Below, in pieces: positions 1-64,000 of a stretch of 64,000 bases of DNA. Origin of the DNA: Thermotoga neapolitana DSM 4359. GTDB lineage: Bacteria > Thermotogota > Thermotogae > Thermotogales > Thermotogaceae. Position 1 is the stretch's first letter. Each line of letters begins with the position of its first letter. A program made the translations under genes and the position numbers. The DNA is taken from positions 1,272,729 through 1,336,728 of the forward strand of contig NC_011978.1 in NCBI RefSeq assembly GCF_000018945.1, given 5' to 3'. The notes under the pieces are model-generated. The model saw only the letters and a list, made by a program, of their open reading frames with translations. It did no database searches and was not told the DNA's origin.

Positions 1-1
1 C

Positions 2-364
2 GTTGAGATAAGGGAAGCCGCACTGGCCCTCGGGGCAAAGAAAGAGGAGGTCATCTTCAAAGTACTCCTTCCAGCGGCGAGGAGAGGTATCATCACGGCC
101 GTTCTCGTTGGAGGTGGGAGAGCCCTGGGAGAAACCGCTCCCGTTCTGCTCACGGGTGCGGTGTTCTACTCAACAGAACTTCCAAAGGGACTCTTCTCAC
201 CTGTCATGACTCTTCCAACCCACATCTACTACATCACGGCAGCGTACGGTGAGTCCGCTCAGTGGATGGCAAAGGGAACAGCAGCCTTTCTGATGATAAT
301 AGTTGCTCTGATATACGGTGCAGCTTTCTTTCTGAGGAGGAGAGAGAATGGAACCAATAATTGA
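2..364 (+). CDS. pstA: Phosphate ABC transporter permease PstA, C-terminal part
   Basis: The gene enters the window already open, with codons starting at base 2. It encodes the C-terminal 120 residues of an inner-membrane permease. An EAA loop ([12 protein letters not shown] near its start), the cytoplasmic contact for the ATPase, is followed by a helix reading [19 protein letters not shown], which is typical of PstA/PstC, and a last membrane helix ending in a basic RRR tail. The following gene is pstB, overlapping by 17 bases, which makes PstA rather than PstC the likely identity. The N-terminus lies outside the window. Confidence 0.93.
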
Positions 365-1103
365 GATCGAAAACTTCAGCGCTTACTACGGTGATAAAGT
401 GGCCGTCAAAAACGTGACGATGAAGATCTTCAAAAATCAGATAACCGCCATAATAGGACCATCCGGGTGTGGAAAGACCACGCTCCTCAGGAGTATAAAC
501 AGAATGAACGATCATATACCCGGTTTCAGGGTGGAAGGGAAGATATACTTTAAAGGGCAGGACATATACGATCCGAAACTCGATGTGACGGAGTACAGAA
601 AAAAGGTGGGAATGGTCTTTCAGAAACCCACTCCCTTTCCGATGTCGATCTACGACAACGTGGCGTTCGGTCCGAGGATCCATGGGACAAAAAGCAAGCA
701 CGTACTCGACAGAATCGTTGAAGAATCTTTGAAGAAGGCTGCCCTCTGGGATGAAGTAAAATCGGAGTTGAACAAACCCGGAACGAAACTTTCTGGTGGC
801 CAGCAGCAAAGGCTCTGTATAGCGAGGGCACTTGCAGTGGAACCCGAGGTGATCCTCCTCGACGAACCAACATCGGCCCTCGATCCGATTGCGACTCAAA
901 GGATCGAAAAGCTTCTGGAAGAACTCTCTGAGAACTACACGATCGTGATCGTCACCCACAACATAGGACAGGCCATAAGGATCGCCGATTACATAGCCTT
1001 CATGTACCGGGGCGAACTCGTAGAGTACGGCCCCACGAGGGAAATTGTAGAAAGACCGAAGAGCAAACTCACCGAAGAGTATCTGACAGGAAAAATAGGA
1101 TGA
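348..1103 (+). CDS. pstB: Phosphate import ATP-binding protein PstB
   Basis: This is the cytoplasmic ATPase of the high-affinity phosphate importer PstSCAB, 251 residues and full length for the family. Visible motifs are Walker A GPSGCGKT (37-44), the Q-loop (Q92), signature LSGGQ (148-152), Walker B VILLDE (168-173) and an H-loop IVIVTHN. The stretch [18 protein letters not shown] after the Q-loop is characteristic of PstB rather than of sugar or amino-acid ATPases. It starts inside pstA (17-base overlap) and is followed 13 bases later by phoU. This is the normal pst-phoU order, so co-transcription and phosphate-starvation control are expected. Confidence 0.97.
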
Positions 1104-1116
1104 TGGAGGCGAAAGG

Positions 1117-1815
1117 ATGGTGGACCACGTTCATTTCGAAAGGGAACTGACCCTTCTGAAATCGGACGTTTCAAAGATGCTCTTTCTTGTTTCAGAATCT
1201 CTGAACGATGCGATAGAAAGCCTCGAAACCATGAACGAGACCCTCGCAAAAAAAGTGCTCGACTCAGACGATATGATAGATGAACTGAACAGGGAGATAG
1301 AGGAAAAGGCCTATCAGATCATAGCAAGGTACAACCCCATCCTCAAACAGCTCAGATACATCATCACTATCCTGAAGTTTTCCAACGACCTGGAAAGGAT
1401 CGGAGACCTTTCCTGCAACATCGCTGAGAAATGTCTGTTTCTCTCCGAAAGGAAGATCCGGTTTGAGATGCTGAAGGAAATAAAGGACATGTTCGGAAGT
1501 ACACTGAGGGTGGTTCAGGACTCTTTCAAGGCCTTTGTCGAAGAAGACGTGGACTCTGCCTACAGGCTCTGGAAGTTCGACGACGTGATCGATGAGATGG
1601 AAAGAAGGATCAGAAGGCTTGTCGTGGAGAAGATAAAAGAGGACGGAATACCGGCTGAACTTGCCCTGGTGTACATCCTCATAGCACGGGACCTGGAGAG
1701 GATAGGAGACCATGCGAACAATCTCTGCGAGGAAGTCATATACATTGAGACGGGAAAAAACATGAGGGAATTTTTGCGGGGTGTAAAGGATGGCAGTGAG
1801 GGTTCTGATAGCTGA
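1117..1815 (+). CDS. phoU: Phosphate signalling regulator PhoU
   Basis: PhoU is a cytoplasmic protein linking the Pst transporter to the PhoR/PhoB pathway and holding it off when phosphate is plentiful. The 232 residues show two three-helix PhoU repeats, recognised by the paired stretches LERIGDLSCNIAE (first half) and LERIGDHANNLCEE (second half), which carry the acidic metal-cluster motif E/DxxxD. The ATG at 1117 follows GGAGGCGAAAGG. It lies between pstB and the response regulator; its last 26 bases overlap the latter, so the two are probably translationally coupled. Confidence 0.95.
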   Translation: MVDHVHFERELTLLKSDVSKMLFLVSESLNDAIESLETMNETLAKKVLDSDDMIDELNREIEEKAYQIIARYNPILKQLRYIITILKFSNDLERIGDLSCNIAEKCLFLSERKIRFEMLKEIKDMFGSTLRVVQDSFKAFVEEDVDSAYRLWKFDDVIDEMERRIRRLVVEKIKEDGIPAELALVYILIARDLERIGDHANNLCEEVIYIETGKNMREFLRGVKDGSEGSDS

Positions 1816-2470
1816 GGACGATGAGGACATAAGAGGTGTTTTGAAGAGGTACCTTGAGGCTGAAGGATACGAATGTGACGAAGCGGGTTCACTCTTTGAT
1901 CTCAAAAAGAAACTCTCAGAGGGCGCCTACAACGTTCTCATTCTGGATCTTATGTTTCCAGACGGTGTTGCCATGGAAGAGATCCCGGAAATGAAGGTGT
2001 CTCACCCGGAAATGGCCATCATCATCGTTTCTGCAAGGGACAGAGACATGGATCGCATCTTTGGAATAGAACTCGGAGCGGATGATTACGTGACAAAACC
2101 GTTCAACCCCAGGGAAGTGATCGCCCGGGTGAAGGCTGTTCTGAGAAGAATGGGCAAAGATCAGAAGGTGTTAAGATTCGGAAAACTCGAGATCTTTCCC
2201 GAAGATTACGTTGTGAGATACGACGGTAGAAACGTTGAAATGACAGCGAAGGAATTCGAACTGTTGAAACTTCTTGCCTCCGCTCCTAACAAGATCTTTT
2301 CGAGGGAAGAGATCCTGAACAGAATCTGGGGGGATGACTATGTCTCCGACAGGGTGGTAGACGTTCACATCAGTGCCATTCGTTCCAAGATAGGAAAGAA
2401 CTGGATAAAGACCGTAAGGGGCCTTGGATACAAATTCTCAACCCGGGGTGATGAGGGTGATCGATCTTGA
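1790..2470 (+). CDS. OmpR/PhoB-family response regulator
   Basis: A 226-residue two-domain DNA-binding regulator. The receiver domain (1-120) has the acidic pocket D10/D11, the phospho-acceptor D53 in VLILDLMFPDG, and K103 in VTKPF. The C-terminal winged helix (about 125-225) has the PhoB-type ending with TVRGLGYKF. Its place after pstB-phoU and before a histidine kinase argues that it is the PhoB of this organism, activating phosphate-starvation genes; that role is inferred from context. Translation probably starts at ATG 1790 within phoU; an in-frame GTG follows at 1796. Confidence 0.92.
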   Translation: MAVRVLIAEDDEDIRGVLKRYLEAEGYECDEAGSLFDLKKKLSEGAYNVLILDLMFPDGVAMEEIPEMKVSHPEMAIIIVSARDRDMDRIFGIELGADDYVTKPFNPREVIARVKAVLRRMGKDQKVLRFGKLEIFPEDYVVRYDGRNVEMTAKEFELLKLLASAPNKIFSREEILNRIWGDDYVSDRVVDVHISAIRSKIGKNWIKTVRGLGYKFSTRGDEGDRS

Positions 2471-3410
2471 AGATCTCGACACCATCAAAGAGGCGGTAGT
2501 GGTTTTGAACGAGTTGAAGGTGGTTTCGGCGAACAGATCCGGGGAAAGGTATGGTTTCAGAACGGGAAAGAGTCTGATATCTGTTTTCACCTGCAAAGAG
2601 ATGGACAGAATCGTCAGCAGTATTCAGGAAAAGAAGGATTTCTCCATGGAAACCGATGCCTACTTTTTCGAACTTCAATCAAAAAGATTCGTTTCTTTCC
2701 ATTTCCTTCCTCGAAAGAGCCTTCTTGTTGTGAACGATCTCACCGAGGAGAAAAAACTCAACGAAGCAAAACTAGACTTCGTTATGGCGGTGTCCCATGA
2801 ACTCTTCACACCTCTTTCCGCTTCGAAGGCAAATCTGTTTCTTCTGAAGGATCTGGAGAAAGATCCTGAAAAACTCAAAATACTCGACAGGATAGACCGC
2901 TCCCTGGAGAGGATGGAGACGATCATCAGACAGCTGAAACTTCTCACTATGATACAGCTGGGCCTCTACGAACTCAAAGTGGAACAGGTACATGTGAAGG
3001 AAGTGTTCGAGAAATCCGTTGAGGATCTTCGCGAGAAAATAGAATCCAGAAAGATCAGAGTGAAGTTTTCTTCGGAAGTGGAGTCGATCAAAACCGATCG
3101 CTTCGTCTTTTACACGATCCTGAAGAACCTTCTCTCCAACGCCGTGAAATACTCGTACCCAGAGTCGGAGGTGGAAGTTTCCATATCGGAAAAGAAGATG
3201 ACTGTGAAGGATCAGGGAATCGGGATAAAAGAGGAAGAGAAGGAAAGGATATTCGAGCGTTTCTACAGGGGATCGGAAGCTCCAAAGATGGCTCCTGGAT
3301 CGGGCCTTGGACTTTCCATCGTGAAACACCTGTGCGACATGATGGGGTACAGGCTGGAATTCAAATCCCAGTGGCTTGTGGGATCAGAATTCACCGTCTG
3401 GTTCAGATGA
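2451..3410 (+). CDS. Soluble sensor histidine kinase, PhoR-like
   Basis: This kinase is the likely partner of the preceding response regulator. From ATG 2451 it has 319 residues: a PAS-like N-terminal region (about 5-100), a HisKA dimerisation domain with H116 in MAVSHELFTP, and an HATPase domain with N-box LKNLLSNAVKYS, G1 VKDQGIGI and G2 GSGLGLSI. No membrane helix or signal peptide is visible, unlike classical PhoR, so the signal must be sensed in the cytoplasm, perhaps through PhoU/PstB (inference). ATG 2451 follows ACCCGGGGTG; an upstream in-frame start at 2424 would add nine residues deeper in the regulator gene. The 3' end overlaps the convergent gene by 8 bases. Confidence 0.9.
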   Translation: MRVIDLEDLDTIKEAVVVLNELKVVSANRSGERYGFRTGKSLISVFTCKEMDRIVSSIQEKKDFSMETDAYFFELQSKRFVSFHFLPRKSLLVVNDLTEEKKLNEAKLDFVMAVSHELFTPLSASKANLFLLKDLEKDPEKLKILDRIDRSLERMETIIRQLKLLTMIQLGLYELKVEQVHVKEVFEKSVEDLREKIESRKIRVKFSSEVESIKTDRFVFYTILKNLLSNAVKYSYPESEVEVSISEKKMTVKDQGIGIKEEEKERIFERFYRGSEAPKMAPGSGLGLSIVKHLCDMMGYRLEFKSQWLVGSEFTVWFR

Positions 3411-5211
3411 TGTATTCGTCATCTTCGTCTTCACCTTCTAGAACGTAGCCATCCTCTCTTGTGCACCAGGCCGGAAGTGGAAACTTCACCGTGAGAGGCA
3501 GGTTCAGAAACGGCTGATCCACTATCACTTCACCCTGCTTCAAAAGAGATGCTTTTCGTTTGTAGTGATCTGCAAGGTGCGAGTACTCCGGTTTCAGAAG
3601 TTCTGCTCCTTTTTGTCTTCCAACCACAACCGTGGCGGCCTGTGTGATCACCCTGTAGTCGACCTCGGAGGCGGTCTGTTCTGCTCCAATGAGGATCACC
3701 CTGAAAGACCTGCCGCGCTCTGCCACGTCTCTGAAGATGTTCGCAAGCGCACCACCACCGTGTCTTGGTGCGTACTTGTTGAGTTCATCGAGGAAGATGA
3801 AAACGGGCTGGGTGAAACCGTTGTTTGTCTCCTTTTCTCTCATCACTTCGGAAAGGATCGCACCGACAACGAACGCCTGGGCACGAGTTCTGAGTTTTGA
3901 GATGTCCACGACGGTCACCCTTCCGGGCACGTTCCAGTTGATCCTGTACTCCACCCCACCGATGGGATTCAGAGGAGGTTTTATCCACAGTCTGTCGAAG
4001 TCCATCTTCTGGGCGGTCTTCAGCCTTCGAATCAGCATGCTGATGGTCTGACGCTGGACGTTTTCTTTTTCCAGGTACTCTCTTGCCTTTCCTTCCTTCA
4101 GCTGGGTTATCAGATCATCGAGGTCAAGGGGAATGTCCACGATCTCTCCTTTAGAGGCAACGATTTCCCTCAACGCCTGAGAGGGAAGTTTCTGTTTGTC
4201 TTTGATGTAGCCCTTCCTCAGGAATTCCTGGTAGATCTCTTCCATTCTCTGGGTGAGATATTCCTGAAGTGACCACACCGCCAGCTGGAAGTTCTGGTTT
4301 TTGGCCATCTCGTCCGGATCGAACATGAGTTCCAGAAGATTCATTTCAACTATGTCGAAGACGTCCCAGCCGTAAACCTTCACTCCACTCATACGCTTGT
4401 TCACGGCAGGAACGTAGGTGCCCTTCTGTCTGCTTGGAGCGTAAAAGACCGCGTTTTCAAACGGTTTTGGCTCTATTCCGAGCACCCTGTACATCTCTTC
4501 CCACTTTTCCTTCTCCGCTGCCCATTCCTTTGAAGGGCGATCGAGAAACATCAAACTTTCTCCCTTAACGTTGAAGATGATGTACCTTGCTTCCCTCAGA
4601 AGTTCCATCAGTTCTCCCTGTGTTTTTCTGGACGTTTCCATCATCGACTTCACCAGGAACGTGGTGTAGGAGGTCTTCGCAGCCACACCGGACTGTCCCG
4701 AAACGTTGATGTGTGCCCCGTTGTCTCCCAGTATGTACCTCAGATCCAGGTAGGCAGGTTTGCCGTTCTTGAGGATGCCCACGGGGAGCGCCACGTTCTT
4801 GCTTTTCAGCTCGTCGAACCCAAGGGCTATGTCTATTTCTTCACCTTCCGCAAGGAACACGGGAGAACCAATGGCAGGAGGAATCTCCGGGGCCGTCTCG
4901 GAGAGTTTCCCATCTTTTTTCAGAAAGGACCTCGTCACCTTCACCCGTGCGATGTATATTGGGTAGGCTGGCTTCAGTCCTTCGAGTGCCACGTCCTCTT
5001 CGTAACCGTTTCTCAGTTCACCATCCCATCTGTTCTGTATGTCAACAACCACACCGTAGGTTACCACATCTCCGTAGCCCGATCTGTACTCCACCCTCAC
5101 GATGTCCTCTATCTGGGCATGAGCCTGATGATCGCCTTCAGATACCATTCTCACGAAGAACTCGTAGGGATTGGATTCGAAGATACCCGTTACAACACCA
5201 ACTCGTTTCAT
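3403..5211 (-). CDS. HerA-type ATPase (HAS-barrel / DUF87 helicase family)
   Basis: A 602-residue ATPase resembling HerA/FtsK-superfamily DNA pumps. The N-terminal 120 residues look like a HAS-barrel. The P-loop region is unusual: GQSGVAAKTS at 172-181 instead of GxxGxGKS. Walker B reads PVFIFLDEL with acidic D475/E476, followed by an arginine-rich stretch (RDVAERGRSF) and a sensor-like ILIGAEQT. The C-terminus is acidic (EGEDEDDEYII). Start ATG 5211 has GGGGGGATGAG just upstream, one base after the stop of the ABC transporter gene, so the two form an operon. HerA in archaea works with the nuclease NurA in end resection; no nurA is visible here, so the role is open. Confidence 0.8.
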   Translation of the reverse strand: MKRVGVVTGIFESNPYEFFVRMVSEGDHQAHAQIEDIVRVEYRSGYGDVVTYGVVVDIQNRWDGELRNGYEEDVALEGLKPAYPIYIARVKVTRSFLKKDGKLSETAPEIPPAIGSPVFLAEGEEIDIALGFDELKSKNVALPVGILKNGKPAYLDLRYILGDNGAHINVSGQSGVAAKTSYTTFLVKSMMETSRKTQGELMELLREARYIIFNVKGESLMFLDRPSKEWAAEKEKWEEMYRVLGIEPKPFENAVFYAPSRQKGTYVPAVNKRMSGVKVYGWDVFDIVEMNLLELMFDPDEMAKNQNFQLAVWSLQEYLTQRMEEIYQEFLRKGYIKDKQKLPSQALREIVASKGEIVDIPLDLDDLITQLKEGKAREYLEKENVQRQTISMLIRRLKTAQKMDFDRLWIKPPLNPIGGVEYRINWNVPGRVTVVDISKLRTRAQAFVVGAILSEVMREKETNNGFTQPVFIFLDELNKYAPRHGGGALANIFRDVAERGRSFRVILIGAEQTASEVDYRVITQAATVVVGRQKGAELLKPEYSHLADHYKRKASLLKQGEVIVDQPFLNLPLTVKFPLPAWCTREDGYVLEGEDEDDEYII

Positions 5212-5212
5212 C

Positions 5213-6988
5213 TCATCCCCCCTCGATGAGCTGTTTCCTGTACATTCTGCTGTAGATCCCATCTCTGCTCAAAAGTTCTTCGTGCCTTCCTTCTTCTTTG
5301 ATGAAACCATCGTCGAGAACGTATATCCTGTCGGCATCCTTCAGGACCTTCAGTCTGTGCGTTATCACGATGATCGTTTTTCCCTTCATGCTGTTCCTTA
5401 TAGAGCTTATTATCTTTTCTTCTGTTTCTGGATCCACGGCGGAGAGACAGTCATCGAAGATGTAAACCTCGAAATCTCTGATCAGTGCTCGGGCTATCGT
5501 GATCCTCTGCCTCTGTCCACCCGAAAGGGTCACTCCGCGTTCACCAACGACGGTGTCGAATTTCTCTGGAAAACTCATGATGTCTTCATAGACAGCCGCG
5601 AGTTTCGTCACCCTCTCGATCTCTTTCTCGTCCACGTTTTTCATACCAACGGTTATGTTGTTTCGTATCGTGTCGGAAAACAGAAACGTTTCCTGAGGGA
5701 CCAGGGTGAAGATTCTTCTCAGATCCTCAGAGGAAATGTCGTTTATATCCACTCCGTTTATGAATATCTTTCCCCTTTCCACAGGATACAGTTTCATGAG
5801 AAGCTTTGCGATCGTTGTCTTTCCGCTTCCCACACTTCCAACGATGCCGATCATCTCTCCTCTCTTCACCTTCATGTTGATGTTCTTCAGGACGGGTCGA
5901 TCGGTTCCGGGGTACCTGTAGGTCAGATCTCTTATGATCACACTTTTGAAGTGATCTATTTTAACTGGTCTTTCCGGCTCTTTCACTTCCGGCTGGGCGG
6001 TGAAGATCGTGTCCATGCGACGCATGGCTGCCCTTCCTCTCTGGAACAGGTCCACCATGAAGCCGTAGGCCATCATGGGCCATATCAACATTCCCAGGTA
6101 GGAGTTGAAGGCGATGAAATCTCCAAGCGTGATCTTCTCGTTTATGACTGCTCTTCCTCCATAGAGAAGCGCAAGAAAGAACGAGGAAGAGGCAATCAGG
6201 GTGATGAGAGGACGAAACACACTGGAAACCTTTACCGCCCGGAGGGTATCCCTGAAGTTGACGTTTGCCTTTTCTTCGAATATCCCGAACGATACGTCCT
6301 CCGAGGAAAAGCTCTTCACGATTCGAATACCGTTTATCGTCTCTTCGGTGAAGCCCGAGAGTTCCGAAAACGAACGCTGGACGTCTGCCACCCTCCTGTG
6401 TATCAACCTTCCAAAACTCATGGAAGTTGGAACGAGAAGAAGGAGAGGGGCGAAACTGATCCATGCGAGCTTCCATCCGACGTTTCCTATCATGAAAATG
6501 AACACCATCAGGACCATGATGAAGGAGTCGAAAAGCAGAATGGCCCCCTGTCCGAGTACTCTCCTCAGAAGGCTCAGATCGTTGGTGAATCTTGCCATCA
6601 ACTCTCCGCTTCTCATCCTGTCGAAGAAACCGGGAGTGAGGCTGAGCATCTTGGAGAACATCCTGTTCATGGTCTCAAGGAGGAAATACCTGGAAGCGCC
6701 ACCGAGGAAATACCTCCAGAGAAACCTTCCAAGGAACATTCCGGATGCGGCCGCCATGATCCAGCCGATCATTATCTTCAGTTCTGCAAAGTTCATGGTC
6801 TCGGTGTTCAGACTGTCGACGATCTTTCCAACGATACGCGGAACGTAGACCTGCAGAAGGTCTACCATCACCAGTGCCAGAAATCCCAGAAGGTACTTGT
6901 ACCAGTTCCTCTTCAGAAAATCAATGAGAATTGAGGAAGTCTTCAATTCTGTCCAGCGCCTCCGCAAGCCTTTCTGTGGAAATGGCAA
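5213..6988 (-). CDS. ABC half-exporter (membrane domain fused to ATPase)
   Basis: A type IV ABC exporter half: six membrane helices (about residues 30-310) fused to an ATPase domain. Motifs: Walker A GSVGSGKT (384-391), Q-loop Q432, signature LSGGQ (488-492), Walker B VYIFDD (508-513), D-loop SAVD and H-loop H544. The residue after the Walker B aspartate is D513, where the catalytic glutamate normally sits, as in the degenerate halves of heterodimeric exporters; no second half lies next to it. Substrate is unknown. The longest frame uses TTG 6988, 68 bases inside the aminotransferase gene; TTG 6946 is an alternative giving 577 residues. It is co-transcribed with the genes on both sides. Confidence 0.92.
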   Translation of the reverse strand: MPFPQKGLRRRWTELKTSSILIDFLKRNWYKYLLGFLALVMVDLLQVYVPRIVGKIVDSLNTETMNFAELKIMIGWIMAAASGMFLGRFLWRYFLGGASRYFLLETMNRMFSKMLSLTPGFFDRMRSGELMARFTNDLSLLRRVLGQGAILLFDSFIMVLMVFIFMIGNVGWKLAWISFAPLLLLVPTSMSFGRLIHRRVADVQRSFSELSGFTEETINGIRIVKSFSSEDVSFGIFEEKANVNFRDTLRAVKVSSVFRPLITLIASSSFFLALLYGGRAVINEKITLGDFIAFNSYLGMLIWPMMAYGFMVDLFQRGRAAMRRMDTIFTAQPEVKEPERPVKIDHFKSVIIRDLTYRYPGTDRPVLKNINMKVKRGEMIGIVGSVGSGKTTIAKLLMKLYPVERGKIFINGVDINDISSEDLRRIFTLVPQETFLFSDTIRNNITVGMKNVDEKEIERVTKLAAVYEDIMSFPEKFDTVVGERGVTLSGGQRQRITIARALIRDFEVYIFDDCLSAVDPETEEKIISSIRNSMKGKTIIVITHRLKVLKDADRIYVLDDGFIKEEGRHEELLSRDGIYSRMYRKQLIEGG

Positions 6989-8054
6989 AGGATAGTCTCA
7001 CAAAACCAGGCTTCAGGAAAGAAGAACCCGGAACCAGCGCCACCTTTTTTTCTTCAAGAAGCCTCTCACAGAATTTCACATCGTCACCCGGCACCTTGAA
7101 GAAGAGATAGAACGCTCCCTGTGGCTCCACGAACTTCACGCCCATCTTTTTCAAGCGTTCCACCACGAGGTCCCTTCTCTCTTTGAAGACCTGAACCATA
7201 TGGGAGTTGTCTACTTCTATCGCTTTGAGAGCGGCATACTGGGCAACCGTGTTGATGCAGGAGGTGGTGTGGGATTGAATCTTTGAAACAGCCGAAGCCA
7301 GTTCTCTGTTTGAGATCAGATATCCCACTCTCCAGCCGGTCATGGAGTGAGACTTTGAAAAGCCGTTTATGTACACCACCCGTTCGAAGTCTTTCGCTAT
7401 GTCCAGTATCGACGTGTAGTTGTCTGTGTACACCAGAGAGTCGTAAACCTCATCGCTCACGATGTAAAAATGCATCTCCTCAGAAAGTCTCAGAAGCCCC
7501 TCCAGAAAGGATCTGCTGTAGACGACACCGGTGGGATTGTTCGGCGAGTTGATGAGAACGGCCTTCGTTTTTCCAACAAGAAGCCCTTCTACCTCTTCAA
7601 GACTGGGATGGAAATCGTTCTTCATGAACGTTTCCACGACCTTCACGGTGCCACCAGCAAGAAGTATCTGTGGAATGTAACTCACCCAGACAGGAGAGAA
7701 CACGATCACTTCGTCACCGGGATCGAGCAGTGCCATGAACGTGTTGAAGAGTGCCTGCTTTGCTCCGTTCGTCACAACCACCTGATCCGGTGAGATTTCC
7801 TTTCCGTACCTTTCTCCTACCTTCTTCGCGATGGCCTCTCTCAGTTCGTAGATACCCCGAGGGTCCGTGTACTTTATCTGTCCCTTTTCCAGAAAGCTCT
7901 TTGCCGCTTCGAGGACGGGTTCTGGAGTGGGAAAGTCGGGCTCTCCTGCTGTGAGGTTTATGACGTCCTCTCCTTTTTTGATCAGTGCCTTGGCTTTTGC
8001 ATCCAGTTCCATGGTTTTTGAAATGGGTATCTCTGAAATTCTCCTTGCTATCAT
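6921..8054 (-). CDS. aspC: PLP-dependent aspartate/aromatic-type aminotransferase
   Basis: A class I fold-type I aminotransferase of 377 residues, transferring the amino group of aspartate (or a related amino acid) to 2-oxoglutarate. Seen: PNNPTG (171-176), the PLP-ring aspartate D201 with Y204 (SDEVYD), the Schiff-base lysine K234 in GFSKSHSMTGWRVGY, and the C-terminal FVRLSFA stretch with the substrate-carboxylate arginine. It corresponds to the protein I recall as TM1255 in T. maritima. Exact substrate preference cannot be read from sequence. ATG 8054 follows AGGAGGGTTCCGG. It is first in a three-gene minus-strand unit and divergent from the HAD gene. Confidence 0.92.
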   Translation of the reverse strand: MIARRISEIPISKTMELDAKAKALIKKGEDVINLTAGEPDFPTPEPVLEAAKSFLEKGQIKYTDPRGIYELREAIAKKVGERYGKEISPDQVVVTNGAKQALFNTFMALLDPGDEVIVFSPVWVSYIPQILLAGGTVKVVETFMKNDFHPSLEEVEGLLVGKTKAVLINSPNNPTGVVYSRSFLEGLLRLSEEMHFYIVSDEVYDSLVYTDNYTSILDIAKDFERVVYINGFSKSHSMTGWRVGYLISNRELASAVSKIQSHTTSCINTVAQYAALKAIEVDNSHMVQVFKERRDLVVERLKKMGVKFVEPQGAFYLFFKVPGDDVKFCERLLEEKKVALVPGSSFLKPGFVRLSFAISTERLAEALDRIEDFLNSH

Positions 8055-8150
8055 CCGGAACCCTCCTGGTCATGTTTTCATAATTAATACTACCACAAAA
8101 AGACGATTTAAACTGTTTATGTTATCTTTGAATTGAAAGGAGGCGGTCGA

Positions 8151-8801
8151 ATGGAAGCGGTGATTTTCGACATGGATGGAGTTTTGATGGACACAGAACC
8201 GCTCTACTTCGAGGCCTACAGGAGAGTCGCTGAAAGTTACGGAAAACCCTACACCGAGGAGATTCATAGAAAGATAATGGGAGTTCCGGAGAGGGAAGGT
8301 CTTCCCATTCTGATGGAACTTCTTGATATAGATGACTCTCTGGAAAACTTCAGAAAAAAGGTTCATGAGGAGAAAAGACGGGTCTTTTCCGAACTTTTGA
8401 AGGAAAACCCGGGAGTGAGGAAAGCCCTGGAGTTTGTGAAGAAAAAGGGCCTGAAACTCGCCCTTGCAACTTCCACTCCGCAGAAAGAGGCAATCGAAAG
8501 GTTGGAAAAGCTCAAACTGAAAGATTTCTTCGATGTGATGGTGTTCGGCGACCAGGTGAAGAGGGGAAAACCAGATCCAGAAATCTATCTGGTCACCCTG
8601 GAAAAGCTGAACGTGGATCCGAAAGAGGTGATCGTTTTTGAAGACTCAAAGAGCGGTGTAGAGGCCGCTCTCGGAGCGGGAATAGAGAAAGTCTACGGAG
8701 TGGTTCACTCTCTGAACGATGCTCAGGCGCTTCTTGAAGCGGGTGCGATACAACTGGTGAAACCGGAAGATATCCTGAGGGTTCTCAGAGAGGTTCTCTG
8801 A
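8151..8801 (+). CDS. HAD-family phosphatase, beta-phosphoglucomutase-like
   Basis: A 216-residue cytoplasmic HAD hydrolase. Motif I is FDMDGVLMDTEP, with nucleophile D7 and general acid D9, followed by a helical cap; motif II is LATST, motif III lysine lies in KRGKPDPEIY, and motif IV is VFEDSKSG. Family I HADs of this shape include beta-phosphoglucomutase and small-sugar phosphatases; the sequence alone does not separate mutase from phosphatase. ATG 8151 is preferred over an upstream TTG at 8133 because AAAGGAGGCGG lies 5-14 bases before it. The last 17 bases overlap the convergent nadE end, with no terminator visible. Confidence 0.9.
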   Translation: MEAVIFDMDGVLMDTEPLYFEAYRRVAESYGKPYTEEIHRKIMGVPEREGLPILMELLDIDDSLENFRKKVHEEKRRVFSELLKENPGVRKALEFVKKKGLKLALATSTPQKEAIERLEKLKLKDFFDVMVFGDQVKRGKPDPEIYLVTLEKLNVDPKEVIVFEDSKSGVEAALGAGIEKVYGVVHSLNDAQALLEAGAIQLVKPEDILRVLREVL

Positions 8802-10515
8802 ACCTGTTCGTTATGGGCATCCTCCAGTCCTTCCCGAAGGCCCTGGTTGAGATCTTCGTTCCGATGGCGGCCTGCTTTCTTTTGTACTCGTTCTTTCGTA
8901 CCATCTCGGTCACTTCCACCACCATCTTCTTGTCGAATCCCTTGAGGGCGATCTCTTCAGGATCCAACCCCTCTTCTATGTAAAGTTTCAGTATCTCGTC
9001 AAGGATTTCGTAAGGTGGAAGTTTCTCCTGATCCGTCTGTCCTGGCCTGAGTTCGGCGGAAGGGGGCTTCACGAAGACGTTCTCCGGGATTATTTCCCTT
9101 CCCTTCCACTCGTTGTACCATCGCCCTATCCTGTACACGTCCGTCTTGTAAACGTCCTTTATGACTGCAAAACCGCCTGCCATATCTCCGTAGAGTGTGG
9201 CGTACCCTGTTGCCATCTCACTCTTGTTTCCTGTGGTGAGAACGAGCCAGCCGAACTTGTTCGAGAGTGCCATCAGGTAGTTTCCTCTTATTCTTGCCTG
9301 GATGTTCTCCTCCGTTATATCCGGCTCTTTGCCGGCAAAAACTTCCTTCAGGGCATCGAGGTACGACCTGAAAACATCGGTGATGGGTATGATGAACGTC
9401 TCTATTCCGAGGTTCTCTGCGAGTTTTTGAGCGTCCTCAAGGCTCGATTTTGAGGTGTACATAGACGGCATGAGAACACCTTTCACGTTCTCTTTTCCCA
9501 GGGCTTCCGTTGCTATGACCGCAACAAGAGAAGAGTCCATCCCTCCGCTGAGACCGATCACAACCTTTTCGAATCCGTTTTTCCTGACATAATCCCTCAC
9601 ACCTGTGACCAGTGCTCTGAACATCTCCTCTTCTCTCTTCGGTATCGGATGGATCAGTGGATCGAAGTGTGAAGACTTTCTGCGAAGTCCTCCCACATCG
9701 ACGATCTTCACAGGGTAGTTCTGGGACCTCATGTACCTTCTTCTTGGGTCGAGAAGGGAAACTCTCAGATTTTCATCGAGATCAAGGTCCACCGTGATGA
9801 TTTCCTCTTCGAAAAGTTTTCCGTAACTGATCACCTCTCCGGACGCGTCGACGACGATGCTTCCTCCGTCGAAAACGAGTTCATCCTGCCCTCCCACCAT
9901 GTTGCAGTAGGCTATCGCCGTGTGGTAGTCGTACGCCTTCATCGAGAGATATTCTTTTCTCAAGCGTGGTTTTCCCACGTGGTAAGGCGAGGCAGAGAGG
10001 TTCGCCACGAGATGTACCCCTTCTCCGAGGGACAGGGATGCACTCGGCTCTACCGGATTCCAGATGTCTTCACAGATGGTGACACCTATCTTGACGTCGC
10101 CCATCTTCAAAACAAGAAGTTCTTCTCCTGGCTTGAAGTACCTTCTTTCGTCGAAAACACCGTAGTTTGGAAGGAACATCTTTCTGTAGACTCCAAGTAC
10201 CTCTCCCCTCTTCAGGACGGCCGCGGCGTTGTACGCGTCTTCGTCGCTATCGATGAATCCCACAAGAACGGTCACTTCACAGCTTTTCGTGTGCGAGGCA
10301 AGTTCCAGAAGGTACCGCCTGTTTTCCCTCAGGAAAGAGAGCCTCAGCATGAGATCCTCCGGAGGATATCCGGGCAGGAAGAGTTCCGGAAAGATGAGAA
10401 GGTCACTGCCCCTTTCTTCCGCTGTTTTGAGGGCCTCTATCGCCTTTTTCAAATTTCCCTCAAAATCACCGAGAGTCGGATTGAGCTGAGCCAGTGTTAC
10501 CCTGAGCTGTTTCAT
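8785..10515 (-). CDS. nadE: Glutamine-dependent NAD+ synthetase
   Basis: It makes NAD+ from deamido-NAD+, ATP and glutamine in the cytoplasm. The 576 residues hold an N-terminal nitrilase-fold glutaminase with the E-K-C triad (FPELFLPG, RKMFLPNYG, TICEDIW), then the synthetase domain with the P-loop GLSGGMDSS and the KPPSAELRPGQTDQ stretch. This is the two-domain form that uses glutamine rather than free ammonia. ATG 10515 has GGAGGGG nine bases upstream. It starts 50 bases inside the preceding membrane-protein gene and is the last gene of the purine operon, which links NAD and purine nucleotide supply (inference). Confidence 0.96.
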   Translation of the reverse strand: MKQLRVTLAQLNPTLGDFEGNLKKAIEALKTAEERGSDLLIFPELFLPGYPPEDLMLRLSFLRENRRYLLELASHTKSCEVTVLVGFIDSDEDAYNAAAVLKRGEVLGVYRKMFLPNYGVFDERRYFKPGEELLVLKMGDVKIGVTICEDIWNPVEPSASLSLGEGVHLVANLSASPYHVGKPRLRKEYLSMKAYDYHTAIAYCNMVGGQDELVFDGGSIVVDASGEVISYGKLFEEEIITVDLDLDENLRVSLLDPRRRYMRSQNYPVKIVDVGGLRRKSSHFDPLIHPIPKREEEMFRALVTGVRDYVRKNGFEKVVIGLSGGMDSSLVAVIATEALGKENVKGVLMPSMYTSKSSLEDAQKLAENLGIETFIIPITDVFRSYLDALKEVFAGKEPDITEENIQARIRGNYLMALSNKFGWLVLTTGNKSEMATGYATLYGDMAGGFAVIKDVYKTDVYRIGRWYNEWKGREIIPENVFVKPPSAELRPGQTDQEKLPPYEILDEILKLYIEEGLDPEEIALKGFDKKMVVEVTEMVRKNEYKRKQAAIGTKISTRAFGKDWRMPITNRFREPL

Positions 10516-11059
10516 CTTTCATCCCCTCCAGAGAGTGAAAGAGGGCGTAGACAAACACCGTTCTCAGAAAGTTCGATGCGATGGAACCAGCAAAGGGTAT
10601 GAACCACACGACGAACACGACTGCTGCTGCAAGGAACACTTCTACCGTTTTCTGCTTTCTGAAAACCAACCTGTAGCTTTCTGTCAGAACGGCTGAAACA
10701 GAATCGGTCTTTGCAGAAAGAAGCGGTACGAAGAACAGAAACATGAAGACCACAAAGGCTGGAAGAACAAAGAGAGAAAAGCCGATTCCCATCGCCATTC
10801 CGTAGAACGCGCTGAACACGAGGAGACTGAGAAAACTCTCTTTCTTTCGCTGTACGAGGATACTTCCAATCAGAACGGCCAGTATTGTTTCTTCGAAGAG
10901 CTTTATGGCGAAGAAGTCAAGATCCAGGAAATCGTACTTTCCAGCGAAAAGGTAGAGAACCTCTGCGACGAACCCCAGAACGAGCGCCAGCACGCTCACC
11001 ACAGCAAGTTTCGTGTCCCTGATCAATTCCTGAAAACCCCTTACGATGTCCTCAAACAC
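10466..11059 (-). CDS. Small integral membrane protein of unknown function
   Basis: A protein of about 197 residues that I do not assign to a family. It has around five hydrophobic segments, among them AVVSVLALVLGFVAEVLYLF, a segment around FSLFVLPAFVVFMFLFF, and VFLAAAVVFVVWFIPFAGS, and a polar C-terminal tail. Start: GTG 11059 is preferred because GGAGGTGGGGGG lies just before it; an upstream GTG at 11074 falls inside that ribosome site. It overlaps purM by 8 bases and nadE by 50, so it is translated from the purine operon. A transport or assembly role is possible but not shown by the sequence. Confidence 0.72.
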   Translation of the reverse strand: MFEDIVRGFQELIRDTKLAVVSVLALVLGFVAEVLYLFAGKYDFLDLDFFAIKLFEETILAVLIGSILVQRKKESFLSLLVFSAFYGMAMGIGFSLFVLPAFVVFMFLFFVPLLSAKTDSVSAVLTESYRLVFRKQKTVEVFLAAAVVFVVWFIPFAGSIASNFLRTVFVYALFHSLEGMKDETAQGNTGSAQSDSR

Positions 11060-11996
11060 ACCTATCCCCCCCACCTCCGTACTCTATCCTCCAGTCGGTA
11101 TCGACCCTGCCAGCCACAACACCGTCCACTTTGCCGAGAACGTACTCTACGTTTTCCTTCTCCACGATCAAAAACATGCCGATTCCCATGTTGAAGGTGT
11201 TGATGGCTTCTTCGAATTCAACGTACTTCAGGATCCAGTCGATGAAATCCCTTCCCGGAAGAGAAACATGTGCCCCGAGGTTTCCAAGAACTCTCTTTAA
11301 GGCTCTGATGATACCACCACCGGTCACGTGTGCGATTCCCTTGACCCAATCGAACACATCGATGACTTCTCTGTATATTCGCGTTCCTTTCAGAAGGTCG
11401 AAATCCAGGCTTTCAGGTTCTATCTTCTCTTCTCTCAGTATCCTCCTTATGAGTGACCAGCCGTTCGAGTGAAAACCGGAAGAGGGAATTCCGACGATGA
11501 TGTCTCCTTCCTTTATCGTATCAACCGGGATCTTCCTTTCCAGAACGCCAACGGCGAATCCCACGGCGTCCCAGTCTCCATGGTAGACGTCTGGCATCTC
11601 CGCGGTTTCTCCGCCGACCAGTTTGACACCCACGTTTTCAAGAACGTCCACGAGTTCTGTTATAAACTGCTCGTGTTCTTCGGATATCCTTTCCACACCG
11701 AGGTAGTCGAGGAAGGCAACGGGTCTTGCCCCAACACAGACCAGATCGTTGTAGTTCATTCCGACGAGATCTTCGGCGGCGTAGCGCCAGGTTCCATACT
11801 TTCTGTGGAGGATGAGCTTTGTTCCGATGCCGTCTGCCGTGACAGCGATCGGAGGTTCTGCGATTTTCAGCACAGCAGCGTACCCCGTTGGTTCCTTCAT
11901 CAACCACTCTGGCAGTTTCACCACACTCTTTATCTTTCTGGAAAAGTTCTCTCCTCTTTCGACGTCAACTCCGGCATCCCGGTAAGTGTACTTCAC
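11052..11996 (-). CDS. purM: Phosphoribosylformylglycinamidine cyclo-ligase
   Basis: PurM closes the imidazole ring, converting FGAM to AIR with ATP. The 314 residues show the PurM-fold signatures: an early AVTADGIGTKL segment, DLVGMNYNDLVCVGARPVAFLDY, GGETAEMP, and GIPSSGFHSNGWSL. It is shorter than the E. coli enzyme (345) with all core motifs present. GTG 11996 overlaps the purD stop by four bases (GTGA), a typical coupling arrangement. Confidence 0.95.
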   Translation of the reverse strand: MKYTYRDAGVDVERGENFSRKIKSVVKLPEWLMKEPTGYAAVLKIAEPPIAVTADGIGTKLILHRKYGTWRYAAEDLVGMNYNDLVCVGARPVAFLDYLGVERISEEHEQFITELVDVLENVGVKLVGGETAEMPDVYHGDWDAVGFAVGVLERKIPVDTIKEGDIIVGIPSSGFHSNGWSLIRRILREEKIEPESLDFDLLKGTRIYREVIDVFDWVKGIAHVTGGGIIRALKRVLGNLGAHVSLPGRDFIDWILKYVEFEEAINTFNMGIGMFLIVEKENVEYVLGKVDGVVAGRVDTDWRIEYGGGGDRCV

Positions 11997-13195
11997 GAGG
12001 CGATATCCCTCCTGTACATCTTTCCTTCGAATTGTACCCTTTCAGCGAGTTCATAGGCTTTTTTTCTTGCCTCCTCTCTGGTTGCACCAGATCCCATGCA
12101 GTGAAGCACCCTTCCACCTGCTGTTACCAGTTTCCCGTCTTTCTCCGCAACTCCAGCAAAGAAGATGAGACCGTCTTCTGGAAGTGTGATTTCCTTTCCT
12201 TTTTCAGGGTTGTCCGGGTAGCCCTTCGATGCCAGAACCACGTCCACGGCGAATCCGTTTGGTCTGATCGCTTCCATTCTACCACCTCTGTAGCCTTCCA
12301 GAACGGCGTTAACGAAAGCTTCAGGATTCAGAACCACGATCACTTCTGTTTCAGGATCTCCCAGTCTTACGTTGTATTCAAGGATGTAGGGATCACCGTC
12401 GTGCAACATCAGGCCGAGATACAGAAAACCCCGGTAGGTATAACCTTCTTTTTCCACTCCCCAGAGCGTCTTATCGAAGAGTTCCTCTATCTTCGAGACC
12501 GTCTCCTGCGATACGCTCACGGGACCCCACGACCCCATACCACCCGTGTTGGGTCCTCTGTCGTTGTCCAGCAGCCGCTTGTAATCTCTGACGAAGGGAA
12601 GTATCACGAAATCTCTTCCGTTGACGATCGCCATGGCGGAAAGTTCTTCTCCCTCCAGGTATTCATCGATCACCACGGGTCCTTTGACACCTTTTATGAG
12701 CTCTCCCGTGATGAGTTTTGATCCCTTCTCGATTGCCTCTTCTTCCGAGTCAAGGATCAGGACACCCTTACCGCGTGCCAGACCGTCTGCCTTTATCACG
12801 TACGGAGGGGAAAATTTCTTTATCTTTTCCTTCAATTCCTCCGGGGTTTCTGCCACTTCGAAGCGAGCGGTTCTTATACCGTACTTTTTCATGAAACGCT
12901 TGGCGAAGACCTTGGAACCCTCAAGCCTTGCAACTTCCTTTATTGGACCGAAAACGTTCGATTTCCAGTTCGCAACACCTTCTACAAGGTATTCTTCAGA
13001 GCCCGGTATGATGACGTCTTCATCTGATATTCCCTTTATCGTCTTTTCTCCTTCGTAGGGGTGGTTTGTTCCATCTCTTTTTGTTCCGGCGTTTCCCGGA
13101 TAAAAGTGAACCTCATAACCCTGCTGGGAGAATGCCCATCCTATGGCGTGTTCTCTTCCACCTGATCCAAGGATGTGTACCCTCATACGTCTCAC
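11993..13195 (-). CDS. purD: Phosphoribosylamine-glycine ligase (GAR synthetase)
   Basis: PurD is an ATP-grasp enzyme joining phosphoribosylamine and glycine. The N-domain has HILGSGGREHAIGW; the ATP-grasp part has VIKADGLARGKGV, a glycine-rich loop, DNDRGPNTGGMGSWGP and LEYNVRLGDPETE, all diagnostic. The longest frame is 400 residues from GTG 13195. ATG 13186 (397 residues) is better placed behind GAGAGGTGAG and may be the true start. It begins a few bases after the purH stop and overlaps purM by four bases. Confidence 0.95.
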   Translation of the reverse strand: MRRMRVHILGSGGREHAIGWAFSQQGYEVHFYPGNAGTKRDGTNHPYEGEKTIKGISDEDVIIPGSEEYLVEGVANWKSNVFGPIKEVARLEGSKVFAKRFMKKYGIRTARFEVAETPEELKEKIKKFSPPYVIKADGLARGKGVLILDSEEEAIEKGSKLITGELIKGVKGPVVIDEYLEGEELSAMAIVNGRDFVILPFVRDYKRLLDNDRGPNTGGMGSWGPVSVSQETVSKIEELFDKTLWGVEKEGYTYRGFLYLGLMLHDGDPYILEYNVRLGDPETEVIVVLNPEAFVNAVLEGYRGGRMEAIRPNGFAVDVVLASKGYPDNPEKGKEITLPEDGLIFFAGVAEKDGKLVTAGGRVLHCMGSGATREEARKKAYELAERVQFEGKMYRRDIAS

Positions 13196-13198
13196 CTC

Positions 13199-14557
13199 TC
13201 AGTGTCTGAAGACCCTGCTGGGGGCTTTGTAGAAGGTGAGCCCGAGTTCTTTGGCCTTTGAGAGAACTTCTTCGTCCCTTATGGATCCGAGGGGCGCGAC
13301 AACGGCCTTCACCCCAGCCTGAGCGAGTATCTCCAGCGAGTCGGGGAATGGGAAGAAGGCATCGGAAGCCGCTATTGCTCCTTTTGCTTTCTCTTTTGCC
13401 ATCACCGTGGCGATCCAGGCGGCTCTCTTCCTGGAAGGCTGCCCGCTTCCTATTCCCACAGTCACACCGTCCTTGACTATGAGAACGGCGTTCGACTTTA
13501 CACCTTCCACCACCCTGTAAGCGAAATCCAGGTCTTCGAGTTCCTTCTCAGAAAGGGGTTCTCCCACGACGAGTTCGAAATCTCCATCCGGATATTTTCT
13601 TTCACTCAGAACGAGGGCACCGAAGGCCATCTTTCCGGCCGTAGGGGTGTAATCTTCGGGTTTGAGAAGTCTCACCTTTTTCTTCGACAGTATCTCGACG
13701 GCCTCTTTCGTGAAGGATGGGGCAACGATCACCTCGAGGTACTTCTTCAGGGATGATGCCACCTCGTCGTCCATCTCGAAGTTCACAGCGAGGATACCAC
13801 CAAAGCTCGACTCGTCGTCTGCTTCTATGGCTTTCTTCACAACCTCCACCCTGTCTTCACCGATCGCAGCTCCACAGGGGGACTGGTGTTTCACAACGAC
13901 TGCCCCCGTTTTTGGCAGATTTTTTGCCACGAACCATGCATTCTCCGCGTCCAGGATGTTGTTGAACGATATTGTCTTTCCCTCGTGGAGAATCTCAAAG
14001 GCGGGTTTTCCATACACGAAAGCCCTTTCGTGTGGGTTTTCACCGTATCTCAACTTGAGATCCTCTCTTCTGAAGGAAAGGGACACTCCTTCGATGAACT
14101 GGTTTGCCCTCACGGAATCGTATGCGCTGGTGAACGCGAAGGTCATTCCGGCAAGATACTTCCTTGTTTCCTCATCGTCCTTTTCGATGGCAAGTTTCAG
14201 GGTTTCCATGTCAAAAGCGGGTTTTACCTTCCTCCAGTTTTTTGCCGCCGCACGAAGAAGAGCCACACCGCCTATGTCGATATCAGGAGGTGGATAGAGG
14301 TCCACGAAGACCACATCCCACCTTGGCTCTGGTCCCAGGATCCCCGCGAATATTTCCGGATGCAGCGTTTTCACCAGCCCGCCGAGGAGGTTTTCAAAGC
14401 CCGTGATGGTGCTCACGTCGTTTGCCTCTACGCCGTTTTCTTTCAAAAACTTCGCCGTCCCAGAACTTGCCCAGATCTCCCATCCTTCCTCATGGAGTTT
14501 CTTCAACACGTCCAGGTACTTTTCTTTCTCGTACAGACTAACCAATATCCTCTTCAA
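13199..14557 (-). CDS. purH: Bifunctional AICAR formyltransferase / IMP cyclohydrolase
   Basis: PurH carries out the last two steps of IMP synthesis. The N-terminal cyclohydrolase domain (about 1-130) begins with a methylglyoxal-synthase-like fold (WEIWASSGTAKFLKENG). The transformylase domain includes LRYGENPHERA, VKHQSPCGAA and GIGSGQPSRKRA. At 452 residues it is clearly shorter than the E. coli protein (529), a reduction I recall also for T. maritima. The TTG start at 14557 is supported by AAGGAGGGTTATCC immediately upstream. It overlaps purN by 20 bases. Confidence 0.94.
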   Translation of the reverse strand: MKRILVSLYEKEKYLDVLKKLHEEGWEIWASSGTAKFLKENGVEANDVSTITGFENLLGGLVKTLHPEIFAGILGPEPRWDVVFVDLYPPPDIDIGGVALLRAAAKNWRKVKPAFDMETLKLAIEKDDEETRKYLAGMTFAFTSAYDSVRANQFIEGVSLSFRREDLKLRYGENPHERAFVYGKPAFEILHEGKTISFNNILDAENAWFVAKNLPKTGAVVVKHQSPCGAAIGEDRVEVVKKAIEADDESSFGGILAVNFEMDDEVASSLKKYLEVIVAPSFTKEAVEILSKKKVRLLKPEDYTPTAGKMAFGALVLSERKYPDGDFELVVGEPLSEKELEDLDFAYRVVEGVKSNAVLIVKDGVTVGIGSGQPSRKRAAWIATVMAKEKAKGAIAASDAFFPFPDSLEILAQAGVKAVVAPLGSIRDEEVLSKAKELGLTFYKAPSRVFRH

Positions 14558-15155
14558 GGATAACCCTCCTTCCTTCTGTTCTCCACTTTCCTTCGAGGAC
14601 CTTCTGTATAACTATCGGGTAGTAACGGTGCTCTATCCTGTGTATCTCTTCCTCGAGTTTCTCCAGTGACCAGTCCTTTTTTATCTCCAGGGCTTTCTGG
14701 AAGATGATGGGGCCGGTGTCCACACCCTCGTCAACGAAATGGATGGTGATCCCCGTGACCTTCACACCGTATTCGTAGGCCTTCTCTATGGCGTGCATTC
14801 CAGGAAAGGCAGGAAGAAGCGATGGGTGGATGTTCACTATCTTCCACTGCCATCTCCTCACTATCTCCGGTGGGAGAATCCTCATGAAGCCAGCAAGAAC
14901 GATCAGATCTGGCTTGAGTTCTTCGAGTCTTTCGCTCAAAGACTTCTGCCAGGGTTTTTCCAGTTTTTTCCAGCGCACTTTCAGTTTCTTTGCCCTCTCG
15001 ATGGCAAAGCACTCTCTGTCCACCAGAAGTTCCTGAACTTCTGCCTTCAGGACTCCGTCCCGTGAGGCCTTCACGATCGCTTCGAAGTTGCTTCCGTTTC
15101 CCGATGCAAGCACCACTAGTCGTGGAAGTACTCCCCGCTGAAGCACGCCACACAC
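14538..15155 (-). CDS. purN: Phosphoribosylglycinamide formyltransferase (folate-dependent)
   Basis: PurN transfers formyl from 10-formyl-THF to GAR. Family signatures: VVLASGNGSNFEAI near the N-terminus, VLAGFMRILPPEIV, the catalytic stretch NIHPSLLPAFPGMHAIEKA (with N and H), and VTGITIHFVDEGVDTGPII. The frame gives 205 residues from GTG 15155, which has GGGAGG eight bases upstream, so it begins 40 bases inside purF. A second candidate is the GTG at 15116, which overlaps the purF stop by one base but lacks a close ribosome site. No purT or purU is visible nearby. Confidence 0.93.
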   Translation of the reverse strand: MCGVLQRGVLPRLVVLASGNGSNFEAIVKASRDGVLKAEVQELLVDRECFAIERAKKLKVRWKKLEKPWQKSLSERLEELKPDLIVLAGFMRILPPEIVRRWQWKIVNIHPSLLPAFPGMHAIEKAYEYGVKVTGITIHFVDEGVDTGPIIFQKALEIKKDWSLEKLEEEIHRIEHRYYPIVIQKVLEGKWRTEGRRVILEEDIG

Positions 15156-16411
15156 AGTTCATTCCTCCCGATGGCTCTCTTCAAACCTTCGAGTGACAGG
15201 TAGAAGAGAGAATCTGCGTTGACGATCTTCTTGACTTCCTCCACATCCCGTTCTCCTGCGACGAGTTCCTTCTTGCGGGCCGTATCGATGCCGTAGTAAC
15301 ACGGGAAACGAACGGGTGGGGAATGGATCCCCACGTGAACTTCCCTTGCCCCAGCCTCCCTCAGTATCTTCACAATGATTCCCATTGTGGTTCCCCTGAC
15401 GATCGAATCGTCTATGACCACAACCCTCTTTCCGCGCACCACGTCTTCTATTGGAACCAATTTTTTCTTCACTATCTTTTCTCTGTCCACGGGCATTATG
15501 AAACTTCTTCCCACGTATCGATTCCTCATCAGTCCGATGTCCAGAGGAATGCCGGAAGCGGAAGAAAATCCCATGGCTCCGGAGAGTCCAGAATCGAGCA
15601 CAGGAACAACAACATCGGCCTCTATCGGGTTTTCTCTGAAGAGTTCTTCACCCATTCTGTAACGTGCAATATGAACACTCTGACCGAGGAAGTGACTGTC
15701 TGGTCTTGCAAAGTAGATGAACTCGAACGAACAGAATCTCCTTTCTTTGCTGCTGAATTTCACTTTTTCTTCACCTTTGTTTGTGAAAAACACTACGGTT
15801 CCAGGAGGGATCTCCTCCACATCCTCCACTCCTATGGCCTTCAGCGCAGCATCCTCAGATGCCACCACCACACCTTCTCCGTATCTTCCATAGAACAGAG
15901 GACGGATGCCGTAAGGATCCCTTGCTGCTGCGAGGAATTCTTCGTGGAGGATCAAAAGGGAGTACGCAAGAGGAATCTTTTTCAGTGCCTTGACGATGGA
16001 AGTTTTTATATCACCCTCACTCATCGATATGAGATGAAGGAAGATTTCAGTATCAAGGGTGCTCTGGAAAACGGCACCTTTTTCCTGAAGCATATCTATC
16101 CATTTTTCTCCGTTCGGTATATTCCCGTTGTGGGCAACCGCGATCCTTCCCTTTCGTGTGAAAGCAACGATGGGTTGGATGTCTTCAAGAGAGCCAGCCG
16201 TCGAATATCTCACGTGTCCTATTCCTTTTTCCGCATCTTCCCATCTGTCCTCTGTGAGAACGGTGTCCACAAGGCCTTTTCCCTTTATCGTTTTGAAACC
16301 GTCGACGACCACACCTGCACTTTCCTGCCCTCTGTGTTGAAGACCAAGGAGGACATCGTGAAGCACTGAGAAGGCGTCTTTCACGTTCCAGACCCCTGCG
16401 ATTCCGCACAT
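15116..16411 (-). CDS. purF: Amidophosphoribosyltransferase
   Basis: PurF catalyses the committed step, PRPP plus glutamine to phosphoribosylamine. C2 (MCGIAGVWN) is the N-terminal glutaminase nucleophile, which implies removal of Met1. The PRPP loop is VVVIDDSIVRGTTM. Four cysteines sit in the places used by the [4Fe-4S] cluster of the Bacillus-type enzyme: one in ERRFCSFEFIYFARPDS, one in RFPCYYGID, and the CVAC pair near the C-terminus; cluster binding is inferred from these positions. No propeptide is present. The gene is 431 residues, six bases after purL. Confidence 0.95.
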   Translation of the reverse strand: MCGIAGVWNVKDAFSVLHDVLLGLQHRGQESAGVVVDGFKTIKGKGLVDTVLTEDRWEDAEKGIGHVRYSTAGSLEDIQPIVAFTRKGRIAVAHNGNIPNGEKWIDMLQEKGAVFQSTLDTEIFLHLISMSEGDIKTSIVKALKKIPLAYSLLILHEEFLAAARDPYGIRPLFYGRYGEGVVVASEDAALKAIGVEDVEEIPPGTVVFFTNKGEEKVKFSSKERRFCSFEFIYFARPDSHFLGQSVHIARYRMGEELFRENPIEADVVVPVLDSGLSGAMGFSSASGIPLDIGLMRNRYVGRSFIMPVDREKIVKKKLVPIEDVVRGKRVVVIDDSIVRGTTMGIIVKILREAGAREVHVGIHSPPVRFPCYYGIDTARKKELVAGERDVEEVKKIVNADSLFYLSLEGLKRAIGRNELCVACFSGEYFHD

Positions 16412-16417
16412 TTCAGG

Positions 16418-18229
16418 TCACCTCGAAACGGTACCTATCTCCCTCACAGGAACACTCACAGCGGGAGTTTTTTCGGAGAACACCAGGATCATCTGATGTG
16501 CAGGTTCTACCTTTAGAAGTTTCAAATCGATCTTCAGTCCGAACTCTTTGAAACTTTCCACGTGCGTTTTCGTCAGAAGGTGAGATGAGGCAAGGATGAA
16601 AGATCCCTCGTCTGCGAGTTTCTTTATGACCTTCCAGAGTTCTTTCTCCCTTTCCAGTTCGAAATCCGGCCAGCCAACTGCGAAAACTCTTGAGGGCCCT
16701 GGTTTTACCACCTTCTGTGGATCCACCCTTCCGAGCATTCCCACAACTAGTGTGGGGGGTATGGGTTTTCCCCTGTACGTGTTGTAGAGTGAGGCGTTTC
16801 CAGAGGCCACGGGCACACCGGAAAATTCACAGGCATCTTTCAGAGCCGTCATCATCGCAGAGAGCCCAGCTGGATCGACATCGGGATCTCCGTAGTTCAC
16901 ACAGTTCGTTATGGCAAGGGGAGTGGCACCAACTGCAAGAGTCTTTCTCACGCTCTCCAGAACGGCTATGAAGGTACCCCAGTAGGTGTCCTGAATGGCC
17001 AGGTCTGCCCTGCTGTGTGTGACGAGGGAGTATCCACTGTTTCCCTTTATTCTCATGACCGCAGCTCCAAATCCTGGAGGAAGAACGGTGTCTGTTCCCA
17101 CCATGTGATCGTACTGTTCGAAGACCTCTCTGGCGTTCACTTCCTCGAATTTCAGCGTATCGAACTTTGGGATCTCTCCAGGTTTGTACTCTACGATCTC
17201 CTCTTCCGGTGCGTTCGCAAGAAGTTGAACGGGTACCTCCATCACTAACTGATCCTTGTAGAGTACCCTGTAAATGGGATCTTTGATCACTTCAGCGACG
17301 ACACCGCCGAAGAGAAGGTGTTCTTTTGCAATCTCCAGTATGCGAACTGCCTTTTCAGGGGAGGTGACCACCGCCATTCTCTCCTGACTTTCGCTTATGA
17401 GGATCTCCCAGGGTTCCATATCGGGTTCCCTGAGCGGTACACGGTCAAGGTGTACAATTGCTCCAAGACCGCCCTTTGCCACGAGTTCGGACGTGGCAGA
17501 CAGCACACCACCTGCTCCAAGGTCCTGTGCTCCCTCAACGAGGCCCTCTTCCACCATCTTTAAAAATGCTTCTATGAGCATCTTTTCAGCGAATGGGTCT
17601 CCAACCTGTATCGAAAGCTTTGTAGCTTTTTCTCCCGTGAGGTCTTCCGAGGCAAAAGACGCCCCGTGTATTCCGTCTCTTCCCGTTGCCCCACCGAAAA
17701 CGACGATGACCTGTCCCGGTCTGGTTGCTTTTGAATCGACCAGCATATCGTTTCTCACGACACCCGCTGCGAGCACGTTGACGAGTGGATTGTGTTCGTA
17801 CAGAGGTGATATCCTGAGTTCTCCTCCGACCGTTGGGACCCCTATTGAATTTCCGTAGTCGGCTATTCCCTCGATGATACCGTCTATGATCCGGGCCATA
17901 TGCAGTGAGTCGAAGATCGCTGTGGGACGTGCACCCATTGCGAGCACATCCCTGATGATGCCCCCAACACCCGTTGCCGCTCCGTTGTAAGGTTCGATCG
18001 CACTCGGGTGGTTGTGGCTCTCTATTTTGAAGGCGATCGAATAGTAGTCGTCGAGATTCACAACACCCGCATTTCCTTCAAAGCCCGTTTTTGGAAGCTT
18101 TTTTATGTACTTCTTCGTGTGGGAGTATCCGCAGTGTTCACTCCACATGACAGAGAACGCCTGAAGCTCGACGAAGGTAGGTTCCCTTCCAAGCTCCCTC
18201 TTCAGGATGTCCAGATATCTCAACTTCAT
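16418..18229 (-). CDS. purL: FGAM synthase large subunit PurL (small form)
   Basis: PurL is the ATP-dependent synthetase subunit of the three-protein FGAM synthase; it makes FGAM with ammonia delivered by PurQ, assembled with PurS. At 603 residues it is the small form (E. coli type is about 1,300). Motifs: MWSEHCGYSHTKK with the catalytic histidine, FKIESHNHPSAIEPYNGAATGVGGI, and QDLGAGGVLSATSE; two PurM-like halves follow each other. ATG 18229 overlaps the purQ TGA by one base; GTG 18232 is an alternative. Confidence 0.95.
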   Translation of the reverse strand: MKLRYLDILKRELGREPTFVELQAFSVMWSEHCGYSHTKKYIKKLPKTGFEGNAGVVNLDDYYSIAFKIESHNHPSAIEPYNGAATGVGGIIRDVLAMGARPTAIFDSLHMARIIDGIIEGIADYGNSIGVPTVGGELRISPLYEHNPLVNVLAAGVVRNDMLVDSKATRPGQVIVVFGGATGRDGIHGASFASEDLTGEKATKLSIQVGDPFAEKMLIEAFLKMVEEGLVEGAQDLGAGGVLSATSELVAKGGLGAIVHLDRVPLREPDMEPWEILISESQERMAVVTSPEKAVRILEIAKEHLLFGGVVAEVIKDPIYRVLYKDQLVMEVPVQLLANAPEEEIVEYKPGEIPKFDTLKFEEVNAREVFEQYDHMVGTDTVLPPGFGAAVMRIKGNSGYSLVTHSRADLAIQDTYWGTFIAVLESVRKTLAVGATPLAITNCVNYGDPDVDPAGLSAMMTALKDACEFSGVPVASGNASLYNTYRGKPIPPTLVVGMLGRVDPQKVVKPGPSRVFAVGWPDFELEREKELWKVIKKLADEGSFILASSHLLTKTHVESFKEFGLKIDLKLLKVEPAHQMILVFSEKTPAVSVPVREIGTVSR

Positions 18230-18870
18230 CACCTCTTCAAGTAGTTGAGGATGGACTGAAAAACCTTTCTGCCGTCTTCGCCACCGAGGAGGTTCTCGAC
18301 GGCCCTTTCGGGATGGGGCATGAGTCCGAAGATGTTTTTCTCTTCGTTGAAGATTCCTGCGATTCTCTCATCGGATCCGTTCACGTTTTCAACGTATCTC
18401 AGAGCCACGTTCACCTCGTCTATCTTCACGTACCTTCCAAACCTGTGGGCAATTGGAATCCTGATTCTTTCGCCAGGAGTGAAGGCGTTTGTGAAGGGAG
18501 AGTTCGTGTCTTCAACGGTGAGATCAACCCACTTGCAGATGAACTTTCCCGAGGAGTTTTGAAGAAGCGCCCCCTTGAGAAGTCCCATCTCTATGAGGAT
18601 CTGAAAACCGTTGCAGATTCCCATTATCAGTTTTCCTTTTTCTGCCGCTTTCCTGATTTCGGAGGCGATCTTTTCTCTTGCAGCCACAGCACCGGGACGC
18701 AGGTAGTCTCCATAGGAAAAGCCTCCGGGAAGAATGATCAATTCGTAATCGTCGAGCCTGTCATCCAGTCCCACGAACCTGGGTTCGAATCCGTTTATCT
18801 CGAGGGCATAGTGAGCGTCTCTGTCGCAGTTGGATCCCGGGTAAACCACCACACACGCTTTCGGTTTCAC
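18229..18870 (-). CDS. purQ: FGAM synthase glutaminase subunit PurQ
   Basis: PurQ is a class I glutamine amidotransferase of 213 residues supplying ammonia to PurL. It begins ACVVVYPGSNCDRDA, has the oxyanion stretch LPGGFSYGDYLRPGA, the nucleophile cysteine in IMGICNGFQIL and the C-terminal histidine-glutamate pair in LMPHPERAVE. The GTG start at 18870 overlaps the purS stop by four bases, so the subunits PurS, PurQ and PurL are made from consecutive coupled frames. Confidence 0.95.
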   Translation of the reverse strand: MKPKACVVVYPGSNCDRDAHYALEINGFEPRFVGLDDRLDDYELIILPGGFSYGDYLRPGAVAAREKIASEIRKAAEKGKLIMGICNGFQILIEMGLLKGALLQNSSGKFICKWVDLTVEDTNSPFTNAFTPGERIRIPIAHRFGRYVKIDEVNVALRYVENVNGSDERIAGIFNEEKNIFGLMPHPERAVENLLGGEDGRKVFQSILNYLKR

Positions 18871-19115
18871 AGCTCCCTCACCTCATACTCTTCCACTACG
18901 GGGTTTACCAGGAGTTCTTCGCAGGCTCTCTTCACGATTTCGTACGCCTTTTCTCTGTCTTCTGCCTCCACTTCCAGGTGGATGGATTTTCCCAGCCTCA
19001 GCCTCTTCACGGGCAGGTTTTTCTCTTCTCTCAACACGCGCTCGATCGTCTCTCCACGTGGATCCCTGATGTTGCTTCTGTACTGAACGTCTACTGCAAA
19101 CTTAAAGATCGGCAA
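18867..19115 (-). CDS. purS: FGAM synthase subunit PurS
   Basis: An 82-residue protein that bridges PurL and PurQ in the FGAM synthase complex. It shows the PurS pattern: a first strand (FKFAVDVQYRSNIRDPRGETIE), a helix with basic residues, then GKSIHLEVEAEDREKAYEIV. The start is TTG 19115, which lies inside the end of purC (25-base overlap). The size and place between purC and purQ are as in other small-PurL organisms. Confidence 0.92.
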   Translation of the reverse strand: MPIFKFAVDVQYRSNIRDPRGETIERVLREEKNLPVKRLRLGKSIHLEVEAEDREKAYEIVKRACEELLVNPVVEEYEVREL

Positions 19116-19784
19116 AGTTCAAGCACCTCCCTGTACTTTTTCATGGGATCACCAAGGTCTCTTCTGTACACATCTTTATCGAAGATCTCACCCTTTTTTC
19201 TCAGCCTGAAGGTATCGGGAGAGATCTCGTCCCCCAGAACGACTTCACCGTTTTTGTCGAGCCCGAACTCGTACTTTATGTCCCAGAGTTCAAAGCCACC
19301 TTTCTCGAAGAACTCCTTCAGGGCGAGTGTGGCCTTCACGGGCCGTTTCTTTCATCTTTTCTGCCTGATCTTTCGTTGCAATTTTCAGTATCTCCAGATG
19401 ATCTACACACACCATCGGGTCGTGTCTTTCGTCGTCTTTTATGAAGAATTCCACAAGAGGAAACGGCAGGTCTTCACCTTCAACTCCTCCATACCTTCTC
19501 ACAAAAGAGCCTGCCTTCTTCAGCCTCACAACAACTTCTAGCGGAAACATTTTGAGGGGAACGGCTTTGAGGGTTCGTGGAGGGACGTACTCGATGAGGT
19601 GGGTTCTGATACCTTTCTTGGAGAGATAATCCATGAGGATCGCTGTCGTTTCTGCACAGATGGAGCCCTTGTTGGTCATCACATCGTGTTTCAGTCCATC
19701 ACCGGCCGTTATATCGTCTTTGAACTCGATGAGGGCGTGGCCTTCAACGACCTTAACAATTTTCGTCTTGCCCTCGTAGTACAC
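19091..19784 (-). pseudogene. purC: SAICAR synthetase gene purC, broken by a one-base insertion
   Basis: PurC joins aspartate to CAIR. The frame from GTG 19784 reads 148 good residues (YYEGKTKIVKVVEG; ITAGDGLKHDV; CVDHLEILKIATKDQAEKMKETA) and then turns into unrelated sequence ending at 19290. The missing C-terminus (VKATLALKEFFEKGGFELWD onward, with LGDEISPDTFR) continues in another frame from 19339 to 19091. Removing one G from the run 19340-19342 joins the two into a 230-residue protein, the length I recall for T. maritima PurC. The ribosome site GGAGG before 19784 is intact. Either a recent mutation or an assembly error; the rest of the operon looks functional. Confidence 0.9.
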
Positions 19785-19811
19785 ACGCTCGCCTCCCCGC
19801 CCTTTTTGAAG

Positions 19812-19817
19812 ATTCTA
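19812..19817 (-). promoter_or_regulatory. Candidate -10 box for the purine operon
   Basis: Between the tRNA terminator and purC the minus strand carries TAGAAT (within TATAGAAT), five of six matches to a -10 box, about 27 bases before the GTG start. No good -35 hexamer is seen 16-18 bases upstream. Read-through from the tRNA promoter is the alternative source of purine operon transcripts. Confidence 0.3.
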
Positions 19818-19861
19818 TACTCGCATCATGAATGGAAATTACATGGCAGGTAAACTCTTTG

Positions 19862-19896
19862 AAAAAAACAGAAAAACGGGAGCAAGGCTCCCGTTT
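19862..19896 (-). terminator. Rho-independent terminator after tRNA-Pro
   Basis: A perfect 10-base stem (19874-19883 with 19887-19896) closes a 3-base loop and is followed on the minus strand by a T-rich tract from 19873 down to 19862. It begins directly after the tRNA 3' end and separates the tRNA from the purine operon. Confidence 0.85.
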
Positions 19897-19897
19897 C

Positions 19898-19974
19898 TGG
19901 TCGGGGAGGCGGGACTTGAACCCGCGACCTCCAGATCCCGATTCTGGCGCTCTGGCCGTCTGAGCTACTCCCCG
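19898..19974 (-). tRNA. tRNA-Pro, anticodon CGG
   Basis: Read on the minus strand, the 77 bases fold as a full cloverleaf. The acceptor arms are CGGGGAG and CTCCCCG with discriminator A and an encoded CCA. The D arm is AGCTCAG-type and the T arm contains GGTTCAAGTCC. The anticodon stem CCAGA/TCTGG encloses a loop with T33, CGG at 34-36 and G37, as expected for proline. It decodes CCG. Confidence 0.96.
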
Positions 19975-19985
19975 CTTCCTCTGGT

Positions 19986-20014
19986 ATTATAGCATAGGGT
20001 ATCAAACTGGACAA
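19986..20014 (-). promoter_or_regulatory. Promoter of tRNA-Pro
   Basis: On the minus strand TTGTCC (20009-20014) and a perfect TATAAT (19986-19991) are separated by 17 bases; the tRNA 5' end lies about 12 bases after the -10 box. Confidence 0.85.
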
Positions 20015-20034
20015 TCGTTTAACAACCATTCCCC

Positions 20035-20062
20035 TTGACTTTTAATACTCCTACTGTATAAT
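20035..20062 (+). promoter_or_regulatory. Promoter of the 20103-23949 operon
   Basis: TTGACT (20035-20040), a 16-base spacer and a perfect TATAAT (20057-20062) point rightwards. Transcription would start near 20069, giving a leader of about 30 bases before the GTG at 20103. Confidence 0.85.
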
Positions 20063-20102
20063 TCGAAGAGCGTAAAAAAATTTTCGCAGGGGAGTGAAGA
20101 TC

Positions 20103-20540
20103 GTGGATTTCAGGTACATCTTGAGGGTGCACATCGATGAGGCGTCTGCACAGGAGATTCTCAACAGTAGCAGGATCCAAAAGCGCGCTAAAGAGGTGAA
20201 CAACAACCTCTACTACGATGATGCCCTTGTGATCGAGTCAGAGCCCGGTTACGATGTGGATGATGATCTCGTCATGATGGTGATCACCTCCTATGGGAAA
20301 CCCGCCAAGGCAGAAGGGTACATTATCGTCAACGGCAAAGAGAGAAAGGTGTTCGATGGTATGCTCGATCCAAGAAAGCCTCTTTCCATCCATCAGACAG
20401 GTACTGAGCAGAAAGTGGAGGAAGAATACGAAGAGGAATTTGAAGAAGAGGAAGAAGAGGAATTCGACCTTTTCAACGAAGAAGACTTTTATGAAGAGGA
20501 GGAAGATGAGGACTTTTACGATGAGGAAGAGGAATACTGA
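20103..20540 (+). CDS. Unknown protein with a very acidic C-terminal tail
   Basis: About 145 residues, not recognised. The first 100 residues look folded (FRYILRVHIDEASAQEIL; a YGKPAKAEGYIIVNGKERKV strand-rich part). The last 44 residues hold 30 Asp/Glu, with one run of seven Glu, spaced by Phe and Tyr. GTG 20103 is preferred: AGGGGAG lies about eight bases upstream, while the in-frame GTG at 20094 touches it. It is first in an operon with ychF, ten bases upstream of it. The aromatic-acidic tail could bind a basic partner such as ribosomal protein or nucleoid protein, or act like a DNA mimic; that is inference. Confidence 0.75.
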   Translation: MDFRYILRVHIDEASAQEILNSSRIQKRAKEVNNNLYYDDALVIESEPGYDVDDDLVMMVITSYGKPAKAEGYIIVNGKERKVFDGMLDPRKPLSIHQTGTEQKVEEEYEEEFEEEEEEEFDLFNEEDFYEEEEDEDFYDEEEEY

Positions 20541-20549
20541 GGTGATAAC

Positions 20550-21632
20550 TTGGAGAGGGTGGGAATAGTAGGCCTTCCGAACGCTGGAAAATCCTCTTTC
20601 TTCAACTTTCTGACCGATAACGATGTACCTGCGGAGAGTTTCCCGTTCTGTACGATAGAGCCAAACGTGGGAGTTCTCGTTGTGCCAGATGAGAGGGTGA
20701 AGATTCTTGCAAAAAACGAAGGATCAAAAAAAGTGGTCCACCCGTTCGTGGAGATCGTGGACATAGCGGGCCTTGTGAAAGGGGCAAGTAAAGGTGAAGG
20801 GCTCGGGAACCAGTTTCTCGATCACATAAGTAAAGTGGATGTCATAGCACATGTGGTGCGGGTGTTCGAGAGCAAAACGGTCTCCCATCCCTATCAGAGT
20901 GTAGACCCAAAAAGAGACATAGAGATAGTTGAGACCGAACTCATACTGAAAGATCTTGAGACCATCCAGAAGCGCCTGGAAAAAAGAGTAAAGGTTGCAC
21001 GAACGGGTGACAGAGATGCAAAAAGAGAAGTGGAACTCCTGGAGGCTCTCCAGGAGTTTCTCTCTCAGGGAAACAGGGCATCGAAGTTTCCAAGACGTGA
21101 CGAGTTCGAAGAAAACTTGATACGTTCCCTTTTTCTTCTCACCGACAAGCCCCAGATCTTCGTCTTCAACGTCGATGAACTGGACGAAGAGAAGAAAAAG
21201 TTAATAGAAGATGCAATTAAGGATAGAGAAGAAGAATACATTATAATAAATGTAAAGCTCGAGGAAGAACTCAAGTCACTCCCGGAGGATGAGGCAGAAC
21301 TTTTCAGGGCAGAGTACAACCTTCCGGGTAACAAGAAGAAAGAGTTTTTCGAGAAAATCCTGAAACTGCTCGATCTTGTGAGGTTTCTCACCGCAACACA
21401 GAACGAGGCAAGAAGCTGGACCATAAAGAGAGGAGCCACCGCTTACGAAGCCGCTGGTCTCATTCACTCAGACATACAGAAGGGGTTCATAAAGGCAGAA
21501 GTCATCCCCTTCGAGAGATACCTCGAATACGGCTCTTTCAAAAAAGCGCGTGAAGCCGGTGCTGTGGAAGCCCACGGAAAAGATTACGTTGTAAGAGAGG
21601 GGGATGTGATCCATTTCCTATTCCGTGCTTGA
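20550..21632 (+). CDS. ychF: YchF/OLA1-type P-loop NTPase
   Basis: A conserved Obg-related cytoplasmic NTPase, 360 residues, associated with ribosomes and stress responses in other bacteria. Motifs: G1 GLPNAGKSS (8-16), switch with FPFCTIEPNVGVL, G3 DIAGLVKGASKGEGLGN, a coiled-coil middle, G4-like NVDE in place of NKxD (the family hallmark linked to ATP use), and the C-terminal TGS domain including RSWTIKRGATAYEAAGLIH and DYVVREGDVIHFLF. TTG start at 20550 behind GAGGTGATAAC. Confidence 0.95.
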   Translation: MERVGIVGLPNAGKSSFFNFLTDNDVPAESFPFCTIEPNVGVLVVPDERVKILAKNEGSKKVVHPFVEIVDIAGLVKGASKGEGLGNQFLDHISKVDVIAHVVRVFESKTVSHPYQSVDPKRDIEIVETELILKDLETIQKRLEKRVKVARTGDRDAKREVELLEALQEFLSQGNRASKFPRRDEFEENLIRSLFLLTDKPQIFVFNVDELDEEKKKLIEDAIKDREEEYIIINVKLEEELKSLPEDEAELFRAEYNLPGNKKKEFFEKILKLLDLVRFLTATQNEARSWTIKRGATAYEAAGLIHSDIQKGFIKAEVIPFERYLEYGSFKKAREAGAVEAHGKDYVVREGDVIHFLFRA

Positions 21633-21993
21633 TGTCTGGAAGATATTTCGAAGCACGCCGTTCACAACGGCAGTTGTTTCATTCCTGGTGGCACAGTTCA
21701 TAAAGTTTCTGATCAAAAGAGACGTTAAGATGCTGAAAAGTTACGGAGGCATGCCCAGTGGACACGTTGCCACCGTGTCCGGACTTGCGTGGTCGCTCGC
21801 TCGAAGCACGGGGTTCGACTCTCCCTACACGTCGATCGCTTCCATATTCCTTGTGATCATATTCATGGATGCCATCGTTTTGAGACCTGCGGTGAAGAAG
21901 GATCTTGGGCACAGTTTCCTTGAAGCGCTCGCTGGTTTTGGTCTTGGTATGCTCATAGCCCATCTTTTTCCGGCCCGGCTCCATCTCTGGTGA
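21625..21993 (+). CDS. YuiD-like membrane protein (DUF212, PAP2-related)
   Basis: A 122-residue membrane protein. It has a membrane segment near the N-terminus, then KRDVKMLKSYGGMPSGHVATVSGL, where the GGMPSGH part matches the phosphate-binding motif of PAP2/vanadium-haloperoxidase relatives, two further helices, a basic RPAVKKDLGHSFLEALAG stretch and a last helix. Enzymatic activity for this family is not established. The GTG at 21625 overlaps the ychF stop by eight bases with no clear ribosome site, so its translation probably depends on ychF. Confidence 0.82.
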   Translation: MLDVWKIFRSTPFTTAVVSFLVAQFIKFLIKRDVKMLKSYGGMPSGHVATVSGLAWSLARSTGFDSPYTSIASIFLVIIFMDAIVLRPAVKKDLGHSFLEALAGFGLGMLIAHLFPARLHLW

Positions 21994-22002
21994 GGTGAAG
22001 TG

Positions 22003-23949
22003 ATGAAAGAGTACAGGATAAAACCGAAGAAGACGGACCTTTCGTTCCTGGAAGATCTCGATGAAGAACAGAGAAAAGCGGTTGTTGAATCAGAAGGAAG
22101 GTGTATTGTAATAGCGGGACCGGGATCTGGAAAAACCCGTGTCATCACCTACAAGATAGCCTACCTTCTTGCTAACGGTGTGGATCCCTCCAGAATCCTT
22201 CTTGTCACGTTCACAAGAGCCGCCGCAAGAGAGATGGTGGAGAGGGCAAAGATGGTGACGGGAAGAGAGCTTTCAGAAATGCTCGCCGGAACGTTTCATC
22301 ACGTGTGCAATTACTTCTTGAGAAAGTACGCACCGTACGTTGGACTGGACAGGAACTATTCCATCCTGGACAGAGAAGACTCAGAAAGCCTGATGAGACA
22401 CGCAAGAAGCAAATTTCTGGAAAGAAAGGGAAGGGAAGAAAGAAAAAACTTTCCTCAGCCTTCTGTTTTGATGTCCATATACTCCTACATGAGAAACACA
22501 CTCAAATCTCTGAGAGAAAGCATCATTGTGAAAAACCCAAAATTTCTGGATTTCAAGGAAGAGATCGCTGAGATCTTTGACCTCTACGAACAGGAAAAAC
22601 GCTCTCAAAACGTGGTGGATTACGAGGATCTTCTTTTTTTCGTTTACAGACTCTTCGAAGAGCACAGAGAGATACGGGACAGAGAAGCAGAGAGGTTTCT
22701 GTGGGTTCTGGTGGATGAGTTTCAGGATACAAACTACGTCCAGTACAGGATGATCGAGCACCTGTCTTCCAGACACGGAAACGTTCTGGCGGTGGGGGAT
22801 GATGCGCAGAGCATCTACTCTTTCCGTGGAGCAAGATACGAAAACGTGGAAGACTTCATAAAGGTTCCGGGCACAAAGATCTTCAAGATCCAGACGAATT
22901 ACAGAAGTACAGAAAGCATCGTGAAGTTCATAAATGCGATGCTTCCAACCAGGGCCGTTCCGAAGGTTCTGAAGCCTGTGAGAAAAGACGGTATGAAACC
23001 CGTTGTGGTCAAGACCTGGGACAGATACGAAGAGGCACGTTTTGTGTCTCAGCGAATCCTGGAGCTCTTCGAAGAGGGATTCAAACCCGAAGAAATAGCG
23101 GTTCTCTACAGATCACACTCACATTCTCTGGAACTTCAGATGGAACTGGCAAGAAGCAGGATAGACTTCAGGGTTCTTTCGGGGCCGAGGTTCACCGAAA
23201 GCGCACACGTGAAGGACGTTCTCTCCTTCTTGAGGATAGTTCAGAATCCCAGGGACAAATCCGCCTGGTTGAGGGCTGCAAAGCTCTTTTACGGTATCGG
23301 AGACAGGACAGCATCCAAGATCGCAGACCTTGCGAGTGTGTACGTGGAGGAGGGACTCGATCCCTTCGAAGAACTGAAAAAGGTGAACTTCTCCGGTGAA
23401 TACGCGAGATTCATGGAAATTCTTGATCATCTCAAAAAGATGGAACTTCCGGGAGAGATGATAGAATACGTTCTCACTTCCTTCTACTCCGAATACCTTG
23501 AAGCGCGGTATCCTGACTTCCGTGAAAGAGAGATGGACATAGAGAGACTGGTCGAAATAGCCTCCCGTTACACAGATCTGGAAAATTTCCTGACGGACCT
23601 TGCCGTGACGGAGGACGTTGAGATACAGAGAGAAGCCTTTCAGAAGGAGGGAAAGGTTACCCTCACCACGGTCCATCAGGCAAAGGGTCTCGAGTGGAGA
23701 GTAGTCTTTGTCATATCCGTGAATCCGGGAGACTTTCCAAACTATTTTGCGATCTCGGAGGGAAACCTTGACGAGGAAGAGAGGATCTTCTACGTGGCCA
23801 TAACGAGAGCCAAAGAGCAACTTTACATCTCCTACCAGGTCACGGGTGCTTCGTATCCCTATCGCGGAAACAGATTCATCATGAGAAGTGGAGAGAACTT
23901 CATCGACAGGATTCCTCCTGATCTTGTGGAGATGTGGGAAGTTAGATGA
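22003..23949 (+). CDS. UvrD/PcrA-like superfamily 1 DNA helicase
   Basis: A 3'-5' DNA helicase of 648 residues, likely for repair or replication restart. Motifs in order: Q-motif LDEEQRKAV, I AGPGSGKTR, Ia TFTRAAAREM, II VDEFQDTN, III AVGDDAQSIYSFRGA, IV QTNYRS, V TVHQAKGLEWRVVF and VI YVAITRAKEQLYISY. It is a little shorter than PcrA (about 720), ending right after motif VI and a short tail, so the C-terminal RNA-polymerase-binding Tudor region of PcrA/UvrD appears absent. ATG 22003 follows GAGGTGAAGTG; a GTG at 22000 is in frame. Last gene of the ychF operon. Confidence 0.93.
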   Translation: MKEYRIKPKKTDLSFLEDLDEEQRKAVVESEGRCIVIAGPGSGKTRVITYKIAYLLANGVDPSRILLVTFTRAAAREMVERAKMVTGRELSEMLAGTFHHVCNYFLRKYAPYVGLDRNYSILDREDSESLMRHARSKFLERKGREERKNFPQPSVLMSIYSYMRNTLKSLRESIIVKNPKFLDFKEEIAEIFDLYEQEKRSQNVVDYEDLLFFVYRLFEEHREIRDREAERFLWVLVDEFQDTNYVQYRMIEHLSSRHGNVLAVGDDAQSIYSFRGARYENVEDFIKVPGTKIFKIQTNYRSTESIVKFINAMLPTRAVPKVLKPVRKDGMKPVVVKTWDRYEEARFVSQRILELFEEGFKPEEIAVLYRSHSHSLELQMELARSRIDFRVLSGPRFTESAHVKDVLSFLRIVQNPRDKSAWLRAAKLFYGIGDRTASKIADLASVYVEEGLDPFEELKKVNFSGEYARFMEILDHLKKMELPGEMIEYVLTSFYSEYLEARYPDFREREMDIERLVEIASRYTDLENFLTDLAVTEDVEIQREAFQKEGKVTLTTVHQAKGLEWRVVFVISVNPGDFPNYFAISEGNLDEEERIFYVAITRAKEQLYISYQVTGASYPYRGNRFIMRSGENFIDRIPPDLVEMWEVR

Positions 23950-23954
23950 AAAGA

Positions 23955-25022
23955 TCAACTCAACAGCCAGACGTTCTCTACGAACACCCTTTTCAAACCT
24001 TTTTCGATGGCCTTCTGTTTTACCCTCTCCATGTGCTGTTTTCTGGTGGTGGGAAGGTCACTCATCAGATGTTGAGGTGCAAAAGCCAGAAGCACGAAGG
24101 GAATATCTGGATCCACCGATGAAACGTATTCTGCGATTCCCTCTATTTCTTCTTCATCGATGTAGTGCGGTATCACAAGGACGCTGACGACAAGAAGGGG
24201 CATCTCTCTTCCTTTGCCCATGGATGCGACCAGACGAACGTTCTCCTTTATTCTCGAAACAGCCTTTCTGCCATCAACTCCTGTCAGTGCCTCATAAACT
24301 GTGGGTGAAAAGGCCTTCCAGTCTATCTTCACTGTGCCTCCTGTTTCAAGGCTGATTCTTGCCATGTTCTCCATGATCCTGGGATGAGCAAGTCCGTTTG
24401 TTTCCCAGCAGATTCTTCTCTTTTTCTTCAACTTTCTTGCGAATTCCAGTGCAAAAATGCTCCACGGTGTGGGATCTCCTCCAAAAAAGCACACACAGGA
24501 CACGCGGGGATTCATGGCAACTTCTATCAGTTCATCGAGGTCCACTACTTTTCCTTCGGAGATTCTCCCATCTTTCACCATGTACTTGTGATCTATGTTT
24601 TGGCAGAAGAGACAGTCCAGGTTGCACCCTGCAAAGAAAACGGCAAGATTGTAGAAGCCTCTGTGATCCTTTTCCGGGCACACAGGCAAGGCGACGCAGT
24701 TTGTGGGATGAGGATCGTAGTACCAGTGAAGGAGAGCCTTTCTGTGAGAGCCGGTGATGTAGATGAGTCTGTTTCCTTCGTTTCTGAGAACTCCGCAGAA
24801 TCCCACCTCACCTTCTGGTATGGCACATGCATTAACACAGAGAGGACACTTCAGGCCCTTTTCATGTTCTGCAGCATCGGATGGAAGACCTATCTCCTCT
24901 CTCCATTTTCTGTGTGAGTTTCTTGCAAATTCCAGATTTCCCTTTCTCAAGCAATTTACGCAGACTCCTATAGATTCACAGATCTCTTCAAAAGTTTGTC
25001 CACACACTCTGCAAACTCTCAT
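23955..25022 (-). CDS. Radical SAM protein, PflA-activase-like
   Basis: A 355-residue iron-sulphur enzyme. The AdoMet cluster motif is GCNLDCLFCQN (CxxxCxxC), followed by a GGDPTPW stretch like the GGE motif of pyruvate-formate-lyase activases, and a partial TIM barrel. The N-terminus adds two CxxC pairs (CRVC and CVNC), which look like a zinc ribbon, and a further CPLCVNAC...CGV group seen in this PflA-like subfamily. It is not next to a glycyl-radical enzyme, so the substrate is unknown. It converges on the helicase gene with five bases between stops and no visible terminator. Confidence 0.85.
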   Translation of the reverse strand: MRVCRVCGQTFEEICESIGVCVNCLRKGNLEFARNSHRKWREEIGLPSDAAEHEKGLKCPLCVNACAIPEGEVGFCGVLRNEGNRLIYITGSHRKALLHWYYDPHPTNCVALPVCPEKDHRGFYNLAVFFAGCNLDCLFCQNIDHKYMVKDGRISEGKVVDLDELIEVAMNPRVSCVCFFGGDPTPWSIFALEFARKLKKKRRICWETNGLAHPRIMENMARISLETGGTVKIDWKAFSPTVYEALTGVDGRKAVSRIKENVRLVASMGKGREMPLLVVSVLVIPHYIDEEEIEGIAEYVSSVDPDIPFVLLAFAPQHLMSDLPTTRKQHMERVKQKAIEKGLKRVFVENVWLLS

Positions 25023-25068
25023 GATCCCACCCCATCGAATCTCACCACGTTGTTAATGTTACCACCAC

Positions 25069-25098
25069 TTGACAGAGGAGGTAATTTTTTGTTATCAT
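25069..25098 (+). promoter_or_regulatory. Promoter of the 25161-34879 glycoside operon
   Basis: TTGACA (25069-25074) and TATCAT (25093-25098) are 18 bases apart, giving a leader of about 55 bases. The leader is A/T-rich with no clear riboswitch fold. No LacI-like palindrome was recognised; the regulator encoded at the operon end (RpiR type) is the natural candidate. Confidence 0.6.
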
Positions 25099-25160
25099 CC
25101 ATATGTAGAAAATTTTCTTTTTAGTTATGATATACGAAAAACTTTTTCAAGGGGGTGTTC

Positions 25161-26426
25161 ATGGTGAGAAAGTGGTTGCTTTTCATGGTGATTCTGGCAG
25201 TTGTCGGTGTCGTTTTTGGTAAGGTGAACTTCGCTTCCACACAGATGACACCGGCGGCAGAGAGGGAGTTCATGCTGAACAAACTGGCAGAATTTTCGAA
25301 GTCATCGGGCATCGACGTGGAATTTCTCAACTTCGAATATCCACAGCTTTTCAGCAGACTCCAGGCAGAAATCAGGGCAGGAAGGACCACGTTGAATCTT
25401 GTAGCAGATCTTCAGGGAAATCTCTACATAATGGCATCTGAAGGACTTCTGAGTGATCTCAAAGACCTCAAATTCGAAGGGAAGACCTTCATTGAAACCC
25501 TCGAAAAGTTCGCTTACGTCAACGGCGAAAAGATCTTCGTTCCCTGGCTTCAGGCAACGTACGTTATGGCTATCAACAAGAAGGCGTTTGACTATCTGCC
25601 TCGCGGACTGTCCAGAGATGATGTGATCAAAGGAACGGAAAAATGGACCTATGAAGCTCTGCTTGAGTGGGCAAAGAACATCTACGAGAAAACGGGTCAA
25701 CCTCTTCTTGGCTTCCCGATCGGACCGAAAGGTCTCTGGCACAGATTCCTCCATGGTTACATCTATCCTTCCTTCACGGGAGCCCAGGCTCTGAAATTCG
25801 ACAGTGTGAGAGCCGTTGAGATGTGGAACTACCTGAAAGAACTCTTCAAATACGTTCACCCTGCAAGTTCCACCTGGGACGGTATGGCAGATCCTCTTTT
25901 GAGAGAAGAGGTGTGGATCGCCTGGGACCACACGGCAAGACTCAAGCCTGCCATCGTTGAAAAACCAGACGCTTTCGTTGTCGTTCCCGTTCCCAGGGGA
26001 CCGATGGGAAGAGGATACATCATCGTTCTTGTGGGACTTGCCATTCCAAAGGGAGCAGATTTCGAAGAACCGGCGAAGGTGATAGACTACCTCACCTCTC
26101 CGGAGATGCAGGTTGAGATCCTCAAGAACGTGGGATTCTTCCCCGTCGTCCAGGAAGCGGTTGGTGCCGTGCCGGAAGGCGCTCTCAAGGTCCTGGCTGA
26201 AGGTGTGATAAACCAGTCTGCCACGAAGGATTCTGTGGTGTCCTTCATACCGAGTCTGGGACCAAAGAGCGGAGAGTTCACCGAAACTTACAGAATGGCG
26301 TTCACGCGAATCGTCTTCCAGGGTGAAGATCCAGCGAAGGTAGTGAAAGAACTCGGTGAGCGAATCAGGCAGATGTTCAAAGAAACCGGAGCGGAACTTC
26401 CGGAACCGGACGCAAGTCTCTTCTGA
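25161..26426 (+). CDS. Sugar ABC transporter, extracellular solute-binding protein
   Basis: A family 1 extracellular binding protein of 421 residues. It has a signal peptide (basic VRKW, hydrophobic LLFMVILAVVGVVFG) with cleavage likely near residue 22, and no lipobox cysteine. The mature part shows the SBP_bac_1 pattern, ending with a helical region (FTETYRMAFTRIVFQGEDPAKVVKELGERI). ATG 25161 is preferred over GTG 25155 because of AAGGGGGTG. It heads an operon with two permeases, an ATPase, a GH38 enzyme and two glycosyltransferases, so a mannose- or glucose-containing glycoside is the expected ligand (inference). Confidence 0.9.
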   Translation: MVRKWLLFMVILAVVGVVFGKVNFASTQMTPAAEREFMLNKLAEFSKSSGIDVEFLNFEYPQLFSRLQAEIRAGRTTLNLVADLQGNLYIMASEGLLSDLKDLKFEGKTFIETLEKFAYVNGEKIFVPWLQATYVMAINKKAFDYLPRGLSRDDVIKGTEKWTYEALLEWAKNIYEKTGQPLLGFPIGPKGLWHRFLHGYIYPSFTGAQALKFDSVRAVEMWNYLKELFKYVHPASSTWDGMADPLLREEVWIAWDHTARLKPAIVEKPDAFVVVPVPRGPMGRGYIIVLVGLAIPKGADFEEPAKVIDYLTSPEMQVEILKNVGFFPVVQEAVGAVPEGALKVLAEGVINQSATKDSVVSFIPSLGPKSGEFTETYRMAFTRIVFQGEDPAKVVKELGERIRQMFKETGAELPEPDASLF

Positions 26427-26432
26427 GAACCC

Positions 26433-26456
26433 GGGGTGGGTCCCCCCACCCCTTTT
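26433..26456 (+). terminator. GC hairpin between binding-protein and permease genes
   Basis: GGGGTGGG (26433-26440) pairs with CCCACCCC (26445-26452) over a 4-base loop and is followed by TTTT. It sits between the binding protein and its permease, so it probably acts as a partial terminator or 3'-end stabiliser that keeps the binding protein in excess. Confidence 0.7.
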
Positions 26457-26469
26457 CTGGGGGTGTGTT

Positions 26470-27315
26470 ATGAGAGGAAAATGGATTCCCTTTCTTCTGA
26501 TACTCCCTGCAGTTCTTTACCTTGTTGTTTTGATGGGATATCCTCTCTTTGAAACGTTCAGACTCGCTTTTACAAGCAACGAGGGGTTTTTCGGAAACTT
26601 CAAGCGTCTCATGGAGAGTGGAGAGTTCTGGAACGCCATGAAGAACACACTACTTCTCACAGCGGTGATCGTTCCAGCCCAGCTCATTCTTGCCCTGGGA
26701 CTTGCTCTCTTTGTGAACTGGAAGTTCAGAGGTTACACGATGATCCTGTACTTCATAGCGATTCCACTTGCCCTGAGTGACGTCACAGCGGCCCTCATGA
26801 GTTACACGATATTTTCACCCAACGGATATTTGAACAAGATCCTCATGAGTCTGAACCTGATAGAAAGGCCTCTTTATTTCTTTGGGTACATGTTCAAGGC
26901 CAGAGAATTCTGGGTGATAGCCCTCACAGAAATCTGGAGAGCAACACCGCTTGTTTTCATCATCATCCTTGCTGGTCTTCAGTCGATAAACAGGGAATAC
27001 CTGGAAGCTGCCGATCTGTTCGGTTTTTCCAGATGGAAGAAGTTCACAAAGATCATACTTCCGCTTTTGAAGCCATCCATCATGTCGGCACTTCTTCTGA
27101 GGACCCTCTTTGCGTTTCAGATATTCGGTGTCGTGTGGCTTCTTGCGGGAAGGGACATCCCGGTTCTGGCTGGTGAAACCTACTACTGGTACACCTTCAT
27201 GAACGACCCGAAGATGGCCAGCGCTTATGCACTGGTGATCGCCCTCGTTACGATCATCGTCAGCTGGTTCTACATAACGTTCCTCAGGGCAAAACACCTG
27301 GAGGGGGCGCGATGA
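26470..27315 (+). CDS. Sugar ABC transporter permease, MalF type
   Basis: A 281-residue inner-membrane permease with six predicted helices. The first is PFLLILPAVLYLVVLMGYPLF. The cytoplasmic EAA loop reads YLEAADLFGFSRWKKFTKIILPLLKPSI. ATG 26470 is the start because the hydrophobic N-terminus begins there and GGGGGTG lies just upstream. It overlaps the next permease by four bases (ATGA). Confidence 0.93.
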   Translation: MRGKWIPFLLILPAVLYLVVLMGYPLFETFRLAFTSNEGFFGNFKRLMESGEFWNAMKNTLLLTAVIVPAQLILALGLALFVNWKFRGYTMILYFIAIPLALSDVTAALMSYTIFSPNGYLNKILMSLNLIERPLYFFGYMFKAREFWVIALTEIWRATPLVFIIILAGLQSINREYLEAADLFGFSRWKKFTKIILPLLKPSIMSALLLRTLFAFQIFGVVWLLAGRDIPVLAGETYYWYTFMNDPKMASAYALVIALVTIIVSWFYITFLRAKHLEGAR

Positions 27316-28109
27316 TGAGAAGATTTTTCATCGTCTTTCTATCTGTGATCGTATCTCTGTGGTTTTTGACTCCGGTGTTCTTCATCGTCCTTGCATCACT
27401 CACACCTTCGTCGGATTACTACGATCCGCACAGGATATTCCCGAGCAGTCTCACCCTTGATCATCTCTACAAACTCTTCGTCACACTGGGAGGTGGTAAG
27501 GCAACGCTGACCAGTATCCAGGTGGCCCTCGTTTCGATAGGAATTTCGTTTCTTCTTGGGCTTCCCGCTGGATACGCCCTCACAAGGTATGTCTTTCCGG
27601 GAAAGAATGCCATCAGGCTCTCCATGCTCATGACAAGATCGATTCCCCTCATCGTGGTCGCAGTTCCTCTTGTGGTTCTTTACATGAGACTGAATCTTGC
27701 AGACACCACACTCGGTGTGGCACTGGCACACGCTTCGATGATACTGCCCTTTGTTGTTCTCATCACCTCCAGTGTGTTTTCCGGGATCTCTGTTGAATAC
27801 GAGGAGGCGGGGATGGTCTTCGGATTGAGCAGGTTCCAGGCTTTTTTGAGAATCACACTTCCCCTTGCACTTCCTGGGCTCGCCGCTTCTGCCATATTTG
27901 CCTTTATCATGTCTTGGAACGAAGTCTTTGCCTCTTCGATTCTGACACTGACGAACAGAACGCTTCCCGCACACATCCTCAACACCGCCATGGCATCACC
28001 CGATTACTTCAAGTTCGCTGCGGGAACGATCATGGCGATCCCTGCAATGGTGTTCATATTCTTCATTCGAAAGTACCTCGTGAGCATGTGGGGTATCACC
28101 TTAAAGTGA
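27312..28109 (+). CDS. Sugar ABC transporter permease, MalG type
   Basis: The second permease of the same importer, 265 residues and six helices. It has the MalG-like start with a hydrophobic helix ending in FFIVLASLTPSSDYY and the loop HRIFPSSLTLDHLYKLF. The EAA loop is EYEEAGMVFGLSRFQAFLRITLPLALPG. It has the usual MalG length, in contrast to the giant MalG-type protein at 59650. Followed 13 bases later by the ATPase gene. Confidence 0.93.
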   Translation: MMRRFFIVFLSVIVSLWFLTPVFFIVLASLTPSSDYYDPHRIFPSSLTLDHLYKLFVTLGGGKATLTSIQVALVSIGISFLLGLPAGYALTRYVFPGKNAIRLSMLMTRSIPLIVVAVPLVVLYMRLNLADTTLGVALAHASMILPFVVLITSSVFSGISVEYEEAGMVFGLSRFQAFLRITLPLALPGLAASAIFAFIMSWNEVFASSILTLTNRTLPAHILNTAMASPDYFKFAAGTIMAIPAMVFIFFIRKYLVSMWGITLK

Positions 28110-28122
28110 GAGGTGATAGAAA

Positions 28123-29190
28123 TTGGCTCAGGTGAGAATAGAAGGAGCGAAAAAGTACTTCGGGAACGTGAAGGCACTCGATGGTATCGACCTCACCGTG
28201 AACGAAGGAGAATTCCTCGTTCTGCTGGGGCCTTCAGGATGTGGAAAAACCACCCTCTTGAGATGCATAGCGGGCCTTGAGCAGGTAACAGAGGGAAGAA
28301 TCTTCTTCAACGACCGTGAGGTGACGAACCTTGCACCGAAAGACAGGAACATCTCAATGGTTTTCCAGAGTTACGCAGTCTGGCCCCACATGAAGGTGAG
28401 AGACAACATAGGGTATCCCCTCAAACTCAAGAAGGTTCCAAAGGAAGAGATCGAAAGGAGGGTGAACTGGGCGGCAGATCTTCTTCACATATCAGAACTT
28501 CTCGACAGATACCCCGCACAGCTTTCGGGAGGTCAGAGACAGAGGGTTGCCGTTGCCCGCGCGATCGTTCATGAACCAGAAGTGCTCCTGATGGATGAAC
28601 CCCTTTCGAATCTCGATGCTCTCCTTCGTGTGAAAATGAGAAGCGAATTGAAAAAACTCCAGGAAAGAATCGGTGTTACAACAATCTACGTGACCCACGA
28701 TCAAACGGAAGCGATGACAATGGGAGATAGAATCGCCGTGATGAATCAGGGAAAACTCCAGCAGGTGGGAACACCCTCTGAGATATACCATCATCCTGTG
28801 AACATCTTCGTTGCAGGATTTGTGGGATCACCGCAGATGAACTTTCTGGAGATGGAAGTGAAATCTCGGGGAACCAGTATCTTCCTTGAGAAAGATGCCA
28901 TATCGATTCCCCTGAAGACCGATCCAAAGATTTCAAGGGTTGTCCTCGGTATTCGTCCCGAAAACGTCTACCTGGAAGAGAGACCAAACACCGTCAGACT
29001 GGAAGGAGAGGTCTATTTTGCCGAAAAACTCATGTCGGACACGATACTCCACCTGAACGTTGGGACTGAGAAAATCGTTGCGAAGATCCCCGGTGATGTT
29101 GATTTCAAAAGTGGAGAAAAAGTTGAATTCTTCATAGATCCTGAGAAGATACACCTTTTCCATCCGGAAACAGGAGAGAGGCTTTCATGA
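28123..29190 (+). CDS. Sugar ABC transporter ATP-binding protein, MsmK/UgpC type
   Basis: A 355-residue cytoplasmic ATPase. Walker A GPSGCGKT (about 38-45), signature LSGGQRQR, Walker B VLLMDEPLSNLD and H-loop IYVTHD are present. The C-terminal 120 residues form the TOBE/regulatory domain (VLGIRPENV). This class can serve several sugar importers at once, which matters because the maltose-type importer at 56683-62124 has no ATPase of its own. TTG 28123 follows GAGAGGTGATAGAAA. It overlaps the GH38 gene by four bases. Confidence 0.93.
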   Translation: MAQVRIEGAKKYFGNVKALDGIDLTVNEGEFLVLLGPSGCGKTTLLRCIAGLEQVTEGRIFFNDREVTNLAPKDRNISMVFQSYAVWPHMKVRDNIGYPLKLKKVPKEEIERRVNWAADLLHISELLDRYPAQLSGGQRQRVAVARAIVHEPEVLLMDEPLSNLDALLRVKMRSELKKLQERIGVTTIYVTHDQTEAMTMGDRIAVMNQGKLQQVGTPSEIYHHPVNIFVAGFVGSPQMNFLEMEVKSRGTSIFLEKDAISIPLKTDPKISRVVLGIRPENVYLEERPNTVRLEGEVYFAEKLMSDTILHLNVGTEKIVAKIPGDVDFKSGEKVEFFIDPEKIHLFHPETGERLS

Positions 29191-31682
29191 AGGAAAAGGT
29201 GATCGTCCACAATCACTGGGACAGGGAGTGGTTCACCACATCCGAGGTGACCTCCCGCTGGCTGGGAGAGTTTTTTTTCAGAGTGAAGGACCTTTCTGAG
29301 AGAAATCCAGACTTTGTCTACGTGATGGACGGCCAGACGGCCGTGATCGAAGACCTTCTCACGGAAAACCCGCAGGTGGAGGAAGACCTCAAAAAACTGG
29401 TTGAAGAAGGGAAGTTGCTGATAGGACCCTATTACACGCAGATAGACTGGAGGATACCAAAAGAGCCGTCCATACTGAAAAATCTGGAGATAGGGTTGAA
29501 GGATTCTGAAAGATTCGGAAAGTGCATGAAGGTGGGATGGCTTCTTGACAACTTCGGTCACATATCTCAGGGCCCACAGTTGCACAGACTGTTCGGTATA
29601 GAGAAGGTCTTTCTCTGGCGGGGTGTTTCTTTCGAGAACGACGAGATCTCCCAGGAGTTTCTCTGGAAAGGAAGCGATGGCACAGCGGTTCAGGCCATAT
29701 TTCTTGTGGGAGGCTACAGAAACCTGTACAACCTGAAAGAGACGAAAGAGATGGCAGAGAAAAGACTGAAGCACGAAAAGAAAAAACTGGAAAGGTTCTC
29801 AAGATCTGGTGAGGTGCTACTTCTCGATGGATACGATATAGACCTCTCTCCAGAAGATCCCCAGGAGTATCTGAGGATTAAGATCGTCTCGCCAGAAGAT
29901 TTCCCTGAAAGGTTTCCCGGGGACGTACCTGTTCTTTCTGGAGAACTCCTTTCTGGAAGATACGCCTGCACCTTTCCGGGAACACTTTCCACCAGGGTGT
30001 ATCTGAAACTGGAAAGCGACCTCATCGAAGATCTTCTGAAACTGGAGGATATCCTTTCTGCCCTGAACGGTGAAAAGCCTCAGGAAATCCTGTGGAGGGA
30101 GTACCTGAAGACCCTTGCGCACGACAACATCTGTGGAGTGTGTGTGGATCCTGTCCATGAAAAGATGGGGAGAACATACAGGAAGATGTACTTTCTTTTA
30201 AAAAGATCCGTGGAAGAAAAGTTGAAAGAACTTTCCGGGAAAGCAAGACTGAAAAGTGGTCTTTATGTTTTTTCTCTTTCTCCGTTTCCTTACAATCACT
30301 GGTACTGCGACGGTGAGAGAACAGTTCGGCTAAGAACAGACGGTGCGGGATTTTTCAGAGCCGAAACCGCCAGTCAGAAGAGAGAGTCGAACAAGGCCCT
30401 GTCGTGGAAGAACGACTACTACGAGGCACACTTTGAAAAAGACGGCTCTCTTCTCCTGAACGGAAAAAGAGCAGGTGTTTTGAATCTGTTCGAAGAAAAG
30501 GGTGATACCTACTCCACCTTCGTTGAAAAAACGGATTTCTCCGTGATTCTGAGAAGACTTGAGATCGTCTCCAGAACGGAACATTCCATGGTTGTTGAGA
30601 TGGAAAGATCTGTTCAGTCACACCTGTGCCATGTTGAAACGAAAGAAAGAATCGTCTTCGATGAAACACCACTTGTGAAATGGAATCTGGTTCTGGACAC
30701 AAAAGGGAAGAACTACAAACTTTCGATGAGTTACGAGACAGGAACAGGAGAGATCTTTGCAAAGATGCCCTTCGATGTGGTGAAAAGAAAGGAAAAAGAC
30801 GATTGTCTACTACCAGAATCACTCCCTGAGAGTTTGAAGGGGATTCTTCTTGCAGCAAGAGAGACGGGTGTGGTGAGGGAATTTCCATTCCAGGGTTTTG
30901 TCTCCATATACGATGGCAAAATGTCGAAAACCTTCCTTGCAAAAGGTCTGAGAGAGTACTGGATGGAGAACAAAAGGGTGCACGTAACACTTGTGAGGTC
31001 GATCGAGTGGATAGCAAAGGATGTAAAGGGCAGAGTGGGGGACGCAGGTCCCATGATGTACGTTCCCGGAGCAAAGTGTGAGGGAAGCTTTTCGATGAGG
31101 CTTTCCTTTATGGAACTTGAGAGCCATCCAAGAAGCGAGGAGTTCTTCAGGTGGTACACCCTCTTTGACTGTCCTCCACTGTTTCTAGAGATCGAATCCG
31201 ATGGAGAAGAAAGCGAACGTGTCCTTTTCAAATCAAAACTCCCGTGGGTTGGTGTGAAGGACTCTTCCCTCTGGGTCTTCAATCCATATCTGGAAGAAGT
31301 GGAAGGTTTAAAACCCCTTCAGATAGGAACAAGACGGATCGAACCGCTCTCTGGTGCGGTGCGACCTTCTGAACTGTCCATCTTGAACTTTCCGGAGTTT
31401 CCCGTTCTGCGTCTTGAGAGTTCACCAGAAGACGAAGCGGTGGACCTTTTGAAAAAGACCATTTCTGAACTCGACGCGGAAGCCTCCAGGCTCTCTGGAA
31501 AAGATGACGTGAAGTCAAAACACAGGTACTTTTCTCTTCTCAGAACGAAGAAAGAAATGGAACTTTCACTTTTTCACCTTCAGAGCGAGGAAAAACTGGC
31601 AAGGGAGTTGAACGAACTTCGAATGAAGAGAAGAACCTACGATTACCTGCTGGAACTCTTTGAAAGCGAGGAGAAAGCATGA
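29187..31682 (+). CDS. GH38 alpha-mannosidase-like glycoside hydrolase
   Basis: An 831-residue enzyme without signal peptide, so cytoplasmic. The zinc-binding motif HNHWDREW (H8/H10 and D12) and the nucleophile segment GWLLDNFGH (D121) mark family 38. The HxHWDREW form is that of bacterial alpha-mannosidases and mannosylglycerate hydrolases such as MngB. A long beta-rich C-terminal half follows, ending in a helical tail (SELDAEASRLSGKDD onward). It probably splits the imported alpha-mannoside. It sits between the importer and two glycosyltransferases; the exact substrate is not known. Confidence 0.88.
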   Translation: MKEKVIVHNHWDREWFTTSEVTSRWLGEFFFRVKDLSERNPDFVYVMDGQTAVIEDLLTENPQVEEDLKKLVEEGKLLIGPYYTQIDWRIPKEPSILKNLEIGLKDSERFGKCMKVGWLLDNFGHISQGPQLHRLFGIEKVFLWRGVSFENDEISQEFLWKGSDGTAVQAIFLVGGYRNLYNLKETKEMAEKRLKHEKKKLERFSRSGEVLLLDGYDIDLSPEDPQEYLRIKIVSPEDFPERFPGDVPVLSGELLSGRYACTFPGTLSTRVYLKLESDLIEDLLKLEDILSALNGEKPQEILWREYLKTLAHDNICGVCVDPVHEKMGRTYRKMYFLLKRSVEEKLKELSGKARLKSGLYVFSLSPFPYNHWYCDGERTVRLRTDGAGFFRAETASQKRESNKALSWKNDYYEAHFEKDGSLLLNGKRAGVLNLFEEKGDTYSTFVEKTDFSVILRRLEIVSRTEHSMVVEMERSVQSHLCHVETKERIVFDETPLVKWNLVLDTKGKNYKLSMSYETGTGEIFAKMPFDVVKRKEKDDCLLPESLPESLKGILLAARETGVVREFPFQGFVSIYDGKMSKTFLAKGLREYWMENKRVHVTLVRSIEWIAKDVKGRVGDAGPMMYVPGAKCEGSFSMRLSFMELESHPRSEEFFRWYTLFDCPPLFLEIESDGEESERVLFKSKLPWVGVKDSSLWVFNPYLEEVEGLKPLQIGTRRIEPLSGAVRPSELSILNFPEFPVLRLESSPEDEAVDLLKKTISELDAEASRLSGKDDVKSKHRYFSLLRTKKEMELSLFHLQSEEKLARELNELRMKRRTYDYLLELFESEEKA

Positions 31683-32956
31683 AGATAGCCCTCCTTCACT
31701 ACCGCGGTGGTCTCATGGACGGTGTTTCTCTCGAAATGGAGAAGTGGAAGAAGGTCCTGACGAGGATGGGACATGAGGTTCACATCGTGGCAGGAAACAG
31801 AAAAGAAGGAGTCGACGTGGTCGTGGAGGAGATCGGGTTTGAAAATCCAGACTTCGCTATGATGAACAGGAACTTCTTCGGAGGTGTGACGGATTTCTCC
31901 AATGAAGAGGATTTTCTGAGTTTTATGAAAAAAAAAGAGGAAGAACTCTTCCATACTTTAAGTGAGGTTTTGGAAGATTACGATCTTGTTGTTCCGAACA
32001 ACATCTGGTCCCTGGGACTCTTTCCACCACTCGGCCTTGCCCTTTCGAAACTGAAAAAGAAATTCATCGCACACCACCACGATTTCTGGTGGGAGCGAAA
32101 GCACCTGATTCCAAAAAGCGAAAGGTTGAGAGAGATACTGGAAAGACACTTCCCACCGGATCTTCCAAATGTGAAGCACGTGGTCATAAACTCGATCGCA
32201 AAGAAAGAACTTCAGAAAAGAAAGGGCATAGATCCAGTTGTGGTGCCGAACGTTATGGATTTTGAAAGGCCACTTACCTCCGAAGATATGTATCACAGGA
32301 TGAGAGAAGAACTCGGTATAGATCCGGGAACGATCGTTGCCCTTCAGGCAACAAGGATCGACAAAAGAAAAGCGATCGAACTTTCAATAGACGTTGTGGC
32401 TTTATTGAAAAGGACCCTGAAGAGAAAAACTCCTCTATACAACGGCAGTGTGTTCAGTGGCGAGATTGTCCTCGTGTTTTCCGGTCTCTGTGAAGACGTA
32501 TCTTACCTTGAAGAGTTGAAAGAGTACGCTTCCCTGAAAAGTGTTCCACTTTTGATCTTCAGCGAGAGGGTGAAAGAAGACACCTCATTTTTCTGGAAAC
32601 TCTACAACGTTGCCGATTTTGTCACGTATCCCACCATCCTTGAGGGGTGGGGAAACCAACTCCTTGAAGCGATAGCGGCGAAAAAACCTGTTGTTCTTTT
32701 CGAGTACGAGGTGTTCAGGTCCGACATAAAACCGGTGGGGTTGAGGTACATCAGTCTGGGAGAGCGATTTTTCAGAAGAGAAAATCTTGTGAAGGTTGAA
32801 GAGAGCGTTCTGCAGAAAGCGGTGGAGGAACTGTCAAAACTTTTGTGTGATCCTTCTCTTTACAGAGAAACGGTGGAGCACAACTTCGAAGTGGGGAAGA
32901 AGCACTTCAGTCTGGAAAGACTGAAAGAGATACTGAGCAGGGAGGTATTGGTATGA
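31679..32956 (+). CDS. GT4-type glycosyltransferase
   Basis: A 425-residue GT-B fold transferase. The N-terminus is KIALLHYRGGLMDGVSLEM, the middle has FIAHHHDFWWERKH, and the donor-binding C-terminal half contains VVPNVMDFE, ATRIDKRKAIELSIDVVALL and the E(x)7E-type segment TILEGWGNQLLEAIAA. This type uses GDP- or UDP-sugars with retention. Together with the next gene it resembles the pairing of a mannosyltransferase with a glycerate glycosyltransferase used for mannosylglucosylglycerate in Petrotoga (recalled, not searched). Overlaps its neighbours by four bases on each side. Confidence 0.82.
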   Translation: MKIALLHYRGGLMDGVSLEMEKWKKVLTRMGHEVHIVAGNRKEGVDVVVEEIGFENPDFAMMNRNFFGGVTDFSNEEDFLSFMKKKEEELFHTLSEVLEDYDLVVPNNIWSLGLFPPLGLALSKLKKKFIAHHHDFWWERKHLIPKSERLREILERHFPPDLPNVKHVVINSIAKKELQKRKGIDPVVVPNVMDFERPLTSEDMYHRMREELGIDPGTIVALQATRIDKRKAIELSIDVVALLKRTLKRKTPLYNGSVFSGEIVLVFSGLCEDVSYLEELKEYASLKSVPLLIFSERVKEDTSFFWKLYNVADFVTYPTILEGWGNQLLEAIAAKKPVVLFEYEVFRSDIKPVGLRYISLGERFFRRENLVKVEESVLQKAVEELSKLLCDPSLYRETVEHNFEVGKKHFSLERLKEILSREVLV

Positions 32957-34095
32957 AGGTTGTCGTTGGGATACCCAGTTTCAACAACGCAGAGACGATT
33001 TCCCACGTTGCAAAAGTGGCGGCGAAGGGTATCATGGAGTTCTTCGATGGAGACGGCATGATCGTGAACTCGGACGGTGGCTCGTCCGATGGTACAAGAG
33101 AAAGATTCATGGAGACGGACACTTTCGGTGTTCCAAAGGAGAGTTTTGTCTACGAGGGAATTCCGGGAAAAGGAAGTGCCATGAAGGCCATCATGGAGTT
33201 TTCTCTTGAGCAGGGAGCGCAGACGGTGGTGTTTCTTGACTCCGACCTGAGAAGCGTGAAACCGTGGTGGGTGGAAAGACTTGCAGGACCAATACTGAGA
33301 GGAGAGGCAGACTACGTCACACCGTTTTATCTGAGACACAGATTCGATGGCACGATCACAAACAACGTCTGTTTTCCCATGACGTCTGCTCTTTACGGAA
33401 AGAAGGTGAGACAGCCCATCGGGGGAGACTTCGGTGTTGGAAAAAAACTCCTTGAGATTTACTTAGAAAAACCGGAAGAGACGTGGAAAACGGACGTTGC
33501 AAGATTCGGTATCGATATCTGGATGACCACAACCGCCATAAACGAATCTGGAAGGATCCTTCAGGCGGCCCTCGGTACCAAGATCCACGATGTCAAGGAT
33601 CCCGGAAAACACCTCAAGGGAATGTTCCTTCAGGTGGTGGGAACACTCTTTGAGTTGATGGTCACCTATCAGAACAGATGGATGAGTGTGTGGAACATTG
33701 AAGATGTGCCCATTTACGGTGAAACACCAGAAGAAGAAATTCCACCGATGACCATAGATGTGGACAATCTAAAAAAACTCGCAAAAGAAACACTGGTTGT
33801 ACCAGAATACGTGAACGAGAGTGCCGTAAGAGAAGTGAAAGAAGATGGCACACTCAGCCTCAATTCCTGGGTTGATCTTCTCTACAGAAGTGCCGTTCAA
33901 TACAGAAAGACGAGGGACAAAACGGTGGTGGAGAACCTTCTGCCGTTTTACTTTGCAAGAACCGCCAGGTTCGCAGAAGAGGTAAAATCTCTATCGGACG
34001 AAGAGGCCGAAAGGTACGTTTACGAGCAACTCGGGGTATTTCTGGAAAGGAAACGCCTGTTGAAGGAGGAGTGGGAGGTTGAAGATAAAGGATAG
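32953..34095 (+). CDS. GT81-like glycosyltransferase (glucosylglycerate / GPGS family look-alike)
   Basis: A 380-residue GT-A transferase. The order of motifs, VGIPSFNNAETI, SDGGSSDGT, GIPGKGSAM, the metal-binding VVFLDSDLR (DSD 96-98), VTPFYLRHRFDG and RQPIGGDFGVG, matches glucosyl-3-phosphoglycerate synthase and glucosylglycerate synthase (GT81) rather than ordinary GT2 enzymes. Those attach a sugar to glycerate or 3-phosphoglycerate in compatible-solute or polysaccharide synthesis. The C-terminal about 130 residues are helical and extra. The function here is inferred; no phosphatase gene lies next to it. It overlaps the GT4 gene by 4 and the regulator gene by 17 bases. Confidence 0.78.
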   Translation: MKVVVGIPSFNNAETISHVAKVAAKGIMEFFDGDGMIVNSDGGSSDGTRERFMETDTFGVPKESFVYEGIPGKGSAMKAIMEFSLEQGAQTVVFLDSDLRSVKPWWVERLAGPILRGEADYVTPFYLRHRFDGTITNNVCFPMTSALYGKKVRQPIGGDFGVGKKLLEIYLEKPEETWKTDVARFGIDIWMTTTAINESGRILQAALGTKIHDVKDPGKHLKGMFLQVVGTLFELMVTYQNRWMSVWNIEDVPIYGETPEEEIPPMTIDVDNLKKLAKETLVVPEYVNESAVREVKEDGTLSLNSWVDLLYRSAVQYRKTRDKTVVENLLPFYFARTARFAEEVKSLSDEEAERYVYEQLGVFLERKRLLKEEWEVEDKG

Positions 34096-34879
34096 GATAC
34101 TGAACATATACACACAGTTCAGCCCCGCCGAGCGGAGGGTGGCTGATTACATCCTGGAAAAACCGGATGATGTCATACACTACTCGATCACGGAGTTTGC
34201 AAAGATCGTGGGTGTGAGTGAAACCACGATTCACAGGGTGATCAAAAAACTCGATTTCGACGGCTATCAGGCCTTCAAGATCACCCTGGCAAGAGAGTTG
34301 AGCGGTATAGAAGAGGAGATAGAAAGACACGATTTCATAGATGAGGAAATAGAGATACTGAAACGTCTGAAGAACACACTGAACATGAAGGATGTAGAGC
34401 AGGCGGTGGAGTGGATCCTCTCAGCCCGGCGGGTGCTCTTTTTTGGAGTCGGACTTTCTGGGGTGGTATCAGAGTATGCGAGTTTGAAGTTTTCGCTCCT
34501 TGGTTTCCACACGTTCTTTTCCAACGACCCACACGTTCAGGTGATAGAGGCGGTGAACCTCACAGAGGAGGATCTGGTGATTTCGATCAGCCACACCGGA
34601 AACATAAGGGACACGGTGAAATCCACCCAGGTGGCAAAGGACATGGGAGCGAAAACGATTGCCATCACAACGAACAAAGACTCTGAACTGGCAAAGGTGG
34701 CCCACCTCGTTCTTCAGAGCCCTCCTGTGAAGTACGATACCTACGAGTTTTTGAGGGAAAACATCGGTGAAATCGCCGTTGTGGACGTTCTCTTCAAAGA
34801 GACCTTCCAGAGGATCTATCAGGAGAGAAAAAAGCACTTTGAAAACCTGGAGGATGTGTTCAAACCGAAGAGATTTTGA
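34079..34879 (+). CDS. RpiR-family transcriptional regulator (HTH plus SIS domain)
   Basis: A 266-residue regulator. The N-terminal helix-turn-helix (about 1-75) reads FSPAERRVADYILEKP and FAKIVGVSETTIHRVIKKL. The SIS domain (about 105-240) has FFGVGLSGVVSEYASLKF and SISHTGNIRDTVK, which bind phosphosugars. It therefore senses a sugar phosphate or related glycolytic acid and probably controls its own operon. TTG 34079 is supported by GGAGGAG upstream; the frame begins inside the glycosyltransferase gene. It is the last gene before a new promoter. Confidence 0.9.
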   Translation: MKIKDRILNIYTQFSPAERRVADYILEKPDDVIHYSITEFAKIVGVSETTIHRVIKKLDFDGYQAFKITLARELSGIEEEIERHDFIDEEIEILKRLKNTLNMKDVEQAVEWILSARRVLFFGVGLSGVVSEYASLKFSLLGFHTFFSNDPHVQVIEAVNLTEEDLVISISHTGNIRDTVKSTQVAKDMGAKTIAITTNKDSELAKVAHLVLQSPPVKYDTYEFLRENIGEIAVVDVLFKETFQRIYQERKKHFENLEDVFKPKRF

Positions 34880-34950
34880 GATTTCGTCTTCCAATCCAGA
34901 ATAATCTCGGATAGTTGGCTTTAAAAACCGAAAATCAAGAAAAATGACAC

Positions 34951-34980
34951 TTGACTTTACAGAAGGGAAGATGATACATT
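34951..34980 (+). promoter_or_regulatory. Promoter of the beta-mannan genes
   Basis: TTGACT (34951-34956) and TACATT (34975-34980) are 18 bases apart in the 156-base gap between the RpiR gene and the mannanase. No terminator hairpin for the upstream operon is seen in the gap. An ATCTCGGA element at 34904-34911, upstream of the -35 box, recurs before the importer gene at 39284. Confidence 0.55.
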
Positions 34981-35035
34981 TTTTCTGAAGGAGTTATAAA
35001 TAAGTACAGATTACTAATTAACGGAGGGGATTCAT

Positions 35036-37036
35036 ATGAGAAAACTTGTGTTCTCATTTTTGATTGTGACATTGCCCATCGTCCTCTTTGCAAACAGTGA
35101 TTTCGTGAAAGTGGAAAACGGCAGGTTCATACTGAACGGAGAAGAGTTCAGATTCGTTGGAAGCAACAACTACTACATGCACTACAAGAGCAATCGAATG
35201 ATAGACAGTGTCCTTGAAAGTGCAAAAGCCATGGGGGTGAAGGTGCTCAGAATCTGGGGATTCCTCGATGGTGAGAGTTACTGCCGTGACAAGAACACCT
35301 ACATGCACCCCGCACCGGGAGTATTTGGATTGCCAGAGGGTACGAACGCTCAGGACGGTTTTGAAAGACTCGACTACACGGTAGCGAAAGCAAAAGAACT
35401 GGGCATAAAGCTCATAATCGTTCTTGTGAACAACTGGGACGACTTCGGTGGAATGAATCAATACGTGAGATGGTTTGGGGGCATCCATCACGATGACTTC
35501 TACAGGAACGAGAAGATCAAAGAAGAATACAAAAAGTACGTGTCTTTCCTCATAAACAGGGTGAACACCTACACGGGTGTTCCTTACAGGGAAGAGCCCA
35601 CCATCATGGCATGGGAACTGGCGAACGAGCCCAGGTGTGAAACGGACAAGTCTGGTAACACACTCGTTGAATGGGTAGAGGAGATGAGTGCTTACATAAA
35701 GAGTCTGGATCCAAACCACCTGGTTGCCGTGGGAGACGAGGGATTCTTCAACAACTACGAAGGCTTCAGACCTTACGGTGGAGAGGCTGAGTGGGCCTAC
35801 AACGGATGGTCCGGTGTTGACTGGAAGAGACTTCTGGAGATAGAGACGGTGGATTTTGGTACGTTCCATCTCTACCCCTCCCACTGGGGTGTGAGCCCTG
35901 AAAACTACGCACAGTGGGGGGCAAAGTGGATAGAAGATCACATAAAGATCGCAAAAGAGGTTGGAAAACCCGTCGTTCTGGAAGAGTACGGTATTCCCAA
36001 AAGTGCCCCGGTCAACAGGGTTGCCATTTACAAATTGTGGAACGATCTGGTCTACAACCTCGGTGGAAACGGTGCCATGTTCTGGATGCTCGCAGGAATC
36101 GGTGAAGGATGGGACAGAGACGAAAAGGGTTACTACCCCGATTACGACGGCTTCAGAATAGTGAACGATGAAAGTGAAGAGGCAAAGTTGATCAGAGAGT
36201 ACGCGAAACTGTTCAGCACGGGTGAGGATACGAGGGAAGATACCTGCATGTTCATCACACCAAAGGATGGTCAGGAGATCAAAAAGACTGTGAAGGTGAG
36301 AGTGGGTGTCTTCGACTACAGCAACACGTTCAAAGGAATTTCCGTCGGGGTTGAAAATCTGCTCTTTGAAGATGAGATAAAACATCTCGGATATGGAGTT
36401 TACGGATTCGAATTTGACACAACGCGGATTTCAGACGGAGAACACGAGATGTTCCTTGAGGCACATTTCAGGGGAGAAACGGTGAAAGACACAATCAGGG
36501 TGAAAGTTGTGAACAGAGCGCAGTATGTACTCGCAGAAGAAGTGGATTTTTCCAGACCCGAAGAAGTCAAGAACTGGTGGAACAGCGGAACATGGCAGGC
36601 TGAGTTCAAAACACCCGATATAGAGTGGAACGGTGAGGTGGGGAACGGTGCTCTCCAGATGAACGTGGTGCTTCCCGGAAAGGGTGACTGGGAAGAGGTG
36701 AGGGTGGTCAGGAAATTCGATCAACTCCCCGTGTGTGAGATCCTCGAGTACGATATCTACATACCAGACGTTGAAGGGCTTACAGGAAGGCTCAGACCGT
36801 ACGCGGTGCTGAATCCCGGCTGGGTGAAGATAGGGCTCGACATGAACAACACCTCGATTGACAGCGGAGAACTTGTCAGTTTCGATGGCAAAAAGTACAG
36901 AAAGTTCCATGTGAGGATCGAGTTCGACAAGACACCTGGAGTGAACGAGCTCCACATAGGTGTAGTTGGAGACCACCTGGAGTATGATGGGCCGATTTTC
37001 ATCGATAATGTGAGGCTCTATAAAAAATCTTCTTGA
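35036..37036 (+). CDS. Secreted GH5 endo-beta-1,4-mannanase with C-terminal CBM27-like domain
   Basis: A 666-residue extracellular enzyme that cuts beta-mannan and glucomannan. Signal peptide: KLVFSFLIVTLPIVLFANS. The catalytic TIM barrel (about 25-400) has RIWGF, the acid/base E198 in WELANEPRCE, the HLYPSHWG loop and the nucleophile E317 in PVVLEEYG. A linking beta-domain (about 405-490) is followed by a CBM27-like mannan-binding module (about 500-666, with ending FIDNVRLYK). This corresponds to Man5 of T. maritima (TM1227), whose CBM27 has been characterised. ATG 35036 follows GGAGGGG. Confidence 0.95.
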   Translation: MRKLVFSFLIVTLPIVLFANSDFVKVENGRFILNGEEFRFVGSNNYYMHYKSNRMIDSVLESAKAMGVKVLRIWGFLDGESYCRDKNTYMHPAPGVFGLPEGTNAQDGFERLDYTVAKAKELGIKLIIVLVNNWDDFGGMNQYVRWFGGIHHDDFYRNEKIKEEYKKYVSFLINRVNTYTGVPYREEPTIMAWELANEPRCETDKSGNTLVEWVEEMSAYIKSLDPNHLVAVGDEGFFNNYEGFRPYGGEAEWAYNGWSGVDWKRLLEIETVDFGTFHLYPSHWGVSPENYAQWGAKWIEDHIKIAKEVGKPVVLEEYGIPKSAPVNRVAIYKLWNDLVYNLGGNGAMFWMLAGIGEGWDRDEKGYYPDYDGFRIVNDESEEAKLIREYAKLFSTGEDTREDTCMFITPKDGQEIKKTVKVRVGVFDYSNTFKGISVGVENLLFEDEIKHLGYGVYGFEFDTTRISDGEHEMFLEAHFRGETVKDTIRVKVVNRAQYVLAEEVDFSRPEEVKNWWNSGTWQAEFKTPDIEWNGEVGNGALQMNVVLPGKGDWEEVRVVRKFDQLPVCEILEYDIYIPDVEGLTGRLRPYAVLNPGWVKIGLDMNNTSIDSGELVSFDGKKYRKFHVRIEFDKTPGVNELHIGVVGDHLEYDGPIFIDNVRLYKKSS

Positions 37037-37045
37037 GGAGGCTGA

Positions 37046-38032
37046 ATGATGTTGAGGGTTTTCAGTGAAAAGATCCCAAACATTCCCTGGGAGGAAAGGC
37101 CAGAGGGTCACACAGGACCTCTGTGGAGGTACAGTAAAAACCCCATAATCGGAAGAAATCCCGTTCCGAAGGGTGCGAGGGTGTTCAACTCTGCCGTTGT
37201 GCCGTACAACGGAGAATTCGTGGGAGTTTTCAGGATCGATCACAAAAACACCAGACCTTTTCTTCACTTCGGGAGGAGCAAAGACGGAATTCACTGGGAA
37301 ATAGAACCAGAGGAGATCCAGTGGGTGGATCTGAACGGTAATCCTTTCCAGCCCAGTTATGCTTATGATCCAAGAGTGGTGAAGATAGAGGACACATACT
37401 ATATAACCTTCTGCACAGATGATCACGGTCCCACGATTGGAGTGGGAATGACAAAGGATTTCAAAACCTTCGTGCGTCTTCCGAATGCCTACGTTCCATT
37501 CAACAGGAACGGAGTGCTCTTTCCAAGGAAGATAAACGGAAAGTATGTGATGTTAAACAGGCCGAGTGACAACGGTCATACTCCGTTTGGAGACATCTTC
37601 CTCAGTGAAAGCCCGGACATGATTCACTGGGGAAACCACAGATTCGTGATGGGAACAAGCAGTTACAACTGGTGGGAAAATCTCAAGATAGGAGCGGGCC
37701 CATATCCAATAGAAACGAGCGAGGGATGGCTCCTTATCTACCATGGTGTGACTCTCACCTGCAATGGATACGTTTACAGTTTTGGAGCCGCTCTTCTCGA
37801 TCTGAACGATCCCAGTAAGGTTCTTTACAGGTCGAAGTACTATCTTTTAACACCGGAGGAGGATTACGAAACGATTGGATTTGTTCCAAACGTGGTTTTC
37901 CCCTGCGCTGCGCTCTGCGATTCTGAAACAGGAAGGGTAGCGATATACTACGGTGCGGCAGATACCCACGTTGCTGTCGCGTTTGGATACATAGACGAGA
38001 TCGTAGAATTTGTGAAAAGAAACTCCATGTGA
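37046..38032 (+). CDS. GH130 beta-1,4-mannoside phosphorylase-like enzyme
   Basis: A 328-residue five-bladed beta-propeller without signal peptide. Family 130 features: RVFNSAVVPYNGEFVGVFR, a YDPRVVKIEDTYYITF segment with the catalytic aspartate, NRPSDNG, the phosphate-contacting basic and aromatic residues around NWWENLKIGAGPYPI, and YHGVT. These enzymes release alpha-mannose-1-phosphate from beta-1,4-manno-oligosaccharides or mannosyl-glucose, saving ATP. The equivalent in T. maritima is TM1225 (recalled). It begins ten bases after the mannanase stop; in MSB8 I recall a second binding-protein gene between them, absent here. Starts at ATG 37046 or 37049 behind GAGGAGG. Confidence 0.9.
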   Translation: MMLRVFSEKIPNIPWEERPEGHTGPLWRYSKNPIIGRNPVPKGARVFNSAVVPYNGEFVGVFRIDHKNTRPFLHFGRSKDGIHWEIEPEEIQWVDLNGNPFQPSYAYDPRVVKIEDTYYITFCTDDHGPTIGVGMTKDFKTFVRLPNAYVPFNRNGVLFPRKINGKYVMLNRPSDNGHTPFGDIFLSESPDMIHWGNHRFVMGTSSYNWWENLKIGAGPYPIETSEGWLLIYHGVTLTCNGYVYSFGAALLDLNDPSKVLYRSKYYLLTPEEDYETIGFVPNVVFPCAALCDSETGRVAIYYGAADTHVAVAFGYIDEIVEFVKRNSM

Positions 38033-38045
38033 GGAGGATGAAGAT

Positions 38046-39152
38046 TTGCTGAGGTCCATAAGAAAAGACAACACGTCGAAAATCCTGAAACGAATAATGA
38101 AATCCCCCGTATCTCGTGTTGAGATCGCAGAAGAACTCGGTCTCACGAAGACCACCGTGGGAGAGATCGTAAGAATTCTTCTGGAAAAGGGCATTGTCAC
38201 TGAGGAAAAGGACTCTCCCAGAGGAGTGGGAAGACCAACTATTTCTTTGAAGATAACACCGGATTGCGCTCATGTCCTGGGTCTCGAGGTAACAAGAGAC
38301 GAGATAGCGATCTGCCTCATGAACGCCAGCATGAGCATTCTCATATACGAAACGTATCCTCTACCTTTCCAGCGTGACAGGGAAGGCACTCTGAAGATCG
38401 TCTACAGAGGGATAGATCGTGCAAAGAACATGCTGGAGAAACTGGGCAGGAAACTTTCGGCTCTGACTGTGGCAGCACCGGGCCCAGTCGATGTTGAAAA
38501 GGGTATCATTATAAATCCAAGGAATTTTCCTCTGTCTCAGATTCCCCTTGCCGATCTTCTGAAAGATAAATACGGTGCTGAGGTCTGGGTGGAAAACGAT
38601 GCTGACATGGGGGCAGTTGGAGAAAAGTGGTACACAGGGCGGGACGATTCCTTCGTCTGGATTTTGACGGGAAAAGGAATAGGATCCGGGATCATCATCA
38701 ACGGGGAACTCTATCGGGGCGAGAATGGCTATGCGGGAGAGATCGGATACACCAGAGTCTTCGACGGAGAAAGATACGTTTTCCTGGAAGATGTGTGTGG
38801 AGAAGACACCGTCCTGAAGCATGTTCGTTCCATGGGCTTTGAGTCTCTCGCAGAGGCCATAGAATCTGAAGACGATCGTGTAAGAGAGTATCTGGACAGC
38901 ATTGCCGAATTTTTCAGTACAGGCCTTTTGAACCTGATACACCTCTTTGGCATCTCAAAGGTCGTCATAGGAGGATTCTTCAAGGAGTTTGGAAACGATT
39001 TTCTGAAAAACCTGAAGATGAAGGTGGAAAGGTACCTTCTCTACAAACACGAAGTGGACATCAGTTTCTCTGCGGTTCAGGAGCCGGTGATCGCTTTTGG
39101 AGCGGCAGTTCACGCACTGGAAAATTATCTGGAGAGAGTAGCGACGAGTTAA
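38046..39152 (+). CDS. ROK-family repressor (ManR-like)
   Basis: A 368-residue regulator with an N-terminal helix-turn-helix (SRVEIAEELGLTKTTVGEIVRIL) and a ROK sugar-kinase-like domain containing WVENDADMGAVGEKW and LTGKGIGSGIIINGELYRGENGYAGEIGY. The ROK zinc motif (CxCGxxGCxE) is missing: only LEDVCGEDTV remains. By position between GH130 and the manno-oligosaccharide importer it should control the mannan genes, as I recall for ManR (TM1224). TTG 38046 is seven bases after GAGGAGG. Confidence 0.9.
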   Translation: MLRSIRKDNTSKILKRIMKSPVSRVEIAEELGLTKTTVGEIVRILLEKGIVTEEKDSPRGVGRPTISLKITPDCAHVLGLEVTRDEIAICLMNASMSILIYETYPLPFQRDREGTLKIVYRGIDRAKNMLEKLGRKLSALTVAAPGPVDVEKGIIINPRNFPLSQIPLADLLKDKYGAEVWVENDADMGAVGEKWYTGRDDSFVWILTGKGIGSGIIINGELYRGENGYAGEIGYTRVFDGERYVFLEDVCGEDTVLKHVRSMGFESLAEAIESEDDRVREYLDSIAEFFSTGLLNLIHLFGISKVVIGGFFKEFGNDFLKNLKMKVERYLLYKHEVDISFSAVQEPVIAFGAAVHALENYLERVATS

Positions 39153-39209
39153 AGAAACGTTTTTGAAAATATTCGGAAATAAATCAGGATAATCGAGGAA
39201 TATCGGATT

Positions 39210-39237
39210 TTGGATGTAAACATTTTCACTGTATCTT
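39210..39237 (+). promoter_or_regulatory. Candidate promoter of the manno-oligosaccharide importer operon
   Basis: TTGGAT (39210-39215) and TATCTT (39232-39237) are 16 bases apart. An ATATCGGA element (39200-39207) overlaps its upstream side and a related TATTCGGA lies at 39170-39177. The same core is found before the mannanase, so a shared operator for the ROK regulator is possible. Confidence 0.45.
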
Positions 39238-39283
39238 TACACATGGATAAAACCATTTCACATCTCTTTAAGGGGGTGTTCCT

Positions 39284-40957
39284 ATGAAAAGGTTTTTAGT
39301 TGTTCTCGTTCTGGTCCTGGCACTGGTTTCTGTTTTCGGTCAAACTTTCGAAAGGAACAAGACACTTTACTGGGGTGGAGCTCTCTGGTCTCCTCCATCC
39401 AACTGGAACCCGTTCACACCCTGGAACGCTGTAGCAGGAACCATCGGTCTTGTCTATGAACCCCTGTTTCTCTACGATCCTCTGAACGACAAATTCGAAC
39501 CATGGCTTGCAGAGAGCGGACAGTGGGTCAGCGACAACGAATATGTGCTCAAACTCAGAAAGGGTCTCAGATGGCAAGACGGAGTACCTCTCACGGTGGA
39601 CGATGTGATCTTCACCTTCGAGATCGCAAAGAAGTACACCGGTATCAGTTACAGTCCCGTCTGGAACTGGCTCGACAGAATCGAAAAGGTTGATTCCTTC
39701 ACATTGAAGTTCGTCTTTTCCGATCCAAGATACCAGGAATGGAAACAAATGCTCATCAACACACCGATTGTTCCAAAGCACATCTGGGAAGGAAAGACAG
39801 AGGAAGAAGTGCTTCAGAGCGCCAACGAAAATCCAGTCGGATCCGGTCCTTACTACATTGAAAGCTGGGCAGACGACAGGTGTGTCTTCAAGAAAAACGA
39901 AAACTGGTGGGGCATCAGGGAACTCGGCTACGATCCCAAACCCGAAAGGATCGTTGAACTGAGAGTGCTCAGCAACAACGTAGCGGTTGGAATGCTCATG
40001 AAAGGAGAACTCGACTGGAGTAACTTCTTCCTCCCGGGTATTCCTGTGTTGAAGAGAGCCTATGGAATCGTTACCTGGTACGAAAACGCACCTTACATGC
40101 TTCCGGCCAACACCGCAGGGATCTTTGTAAACGTGAACAAGTATCCTCTCAACATCGCTGAGTTCAGAAGAGCGATGGCGTTTGCCATCAACCCGGAAAA
40201 GATCGTGACCAGAGCCTACGAGAACATGGTCACCGCTGCCAATCCTGCAGGAATACTGCCGCTTCCTGGTTACATGAAGTACTATCCCGACGAAGTTGTT
40301 GAAAAGTACGGTTTCAGGTATGATCCAGAGACGGCAAAGAAGATCCTCGATGAACTTGGATTCAAGGATGTGAACGGGGACGGATTCAGAGAAGATCCCA
40401 ACGGAAAACCGTTCAAACTCACCATCGAGTGTCCTTACGGCTGGACTGACTGGATGGTCTCCATACAGTCCATCGCAGAAGATCTTGTGAAGGTCGGAAT
40501 CAACGTGGAACCCAAGTACCCTGATTACTCCAAGTACGCAGACGACCTCTACGGTGGAAAATTCGACCTGATTCTCAACAACTTCGTAACCGGTGTCTCT
40601 GCAACCATATGGTCCTACTTCAACGGTGTGTTCTATCCAGATGCAGCAGAATCCGAGTACTCTTACTCTGGAAACTTCGGAAAGTACGCCAACCCCGAAG
40701 TTGAAACACTCCTTGATGAACTCAACAGAAGCAGAGACGATGCTAAAATTAAAGAGATAGTAGCCAAACTGTCGGAGATTCTGCTCAAAGATCTGCCATT
40801 CATACCGCTCTGGTACAACGGTGCGTGGTTCCAGGCTTCTGAAGCCGTCTGGACCAACTGGCCAACAGAGAAGAATCCGTACGCTGTGCCGATAGGTTGG
40901 AACGGCTGGTGGCAGCTCACAGGAATCAAGACACTGTTTGGTATCGAAGCAAAATAA
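39284..40957 (+). CDS. Oligopeptide-type (family 5) solute-binding protein, probably for beta-manno-oligosaccharides
   Basis: A 557-residue extracellular binding protein. Signal peptide: MKRFLVVLVLVLALVSVFG. The SBP_bac_5 signatures are LRKGLRWQDGVPLTVDDVIFTFEI and FVNVNKYPLNIAEFRRAMAFAINP. Although the family is named for peptides, in Thermotoga several members bind beta-linked oligosaccharides; the surrounding mannanase, GH130 and ManR-like genes favour mannobiose to mannotetraose. ATG 39284 follows AAGGGGGTG. A GC hairpin separates it from its permease genes. Confidence 0.9.
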   Translation: MKRFLVVLVLVLALVSVFGQTFERNKTLYWGGALWSPPSNWNPFTPWNAVAGTIGLVYEPLFLYDPLNDKFEPWLAESGQWVSDNEYVLKLRKGLRWQDGVPLTVDDVIFTFEIAKKYTGISYSPVWNWLDRIEKVDSFTLKFVFSDPRYQEWKQMLINTPIVPKHIWEGKTEEEVLQSANENPVGSGPYYIESWADDRCVFKKNENWWGIRELGYDPKPERIVELRVLSNNVAVGMLMKGELDWSNFFLPGIPVLKRAYGIVTWYENAPYMLPANTAGIFVNVNKYPLNIAEFRRAMAFAINPEKIVTRAYENMVTAANPAGILPLPGYMKYYPDEVVEKYGFRYDPETAKKILDELGFKDVNGDGFREDPNGKPFKLTIECPYGWTDWMVSIQSIAEDLVKVGINVEPKYPDYSKYADDLYGGKFDLILNNFVTGVSATIWSYFNGVFYPDAAESEYSYSGNFGKYANPEVETLLDELNRSRDDAKIKEIVAKLSEILLKDLPFIPLWYNGAWFQASEAVWTNWPTEKNPYAVPIGWNGWWQLTGIKTLFGIEAK

Positions 40958-40963
40958 TACGGT

Positions 40964-40988
40964 GCCCCGCCCTCCGGGGCGGGGCTTT
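40964..40988 (+). terminator. GC hairpin after the family 5 binding-protein gene
   Basis: GCCCCGCC (40964-40971) pairs with GGCGGGGC (40978-40985), with TTT directly after. Placed between the binding protein and the first permease, it is likely to reduce downstream expression or protect the upstream message. Confidence 0.7.
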
Positions 40989-41011
40989 AAAAAAAGAAGG
41001 AGGTAGGAGTC

Positions 41012-42001
41012 TTGAGAAAATATCTCACAAAGAAGATCCTGGTCTACATCCTGACCTTCTTTTTTGCTGTTACCATCGACTGGGCGATTCCTCGATTCAT
41101 GCCGGGAAATCCCATCAACTTTCTGATCTCCAGATTCGCGGGGCTTCCGGAGTCCGTCAAGGTCCTTCAGAGTTACTTCACACAGGCTTTTGGTCTTGAC
41201 AAACCCCTCTGGGAACAGTACATCAACTTCTGGAAGGCTCTCTTCAAGGGAGATCTCGGCATAAGCATCTACATGTATCCTCAGCCGGTTGCAAAGATAA
41301 TAGCAAGGTCCCTTCCGTACTCTCTGATTGTCCTTCTGCCTGCTGTTCTTTTGAGCTTTGCGATAGGAAACAGGTTCGGAGCCTTCGTTGCAAGGAAGAG
41401 AAGACTCGATAACTTCGCTCTGCCGATCTTTTATACCCTGACCGCATCTCCGTACTTCTGGTTCGGTATCCTCCTTGCCTGGATATTCGGTGTGGTGATA
41501 CCCCTGTTTCCCCTCGCAGGCGCCTACAGTTTTGGAACGACACCATCCCTGTCCTGGCAGTTCGTTCTTGACTTTCTTCACCACTGGGTACTGCCATTTG
41601 GGTCTCTGTTTCTTGTGATGCTCGGTGGCTGGGCAATCGGAATGAGAAACATGATCATCTACGAACTGGAAGCGAACTACTCCAGATACCTCGAGGCACT
41701 CGGCTCTTCCCAGAAGCTCATCAGGCGATACGCTTACAGGAACGCCATACTTCCTCAGATCACCGGTCTTGCCATCCAGCTTGGAACGGTGGTCGCAGGC
41801 GCCCTGACAACGGAGATCGTCTTTTCGTATCCTGGAATAGGATACCTTCTCATGCAGGGAATTCTGAACCAGGACTACTTTTTAATCCAGGGGTGTTTCC
41901 TCTTCATCATCCTTGGTGTTTTGATTGCCAACTTCCTGGTTGACATCTTCTACGTGATCATAGATCCCAGAATAAGAAAATCCTACTCAGGAGAGGTTTG
42001 A
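41012..42001 (+). CDS. Oligopeptide/oligosaccharide ABC permease, DppB type
   Basis: A 329-residue inner-membrane permease with the DppB pattern: a first helix ending with DWAIPRFMPGNPINFLISRFAG, a cytoplasmic EAA-like loop RYLEALGSSQKLIRRYAYRNAILPQ, and the ending TTEIVFSYPGIGYLLMQ with DIFYVIIDPRIR. It partners the DppC-type permease that follows. The TTG at 41012 follows AAGGAGGTAGGAG (TTGAGAAAATATCTC). Confidence 0.92.
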   Translation: MRKYLTKKILVYILTFFFAVTIDWAIPRFMPGNPINFLISRFAGLPESVKVLQSYFTQAFGLDKPLWEQYINFWKALFKGDLGISIYMYPQPVAKIIARSLPYSLIVLLPAVLLSFAIGNRFGAFVARKRRLDNFALPIFYTLTASPYFWFGILLAWIFGVVIPLFPLAGAYSFGTTPSLSWQFVLDFLHHWVLPFGSLFLVMLGGWAIGMRNMIIYELEANYSRYLEALGSSQKLIRRYAYRNAILPQITGLAIQLGTVVAGALTTEIVFSYPGIGYLLMQGILNQDYFLIQGCFLFIILGVLIANFLVDIFYVIIDPRIRKSYSGEV

Positions 42002-42006
42002 TAGCC

Positions 42007-42855
42007 ATGACGAGAAAAGAATTCGTCCACTTCTTTTTGAAGAATAAAAAGGTCATCTTTGCTATATGTGTGTACGCTGGTCTGATCTTCCTTGCTCTTG
42101 TAGGGCCCTACCTCACTCCTTACAAGGATCCTCTTGCCTTTGTAGGACCTGGATATCAGCCTCCAAGCAAGGAACACTGGCTTGGTACGAACACGTTCGG
42201 CCAGGACATCTTCACCCAGCTCGTCTACGGTCTCAGGAGTTCTCTGTTCGTTGGACTTCTTGGCGGAACCCTGGCAACGGTGATAGGTCTTCTCATCGGT
42301 TTCGTTGCCGGGTACAGAGGTGGCTGGTTTGACGAGCTTCTCATGATGTTCACGAACATCCTCATGGTGATACCAACGCTTGCACTACTCATCATCATCG
42401 CAGCGTACCTTCCTTACAGGGGAGTGTTCATCGAGAGTGTGATCATAGGATTCACTGCCTGGCCTTGGACTGCAAGAGCAGTTAGAGCACAGACGCTCTC
42501 TCTGAAGACAAGGGAGTTCGTCGATCTTGCGAGGATCACCGCCAGAAGTTCCATGAAGATCATCTTTGGTGAGATCATGCCCAACATGATGTCTTACGTT
42601 TTCATGGTTTTTATCCTCCAGTTCGGAGGAGCCATCCTCGCCGCCACAGGGCTTGACTTCATAGGCCTTGGTCCAACGAGAGGCATCTCGCTGGGGATAA
42701 TGATGCAGCAGGCCACACTGTGGAACGCCATACAGCTCGGTATGTGGTGGTGGGCTGTTACTCCGGGAGCTGTGATCACGCTCATGGTAGCGACCCTCTA
42801 CGTCATGAACGCGGGTCTTGACGAAGTCTTCAATCCTAAACTCAGGGAGATGTGA
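42007..42855 (+). CDS. Oligopeptide/oligosaccharide ABC permease, DppC type
   Basis: A 282-residue inner-membrane permease. It has an N-terminal helix after a basic start, the periplasmic motif PSKEHWLGTNTFGQDIFTQLVYGLRSSL diagnostic of DppC (pieces quoted), and the loop EFVDLARITARSSMKIIFGEIMPN. ATG 42007 is chosen; TTG 41998 is in frame but sits on the GAGAGG ribosome site. The C-terminus VFNPKLREM is typical. Confidence 0.92.
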   Translation: MTRKEFVHFFLKNKKVIFAICVYAGLIFLALVGPYLTPYKDPLAFVGPGYQPPSKEHWLGTNTFGQDIFTQLVYGLRSSLFVGLLGGTLATVIGLLIGFVAGYRGGWFDELLMMFTNILMVIPTLALLIIIAAYLPYRGVFIESVIIGFTAWPWTARAVRAQTLSLKTREFVDLARITARSSMKIIFGEIMPNMMSYVFMVFILQFGGAILAATGLDFIGLGPTRGISLGIMMQQATLWNAIQLGMWWWAVTPGAVITLMVATLYVMNAGLDEVFNPKLREM

Positions 42856-42860
42856 TAGGC

Positions 42861-43832
42861 GTGGCGGAAGTGGTACTGAATGTCAAAGATCTGAAAATCT
42901 ACTACAGAACCCTCTACGGCTATGTGAAGGCCGTCGATGGGGTGAGTTTCGATATAAAGAGAGGAGAGATTCTCGGAATAGCGGGTGAATCCGGTTGTGG
43001 AAAGTCCACCCTTGGAAACGGTTTGATCCTGCTGAAACCTCCCATGAAGTACATGGGTGGTGAGGCGATCCTTGACGGAAAGAACATCATGACACTCTCA
43101 CCGAGAGAGCTGAGAAAAATTCGCTACGAAAAGATCTCCATAATTCCTCAGTACGCAATGGATGCGATGAATCCCACAAAGAAGATAAAACAGATCATCG
43201 ACGACCTTCTCCACGAACACGGTGAAAGTTTTGAACGAAAGAGGGATCTCATCGAAGAAAGACTTGAGATCGTCAATCTCGGAAAAAAGGTTCTCAACAT
43301 GTATCCGATCGAACTCTCCGGAGGCATGAAACAGAGGATGGTGATGGTGATCTCCACCTTGATGAACCCCGACGTTCTCATAGCAGACGAGATCACTTCG
43401 GCTCTGGACGTGAGTTCCCAGAGGTCCGTAATACAGATGCTCTACGAAATGAGGGAAAGAAAAATCATGGGTTCCCTTGCCTTCATAACGCATGATCTTT
43501 CCGTGCTCTATCAGATCGCAGACAAGGTGATGGTGCTTTACGCAGGAAGGGTTGCGGAGATCTCACCCATGGAGAACATCGTAAAAGAACCCCTTCACCC
43601 GTACACGAAGATGCTCCTTTCTTCTCTTCCGAAGATAGGTGTCAGGTACTCTCAGACAAAACTCAAAGGAATACCCGGCTATCCACCGAGTCTTCTGAAC
43701 ATAGGACCTGGCTGCAGGTTCAGAGACAGGTGTCCCTACGCATTCGAAAAGTGCGAGCAGGATCCCCCTGTGTTCGATGTGGACGGAAGAAAAGTCTCAT
43801 GCTGGCTCTTCGAAAGAGGTGATGCAAATTGA
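42861..43832 (+). CDS. ABC transporter ATPase, DppD type
   Basis: A 323-residue ATPase. It has Walker A GESGCGKS, the DppD-specific IIPQYAMDAMNPTKKI, signature LSGGMKQR, Walker B VLIADEITSALD and H-loop FITHDL. The C-terminal oligopeptide-transporter domain has four cysteines (GCRFRDRCPYAFEKCEQ and VSCW), as expected for an Fe-S or zinc site in this family. GTG 42861 is favoured by spacing from GGGAG; GTG 42852 is an in-frame alternative overlapping the previous stop. Confidence 0.92.
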   Translation: MAEVVLNVKDLKIYYRTLYGYVKAVDGVSFDIKRGEILGIAGESGCGKSTLGNGLILLKPPMKYMGGEAILDGKNIMTLSPRELRKIRYEKISIIPQYAMDAMNPTKKIKQIIDDLLHEHGESFERKRDLIEERLEIVNLGKKVLNMYPIELSGGMKQRMVMVISTLMNPDVLIADEITSALDVSSQRSVIQMLYEMRERKIMGSLAFITHDLSVLYQIADKVMVLYAGRVAEISPMENIVKEPLHPYTKMLLSSLPKIGVRYSQTKLKGIPGYPPSLLNIGPGCRFRDRCPYAFEKCEQDPPVFDVDGRKVSCWLFERGDAN

Positions 43833-44776
43833 GTCTTCTGAAAGTTCAGAACCTGACAAAGGAGTTTCCTCTTGGTTTCTTTGGAAGAGAAAAGTTGAAG
43901 GCAGTCGATGACGTGTCGTTTGAGATAGACCGCTCCAGGATTGTGTCGCTCATAGGAGAGAGTGGAAGTGGAAAGACCACAGTGGGAAAACTCATTTTGA
44001 AACTCATAAAACCAACGTCGGGTCAGATCCTGTTCGATGGAAAAGATATTTCCCAGATCAAAGGAAAGGATCTGAAGGAGTACTACAGGAAGGTCCAGGG
44101 GGTTTTTCAGGATCCGTTCTCGTCCTTCAATCCCATATACAAAATAGACAGGGTACTGAACATGGTGTTCGAAGAGTTCTTCCCGGACACACCGGCTTCT
44201 GAGAGGCGCTCCAGAATGGAGGAGGTTATCGCCTCTGTTGGAATGAACCCGCGGGAGATACTCGGGAAATACCCCCACCAGCTGAGTGGTGGACAGCTTC
44301 AGAGAATCCTCATTGCAAGAACACTGCTTCTCAACGTGGAACTTCTAATCGCAGACGAGATCATCAGCATGCTCGATGCCTCAACGAGGGTGGATATCCT
44401 GAACCTTCTCGGCGATCTTCGAGAACGTGGGATGTCAGTAATCTTCATAACGCACGATCTCTCTCTCGGTTACTACATCAGCGACGAGACCTTCATAATG
44501 TACAGAGGGAACATCGTTGAGATGGGAGACACAGAAAAGGTGTTTCACAACCCGATTCATCCCTACACGAAGATGCTCCTTGAATCCGTGCCGGAAATAG
44601 ACAGAAAGTGGGATCTCAGCAAAAGATTCATACCGGAACTCGTTTCATCTTCGAACGCTCCGTGTAAGTACTACGACAGATGTCCCATAAAGGACAAGGA
44701 ATGCCTTTTTGAGAAACCTGAACTTGTGGAAGTTGAAGAAAACCACAAAGTTCTCTGTTTAAAGGCGGGGAGGTAG
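43829..44776 (+). CDS. ABC transporter ATPase, DppF type
   Basis: A 315-residue ATPase, the partner of the DppD-type protein. Seen: Walker A GESGSGKT, VFQDPFSSFNP, signature LSGGQLQR, Walker B LLIADEIISMLD, H-loop FITHDL, and the C-terminal cysteine group CKYYDRCPIKDKECLFE with a later VLCL. The aspartate-glutamate pair is intact, so both ATP sites should be active. TTG 43829 follows GAGGTGATGCAAA. Confidence 0.92.
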   Translation: MSLLKVQNLTKEFPLGFFGREKLKAVDDVSFEIDRSRIVSLIGESGSGKTTVGKLILKLIKPTSGQILFDGKDISQIKGKDLKEYYRKVQGVFQDPFSSFNPIYKIDRVLNMVFEEFFPDTPASERRSRMEEVIASVGMNPREILGKYPHQLSGGQLQRILIARTLLLNVELLIADEIISMLDASTRVDILNLLGDLRERGMSVIFITHDLSLGYYISDETFIMYRGNIVEMGDTEKVFHNPIHPYTKMLLESVPEIDRKWDLSKRFIPELVSSSNAPCKYYDRCPIKDKECLFEKPELVEVEENHKVLCLKAGR

Positions 44777-44777
44777 T

Positions 44778-45764
44778 ATGGCCTCCATCAGAGATGTGGC
44801 CAGGCTCGCAGGAGTTTCCATAGCGACCGTGTCTCGGGTGATAAACGGTTACAACAACGTCTCTGAAGAGACGAGAAAGAAGGTCATCGACGCCATCAGA
44901 AAACTGAACTACCATCCCATATATGCTGTGAAGAACGCTGTTTTGAAAAGAACCATCGGTGTTCTTGTCCCGGACTTCGGGGGTTTTCACTACAACGAGA
45001 TCCTGACCGGAATAGAAAAAGAGGCGATAAAAAGAGACTTCACCCTAATGATCTCCACCACTCTTCACAGAACTTCTGTGGAACTGGAAAGGCTCGAAGT
45101 TTTCTTTGCAAAGAGAGTGGATGGAATCATCGTTTGTTCGTCGAAGAAGGACGAGGAACAACTGGAAAGACTGATCAAAAGTGCCATACCGGTTGTCGTG
45201 GTTGACAGGGAAGAGCCAGAGATCAGGCTCGACAACGTGGGAATCGACAACTACGCTGCCGGCAGAATGTGTGCAAAGTACCTTCTGAGCAAGGGTCACA
45301 AAAAGGTCCTGCTTTTGAAGGGAAGGAAGGATATCTACTCTTTCTCCGACAGAGAAAGAGGGTTCATCGACTACAGCACAAGACACGGAATAGATGTGAA
45401 GATCACACCGTGTGGTTATTTACCTGAACACGGCTACCACGCGGTGGAAAGGTATCTGAGGAAACAAGGGATAGATTTCACCGCTATCTTCGCCATAAAC
45501 GATCTGTCAGCTGTTGGAGCGCTCAAAGCACTTCACGATCTTGGGGTGGCAGTTCCAGACGAGATTTCAATAATGGGATTCGATGACGATCCCATATCGA
45601 ACTATACCATCCCTGCTCTCACCACCGTGAGGCAACCAAGGGAAGAGATGGGAAGAGTGGCCTTCGAGATACTCCATGAGAGGCTTTTGGGAAAAAAAGG
45701 AGTCGCAAGAAGAGTCATTCTTCCCGTTGAAATCATCGAAAGAGAGTCCGTAAAACAACTGTGA
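44778..45764 (+). CDS. LacI-family transcriptional regulator
   Basis: A 328-residue repressor. The N-terminal headpiece has ASIRDVARLAGVSIATVSRVINGY and the hinge KLNYHPIYAVKNAVLK. The periplasmic-binding-like core has IGVLVPDFGGFHYNEILTGIEK and the typical LTTVRQPREEMGRVAFEIL ending. It sits one base after the last importer gene in the same direction and is followed by a terminator, so it probably regulates this operon together with the ROK protein. ATG 44778 follows GGGGAGGTAGT. Confidence 0.93.
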   Translation: MASIRDVARLAGVSIATVSRVINGYNNVSEETRKKVIDAIRKLNYHPIYAVKNAVLKRTIGVLVPDFGGFHYNEILTGIEKEAIKRDFTLMISTTLHRTSVELERLEVFFAKRVDGIIVCSSKKDEEQLERLIKSAIPVVVVDREEPEIRLDNVGIDNYAAGRMCAKYLLSKGHKKVLLLKGRKDIYSFSDRERGFIDYSTRHGIDVKITPCGYLPEHGYHAVERYLRKQGIDFTAIFAINDLSAVGALKALHDLGVAVPDEISIMGFDDDPISNYTIPALTTVRQPREEMGRVAFEILHERLLGKKGVARRVILPVEIIERESVKQL

Positions 45765-45766
45765 AA

Positions 45767-45791
45767 GCCCCTCCAATTGGAGGGGCCTTTT
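45767..45791. terminator. Bidirectional terminator between convergent operons
   Basis: A perfect 20-base palindrome (45767-45786, GCCCCTCCAA and its complement) is followed by CCTTTT on the plus strand and by CTTTC on the minus strand. It lies between the LacI gene and the convergent end of the MBX operon. Confidence 0.85.
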
Positions 45792-47638
45792 CATTCTGCT
45801 TTCCTCAGGTACATATCGATTCCTCTGGCAGCTGCGTACCCATCTGCAACACCGTGTATGATATCGGGCCCGTGGACGATGTCTCCTCCTGCGAACAACC
45901 ACTCTATGGATGTCTGACCGTACTCGTTGGTCCTGATCCTTCCTCTTACGAATTCGAGTTTTTCTTTTATCTCCTGGGGCAAATAGGAGTAGTCAGGTGC
46001 CTGCCCTATCGCCTCGACCACCATGTCCGCTTCCACAAAGATCTGGATGCTTTCATCGAACTTTGGATTGAACCTCCCTTCATCGTCGAACACCTTCACA
46101 CACTTTTTGAACCTCACACCTTTCACTCGATCGTTTTCTATCACGACCTCCACCGGTCCCCATCCGGGTTTTATGACCACACCTTCTTCGAGCGCCTCGT
46201 CGATCTCTTCCATGTCGGCTGGCATGTCCTCAAAACAGCCCTCCAGTGAGAGCACCTGAACGTTCACAGTTCCATACTCCATGACCTGAAGCCTTGCCAT
46301 CGATCTAGAGATATCCATGGCAACGTTTCCACCACCGATGACGACAAGTTTCTCCGGAATCGGTGGTTTTGGACCGTCTCCCCTGAGATAGTTTCTGATC
46401 ATCTTCAACATGGGAAGTGCCTGCTTGACATCTGGATGGTCCGTTCCGGGTACCCCCGTTGATCTTCCAAGACCAAATCCTGTGGCAAGAAAGATGGCAT
46501 CGTGTTTCTTTCTAAGTTCTTCAAAGGGAATATCCTGACCAACCCTTGTGTTGAGGACGAATCTCACACCGAGAGCCTCTATGAACGCTATGTCTTTGTC
46601 GAGTGCTTCGTCCGGGAGCCTGTATTTCGGTATACCGTATCTCATGACACCACCCGGTCTCGATTCCGCTTCGTACACCGTGACGTCATACCCCATTGTA
46701 GCAAGAAAGTACGCGGCCGAAAGCCCTGCCGGACCGGAGCCTATTATACCGATGCTCTTTCCTTTCTTTTCCGGTTTCATGTCCAGTATCCTGCTGTACT
46801 CCTCGAGTGGGACACTGTCCACTATGTACCTCTTCAACCACTGAATCGCAACAGGTTCTCCCCTCACACCGATGGAACAGGCGGTTTCACATCTGTGTGT
46901 ACAGACTCTACCGCAGACCATGGAAAGCGGGTTCGTTCTGTAAAGCCATCTTAGTCCTTCTTCCAGGTCGTCCTCATAGATGGACTTTATGTACTGAGGT
47001 ATATCCATGTGCTCGGGACATGTGTAGGTACATACACCACATTCCACACACCTTGCGGCTTCCTGCATTGCCTGTTCCCTGCTGTACCCTTTCACGATCT
47101 CTATGAATGATCTAACCCTCGTTTCCGGTGGTTCTTTCGTCATCTCTACCCTTTCAAGGTCAAGAAGTTCGGAGTCTTTGTCCCTTGTCCATCCAAGTGG
47201 AGCTTTTCCCGGTTCGTAAAGACCTCTTTTTGCGTTCAGTCCTTTGTCTGTTGGCATGAAAACGAAATCTTCTGGATCCTCCGAGATGTGAATGTATTCC
47301 CTTGTCATCTGGAGAGAGCCAGTCGTGCATATGTCGACACAGAGGGCACAGAAAGAGCAGCGGCCGTAGTCTATCACAGGTCTCTGTGGGAGTTTCCCAT
47401 CTTCCTGGGTGAGATCCGGAACCTCCACCATGGTTATGGCATCCGTGGGGCATATTTTCGAGCATGTACCGCATCCGATACATTTTCCCCAGTCGTTCAC
47501 GTGGAAACCCCTGTATCTTTCCGAGGCTTCCCTTTTGGTCTTGTTCGGAACCTCAATTGTAACGGGCTTTCTGGCAAGGAACTTCCAGGCTTTCAAAGGA
47601 GCGAAAAAATCCTTCTTCGGCAGTTCCTGGATGGCCAT
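45791..47638 (-). CDS. Ferredoxin-domain / GltD-type flavoprotein fusion of the MBX operon
   Basis: A 615-residue soluble redox protein. The N-terminus has two [4Fe-4S] sites (C53, C56, C59, C63 and C94, C97, C100, C104), like NuoI/MbhN. A GltD-type part follows with its own cysteine motifs (CVECGVCTYTCPEH; CGRVCTHRCETAC), an FAD site (GIIGSGPAGLSAAY) and an NAD(P)H site (VVIGGGNVAMD). In related complexes the two-cluster ferredoxin is a separate subunit. As the last gene of the MBX-like operon it is the likely electron outlet or inlet for NAD(P)H (inference). ATG 47638 follows GAGGGGTG; GTG 47647 is in frame. Confidence 0.9.
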   Translation of the reverse strand: MAIQELPKKDFFAPLKAWKFLARKPVTIEVPNKTKREASERYRGFHVNDWGKCIGCGTCSKICPTDAITMVEVPDLTQEDGKLPQRPVIDYGRCSFCALCVDICTTGSLQMTREYIHISEDPEDFVFMPTDKGLNAKRGLYEPGKAPLGWTRDKDSELLDLERVEMTKEPPETRVRSFIEIVKGYSREQAMQEAARCVECGVCTYTCPEHMDIPQYIKSIYEDDLEEGLRWLYRTNPLSMVCGRVCTHRCETACSIGVRGEPVAIQWLKRYIVDSVPLEEYSRILDMKPEKKGKSIGIIGSGPAGLSAAYFLATMGYDVTVYEAESRPGGVMRYGIPKYRLPDEALDKDIAFIEALGVRFVLNTRVGQDIPFEELRKKHDAIFLATGFGLGRSTGVPGTDHPDVKQALPMLKMIRNYLRGDGPKPPIPEKLVVIGGGNVAMDISRSMARLQVMEYGTVNVQVLSLEGCFEDMPADMEEIDEALEEGVVIKPGWGPVEVVIENDRVKGVRFKKCVKVFDDEGRFNPKFDESIQIFVEADMVVEAIGQAPDYSYLPQEIKEKLEFVRGRIRTNEYGQTSIEWLFAGGDIVHGPDIIHGVADGYAAARGIDMYLRKAE

Positions 47639-47650
47639 CTCTCTCACCCC

Positions 47651-48757
47651 TCATCTGTCTATCTCCGGTGCACAGACATCCATCGTTGCAAGCCAGATGG
47701 GAACGTCCTCGATTCTTGTTCCGGGAAGATACTTTTCTATACCGTAAAGGCCCTGTGGGTAAGATGCACCCCTCACTGCAACCCTGTAAGGTTTGTTCTT
47801 TCCATCTGATACAACGAAGAACCCGTATTCACCGCGCGTGGACTCCACGTGTGCGTAAGCCATCCCTTTTGGAATAACCCTTCTCAGTCCACTTCCTTTG
47901 CCAGCGGGTACGTTCACTCTGTCACTCTGTGGCATCTTCTCCAGAGCCTGCCTGATGATCTTTATGCTCTGGGGAATCTCCTTGAACTTCAAATACACCC
48001 TGCTGAAGGCGTCTCCTTCTGTTGCCGTTGGAACTTCGAACTCCACCCTGTCGTAGAACAGGTAGGGATCGACTTTCCTGATATCGTACTCCACGCCTGT
48101 TGCCCTCAAACCCACACCTGTGACTCCCATCTCCATCGCCTGTTCTCTGGTCAAAATGAGTCTTCCCCTGAGTCTCGAGTGAACGATTCTGTTCTTGAAG
48201 ATGAGATTTTCGTAATCGGGCAACCTGGACTCTATGTAATCCAGTGTCTTCCAGATCATGTCCTCTACCTTAGGTGTCATGTTCTTCCTCACGCCACCGA
48301 TGATTATGTACATGTGGTATATCCTGGCTCCGGTGAGGGCTTCGAAGATGTCGAGAATTCTGTCTCTGTCCGCAACACCCCAGTAAGAGGCCGTGTAGAG
48401 TCCAAGAGGTCCTCCTATACCACCCACTGTCCAGATGTGGTTCGCTATTCTTGCAAGTTCCAGAACGATCATCCGTATCCACTGGGCACGCTCTGGGACT
48501 TCTATCTTTGCGATCTTCTCCACGGCCATGGCGTAACAGATCTCGTTGATGTCCGGCTCGGGAACACAGATTCTCGGTATGAGTGAGATGTTGGAATACC
48601 AGTAACGCCTTTCCATGAGTTTTTCAAATCCTCTGTGAAGAAAACCGGGTACCGGTCTTGCCTTCTTCACGATGTCTCCCTCAACATACATGTGAACGGA
48701 GAAGTTTCCGTGCATTCCGGGATGGTTCGGCCCGAAAAAGAGTTTCGTTTCACCCAT
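47651..48757 (-). CDS. NuoD/MbxL-like subunit lacking the NiFe site
   Basis: The large hydrophilic subunit of the complex, 368 residues, homologous to hydrogenase large subunits and complex I 49-kDa. It has FGPNHPGMHGNFS, EKLMERRYW and the GKGSGLRRVIPKG region. The four NiFe-binding cysteines of hydrogenases are reduced to two: C64 in RICVPE (E67 where the second Cys should be) and C362 in DVCAPE (E365 likewise). Thus no NiFe centre, as in MBX/MBS complexes. ATG 48757 follows AGAGGTGAG and overlaps the NuoC-like stop by eight bases; an upstream extension to 48880 is not supported. Confidence 0.92.
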   Translation of the reverse strand: MGETKLFFGPNHPGMHGNFSVHMYVEGDIVKKARPVPGFLHRGFEKLMERRYWYSNISLIPRICVPEPDINEICYAMAVEKIAKIEVPERAQWIRMIVLELARIANHIWTVGGIGGPLGLYTASYWGVADRDRILDIFEALTGARIYHMYIIIGGVRKNMTPKVEDMIWKTLDYIESRLPDYENLIFKNRIVHSRLRGRLILTREQAMEMGVTGVGLRATGVEYDIRKVDPYLFYDRVEFEVPTATEGDAFSRVYLKFKEIPQSIKIIRQALEKMPQSDRVNVPAGKGSGLRRVIPKGMAYAHVESTRGEYGFFVVSDGKNKPYRVAVRGASYPQGLYGIEKYLPGTRIEDVPIWLATMDVCAPEIDR

Positions 48758-49277
48758 TGATCTCACCTCTGAACATCCTTTTTGCCTCCGCAACGACGTC
48801 CTTTTTGTACTCTCTTCCAGGAAACTTTCTCTTCGAGTACTCGAGAGGATCGAAATCTTTTCTGAGTGGTGGTTTGTCATCCCAGAGTTCGAGAAAGAGA
48901 GGTTTCATATCGTCGTTTCCAAGGAACTCCACACCGAAGAATTCATGGATTTCCCTTTCGTAGAACCTGGCTACGGGCCAGATTTCTTTCACCGTAACGA
49001 ACACTGGATTGTTCCTGTCTATCCTGGTTGATACGATGAACTTTCCACCGTCTCTCCAGGAAAAGAGGATGTACACGAGTTCGAACTGACTGTCCTCGAT
49101 CCAGTCCACGCAGGTCATCAGAGAGAGGTGGGAATAACCAAGAGATTTCAGGGTTTCCAGCACAGAGATGACCCTGTCCGGTGCCACAGAGATCTTTGCC
49201 TCTCTTTCATCTATCTCTTCCACTTCCGGTTGGAAGACCTTCAACTTCTCCAGTGCTTCATTCATGGAATTCGTCAT
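48750..49277 (-). CDS. NuoC/MbxK-like subunit
   Basis: A 175-residue peripheral subunit of the 30-kDa complex I type. It has DWIEDSQFELVYILFSW and the family signature IWPVARFYEREIHEFFGVEF, followed by a C-terminal basic stretch (DFDPLEYSKRKF). It packs with the NuoD-like subunit. ATG 49277 follows GGGGAGGTG with nine bases between and overlaps the NuoB-like stop by 20 bases. Confidence 0.92.
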   Translation of the reverse strand: MTNSMNEALEKLKVFQPEVEEIDEREAKISVAPDRVISVLETLKSLGYSHLSLMTCVDWIEDSQFELVYILFSWRDGGKFIVSTRIDRNNPVFVTVKEIWPVARFYEREIHEFFGVEFLGNDDMKPLFLELWDDKPPLRKDFDPLEYSKRKFPGREYKKDVVAEAKRMFRGEING

Positions 49278-49794
49278 GTACGTACACCTCCCCAAGGGAG
49301 CGGATCTGATTCTGTTTGTACCACTCGTAGTTCTCCCTGTACCTTTTCCAGCCGTCCGCTTCTCCTTTTCTGATCTTCTCCATCAGGTAGTTGAAGGCCT
49401 CAAGAATTGCTTCTGGCCTTGGCATGCAGCCGGCTATATACACATCGACGGGTATGTAGTAATCGAGCCTGTTCACCGTTGCGTAGGAGTCGAAGTATAT
49501 ACCACCGTTTATGGTGCAGCTTCCAAAGCCCACGACGTACTTTGGATCGGGCATCTGCTCGTAGGTGTAGATCACCCTTCGCAGTGTCTTGGTGTTCAGA
49601 TATCCCGTGATGAGCAGTATGTCTGCCTGCCTCGGCGTTGCCATGGGGGCTATTCCGAATCTTTCCATGTCGAACCTGGACGTCATGGACGGTGGAAGTT
49701 CCACAGCACCACAGCCGGTGCAGTAGTGAAGCATCCATATGGATCTCGACCTGAGGGCGTCTGCGATTCTTTCCCAAACTGTTCTTTCTTTCAT
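49258..49794 (-). CDS. NuoB/MbxJ-like [4Fe-4S] subunit
   Basis: A 178-residue subunit carrying the proximal N2-like iron-sulphur cluster. Ligands are C25 and C28 (CTGCGAVELPP), C93 (GFGSCTINGG) and C123 (YIAGCMPRPE). The CxxC spacing in the first pair is that of hydrogenase-type complexes rather than the CC of complex I. Preceded by the NuoH-like gene, 12 bases away. Confidence 0.94.
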   Translation of the reverse strand: MKERTVWERIADALRSRSIWMLHYCTGCGAVELPPSMTSRFDMERFGIAPMATPRQADILLITGYLNTKTLRRVIYTYEQMPDPKYVVGFGSCTINGGIYFDSYATVNRLDYYIPVDVYIAGCMPRPEAILEAFNYLMEKIRKGEADGWKRYRENYEWYKQNQIRSLGEVYVHDEFHE

Positions 49795-49806
49795 CGGATC
49801 ACCTCC

Positions 49807-50688
49807 TCAAAGGGTCAAACCGAAGAGCACGAAGAGTGCGTTCAAAAAGGCAAGTCCAAGAGGAACACCCCAGTAGAACTTCAGCATCTGTTCTATTCTG
49901 AACCTCGGAAGAACGGCGGAGATCAAAACGGCCAGTACCCACACGACCACGAACTTGATGAGAAACCAGCCAAGACTACCTCCTCCAAGGAAGACGTTCA
50001 CAAAGAGTGAGATCTCCACAAAGAGTGAGAAATCGTGCATGATTTGAAGGAGTCCAAGGTATTTTCCGGAGAGTTCCACCATCGGTCCCGAGGCGATCTC
50101 CGCCGGTGCGATCGCTATGTCGAAGGGCTTTTTTCCCATCATTCCTATGAGGGATATGAAGGCCACGACGGCACCGAGTGGCATGACGAAGAGGTTCCAT
50201 TTTCCACTTTGCAGTGCCACGAGTTGATGAATTGAAGCAGTCTTGTAATTGAAAATGACGGATGCCATGACCACGAGAAACGGAAGTTCGTAGCCAAGCA
50301 TCTGGGTGAGAGCCCTGCTGATACCGATCGATGCCCAGGGGTTTCCGCTTCCTACCATGCCCATGGCCATTCCGAGTGCACCGACGGTGAACAGGTACAC
50401 GATGACGAAGAAGTTGTCTGTGTTGGGGAATGGGGTCCATTTGAGGGAGCCGAGTGGCATGAGCATGGCCGTGGCTATTGCTCCTCCGAGTGCCATGATG
50501 ACACCGAAATCGAAGATCCATCCGTTGCTGAAGGGATGTTTGGACAACGCCTTGAAGACGTCTATGAAGTTCTGATACCACGGAGGCCCTATTCTTCTCT
50601 GAACCCTTGCGACTATCTTTCGTGCTATTCCTTCGAGAGAAAGAACAAGAAAGAAGGCAAGAACCAGGTTGAACATTGCCTTGAGCAT
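49807..50688 (-). CDS. NuoH/MbxM-like membrane subunit
   Basis: A 293-residue membrane protein of the complex I ND1 type with about eight helices. Signatures: ARVQRRIGPPWYQNFIDVFKAL near the N-terminus and a GKKPFDIAIAPAEIASGPMVELSG loop with conserved acidic residues. It anchors the hydrophilic arm to the antiporter-like subunits and takes part in coupling. ATG 50688 is four bases after the preceding stop. Confidence 0.93.
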   Translation of the reverse strand: MLKAMFNLVLAFFLVLSLEGIARKIVARVQRRIGPPWYQNFIDVFKALSKHPFSNGWIFDFGVIMALGGAIATAMLMPLGSLKWTPFPNTDNFFVIVYLFTVGALGMAMGMVGSGNPWASIGISRALTQMLGYELPFLVVMASVIFNYKTASIHQLVALQSGKWNLFVMPLGAVVAFISLIGMMGKKPFDIAIAPAEIASGPMVELSGKYLGLLQIMHDFSLFVEISLFVNVFLGGGSLGWFLIKFVVVWVLAVLISAVLPRFRIEQMLKFYWGVPLGLAFLNALFVLFGLTL

Positions 50689-50692
50689 TCTC

Positions 50693-52567
50693 TCACCACC
50701 TCACCCAGAATATGAGAAGTAAGGTTGCAACAACCCAGAAGGTGTAAACGGAAGCAGAGGACGCAAAGAACCATCTGTGAAACCATTCCCCGATGTCGTG
50801 GAAGAGTTTTCCGATCGCACTGGTGATGCCTTCCCAGGATGGATGATTTCTGTACATCCTTTCAAAGCCGGCGTAGAAGTTCGTGTTGTAGTGGTAGAGA
50901 TCCGGGCTGTATATGAATTCGCCTCCCGTGTAGACGTTGAGAGGAGTTCCTTCTTCTCTGTGAGGTGCCATGAGGTCGACCTTTCTGGCTCTTGGGAAGA
51001 GGGAGTACAGGATGTACGCCACAACGAACCCGGTGAGAAACAGCGAGAACACAAGAACCGTGTTCCAGCTTCCAGCAAAACCTCTTATGAGCCAGTTTTC
51101 CCGATCCACTATTTTGAACGAGGTGGCTACACCCAGATCCATTCTGATGTTTTCGATTGTCTGGAGCACCGGAAACGGCCACACACCGAGAAAGAAACTG
51201 ACGAGAACAAGAAGTGCCATCGGAACAAGCATCACAACAGGTGCTTCTCTGACCTCTCTGTATTTTTTTGGAAGTTGACCGAGGAATACCCCTGCAAGTG
51301 GCCTGAAGACGTATAGGAAAGATCCTATCGATCCAAAGAATGCCAAGAAAGCGGTTATGAACATACCCTTTCTGACCAGTGCCTGGTAGATCATCCACTT
51401 CGAGATGAAGCCACTCATCGGAGGAATTCCGGCAAGGGAAATTATGGAGAAAAGATACGCAAGAAAAGTGATAGGCATCTTATGGATCAATCCACCCATT
51501 TCGCTTATTTTCGAGGTTTTTGTTCTGTAGATGACGGCAGCGAAGGCCATGAATATAACCGCAGAAGCAACGGCGTGGTTGAAGATGTGGAACATTCCTC
51601 CTTCGAAGCCCAGTGGATCCATCGTGCCAAGACCTACCAGTATGTAACCACCGTTTGCAACCGAAGAAAAAGCCATGAGCATCTTCATGTCATCCTGCTT
51701 TATCGCCATGAGAGTTCCGATGACGATGGAGATGTTTCCTAAGGTGATGAGAAGGTAGTTTGGTAGAGGAACATTCGAGTAAACGATCAGGTCTGAGAAG
51801 ACCTTCAAAGAGGGCACGACAGCGATGACGAGGGTGAAGATGTAGTTACCCAGTTTTGAAAGCTGTCCAGAGAGGATAGAAGAGAACGCATCAGGGGAAA
51901 GAGCATAAGTCTTCCTTATCCACGTATGCAACGGGAATATTCCACTCTTTGCGATGCCAGCCAGAGACAGTAGCAAAAACACGGCCAGTTTGAAACCAGT
52001 TGATGTGTCATTCACCATACTCTGAACCACGGATGATATCCTGAACGTCCCGTATCTCTGGTATATGAGGAACGCCCCGTAAAGAAAAGCGTACGTTCCC
52101 ACAGCACTCATGACGGCGTAAACAACCGCTGCTCTTTTTGCTTCTTCTTTTCCCATGGGAACAACGAGCAAAGAGGACAGAACCGCTATTTCCCAGAAGA
52201 TGTAGAGTGTGATCAGATCGGCTGCCATGAACACACCAAGCGATCCTGCCGTTACCATGAGCACGAACATGTTGAAGGCCGCGCGGTATCTTTGAGTCTC
52301 AAGCCATCTGATCGAAAAGAACATGATGGCAACTATCACCATGAGACTGACCATCGAGAAGTAAAAAGAAACGTCTGTCCACTCAAAGTACAGCTTTTGA
52401 CCGAACAGTACGATCGTCTCTGAAAATCCAATTTTCAAAGTGAAGACGTAGAACATCGAAAAAAGACCGACAAGGAAGTTCACGATGGTTCCTAACTTCC
52501 AGTTCATTTTTGAGATGAAGTACACCACAACGGACAGTACCATCAGGGTGATGAGGCTCGCTGTCAC
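50693..52567 (-). CDS. Antiporter-like membrane subunit (NuoL/M, MrpD type), second copy
   Basis: A 624-residue protein with about 14-16 membrane helices. The proton-translocating core has the conserved glutamate helix (YIFWEIAVLSSLLVV), a lysine-bearing helix (AGIAKSGIFPLHTWIRKTY) and GLIHKMPITFLAYLFSIISLAGIPPMSGF. The C-terminal 130 residues extend beyond the core with a soluble stretch and a final helix. Start GTG 52567, two bases after the previous stop and behind GGGGAGGG, is chosen over the longer frame from 52663. With the 52569-53969 gene it makes two pump-like subunits. Confidence 0.9.
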   Translation of the reverse strand: MTASLITLMVLSVVVYFISKMNWKLGTIVNFLVGLFSMFYVFTLKIGFSETIVLFGQKLYFEWTDVSFYFSMVSLMVIVAIMFFSIRWLETQRYRAAFNMFVLMVTAGSLGVFMAADLITLYIFWEIAVLSSLLVVPMGKEEAKRAAVVYAVMSAVGTYAFLYGAFLIYQRYGTFRISSVVQSMVNDTSTGFKLAVFLLLSLAGIAKSGIFPLHTWIRKTYALSPDAFSSILSGQLSKLGNYIFTLVIAVVPSLKVFSDLIVYSNVPLPNYLLITLGNISIVIGTLMAIKQDDMKMLMAFSSVANGGYILVGLGTMDPLGFEGGMFHIFNHAVASAVIFMAFAAVIYRTKTSKISEMGGLIHKMPITFLAYLFSIISLAGIPPMSGFISKWMIYQALVRKGMFITAFLAFFGSIGSFLYVFRPLAGVFLGQLPKKYREVREAPVVMLVPMALLVLVSFFLGVWPFPVLQTIENIRMDLGVATSFKIVDRENWLIRGFAGSWNTVLVFSLFLTGFVVAYILYSLFPRARKVDLMAPHREEGTPLNVYTGGEFIYSPDLYHYNTNFYAGFERMYRNHPSWEGITSAIGKLFHDIGEWFHRWFFASSASVYTFWVVATLLLIFWVRW

Positions 52568-52568
52568 G

Positions 52569-53969
52569 TCACATCCCTCCCCTGGTTGAGAAGAGAACGC
52601 CCTTGATGTAACCTTCTGTGTCGATGAGGGCTTCTGCCATCTTTTGTGTTCCGGAAAGCGCAACTTCAGGCTTTACAAAAACAAAGACAAGAAAAGCGGC
52701 AAGTATCATTGCAAAAAGTCCCACGGTAAAAGGTGCGGGTGTTTTGTCCTCCTGTGTTTCCTCACCGAACCACAGTTTCACGTTCCATCTGATCACATAA
52801 CCAACCTCGATTGCCGTGGCCAAAAGTAAAACGGCGGGCAAGAGAAGATCGTTTGATGAAAACGTCTCCATGATGATCCTGATTTTGCTCTGAAAGCCCG
52901 CAAACAGTGGAAATCCTACCAGAGAGAAGGTTGCCATGCTGAAAGAGACACCCAGCACCCTGTGTTTTTTGAAGATACCGTTCAGATCTTCGTAGTTGTA
53001 GACAAGAAAGCCCGCAACGAGGAAGATGACAAACTTTGCTACCACATCGTTCGTCAGATGGAAATAGGCGAGATTCATGGAAGTTTCCGTTCCCTTCGAT
53101 ATCATCGCTATCACAATTCCTGCTTGGGCAACACTGGAGTAGGCGAAGGTCTTCAAAAGACTGGTCTGCCTGAGTGCGGCGAATTCTCCAGCCAGAATCG
53201 TGATCAGAGACAGCGTGTACAGAACCTCCGCTCCGCTACCCTGAAACACCGTGCCAAAGAGTCTTCCAACCATGTACAGTGCTGCAAAGGAAACGGAGGT
53301 TCCAAGAACCACCGGTGCAAGTTCGTTTCCACCGTAAACACCAGAAACCCAGCCGTTCAACGGAAAGAGTTTTGCCTCCACGCCGAGTCCGATCGTGTAG
53401 AGTGTGGTCACAGCCACAAGAGATCCACTTGAAAGGCCCACCATGGCAACGTGTGCCATGTTCAAACTCCCGGCAGTGCCGTAAACGAAGATCGTTGCGA
53501 GAAGATAGAGTGAACCCGCAACACCACCGAGGATCAGGTATTTGTAGGCGTTGTAGAAATTTTCTCTCTTCGAGGCTATCGTGACAGCTGTTATGGTGAT
53601 TATTTCCATGAAAACAAACGAGTTGAAGAGATCCCCTGTCAGCACAAATCCGTTTGTGGCTGCCATGAGCAACATGAGGGAAGTTTCATAGTTTTTCTTT
53701 GTCGTCTCAGGTAACAGAGAAACAAGAAAAAAGATCAGGTTTATTATCAGCACCGCGTAGAAACTCGCGTTGTCCAGAACAAGGTTTATACCGAAGGGAG
53801 GTTTCCAGTTTCCCATGGGATGTATACTTACAGCGTTCGGGAAGCGCTCCATGAAGATAATCGTCAGGTTGACAAGGGCCGACAGAAAGAAAAGAACTCC
53901 GGATATCTTCTTCAAAAAGAGTGAAAGGAACGCGGCGAGGAGTGGGATGGCCACGAGCAGGCTGATCAT
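52569..53969 (-). CDS. Antiporter-like membrane subunit MrpD/MbhH type
   Basis: A 466-residue, about 14-helix membrane protein. It contains the conserved glutamate helix FNSFVFMEIITITAVTIAS, a broken-helix lysine region around GLGVEAKLFPLNGWVSGVYGG, and FSLVGFPLFAGFQSK. It belongs to the Mrp module with MrpC, B, E, F and G. It overlaps the MrpC-type gene by four bases. Confidence 0.92.
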   Translation of the reverse strand: MISLLVAIPLLAAFLSLFLKKISGVLFFLSALVNLTIIFMERFPNAVSIHPMGNWKPPFGINLVLDNASFYAVLIINLIFFLVSLLPETTKKNYETSLMLLMAATNGFVLTGDLFNSFVFMEIITITAVTIASKRENFYNAYKYLILGGVAGSLYLLATIFVYGTAGSLNMAHVAMVGLSSGSLVAVTTLYTIGLGVEAKLFPLNGWVSGVYGGNELAPVVLGTSVSFAALYMVGRLFGTVFQGSGAEVLYTLSLITILAGEFAALRQTSLLKTFAYSSVAQAGIVIAMISKGTETSMNLAYFHLTNDVVAKFVIFLVAGFLVYNYEDLNGIFKKHRVLGVSFSMATFSLVGFPLFAGFQSKIRIIMETFSSNDLLLPAVLLLATAIEVGYVIRWNVKLWFGEETQEDKTPAPFTVGLFAMILAAFLVFVFVKPEVALSGTQKMAEALIDTEGYIKGVLFSTRGGM

Positions 53970-54304
53970 TCTTTCACTCCTTTCATGTCCTCTATGTCGA
54001 TTGAAGAGTGTTTCTCTTTGATTCGAACAAGAAGGGATGCTCCAAGGGCGAGGACCCCTACACCTATGACGATGGCTGTGAGAACGAGTGCCTGTGGCAG
54101 TGGGTCAACGAAATTGAAAGAAAAGTAGGAAAATTTCTCTGTGTATATGGGTGCTTCTCCACCGGTGTAACCCAGTGCGATGATGAAGATGTTCACGGCT
54201 GTGTCGATGATCGTGAGGGACACAAGGTGTTTGAATAAATTTTTCTGTGTGAGAAGGCCATAGACTCCCACACCCATCAGGATAATGGATATCATGTACA
54301 CCAT
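53966..54304 (-). CDS. mrpC: MrpC/NuoK-like subunit
   Basis: A 112-residue membrane protein with three helices. It has ISIILMGVGVYGLLTQKNLFKHLVSL and DPLPQALVLTAIVIGVGVLALGASL, the NuoK pattern in which the PQALVLTAIVI helix is nearly invariant. It has a short hydrophilic tail (SSIDIEDMKGVKE). ATG 54304 is six bases after the upstream gene. Confidence 0.93.
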   Translation of the reverse strand: MVYMISIILMGVGVYGLLTQKNLFKHLVSLTIIDTAVNIFIIALGYTGGEAPIYTEKFSYFSFNFVDPLPQALVLTAIVIGVGVLALGASLLVRIKEKHSSIDIEDMKGVKE

Positions 54305-54310
54305 TTCGAA

Positions 54311-55075
54311 TCACTCTCCTTCTCGATGTATCTCCGAGATGACACCGGAGAGTTCCGATCCGACCTTGAGACCTATGACGATGTAGACGATGGGAACAAC
54401 ACCGGCACTGAAGAGATCTCCTACTCTCCCGTTCGAGAGAAAGTTGTAAAGAAACGCCCCACCGGTGACCAGGCCAGCAAGGCCCAATATCACGTAGAGA
54501 CTTCCCATGGATCCCTCAAGAAATTTGGCTACTTTTTCTTTCAGGGAGAATTCCTCGTTTGAAAGGTAAAGAAGAAGAACACCTGCTGCAAGGATAGTTC
54601 CTCCGGGGAATCCTCCGCCCGGTGAGAGATGTCCGTGTATGAACACATAGGTTCCAAACATCAGTATCAGGGGAAGAAGTATTCCGGTGCTCACCCTGAG
54701 AATGAAGTTGGGATTTCTTCCGTATTTCATTCTCTTCGTTCCGCGAAGGACAAGCCCTATACCGATGGCTGCGGCAAGAAGAACGGTTACTTCGCCGAGG
54801 GTATCGAAGGATCTGTAATTGACAACGATCGATGTTACAACGTTGGCACTGCCGTCTTCCAGATTGCTTTCACCGTAAATTTTCCTTTCGGATGGTACCT
54901 GAACTTTCCCTTCGATCCATTCTGCAGGCTCGACCTCGTTTACATCTTTTGCCAGATAGTGAACTGAAACCCTCCTGGAGAGATCTACCTTTCCGTAAGG
55001 CTCGAGCACGGCGAGGAAAGATACCATCATGTAGACCAGAAGTATCGATATCAGTGCGGCAAAAACTCTTCTCAT
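54311..55075 (-). CDS. MbhE-like / MrpB fusion subunit
   Basis: A 254-residue membrane protein that appears to join two usual subunits. The N-terminal 110 residues have one helix, a soluble loop and SIVVNYRSFDTLGEVTVLLAAAIGIG (MbhE-like). The rest has the MrpB/MnhB pattern GTYVFIHGHLSPGGGFPGGTILAAG and the ending with VSELSG-type helix. In archaeal Mbh these are separate MbhE and MbhF genes (recalled). Overlaps the MbhD-type gene by four bases. Confidence 0.88.
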   Translation of the reverse strand: MRRVFAALISILLVYMMVSFLAVLEPYGKVDLSRRVSVHYLAKDVNEVEPAEWIEGKVQVPSERKIYGESNLEDGSANVVTSIVVNYRSFDTLGEVTVLLAAAIGIGLVLRGTKRMKYGRNPNFILRVSTGILLPLILMFGTYVFIHGHLSPGGGFPGGTILAAGVLLLYLSNEEFSLKEKVAKFLEGSMGSLYVILGLAGLVTGGAFLYNFLSNGRVGDLFSAGVVPIVYIVIGLKVGSELSGVISEIHREGE

Positions 55076-55314
55076 TCTTCATCATCTCCCCTCATTTTGA
55101 AGAGCGTTATGAGAAGTACTGCTGTGGTGAGCCCAGCACCAACGGATGCTTCCGTTATTGCAACGTCAGGGGCCCTCATGACAATGAAGAGGAACACAGA
55201 CAGGAGGCTGAGAGACGACAGCGCTATAACACTGTCCAGCAACTTTTTTGCTTCCACCGCAAAAAATGCTGCTATCAGCATCATCCCTCCGGCCAGCAAA
55301 ATCAACAGGTTCAT
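55072..55314 (-). CDS. MbhD-like small membrane subunit (DUF4040)
   Basis: An 80-residue protein with three helices. The core LSVFLFIVMRAPDVAITEASVG is the signature also found in the C-terminal part of MrpA. So the MrpA C-terminus is supplied here as a separate small subunit, the arrangement of Mbh/MBX complexes. Four-base overlaps on both sides. Confidence 0.9.
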   Translation of the reverse strand: MNLLILLAGGMMLIAAFFAVEAKKLLDSVIALSSLSLLSVFLFIVMRAPDVAITEASVGAGLTTAVLLITLFKMRGDDEE

Positions 55315-55634
55315 TCACCATCACCACCCCTGTATTCGTCGACAACCGTGCAGTCACATGGCTTTACACCAGACAGATAGGAAGCCCGTGCCAGGACAGA
55401 ACTTCCCACCGGGTTTGTGAGTGCTATGAAAAAAACGATGACAACAGCCTTCAACAGAAACTCCGGTTTTGCAATACCAACTCCAAGCACGGTGGAAAAG
55501 GTTCCCAGTGTGGTGGCTTTTGTTCCTGCCTGGAGTCTGTTGTACACGTCCGGCATCCTGAGAACACCAAGTCCTCCAAGAAAATAGAAAAAGGCACCGA
55601 TTAATATCAGTATTTCTCCGATTATCCCGTTCAT
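55311..55634 (-). CDS. mrpG: MrpG-like antiporter subunit
   Basis: A 107-residue membrane protein with three helices. The pattern IGAFFYFLGGLGVLRMPDVYNRLQAGTKATTLG identifies MrpG/MnhG (pieces quoted). The C-terminal tail carries a CDC pair (VKPCDCTVVDEY), unusual for a transporter tail but without known meaning. Confidence 0.92.
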   Translation of the reverse strand: MNGIIGEILILIGAFFYFLGGLGVLRMPDVYNRLQAGTKATTLGTFSTVLGVGIAKPEFLLKAVVIVFFIALTNPVGSSVLARASYLSGVKPCDCTVVDEYRGGDGE

Positions 55635-55879
55635 TTTCTCCCCTCCAGATACCGGGACACTATGATCGTTTCAAGAAAAGAAAGAAGCGCATACACAAGG
55701 GCTATATCCAGATAGATACCTCTATCGAAACTGTACGCGAGAACGACTATGAGACCGGTGAGCATCACGTTCATCGTGTCGAGTGCCGCTACCCTGTCGG
55801 AAGAGGTGGGACCTGCGATGATTCTGATGAAAGAGAGAACCACTCCCGCACTCACCAGGACGAAGAAGATCAGGGTCAT
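55631..55879 (-). CDS. mrpF: MrpF-like antiporter subunit
   Basis: An 82-residue protein with three helices. IRIIAGPTSSDRVAALDTMNV is the MrpF signature with the conserved aspartate, and the last helix ends with LSFLETIIVSRYLEGRK. It overlaps mrpE and mrpG by four bases. Confidence 0.92.
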   Translation of the reverse strand: MTLIFFVLVSAGVVLSFIRIIAGPTSSDRVAALDTMNVMLTGLIVVLAYSFDRGIYLDIALVYALLSFLETIIVSRYLEGRK

Positions 55880-56343
55880 TCGAACACCTCCCTGAGGGGT
55901 TTTTCGAACTTCTGCGATACGTATTTTTCTTTTTCTTTGAGATCCTTAACATCGATCCAGTGGACGAAGATCTCATCACCCTTAAGGTCAAGGCTCAGCG
56001 TTCCCGGAGTGAGGGTTATGCTGTTTGCCAGAAACAGACGGGATGCATTCTTCTTCAGATTCGTTCTCACCGAAACAAAACCCGGCCTGAGTGGAAGGTG
56101 GGGATTCAGGACCCTGAAGGCAACATCGATATTCGCCTTCACCATTTCAACGATGAACACAGGAAGAAACATCACAAGATATCGGACGATTCTCAGGGGA
56201 AGTTTGAGATCGAATCTGATACCGTGAAACCTGCGAAAAACCAGTGATACTATCAGTGAAACAGCGATTCCGACGATCAGCTCCGAGTAAGAAAATCCGG
56301 TGATCACAAGCCACAGAATCAAACTCGTGAGGAAAACGCTCAC
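55876..56343 (-). CDS. mrpE: MrpE-like antiporter subunit
   Basis: A 155-residue membrane protein, first gene of the MBX operon. Two N-terminal helices are followed by FIVEMVKANIDVAFRVLNP, NSITLTPGTLSLDL and the IFVHWIDVKD strand, all typical of MrpE/MnhE. GTG 56343 has GGAGGTG seven bases upstream. Confidence 0.92.
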   Translation of the reverse strand: MSVFLTSLILWLVITGFSYSELIVGIAVSLIVSLVFRRFHGIRFDLKLPLRIVRYLVMFLPVFIVEMVKANIDVAFRVLNPHLPLRPGFVSVRTNLKKNASRLFLANSITLTPGTLSLDLKGDEIFVHWIDVKDLKEKEKYVSQKFEKPLREVFE

Positions 56344-56399
56344 ACTTTACACCTCCTCGATCGAAAAGAGAAAGTTTTCACAAGAACAATACAGATGTA

Positions 56400-56429
56400 A
56401 TTTTAAAACTTCGAAGCATGTAATGTCAA
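56400..56429 (-). promoter_or_regulatory. Promoter of the MBX operon
   Basis: On the minus strand TTGACA (56424-56429) and TAAAAT (56400-56405) are 18 bases apart, placing the transcript start near 56393 and a leader of about 50 bases before mrpE. Confidence 0.75.
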
Positions 56430-56482
56430 CCTAATTAGTAGAAATAAAAACTGTACAGAGAGACATTTCGAATCTATTTTTA

Positions 56483-56495
56483 GACAAATTTTGTC
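56483..56495. repeat. Perfect 13-base palindrome in the divergent intergenic region
   Basis: GACAAATTTTGTC (centre T) lies upstream of the MBX promoter in the 339-base, A/T-rich gap 56344-56682, and is flanked by an imperfect TTTCGA / TCGAAA pair. It could be an operator. The rest of the gap holds the two divergent promoters and nothing else I can name. Confidence 0.5.
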
Positions 56496-56617
56496 GAAAT
56501 TGATTTTGTATCAAACGTGGAAATGAACGATTATCACCAAATAAGAACTTTCTCGCCTGATTATCTGGAAATAATCTGAAAAATCTCCTTGAAATAGGAC
56601 TTGACATTGCGACAACT

Positions 56618-56646
56618 TTCACGGTAACGTTTACGTATGGTATCAT
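56618..56646 (+). promoter_or_regulatory. Candidate promoter of malE2 operon with LacI-type operator core
   Basis: TTCACG (56618-56623) and TATCAT (56641-56646) are 17 bases apart. The spacer contains GTAACGTTTAC with the central AACGTT (56626-56631) typical of LacI-family operators. A better -35, TTGACA at 56601, has no matching -10 at normal distance. Repression by the LacI protein starting at 63975 is plausible. Confidence 0.5.
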
Positions 56647-56682
56647 TCCTGTGGATAACCCACTCAGGGAGGTGAAGGTGGT

Positions 56683-57858
56683 ATGAAAAAGTTTCTGGTG
56701 ATCGCTTTACTTGTTGTTTCTCTTGTTGTCCTCGCCCAGCCAAAACTCACCATATGGTGCTCCGAAAAACAGGTTGACATCCTTCAGAAACTCGGAGAAG
56801 AGTTCAAGGCAAAGTACGGTGTAGAAGTTGAGGTTCAGTACGTGAACTTCCAGGACATCAAGTCCAAGTTCCTCACGGCCGCACCGGAAGGACAGGGAGC
56901 CGACATCATCGTTGGTGCACACGACTGGGTTGGAGAACTCGCAGTGAACGGTTTGATAGAACCCATACCGAATTTTGCTGATCTGAAAAACTTCTACGAA
57001 ACAGCCCTCAATGCCTTCTCCTACGGTGGAAAACTCTACGGTGTTCCCTACGCCATGGAAGCGATTGCGCTCATCTACAACAAAGACTACGTTCCCGAGC
57101 CTCCAAAAACCATGGACGAACTCATAGAGATCGCAAAGCAGATCGATGAAGAATTTGGAGGAGAAGTGCGTGGTTTCATCACATCCGCGGCTGAGTTCTA
57201 CTACATCGCTCCGTTCATATTCGGTTACGGTGGCTATGTCTTCAAACAGACCGAAAAAGGTCTCGACGTCAATGATATTGGACTTGCCAATGAGGGAGCC
57301 ATAAAGGGAGTGAAGCTCCTGAAGAGAATGGTCGACGAGGGAATACTCGATCCCAGCGATAACTACCAGATCATGGACTCCATGTTCAGAGAAGGCCAGG
57401 CAGCCATGATCATCAACGGTCCCTGGGCTGTGAAGGCTTACAAAGATGCAGGAATAGACTACGGTGTTTCTCCAATTCCCGATCTGGAACCTGGTGTTCC
57501 CGCAAGACCCTTCGTTGGAGTACAGGGCTTCATGGTGAACGCAAAATCTCCGAACAAACTCCTCGCCATCGAGTTCCTGACGAGTTTCATTGCCAGAAAA
57601 GAAACCATGTACAGAATTTACCTCGCTGACCCCAGGCTTCCTGCAAGGAAAGACGTCCTTGAACTCGTAAAAGACAATCCCGACGTGGTTGGATTCACAC
57701 AGAGCGCCGCCAACGGAATTCCTATGCCCAACGTGCCACAGATGGCCGCTGTGTGGGCTGCCATGAACGACGCTCTCAACCTTGTTGTGAATGGAAAGGC
57801 AACGGTTGAAGAAGCTTTGAAGAACGCTGTCGAGAGAATCAAGGCCCAGATACAGTAA
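56683..57858 (+). CDS. malE2: Maltose-type ABC transporter binding protein MalE2
   Basis: A 391-residue extracellular binding protein. Signal peptide: KKFLVIALLVVSLVVLAQ. The mature protein begins PKLTIWCSEKQVDILQKLGEEF and has the MalE pattern GADIIVGAHDWVGELAVNGLIEPI, YGVPYAMEAIALIYNKD and INGPWAVKAYKDAGIDYGVSPIP (pieces). It matches MalE2 of T. maritima (TM1204), which I recall binds maltose, maltotriose and trehalose. Here it stands before a galactanase gene, so the natural ligand deserves care. ATG 56683 follows GGGAGGTGAAGGTGGT. Confidence 0.92.
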   Translation: MKKFLVIALLVVSLVVLAQPKLTIWCSEKQVDILQKLGEEFKAKYGVEVEVQYVNFQDIKSKFLTAAPEGQGADIIVGAHDWVGELAVNGLIEPIPNFADLKNFYETALNAFSYGGKLYGVPYAMEAIALIYNKDYVPEPPKTMDELIEIAKQIDEEFGGEVRGFITSAAEFYYIAPFIFGYGGYVFKQTEKGLDVNDIGLANEGAIKGVKLLKRMVDEGILDPSDNYQIMDSMFREGQAAMIINGPWAVKAYKDAGIDYGVSPIPDLEPGVPARPFVGVQGFMVNAKSPNKLLAIEFLTSFIARKETMYRIYLADPRLPARKDVLELVKDNPDVVGFTQSAANGIPMPNVPQMAAVWAAMNDALNLVVNGKATVEEALKNAVERIKAQIQ

Positions 57859-57871
57859 CGGTGGATTTTCA

Positions 57872-57896
57872 GGGGCTGGGTTCTCCCAGCCCCTTT
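57872..57896 (+). terminator. GC hairpin after malE2
   Basis: GGGGCTGGG (57872-57880) pairs with CCCAGCCCC (57885-57893) over a 4-base loop, followed by TTTC. Third case in the window of a strong hairpin between a binding-protein gene and its permease. Confidence 0.7.
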
Positions 57897-57919
57897 CACA
57901 TACTCAGGGAGGGAAAAAG

Positions 57920-59653
57920 GTGAAGAACATAATCAAACTGCTTCTGTGGTTTCTTCTTGCACTCTTGAACGTGGCCTTCTTCTGGGCAGGAGTGTTTCTC
58001 TTTCAGAACGAATACTATGAACTTTCCATCGTGCTTTTTTCCCTGCTGTTTCTGATAGATTTCTTCATAATCAATCCGAAAGGGTACCCTTACAGATACG
58101 TTATTCCCGCTCTTGCTTTGCTCTTCGTTCTTGTTCTCTATCCCATATACTTCACCTTCAAGGTGGCCTTCACCAATTACGGAACTGGTCATTTTATGTC
58201 AAGACAGGAGGCCATCGAAAGGCTCCTTTACGATCCGAACTTTTCCTACGTGGTGGATTCAACGCCTGTGTCCTATAAGGTCTTTGTGGTCTACGATGGA
58301 CTCTCTCCGACAGAGGATTTCGTCATACTGTTCAGGATAAGCGATACCATCTATCTCGGTGAAAAACCCAGACCCGTTGTCGCACGAGGCCAGGAGGTGC
58401 TCCTGAGTCAGTTCAATCTGATTCCTGTTACCGATGAGACAGTTTCACTGAACGGTGACACCTTCAGAATCGTTCCCTGGCCGGCTGACCTTTCGGAGAT
58501 AAACCTTGTGGTTCGAAACGACACGACTTACAAGAGTTTCTACTCCCCAGACGACGAGATACTGAGACTGAACGCTCCCTACTTCAAAAGCAGAATAGCA
58601 CAGAATCACCTGGTGAACGCAGAGTATGTGCTTCCAGATGGAAAAAAACTGGCCCTGAGAATTGCTCCCGATGGTGAATGGAGATTCATGCATGTGGAGA
58701 GGCTTTACAGGCTGGCTTACAAAGAGGTCTATGATGGCGGAAAGATGAAGATAAAGACCACCGTGGTGAACAATCTCACAGGAAGAGAAGTGATCGAGAA
58801 AGAAGGAGCCTTCTACGATGTGGACGAAAATGGGAACGAAACGTTCCTGGTTGGATTCATAGATTTCGTGGGATGGAAGAATTTTTTGAGGATCGTGAAA
58901 GATCCGAAAGTGTCAGGACCCTTCTTCAGGATCTTCCTGTGGACCTTCGTGTGGGCCGTTCTGAGTGTGGTACTGTCGCTTGCCGTTGGTCTTCCGTTTG
59001 CTCTCGTTCTGAACAACCCAAGGCTCAGAGGAAGGAATCTCTACAGAACGCTTCTGATCATACCATGGGCCATACCGGTTTTCATTTCGGCTCTAGTCTG
59101 GAGAAACGGACTTTTGAACGAAACCTACGGTGTGATCAACAAGTTCCTGTTACCTCTGCTCGGACTCGATCCGGTGAAGTGGTTCAACGATCCCTTCTGG
59201 GCCCGTGTGGGAGTGCTTCTCGTCAATGTCTGGCTCACGTTCCCCTACATGATGACCATATCACTCGGTGCCCTTCAGAGTATTCCACCTGAACTCTACG
59301 AAGTGGCGGCGATAGACGGTGCAGGAAGGTTCAGAAGGTTCGTTCATATCACCTTTCCACTTCTCATGACCATCATCGCACCACTTCTTGTCAGCAGTTT
59401 TGCTTTCAGTTTTAACAACTTCACGATCATCTATCTGATCACAGGAGGAGGCCCTCCGATCCCGAACTCGACCACTCCTACAGGATACACTGACATCTTG
59501 ATCTCTTACGTTTACAAACTGGCGTTCGAGGGTGGCCAGGGACAGGATTTTGGTTTTGCGAGTGCGATCTCTATACTCATCTTCTTCCTCGTTGGTGGGA
59601 TCAGTTTCGTGAACTTCAAACTGTCCGGAGCTTTCGAAGAGGTGAGTAGATGA
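57920..59653 (+). CDS. malF2: Maltose-type permease MalF2
   Basis: A 577-residue inner-membrane permease. Three or four N-terminal helices are followed by a large extracytoplasmic P2-type loop (about residues 85-310) as in E. coli MalF, then the core helices from RIFLWTFVWAVLSVVLSLAVG. The EAA loop is YEVAAIDGAGRFRRFVHITFP and the end has GGGPPIPNSTTPTGYTDIL. GTG 57920 follows AGGGAGGG. It overlaps malG2 by four bases. No malK-type ATPase is encoded nearby. Confidence 0.93.
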   Translation: MKNIIKLLLWFLLALLNVAFFWAGVFLFQNEYYELSIVLFSLLFLIDFFIINPKGYPYRYVIPALALLFVLVLYPIYFTFKVAFTNYGTGHFMSRQEAIERLLYDPNFSYVVDSTPVSYKVFVVYDGLSPTEDFVILFRISDTIYLGEKPRPVVARGQEVLLSQFNLIPVTDETVSLNGDTFRIVPWPADLSEINLVVRNDTTYKSFYSPDDEILRLNAPYFKSRIAQNHLVNAEYVLPDGKKLALRIAPDGEWRFMHVERLYRLAYKEVYDGGKMKIKTTVVNNLTGREVIEKEGAFYDVDENGNETFLVGFIDFVGWKNFLRIVKDPKVSGPFFRIFLWTFVWAVLSVVLSLAVGLPFALVLNNPRLRGRNLYRTLLIIPWAIPVFISALVWRNGLLNETYGVINKFLLPLLGLDPVKWFNDPFWARVGVLLVNVWLTFPYMMTISLGALQSIPPELYEVAAIDGAGRFRRFVHITFPLLMTIIAPLLVSSFAFSFNNFTIIYLITGGGPPIPNSTTPTGYTDILISYVYKLAFEGGQGQDFGFASAISILIFFLVGGISFVNFKLSGAFEEVSR

Positions 59654-62124
59654 TGGTGCAGAAAAGGGGAAACGTGCTCACTCACATCTTTCTCATCATC
59701 ATAGTGGCGGTGATTCTCTTCCCAGTCGTCTGGGTTGTGACCACATCCCTCAGAAGGGACGAGGCGGCGTTCTCTTCGAAACTGTTCTCGTCCAGACTGA
59801 CGCTTCAACACTACAGAGACCTTGTGGCACCCGAGAAGAATCTTCCCTTCCTGATCCAGGATCTTCAGGCGATGGTCTCCAGGGTAAAACCCTACGATAC
59901 ATGGTCCGAGGATGAACTGAAAGACGCGGTGAAACGGTCCATCGAGAAAGTAGCTTCATATCTGACAGAAACAGAAAACAGACTGAAGAGTGCCGAAGAC
60001 TCTTTCAAGAGGATTGAAGCGTTCCTGAACGATCATTCGGATGAGATCAAAAACAGTGTGATAGAAAACCTTCAGGAACTTGTTTCATCGATCCAGACAC
60101 CAGAACTGGACGATTCAGATGAGAGTAAAGCGGCCCTTTACCTTGTTCTATCGAAAGAGAGGTTCAACTCGAAAGTCCACAGAGCACTCGAAGAGGATCT
60201 GAAGAAGACAACAGGTGTGGATGCCAGTACAAGAGAAGGCTACGAACAGGCGCTCGAGATCCTCAGGACAAGTTACGAAAAACTGGCAGATGGATACGAC
60301 GAACTTCTCGAAAAAACACAGAAAGAATTGAACGCAGTCAGAGAGGAGATACTTTCACTTCAGCAGCAGTATCAGAATCTCCAGGACGACATAATGGAGG
60401 CCAACCTCATCATAGAAAAGGACATTACACCGGAACTGGAGAGAATAAAGGCATCTCTTTCCGATCTCAACGAACTGAAAGAGAGAATAAAACAGACAAC
60501 TGCCAGTAGCCTGTTCCCTGTGGACGACAGCAGTTTCTTACAGAACGTTTCTAATATGACTCTCACGATCGACAACCTCTTGAGCGAGATGGATTCTCTT
60601 GTTGAATACGAGAATCTGAGAAGATCACTTGCGACTTTGAAAGGAGAACTCGAAAAACTATCTGAAGGAAACGAAGAGCTGAAAAGTCGTCTTCTCTACT
60701 CCGATCTGATCAAGATCTACGAAGAAATCCAACCAAGACTCGTCAGGATCCTGAAGGAAACCTCTGAAACCCTTACCAGCATAAAGGACAAAATAGTGAT
60801 TCTGAACGTCCTCAACAAACGTCTGGAGGATCTGAGACTCCAGGAAAAAAGTCTCTCTGAAAAACTCTCCGAATACCAGCAAAGCATATCAGAAATTCAT
60901 AAAAGACTTCTTGAACCCCAAAGAATCCTCAGTCTGAAAGTGTTCAAATACGACCTTCAACGCTCTATTTCCACTCTTGAGAGGGTGAAATCTTTCGGAA
61001 AGACAGATCTTCTCAGATACTCCTCTGTTTTGAAGACACTTCGAGATTTCATGAACTCTTACTGGGAAAAGGACGAACTCTACAGCAGAATATCAAAAGT
61101 TGTCAGAGGGATGAGATGGATAGAAGAATACAGAGATTTCGCCAGCAAGTTCGACACCTTCCCCGAAAACCTCAAATCGATCCTTGAAGAGATGAGACTC
61201 TCACTGAGTGATCTTGAGAGATCCTATGAAGACCTTCTGTCTCTTTCGGCCCAGGGAGTGTACGTGTCTTCTGGCATACTGAACAGAATGTACGATATCG
61301 TGAAGATGGACTTTGTCAGCAAGGTCAGGGCGAACATGTCTGTTGCCTCAAGACGTGCGGGTATCTTAATGGATCTGGTCCCGTTTTCCGATTTGAAGGG
61401 CGATCTGAGAAACATCGACAAAGAGCTTTTCAGAATAGACCAGATATGGAAACAGAAGACAAAACACTATTTCTGGCTCTGGGTGCTCAACTCCGTGATC
61501 GTATCTCTGATCGTTGCTTTCATCACAACGACCGTGTGTGCGATAGCGGCCTATCCCTTCAGCAGGATGAGATTCCTTGGAAGGCGTTACGGAATCATGG
61601 CACTCCTTCTGATACAGATGTTCCCCGGTGTGATCTTCATGATCGCCATATACGATCTTTTGAACTTCATGGGAAAGTACATTCCCTTCATCGGAATCGA
61701 TACGCTCGGTGGTCTGATCTTCGCGTACCTCACCAACATCGCCTACAACATGTACTTGATAAAGGGATTCTATGACACGATACCCACCTCGCTTGAAGAA
61801 GCGGCGATCGTCGATGGAGCAACGCGCTTTCAGAGTTTCTACAGGATCATCATTCCGCTTGCAAGACCGATCCTCACGGTCGTGTTTCTCCTGGTCTTCA
61901 TTGGAACGTTCAACGAGTACGTGGTGGCAAGGATCATTCTTCAAAACGTGCGTCACTACACCTATGCTCTCGGGCTTCAGGCGTTTGCAACAGGGCCCTA
62001 CGAGACGGAGTGGGGACTCTTCACTGCGGCCGCGCTCCTTGGAATGACTCCGATGGTGATACTCTTCCTCTCACTCCAGAGGTATCTGGTGAGTGGTCTC
62101 ACGAGGGGAGCGGTGAAAGAATGA
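59650..62124 (+). CDS. malG2: MalG2-type permease with a giant coiled-coil insertion
   Basis: An 824-residue permease where about 280 is usual. Residues 10-34 form the first helix (LTHIFLIIIVAVILFPVVWVV) and the MalG-like loop SSRLTLQHYRDLV follows. From about 60 to 600 a long, charged, leucine-heptad region with almost no Pro or Gly takes over (for example KLEKLSEGNEELKSRLLYS and KRLEDLRLQEKSLSEKLSE). The normal MalG core resumes at HYFWLWVLNSVIVSL near 602, with EAA loop EEAAIVDGATRFQSFYRIIIP. The insertion falls in the first periplasmic loop, so it lies outside the cytoplasm. I recall T. maritima MalG2 is similarly long, so this is not a chimera of assembly. Confidence 0.9.
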   Translation: MMVQKRGNVLTHIFLIIIVAVILFPVVWVVTTSLRRDEAAFSSKLFSSRLTLQHYRDLVAPEKNLPFLIQDLQAMVSRVKPYDTWSEDELKDAVKRSIEKVASYLTETENRLKSAEDSFKRIEAFLNDHSDEIKNSVIENLQELVSSIQTPELDDSDESKAALYLVLSKERFNSKVHRALEEDLKKTTGVDASTREGYEQALEILRTSYEKLADGYDELLEKTQKELNAVREEILSLQQQYQNLQDDIMEANLIIEKDITPELERIKASLSDLNELKERIKQTTASSLFPVDDSSFLQNVSNMTLTIDNLLSEMDSLVEYENLRRSLATLKGELEKLSEGNEELKSRLLYSDLIKIYEEIQPRLVRILKETSETLTSIKDKIVILNVLNKRLEDLRLQEKSLSEKLSEYQQSISEIHKRLLEPQRILSLKVFKYDLQRSISTLERVKSFGKTDLLRYSSVLKTLRDFMNSYWEKDELYSRISKVVRGMRWIEEYRDFASKFDTFPENLKSILEEMRLSLSDLERSYEDLLSLSAQGVYVSSGILNRMYDIVKMDFVSKVRANMSVASRRAGILMDLVPFSDLKGDLRNIDKELFRIDQIWKQKTKHYFWLWVLNSVIVSLIVAFITTTVCAIAAYPFSRMRFLGRRYGIMALLLIQMFPGVIFMIAIYDLLNFMGKYIPFIGIDTLGGLIFAYLTNIAYNMYLIKGFYDTIPTSLEEAAIVDGATRFQSFYRIIIPLARPILTVVFLLVFIGTFNEYVVARIILQNVRHYTYALGLQAFATGPYETEWGLFTAAALLGMTPMVILFLSLQRYLVSGLTRGAVKE

Positions 62125-62135
62125 AGGAGGCTGGT

Positions 62136-63959
62136 ATGGTGAAAGGAGTGCTTTTGATGGTCATGTTCTCCTCCCTGGCGTTCGGATTGATGATCAATCC
62201 GGTGAAGGATCTTCGTGAGGATTTCATATTCGGGATGGACGTTTCCATGCTCTACGAGATAGAGCGGCTCGGTGGGAAGTTCTTCGATGGTGGTGTGGAG
62301 AAAGATCTTTTCCAGATACTGAAGGATCACGGGATAAACTGGATCAGACTGAGGGTGTGGAACGATCCAAGGGATGAAAACGGAAACCCGCTCGGTGGAG
62401 GGAACTGCGACTATCTGAAGATGACAGAGATCGCAAAGAGGGCCAAAAAGTACGGAATGAAGGTTCTTCTTGACTTTCACTACAGCGACTGGTGGGCAGA
62501 TCCCGGCAAGCAGTACAAACCAAAAGAGTGGGATCACCTTCATGAAGAACTTCTGGAAAGGGCGGTGTATTCCTACACGAAACTCGTGCTGAATCATATG
62601 AGAAGAAACGGTGCACTGCCGGACATGGTCCAGGTGGGAAACGAGGTGAACAACGGCTTTCTCTGGCCAGACGGAATGATCGCCGGAAAGGATGCAGGAG
62701 GATTCGATGGCTTCACAAAACTTTTGAAGGCGGCCATCAGGGCTGTCAGAGAAGTCGATCCCGATATCAAGGTAGTAATACATCTGGCTGAAGGTGGAAA
62801 CAACTCACTCTTCAGGTGGTTCTTCGATGAGATCACAAGAAGAGGTGTGGATTTCGATGTGATCGGTGTATCGTACTATCCGTACTGGCATGGCACGCTG
62901 GAGGACCTGAAGAACAACCTGTACGATATAGCTAAAAGATATGATAAAGACGTGCTTGTCGTTGAAACGGCGTACGCCTGGACACTCGAAGACGGAGACG
63001 GTTATCCCAACATCTTCAGTGGTGAAGAGATGGAACTCACAGGTGGTTACAGAGCGACGGTTCAGGGTCAGGCAACGTTTTTGAGGGATCTCATAGAAGT
63101 GGTGAACAGTGTTCCCAACGGCCATGGGCTTGGGATCTTTTACTGGGAAGGAGACTGGATTCCTGTGAAAGGAGCAGGCTGGAAAACCGGTGAAGGAAAT
63201 CCGTGGGAGAATCAGGCCATGTTCGATTTCAATGGAAACGCCCTTCCATCTTTGGATGTCTTCAGACTGGTGAAGACGGCCACCCCTGTGAAGATCGAAA
63301 TCAGGGACATCTTCCCCGTGGAGATCTCAACCAACCTGGGAGAAGTCCCGAAGTTCCCGGATGCTGTGAAAGTGCTGTTCAGCGATGATTCTATCAGATC
63401 CCTGAAAGTTACATGGGATTTTGATCCTTCTCTTGTTGAAACACCCGGTGTCTACAGAGTGGAAGGATACGTGGAAGGTATAGACCAGAAGATCTTCGCA
63501 ACTTTGACCGTGAAGGGAAGCAGAAACTACCTGAAAAACTCTGGATTCGAAACGGGTGAGTTTTCTCCCTGGGAGGTATCCGGCAACAGAAAAGCGGTAA
63601 AGGTGGTGAAGGCCGATCCTCCAAGTAACGCACACCAGGGAGAGTACGCGGTGAACTTCTGGCTCGACGAGGCCTTTGAATTCGAGTTGTCACAGGAAGT
63701 GGAACTTCCAGATGGTGTGTACAGGGTGGGATTCTGGACCCAGGGTGGAAGCGGCGTGAAAATTGTCCTGAAGGTGAGTGATTTCGGAGAGGGTGAAAAA
63801 ACAACGACGGTTGAAACGACCGGATGGCTTGAGTGGAAAAATCCTGAGATAAGGAACATAAAGGTCGAAACGGGGAAAATAAAAGTCACCGTTTCTGTCA
63901 AAGGAAAAGCGGGTGATTGGGGATTCATAGATGATTTCTATCTGTTCAGGGAGGAGTGA
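62136..63959 (+). CDS. Secreted GH53 endo-beta-1,4-galactanase with Ig-like and CBM61-like domains
   Basis: A 607-residue extracellular enzyme cutting beta-1,4-galactan side chains of pectin. Signal peptide: VKGVLLMVMFSSLAFG. The GH53 barrel (about 20-375) has FIFGMDVSML, NWIRLRVWNDP, the acid/base glutamate in VQVGNEVNNGFLWP and the nucleophile in VVETAYAW. A bacterial Ig-like (Big_4) domain (about 390-460) and a C-terminal carbohydrate-binding module beginning NYLKNSGFETGEFSPW (CBM61 type, as recalled for T. maritima TM1201) follow. ATG 62136 is chosen behind AAGGAGG; ATG 62121 overlaps the malG2 stop. Confidence 0.93.
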   Translation: MVKGVLLMVMFSSLAFGLMINPVKDLREDFIFGMDVSMLYEIERLGGKFFDGGVEKDLFQILKDHGINWIRLRVWNDPRDENGNPLGGGNCDYLKMTEIAKRAKKYGMKVLLDFHYSDWWADPGKQYKPKEWDHLHEELLERAVYSYTKLVLNHMRRNGALPDMVQVGNEVNNGFLWPDGMIAGKDAGGFDGFTKLLKAAIRAVREVDPDIKVVIHLAEGGNNSLFRWFFDEITRRGVDFDVIGVSYYPYWHGTLEDLKNNLYDIAKRYDKDVLVVETAYAWTLEDGDGYPNIFSGEEMELTGGYRATVQGQATFLRDLIEVVNSVPNGHGLGIFYWEGDWIPVKGAGWKTGEGNPWENQAMFDFNGNALPSLDVFRLVKTATPVKIEIRDIFPVEISTNLGEVPKFPDAVKVLFSDDSIRSLKVTWDFDPSLVETPGVYRVEGYVEGIDQKIFATLTVKGSRNYLKNSGFETGEFSPWEVSGNRKAVKVVKADPPSNAHQGEYAVNFWLDEAFEFELSQEVELPDGVYRVGFWTQGGSGVKIVLKVSDFGEGEKTTTVETTGWLEWKNPEIRNIKVETGKIKVTVSVKGKAGDWGFIDDFYLFREE

Positions 63960-63974
63960 ATGGGAGGAAATAGC

Positions 63975-64000
63975 ATGAAGAAAAAGTATGTAACGATCAG
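63975..64000 (+). CDS. Start of a LacI-family regulator (cut by window end)
   Basis: Only KKKYVTIR after the initiator Met is visible, behind GGAGGAAATAGC. VTIR is the usual beginning of a LacI headpiece (VTIRDIA), and in T. maritima the gene after the galactanase is a LacI regulator (recalled). Assignment rests on eight residues and context. Confidence 0.55.

Follow-up and report, generated by a model that had tools for sequence, protein, structure and literature searches.

A UgtR-linked operon of Thermotoga neapolitana predicted to import and process glucosylglycerate and mannosylglucosylglycerate

We describe a locus of eight co-directional genes (25155 to 34879, all on the + strand) in a 64-kb window of the Thermotoga neapolitana genome, the window being the whole stretch of DNA analysed and all coordinates being positions within it. 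The genes encode a sugar importer, a GH38 enzyme, a GT4 enzyme, a GT81/GT78-like transferase and an RpiR regulator, and most of their ends overlap. Glucosylglycerate and mannosylglucosylglycerate, uncommon sugars that serve as compatible solutes protecting against stress, are abbreviated as GG and MGG. The features are the following:

25069 to 25098, + strand: promoter-like site TTGACA-18-TATCAT, its -10 element preceded by TG, 11 of 12 consensus positions
25106 to 25119, palindromic, strand not applicable: predicted UgtR operator TAGAAAATTTTCTT, core GAAAATTTTC at 25108 to 25117
25155 to 26426, + strand: UgtE, extracellular solute-binding protein (Pfam SBP_bac_8, SBP_bac_1; model resembling carbohydrate-binding proteins of this kind)
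26433 to 26452, + strand: between ugtE and ugtF, a GC-rich hairpin with TTTT after it
26470 to 27315, + strand: UgtF, permease (Pfam BPD_transp_1)
27312 to 28109, + strand: UgtG, permease (Pfam BPD_transp_1)
28123 to 29190, + strand: UgtK, MalK/UgpC-type ATPase (NF008653, 448.7 bits against a cut-off of 432)
29187 to 31682, + strand: GH38 enzyme, candidate MGG alpha-mannosidase (PF01074, 102 bits against a gathering cut-off of 25)
31679 to 32956, + strand: GT4 enzyme, MggS (NF041101, 679.7 bits against a cut-off of 640)
32953 to 34095, + strand: GT-A glycerate-type glycosyltransferase, probable Ggs (from its model, glycerate-site residues and Petrotoga relative)
34079 to 34879, + strand: UgtR, RpiR-family regulator with SIS domain (PF01418, PF01380; tree)

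The eight genes and families named in an earlier note on this DNA were all recovered by Pfam and profile searches on the + strand. Its description of overlapping ends holds for five junctions, four of 4 bp (UgtF/UgtG, UgtK/GH38, GH38/GT4 and GT4/GT81) and one of 17 bp (GT81/UgtR), but not for UgtE and UgtF, about 43 bp apart, nor for UgtG and UgtK, separated by 13 bp. UgtE may start at GTG 25155 or ATG 25161; the listed frame of UgtF opens at 26356, ATG 26470 being its likeliest start. The hairpin between ugtE and ugtF is possibly an attenuator or an mRNA stabiliser. When an RNA regulator was sought in the window, the single RNA found was a tRNA. The locus was also fetched from four further Thermotoga genomes (L044-L047), all with an identical gene order, so the arrangement is not due to chance. 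Directly after the operon lie mannan-utilisation genes, namely a GH5 with CBM27, a GH130 and a ROK regulator.

Transcription from one promoter, as previously proposed, agrees with the single near-consensus extended promoter at 25069-25098, a consensus match whose function is predicted. A new finding is the palindromic operator at this promoter, which is unique in the genome (the WRGAAAATTTTCYW site occurs once genome-wide, at the ugt promoter) and is found again ahead of importers of two types that have UgtR in common. Its exact core was found upstream of 12 of 29 UgtR-linked operons, against 0.08 expected in shuffles, with six further operons carrying it with one mismatch, and it is common to the Ggs variant of the operon and to the phosphorylase variant described below. 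The regulator is thus encoded in the operon with a conserved palindrome upstream, and UgtR would act as a repressor at this single site.

In a fold search with the UgtE model (pLDDT 80), maltose-, acarbose-, cello-oligosaccharide- and sulfoquinovosyl-glycerol-binding proteins matched about equally, and therefore we do not name the importer ligand from the fold; from the operon as a whole, GG or MGG would be expected. Such a generic carbohydrate-type binding protein, together with the downstream mannan genes, would also suit a scheme in which the importer and the GH38 enzyme take up plant or microbial alpha-mannosides, with both transferases as passengers of unrelated function. We consider this highly improbable, as importer, transferases and UgtR stay linked far outside Thermotoga, where the mannan genes are absent, and a genome-wide site search found no copy of the ugt operator at the mannan genes.

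The GH38 enzyme carries the N-terminal domain of its family, well over the cut-off, with the motif HxHWDREW, Asp121 and His312; H8, H10, D12, D121 and H312, the presumed metal-site and nucleophile residues of the family, are invariant in 11 relatives. Its identification as an MngB-type mannosylglycerate hydrolase was rejected (NF007331, 231.6 against 1138 bits, matching in the N-terminal part alone), so that the earlier suggestion of such an activity exceeds the evidence. The enzyme may act on MGG.

The GT4 enzyme passes the curated MggS equivalog cut-off (NF041101) with residues 1-422 aligned on profile positions 1-430 of 431. Its T. maritima homologue reportedly forms MGG from GDP-mannose and GG. 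An identity as TreT was rejected, since at E 0.001 the sequence matched none of the solved structures, among them TreT. Surface polysaccharide synthesis was likewise rejected for both transferases: neither the GT4 nor the 32953 enzyme reached such an equivalog at cut-off, and surface-polysaccharide enzymes did not appear in the profile searches as best hits of the pair, the outcome that the earlier note held to contradict it.

For the 32953 transferase, the model places mannosylglycerate synthase (GT78) nearest and GpgS (GT81) second. This corrects the GT81-like label given before. The GpgS cut-off was missed (NF010496, 55 against 262 bits), so GpgS of the phosphorylated route was rejected for this enzyme; the window's genome has no GpgS over cut-off. 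Mapped by sequence alignment onto the MgS/GpgS fold, the glycerate-binding and catalytic set (I135 and T136 at the glycerate site, D96, D98, K73, D188 and H212) is invariant. The protein is 52% identical to the Ggs candidate of Petrotoga mobilis (G049), the sole non-GpgS enzyme of this type there, picked by elimination as the characterised Ggs. It is probably a Ggs of the type that accepts unphosphorylated glycerate. If it instead used GDP-mannose, the solutes handled by the operon would be mannosylglycerate and its glycosylated derivative. The top structural matches, the best Pfam match (MGS_GT, under cut-off) and the below-cut-off score of the GH38 enzyme on the mannosylglycerate hydrolase model would agree with this, as would the close relatives in Thermococcus, mannosylglycerate being a salt osmolyte of Thermococcales according to PMC4932500. 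Against it, relatives of the 32953 enzyme adjoin glucosyl-3-phosphoglycerate synthases, and the phosphorylase that replaces it elsewhere bears glucosylglycerate signatures. The donor of the P. mobilis Ggs, reportedly ADP-glucose, also counts against mannosylglycerate, which we regard as improbable.

The mannose/glucose-glycerate class of solute suggested before is thus well supported at the sequence level, because the GT4 enzyme passes the MggS cut-off and the Ggs-related transferase has the MgS/GpgS fold and 52% identity to the Petrotoga Ggs candidate, and its relatives occur in glucosylglycerate osmolyte clusters. We hold it likely that the solutes are GG and MGG. Gene content, families, the predicted operator and the conserved linkage are established from sequence, and we propose, with a probability of roughly 0.6, that the operon is a UgtR-controlled unit importing and processing GG and MGG. 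UgtEFGK would import a glycosyl-glycerate solute, the GH38 enzyme would remove mannose from MGG hydrolytically, MggS would turn MGG into GG and back by way of the GDP-mannose/GDP couple, and the Ggs-like transferase would likewise interconvert GG and D-glycerate with NDP-glucose/NDP; the recovery products would be glycerate and NDP-sugars or mannose. Glycerate kinase is encoded elsewhere in the window's genome.

Two comparative observations are new. In Thermotogota, most Ggs genes sit in importer operons, and at least three kinds of importer are linked to MggS or Ggs, with exceptions for MggS (L043, L048-L051, L062, L071 and L077) and for Ggs (L051 and L088). Ggs is present in 65 of 103 genomes and a predicted glucosylglycerate phosphorylase in 11 of 103, with zero co-occurrence, the phosphorylase substituting for Ggs in these 11 Ggs-free genomes. 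In 9 of 10 fetched loci it lies within an importer-UgtR operon otherwise equivalent to the Ggs type, occupying the place of Ggs in Marinitoga-like genomes, and all 10 proteins have the (T/S)ETN motif at strand 5 and the Glu in loop A that are signatures of glucosylglycerate phosphorylase (GH13_18, EC 2.4.1.352; PMC7178133). The two enzymes have their compound in common, but the phosphorylase is unrelated to Ggs and uses phosphate, not a nucleotide; neither it nor a GG hydrolase was found in the window's genome. The second observation is that outside Thermotogota, Ggs relatives are often found beside GpgS, GpgP, glycerate kinase or mechanosensitive channels.

We favour import-coupled processing because the transferases repeatedly occur each with its own importer, and because the phosphorylase replaces Ggs. 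In this sense, the operon that makes and recycles its solute, as first envisaged, goes beyond the evidence, while the other option of the earlier note, salvage from the environment, fits best; we would give even odds to a net flux of salvage (uptake and recovery) over net synthesis. Alternatively, Ggs would make GG from ADP-glucose and D-glycerate and MggS would mannosylate this GG to give the stress solute MGG, with the importer recapturing leaked or environmental solute and the GH38 enzyme clearing it after stress. The MggS score and the osmolyte context of the extra-phylum relatives speak for this, and P. mobilis, an MGG accumulator as cited in PMC3694870, has Ggs-like and MggS genes. Nevertheless, Ggs is interchangeable with a phosphorylase, four genomes have MggS and the importer without any known GG-making enzyme, and a hydrolase and synthases on one transcript would be expected to cycle futilely. 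T. maritima and T. neapolitana are known for other solutes, which also speaks against biosynthesis, the less probable reading.

The MGG pathways of P. mobilis were reportedly described by Fernandes et al. in 2010 (cited in PMC3694870). This organism shares the non-phosphorylating Ggs-like/MggS pair with the window operon and additionally has GpgS of the phosphorylated route. Its Ggs gene is found away from MggS, within an importer operon of the SBP2 kind (L076), and no GH38 is adjacent. The neighbours of its MggS were rejected as an importer, since they match genes resembling those of a chemotaxis receptor and of a binding protein, together with an FAD enzyme.

The window operon is the counterpart of the T. 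maritima ugt locus, with the same regulator and importer names, whose regulon (TM1228 and neighbours) was listed as 'hypothetical sugar utilization' and is conserved Thermotogales-wide, in 9 of 11 genomes (PMC3750489). That report gave no substrate, whereas we assign glycosyl-glycerates and add a second importer type and the phosphorylase variant. Our proposal provides a testable substrate for a model hyperthermophile's regulon and importer, both listed without function in 2013, predicts a GG/MGG importer and a GH38 enzyme taking mannose off MGG, and may explain why 'synthase' genes occur in organisms not known as accumulators of these compounds.

Against the import reading, published MggS and Ggs assays were reportedly run in the synthetic direction. 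A tentative extension of the import reading is that both enzymes are mainly catabolic in vivo, cleaving imported MGG and GG with GDP and with ADP (or a different NDP) to yield GDP-mannose, NDP-glucose and glycerate, so that the glycosidic bond energy would be kept. Sucrose synthase and TreT are capable of a like reverse reaction, and TreT is said to be encoded with a sugar importer. The TreT of Thermococcus litoralis is a reversible, NDP-sugar-dependent transferase from a hyperthermophile; it differs in substrate and sets a precedent for disaccharide recovery as NDP-sugar (PMC1769515). If so, Ggs would be the nucleotide-dependent counterpart of glucosylglycerate phosphorylase, the 'second synthesis pathway' of P. 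mobilis would be its uptake pathway, and a Ggs or MggS annotation taken to prove osmolyte synthesis would mislead in many genomes. As a counterpoint to salvage, the GH38 enzyme would be redundant if MggS runs in reverse.

The earlier note had described an operon combining an importer, a GH38 enzyme, two glycosyltransferases and a regulator; this arrangement was confirmed, with eight genes whose families matched. The first four encode the solute-binding protein UgtE, the permeases UgtF and UgtG and the MalK/UgpC-type ATPase UgtK, and the last four a GH38 enzyme, a GT4 enzyme, a GT-A glycerate-type transferase (the 32953 enzyme) and the RpiR regulator UgtR. Most gene ends overlap by 4 bp.

25155-34879, + strand: ugt operon, eight genes
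25069-25098: extended promoter, near-consensus
25108-25117: predicted operator palindrome, core GAAAATTTTC

The gene order is identical in four other Thermotoga genomes (L044-L047), and the T. maritima counterpart is TM1235-TM1228. UgtR/TM1228 had been named and UgtEFGK classed as 'hypothetical sugar utilization' (PMC3750489). A strong GC-rich hairpin with a T-tail lies between ugtE and ugtF (26433-26452), an arrangement expected where more binding protein than permease is produced. After the operon (35036-39152) there is a mannan-utilisation set of a GH5 with CBM27, a GH130 and a ROK regulator; G091 and G093 carry a 562-codon gene between GH5 and GH130, which the window does not have there. 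A second, canonical GH38 is found elsewhere in the genome (G000:C1:790626-791402, 324 bits, 1015-codon frame), so the cell has another alpha-mannosidase-type enzyme besides that of the operon.

Regarding the two transferases (TRANSFERASES), the GT4 enzyme reaches 679.7 bits with the model for mannosylglucosylglycerate synthase (MggS, NF041101), above the cut-off of 640. Its T. maritima homologue, expressed by Fernandes et al. in 2010, reportedly gave mannosylglucosylglycerate from GDP-mannose and glucosylglycerate (GG); PMC3694870 cites that study. The AlphaFold model of the 32953 enzyme (pLDDT 93.8) is closest to mannosylglycerate synthase (MgS) over its full length (TM 0.71-0.76), with GpgS next, and a profile search found both families, GpgS on top. 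Assignment as GpgS was rejected (55 bits vs the curated model's cut-off of 262). The glycerate carboxylate is held by Val186/Thr187 in GpgS and Ile138/Thr139 in MgS (PMC2581804). By alignment, their counterparts in the 32953 enzyme are I135-T136, which are invariant, as are the active-site DxD, Lys, Asp and His. Petrotoga mobilis is reported to possess one GpgS and one GG synthase (Ggs). In G049, presumably P. mobilis SJ95, we found one true GpgS (385.5 bits) and one further enzyme of this type, 52% identical to the window's 32953 enzyme, so this non-GpgS enzyme should be the Ggs. Together with the GG contexts described below, the MggS score and the Ggs-like fold and residues give good support to the solute class proposed earlier, a glycerate glycoside. 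All functional statements made here are predictions from sequence.

Across 103 Thermotogota genomes, 80 have MggS-family matches (22 over the cut-off) and 65 a Ggs-like gene. The fetched loci fall into five patterns, tying MggS or Ggs to three distantly related importers (SBP2 is the binding protein of the second type; GH13_18, a predicted GG phosphorylase).

Gene patterns in the fetched loci
A, Thermotoga: UgtEFGK-GH38-MggS-Ggs-UgtR
B, Pseudothermotoga-like and others: UgtEFGK-GH38-Ggs-UgtR-MggS
C: other importer + MggS, no Ggs alongside
D: MggS (not always)-SBP2-F-G-UgtR-GH13_18
E: SBP2-F-G-Ggs-UgtR, MggS present or absent; includes P. mobilis L076

No neighbouring importer of these kinds was found beside MggS in L043, L048-L051, L062, L071 and L077, or beside Ggs in L051 and L088. 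At class C loci L032-L036, L038-L040, L055, L057 and L059, a divergent gene beside the importer-MggS operon encodes a small, 2H-phosphoesterase-like protein with two HxT-type motifs (Pfam match below cut-off). In G097, G098 and G099 (L066, L084; Thermotogaceae) the MggS frame is otherwise open but is missing about 25-30 profile positions (~54-86). G041 has two broken copies (C9:45306-46607 and C16:38661-39952), one with seven in-frame stops, the other with one stop and a frame change.

Two unrelated enzymes, both predicted to act on GG, interchange in operons that share importer and regulator. The pattern D GH13_18 protein scores as a relative of sucrose phosphorylase, and the signatures of GG phosphorylase, a (T/S)ETN motif and a loop-A Glu (PMC7178133), occur in 10/10 fetched copies. 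None of the 11 genomes with a gene of this kind has Ggs (hypergeometric 6e-6 assuming independent genomes, which these are not). The SBP2-F-G-UgtR operon houses 9/10 fetched copies, the exception being that of G005 (L083), and on the SBP2 protein tree the Ggs/phosphorylase label has to switch three times, with well supported branches requiring two or more of these switches. Exclusion, operon position and tree thus indicate that Ggs and phosphorylase replace one another.

The operator core sits about where the transcription start is expected, and WRGAAAATTTTCYW occurs once in the window's genome. Of 29 UgtR-linked operons, 12 carry the exact core in the 150 bp preceding the first gene, where first-order Markov shuffles predict 0.08. 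This excess is not a probability, since related genomes are not independent. Six further operons have a one-mismatch core at -60 to -69. The core is AT-rich and, by the pattern's control counts, not rare in AT-rich genomes. It is common to UgtE- and SBP2-type importer operons and to Ggs and phosphorylase operons, which joins the variants in one regulon.

The window's MggS clusters with importer-only class C MggS (SH-aLRT 96, quick tree), and its UgtR with GH38-bearing operons of Pseudothermotoga-like genomes. The Thermotoga operon appears to be a mosaic whose MggS gene has been replaced.

The make-and-recycle reading of the earlier note found partial support. The dedicated importers, the phosphorylase swap and the GH38 within the operon count for uptake and recovery, as do G078-G081 (loci fetched for G078, G079 and G081), where an importer accompanies MggS and neither Ggs nor phosphorylase nor an above-cut-off GpgS of either type was found. 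In this sense, GH38 would free GG and the Ggs-like enzyme would split it: the window's genome encodes a glycerate kinase homologue, and a search of it for GG-hydrolase-type and phosphorylase genes found none, so that, among known enzyme types, only the Ggs-like enzyme could split the freed GG. Net synthesis by the two transferases would agree with the published MggS and Ggs assays, which reportedly ran in the synthetic direction, and GH38 would be redundant if MggS ran in reverse; we give uptake with recovery and synthesis about even odds. A precedent for reversible use of a GT4 transferase is TreT of T. litoralis, described as reversible (PMC1769515). While the parts were already known, the ugt regulon assignment, the exchange between Ggs and phosphorylase and the idea that the transferases may run backwards are new within the open literature searched, and may have been published elsewhere.

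Among the 80 top-ranking relatives of the Ggs-like enzyme, 68 (L108-L175) are, by their titles, nearly all from outside Thermotogota. Nearby genes encode a GpgS-like protein in 22 of the 68, a GpgP-type phosphatase in 16, a glycerate kinase in 12 (phosphatase-fused in Gallionellaceae-type loci), a mechanosensitive-channel-like protein in 30, an importer in 10 and MggS in 5; in 21/68 none of these six was found. These neighbours tie the Ggs-like enzyme independently to GG metabolism, and in loci where GG is supplied by GpgS and GpgP and a kinase uses glycerate, a GG-splitting enzyme seems likelier than a second synthase. In L134, L152, L158 (5734-11155) and L161 a mannosyl-3-phosphoglycerate-phosphatase-type domain is fused to glycerate kinase, adjoining genes for the Ggs-like enzyme, a mechanosensitive-channel-like protein and a GpgS-like protein. 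The UgtEFGK importer is divergent from the Ggs-like gene in Thermococcus loci L112 and L117. Loci from Thermococcus and Chloroflexi (L112:581-9140, L117:559-9140, L120:3-9179) combine a UgtEFGK-like importer, two Gfo/Idh/MocA dehydrogenases and a Ggs-like gene, hinting at a keto-glycoside route; TrmB is present in the archaeal ones.
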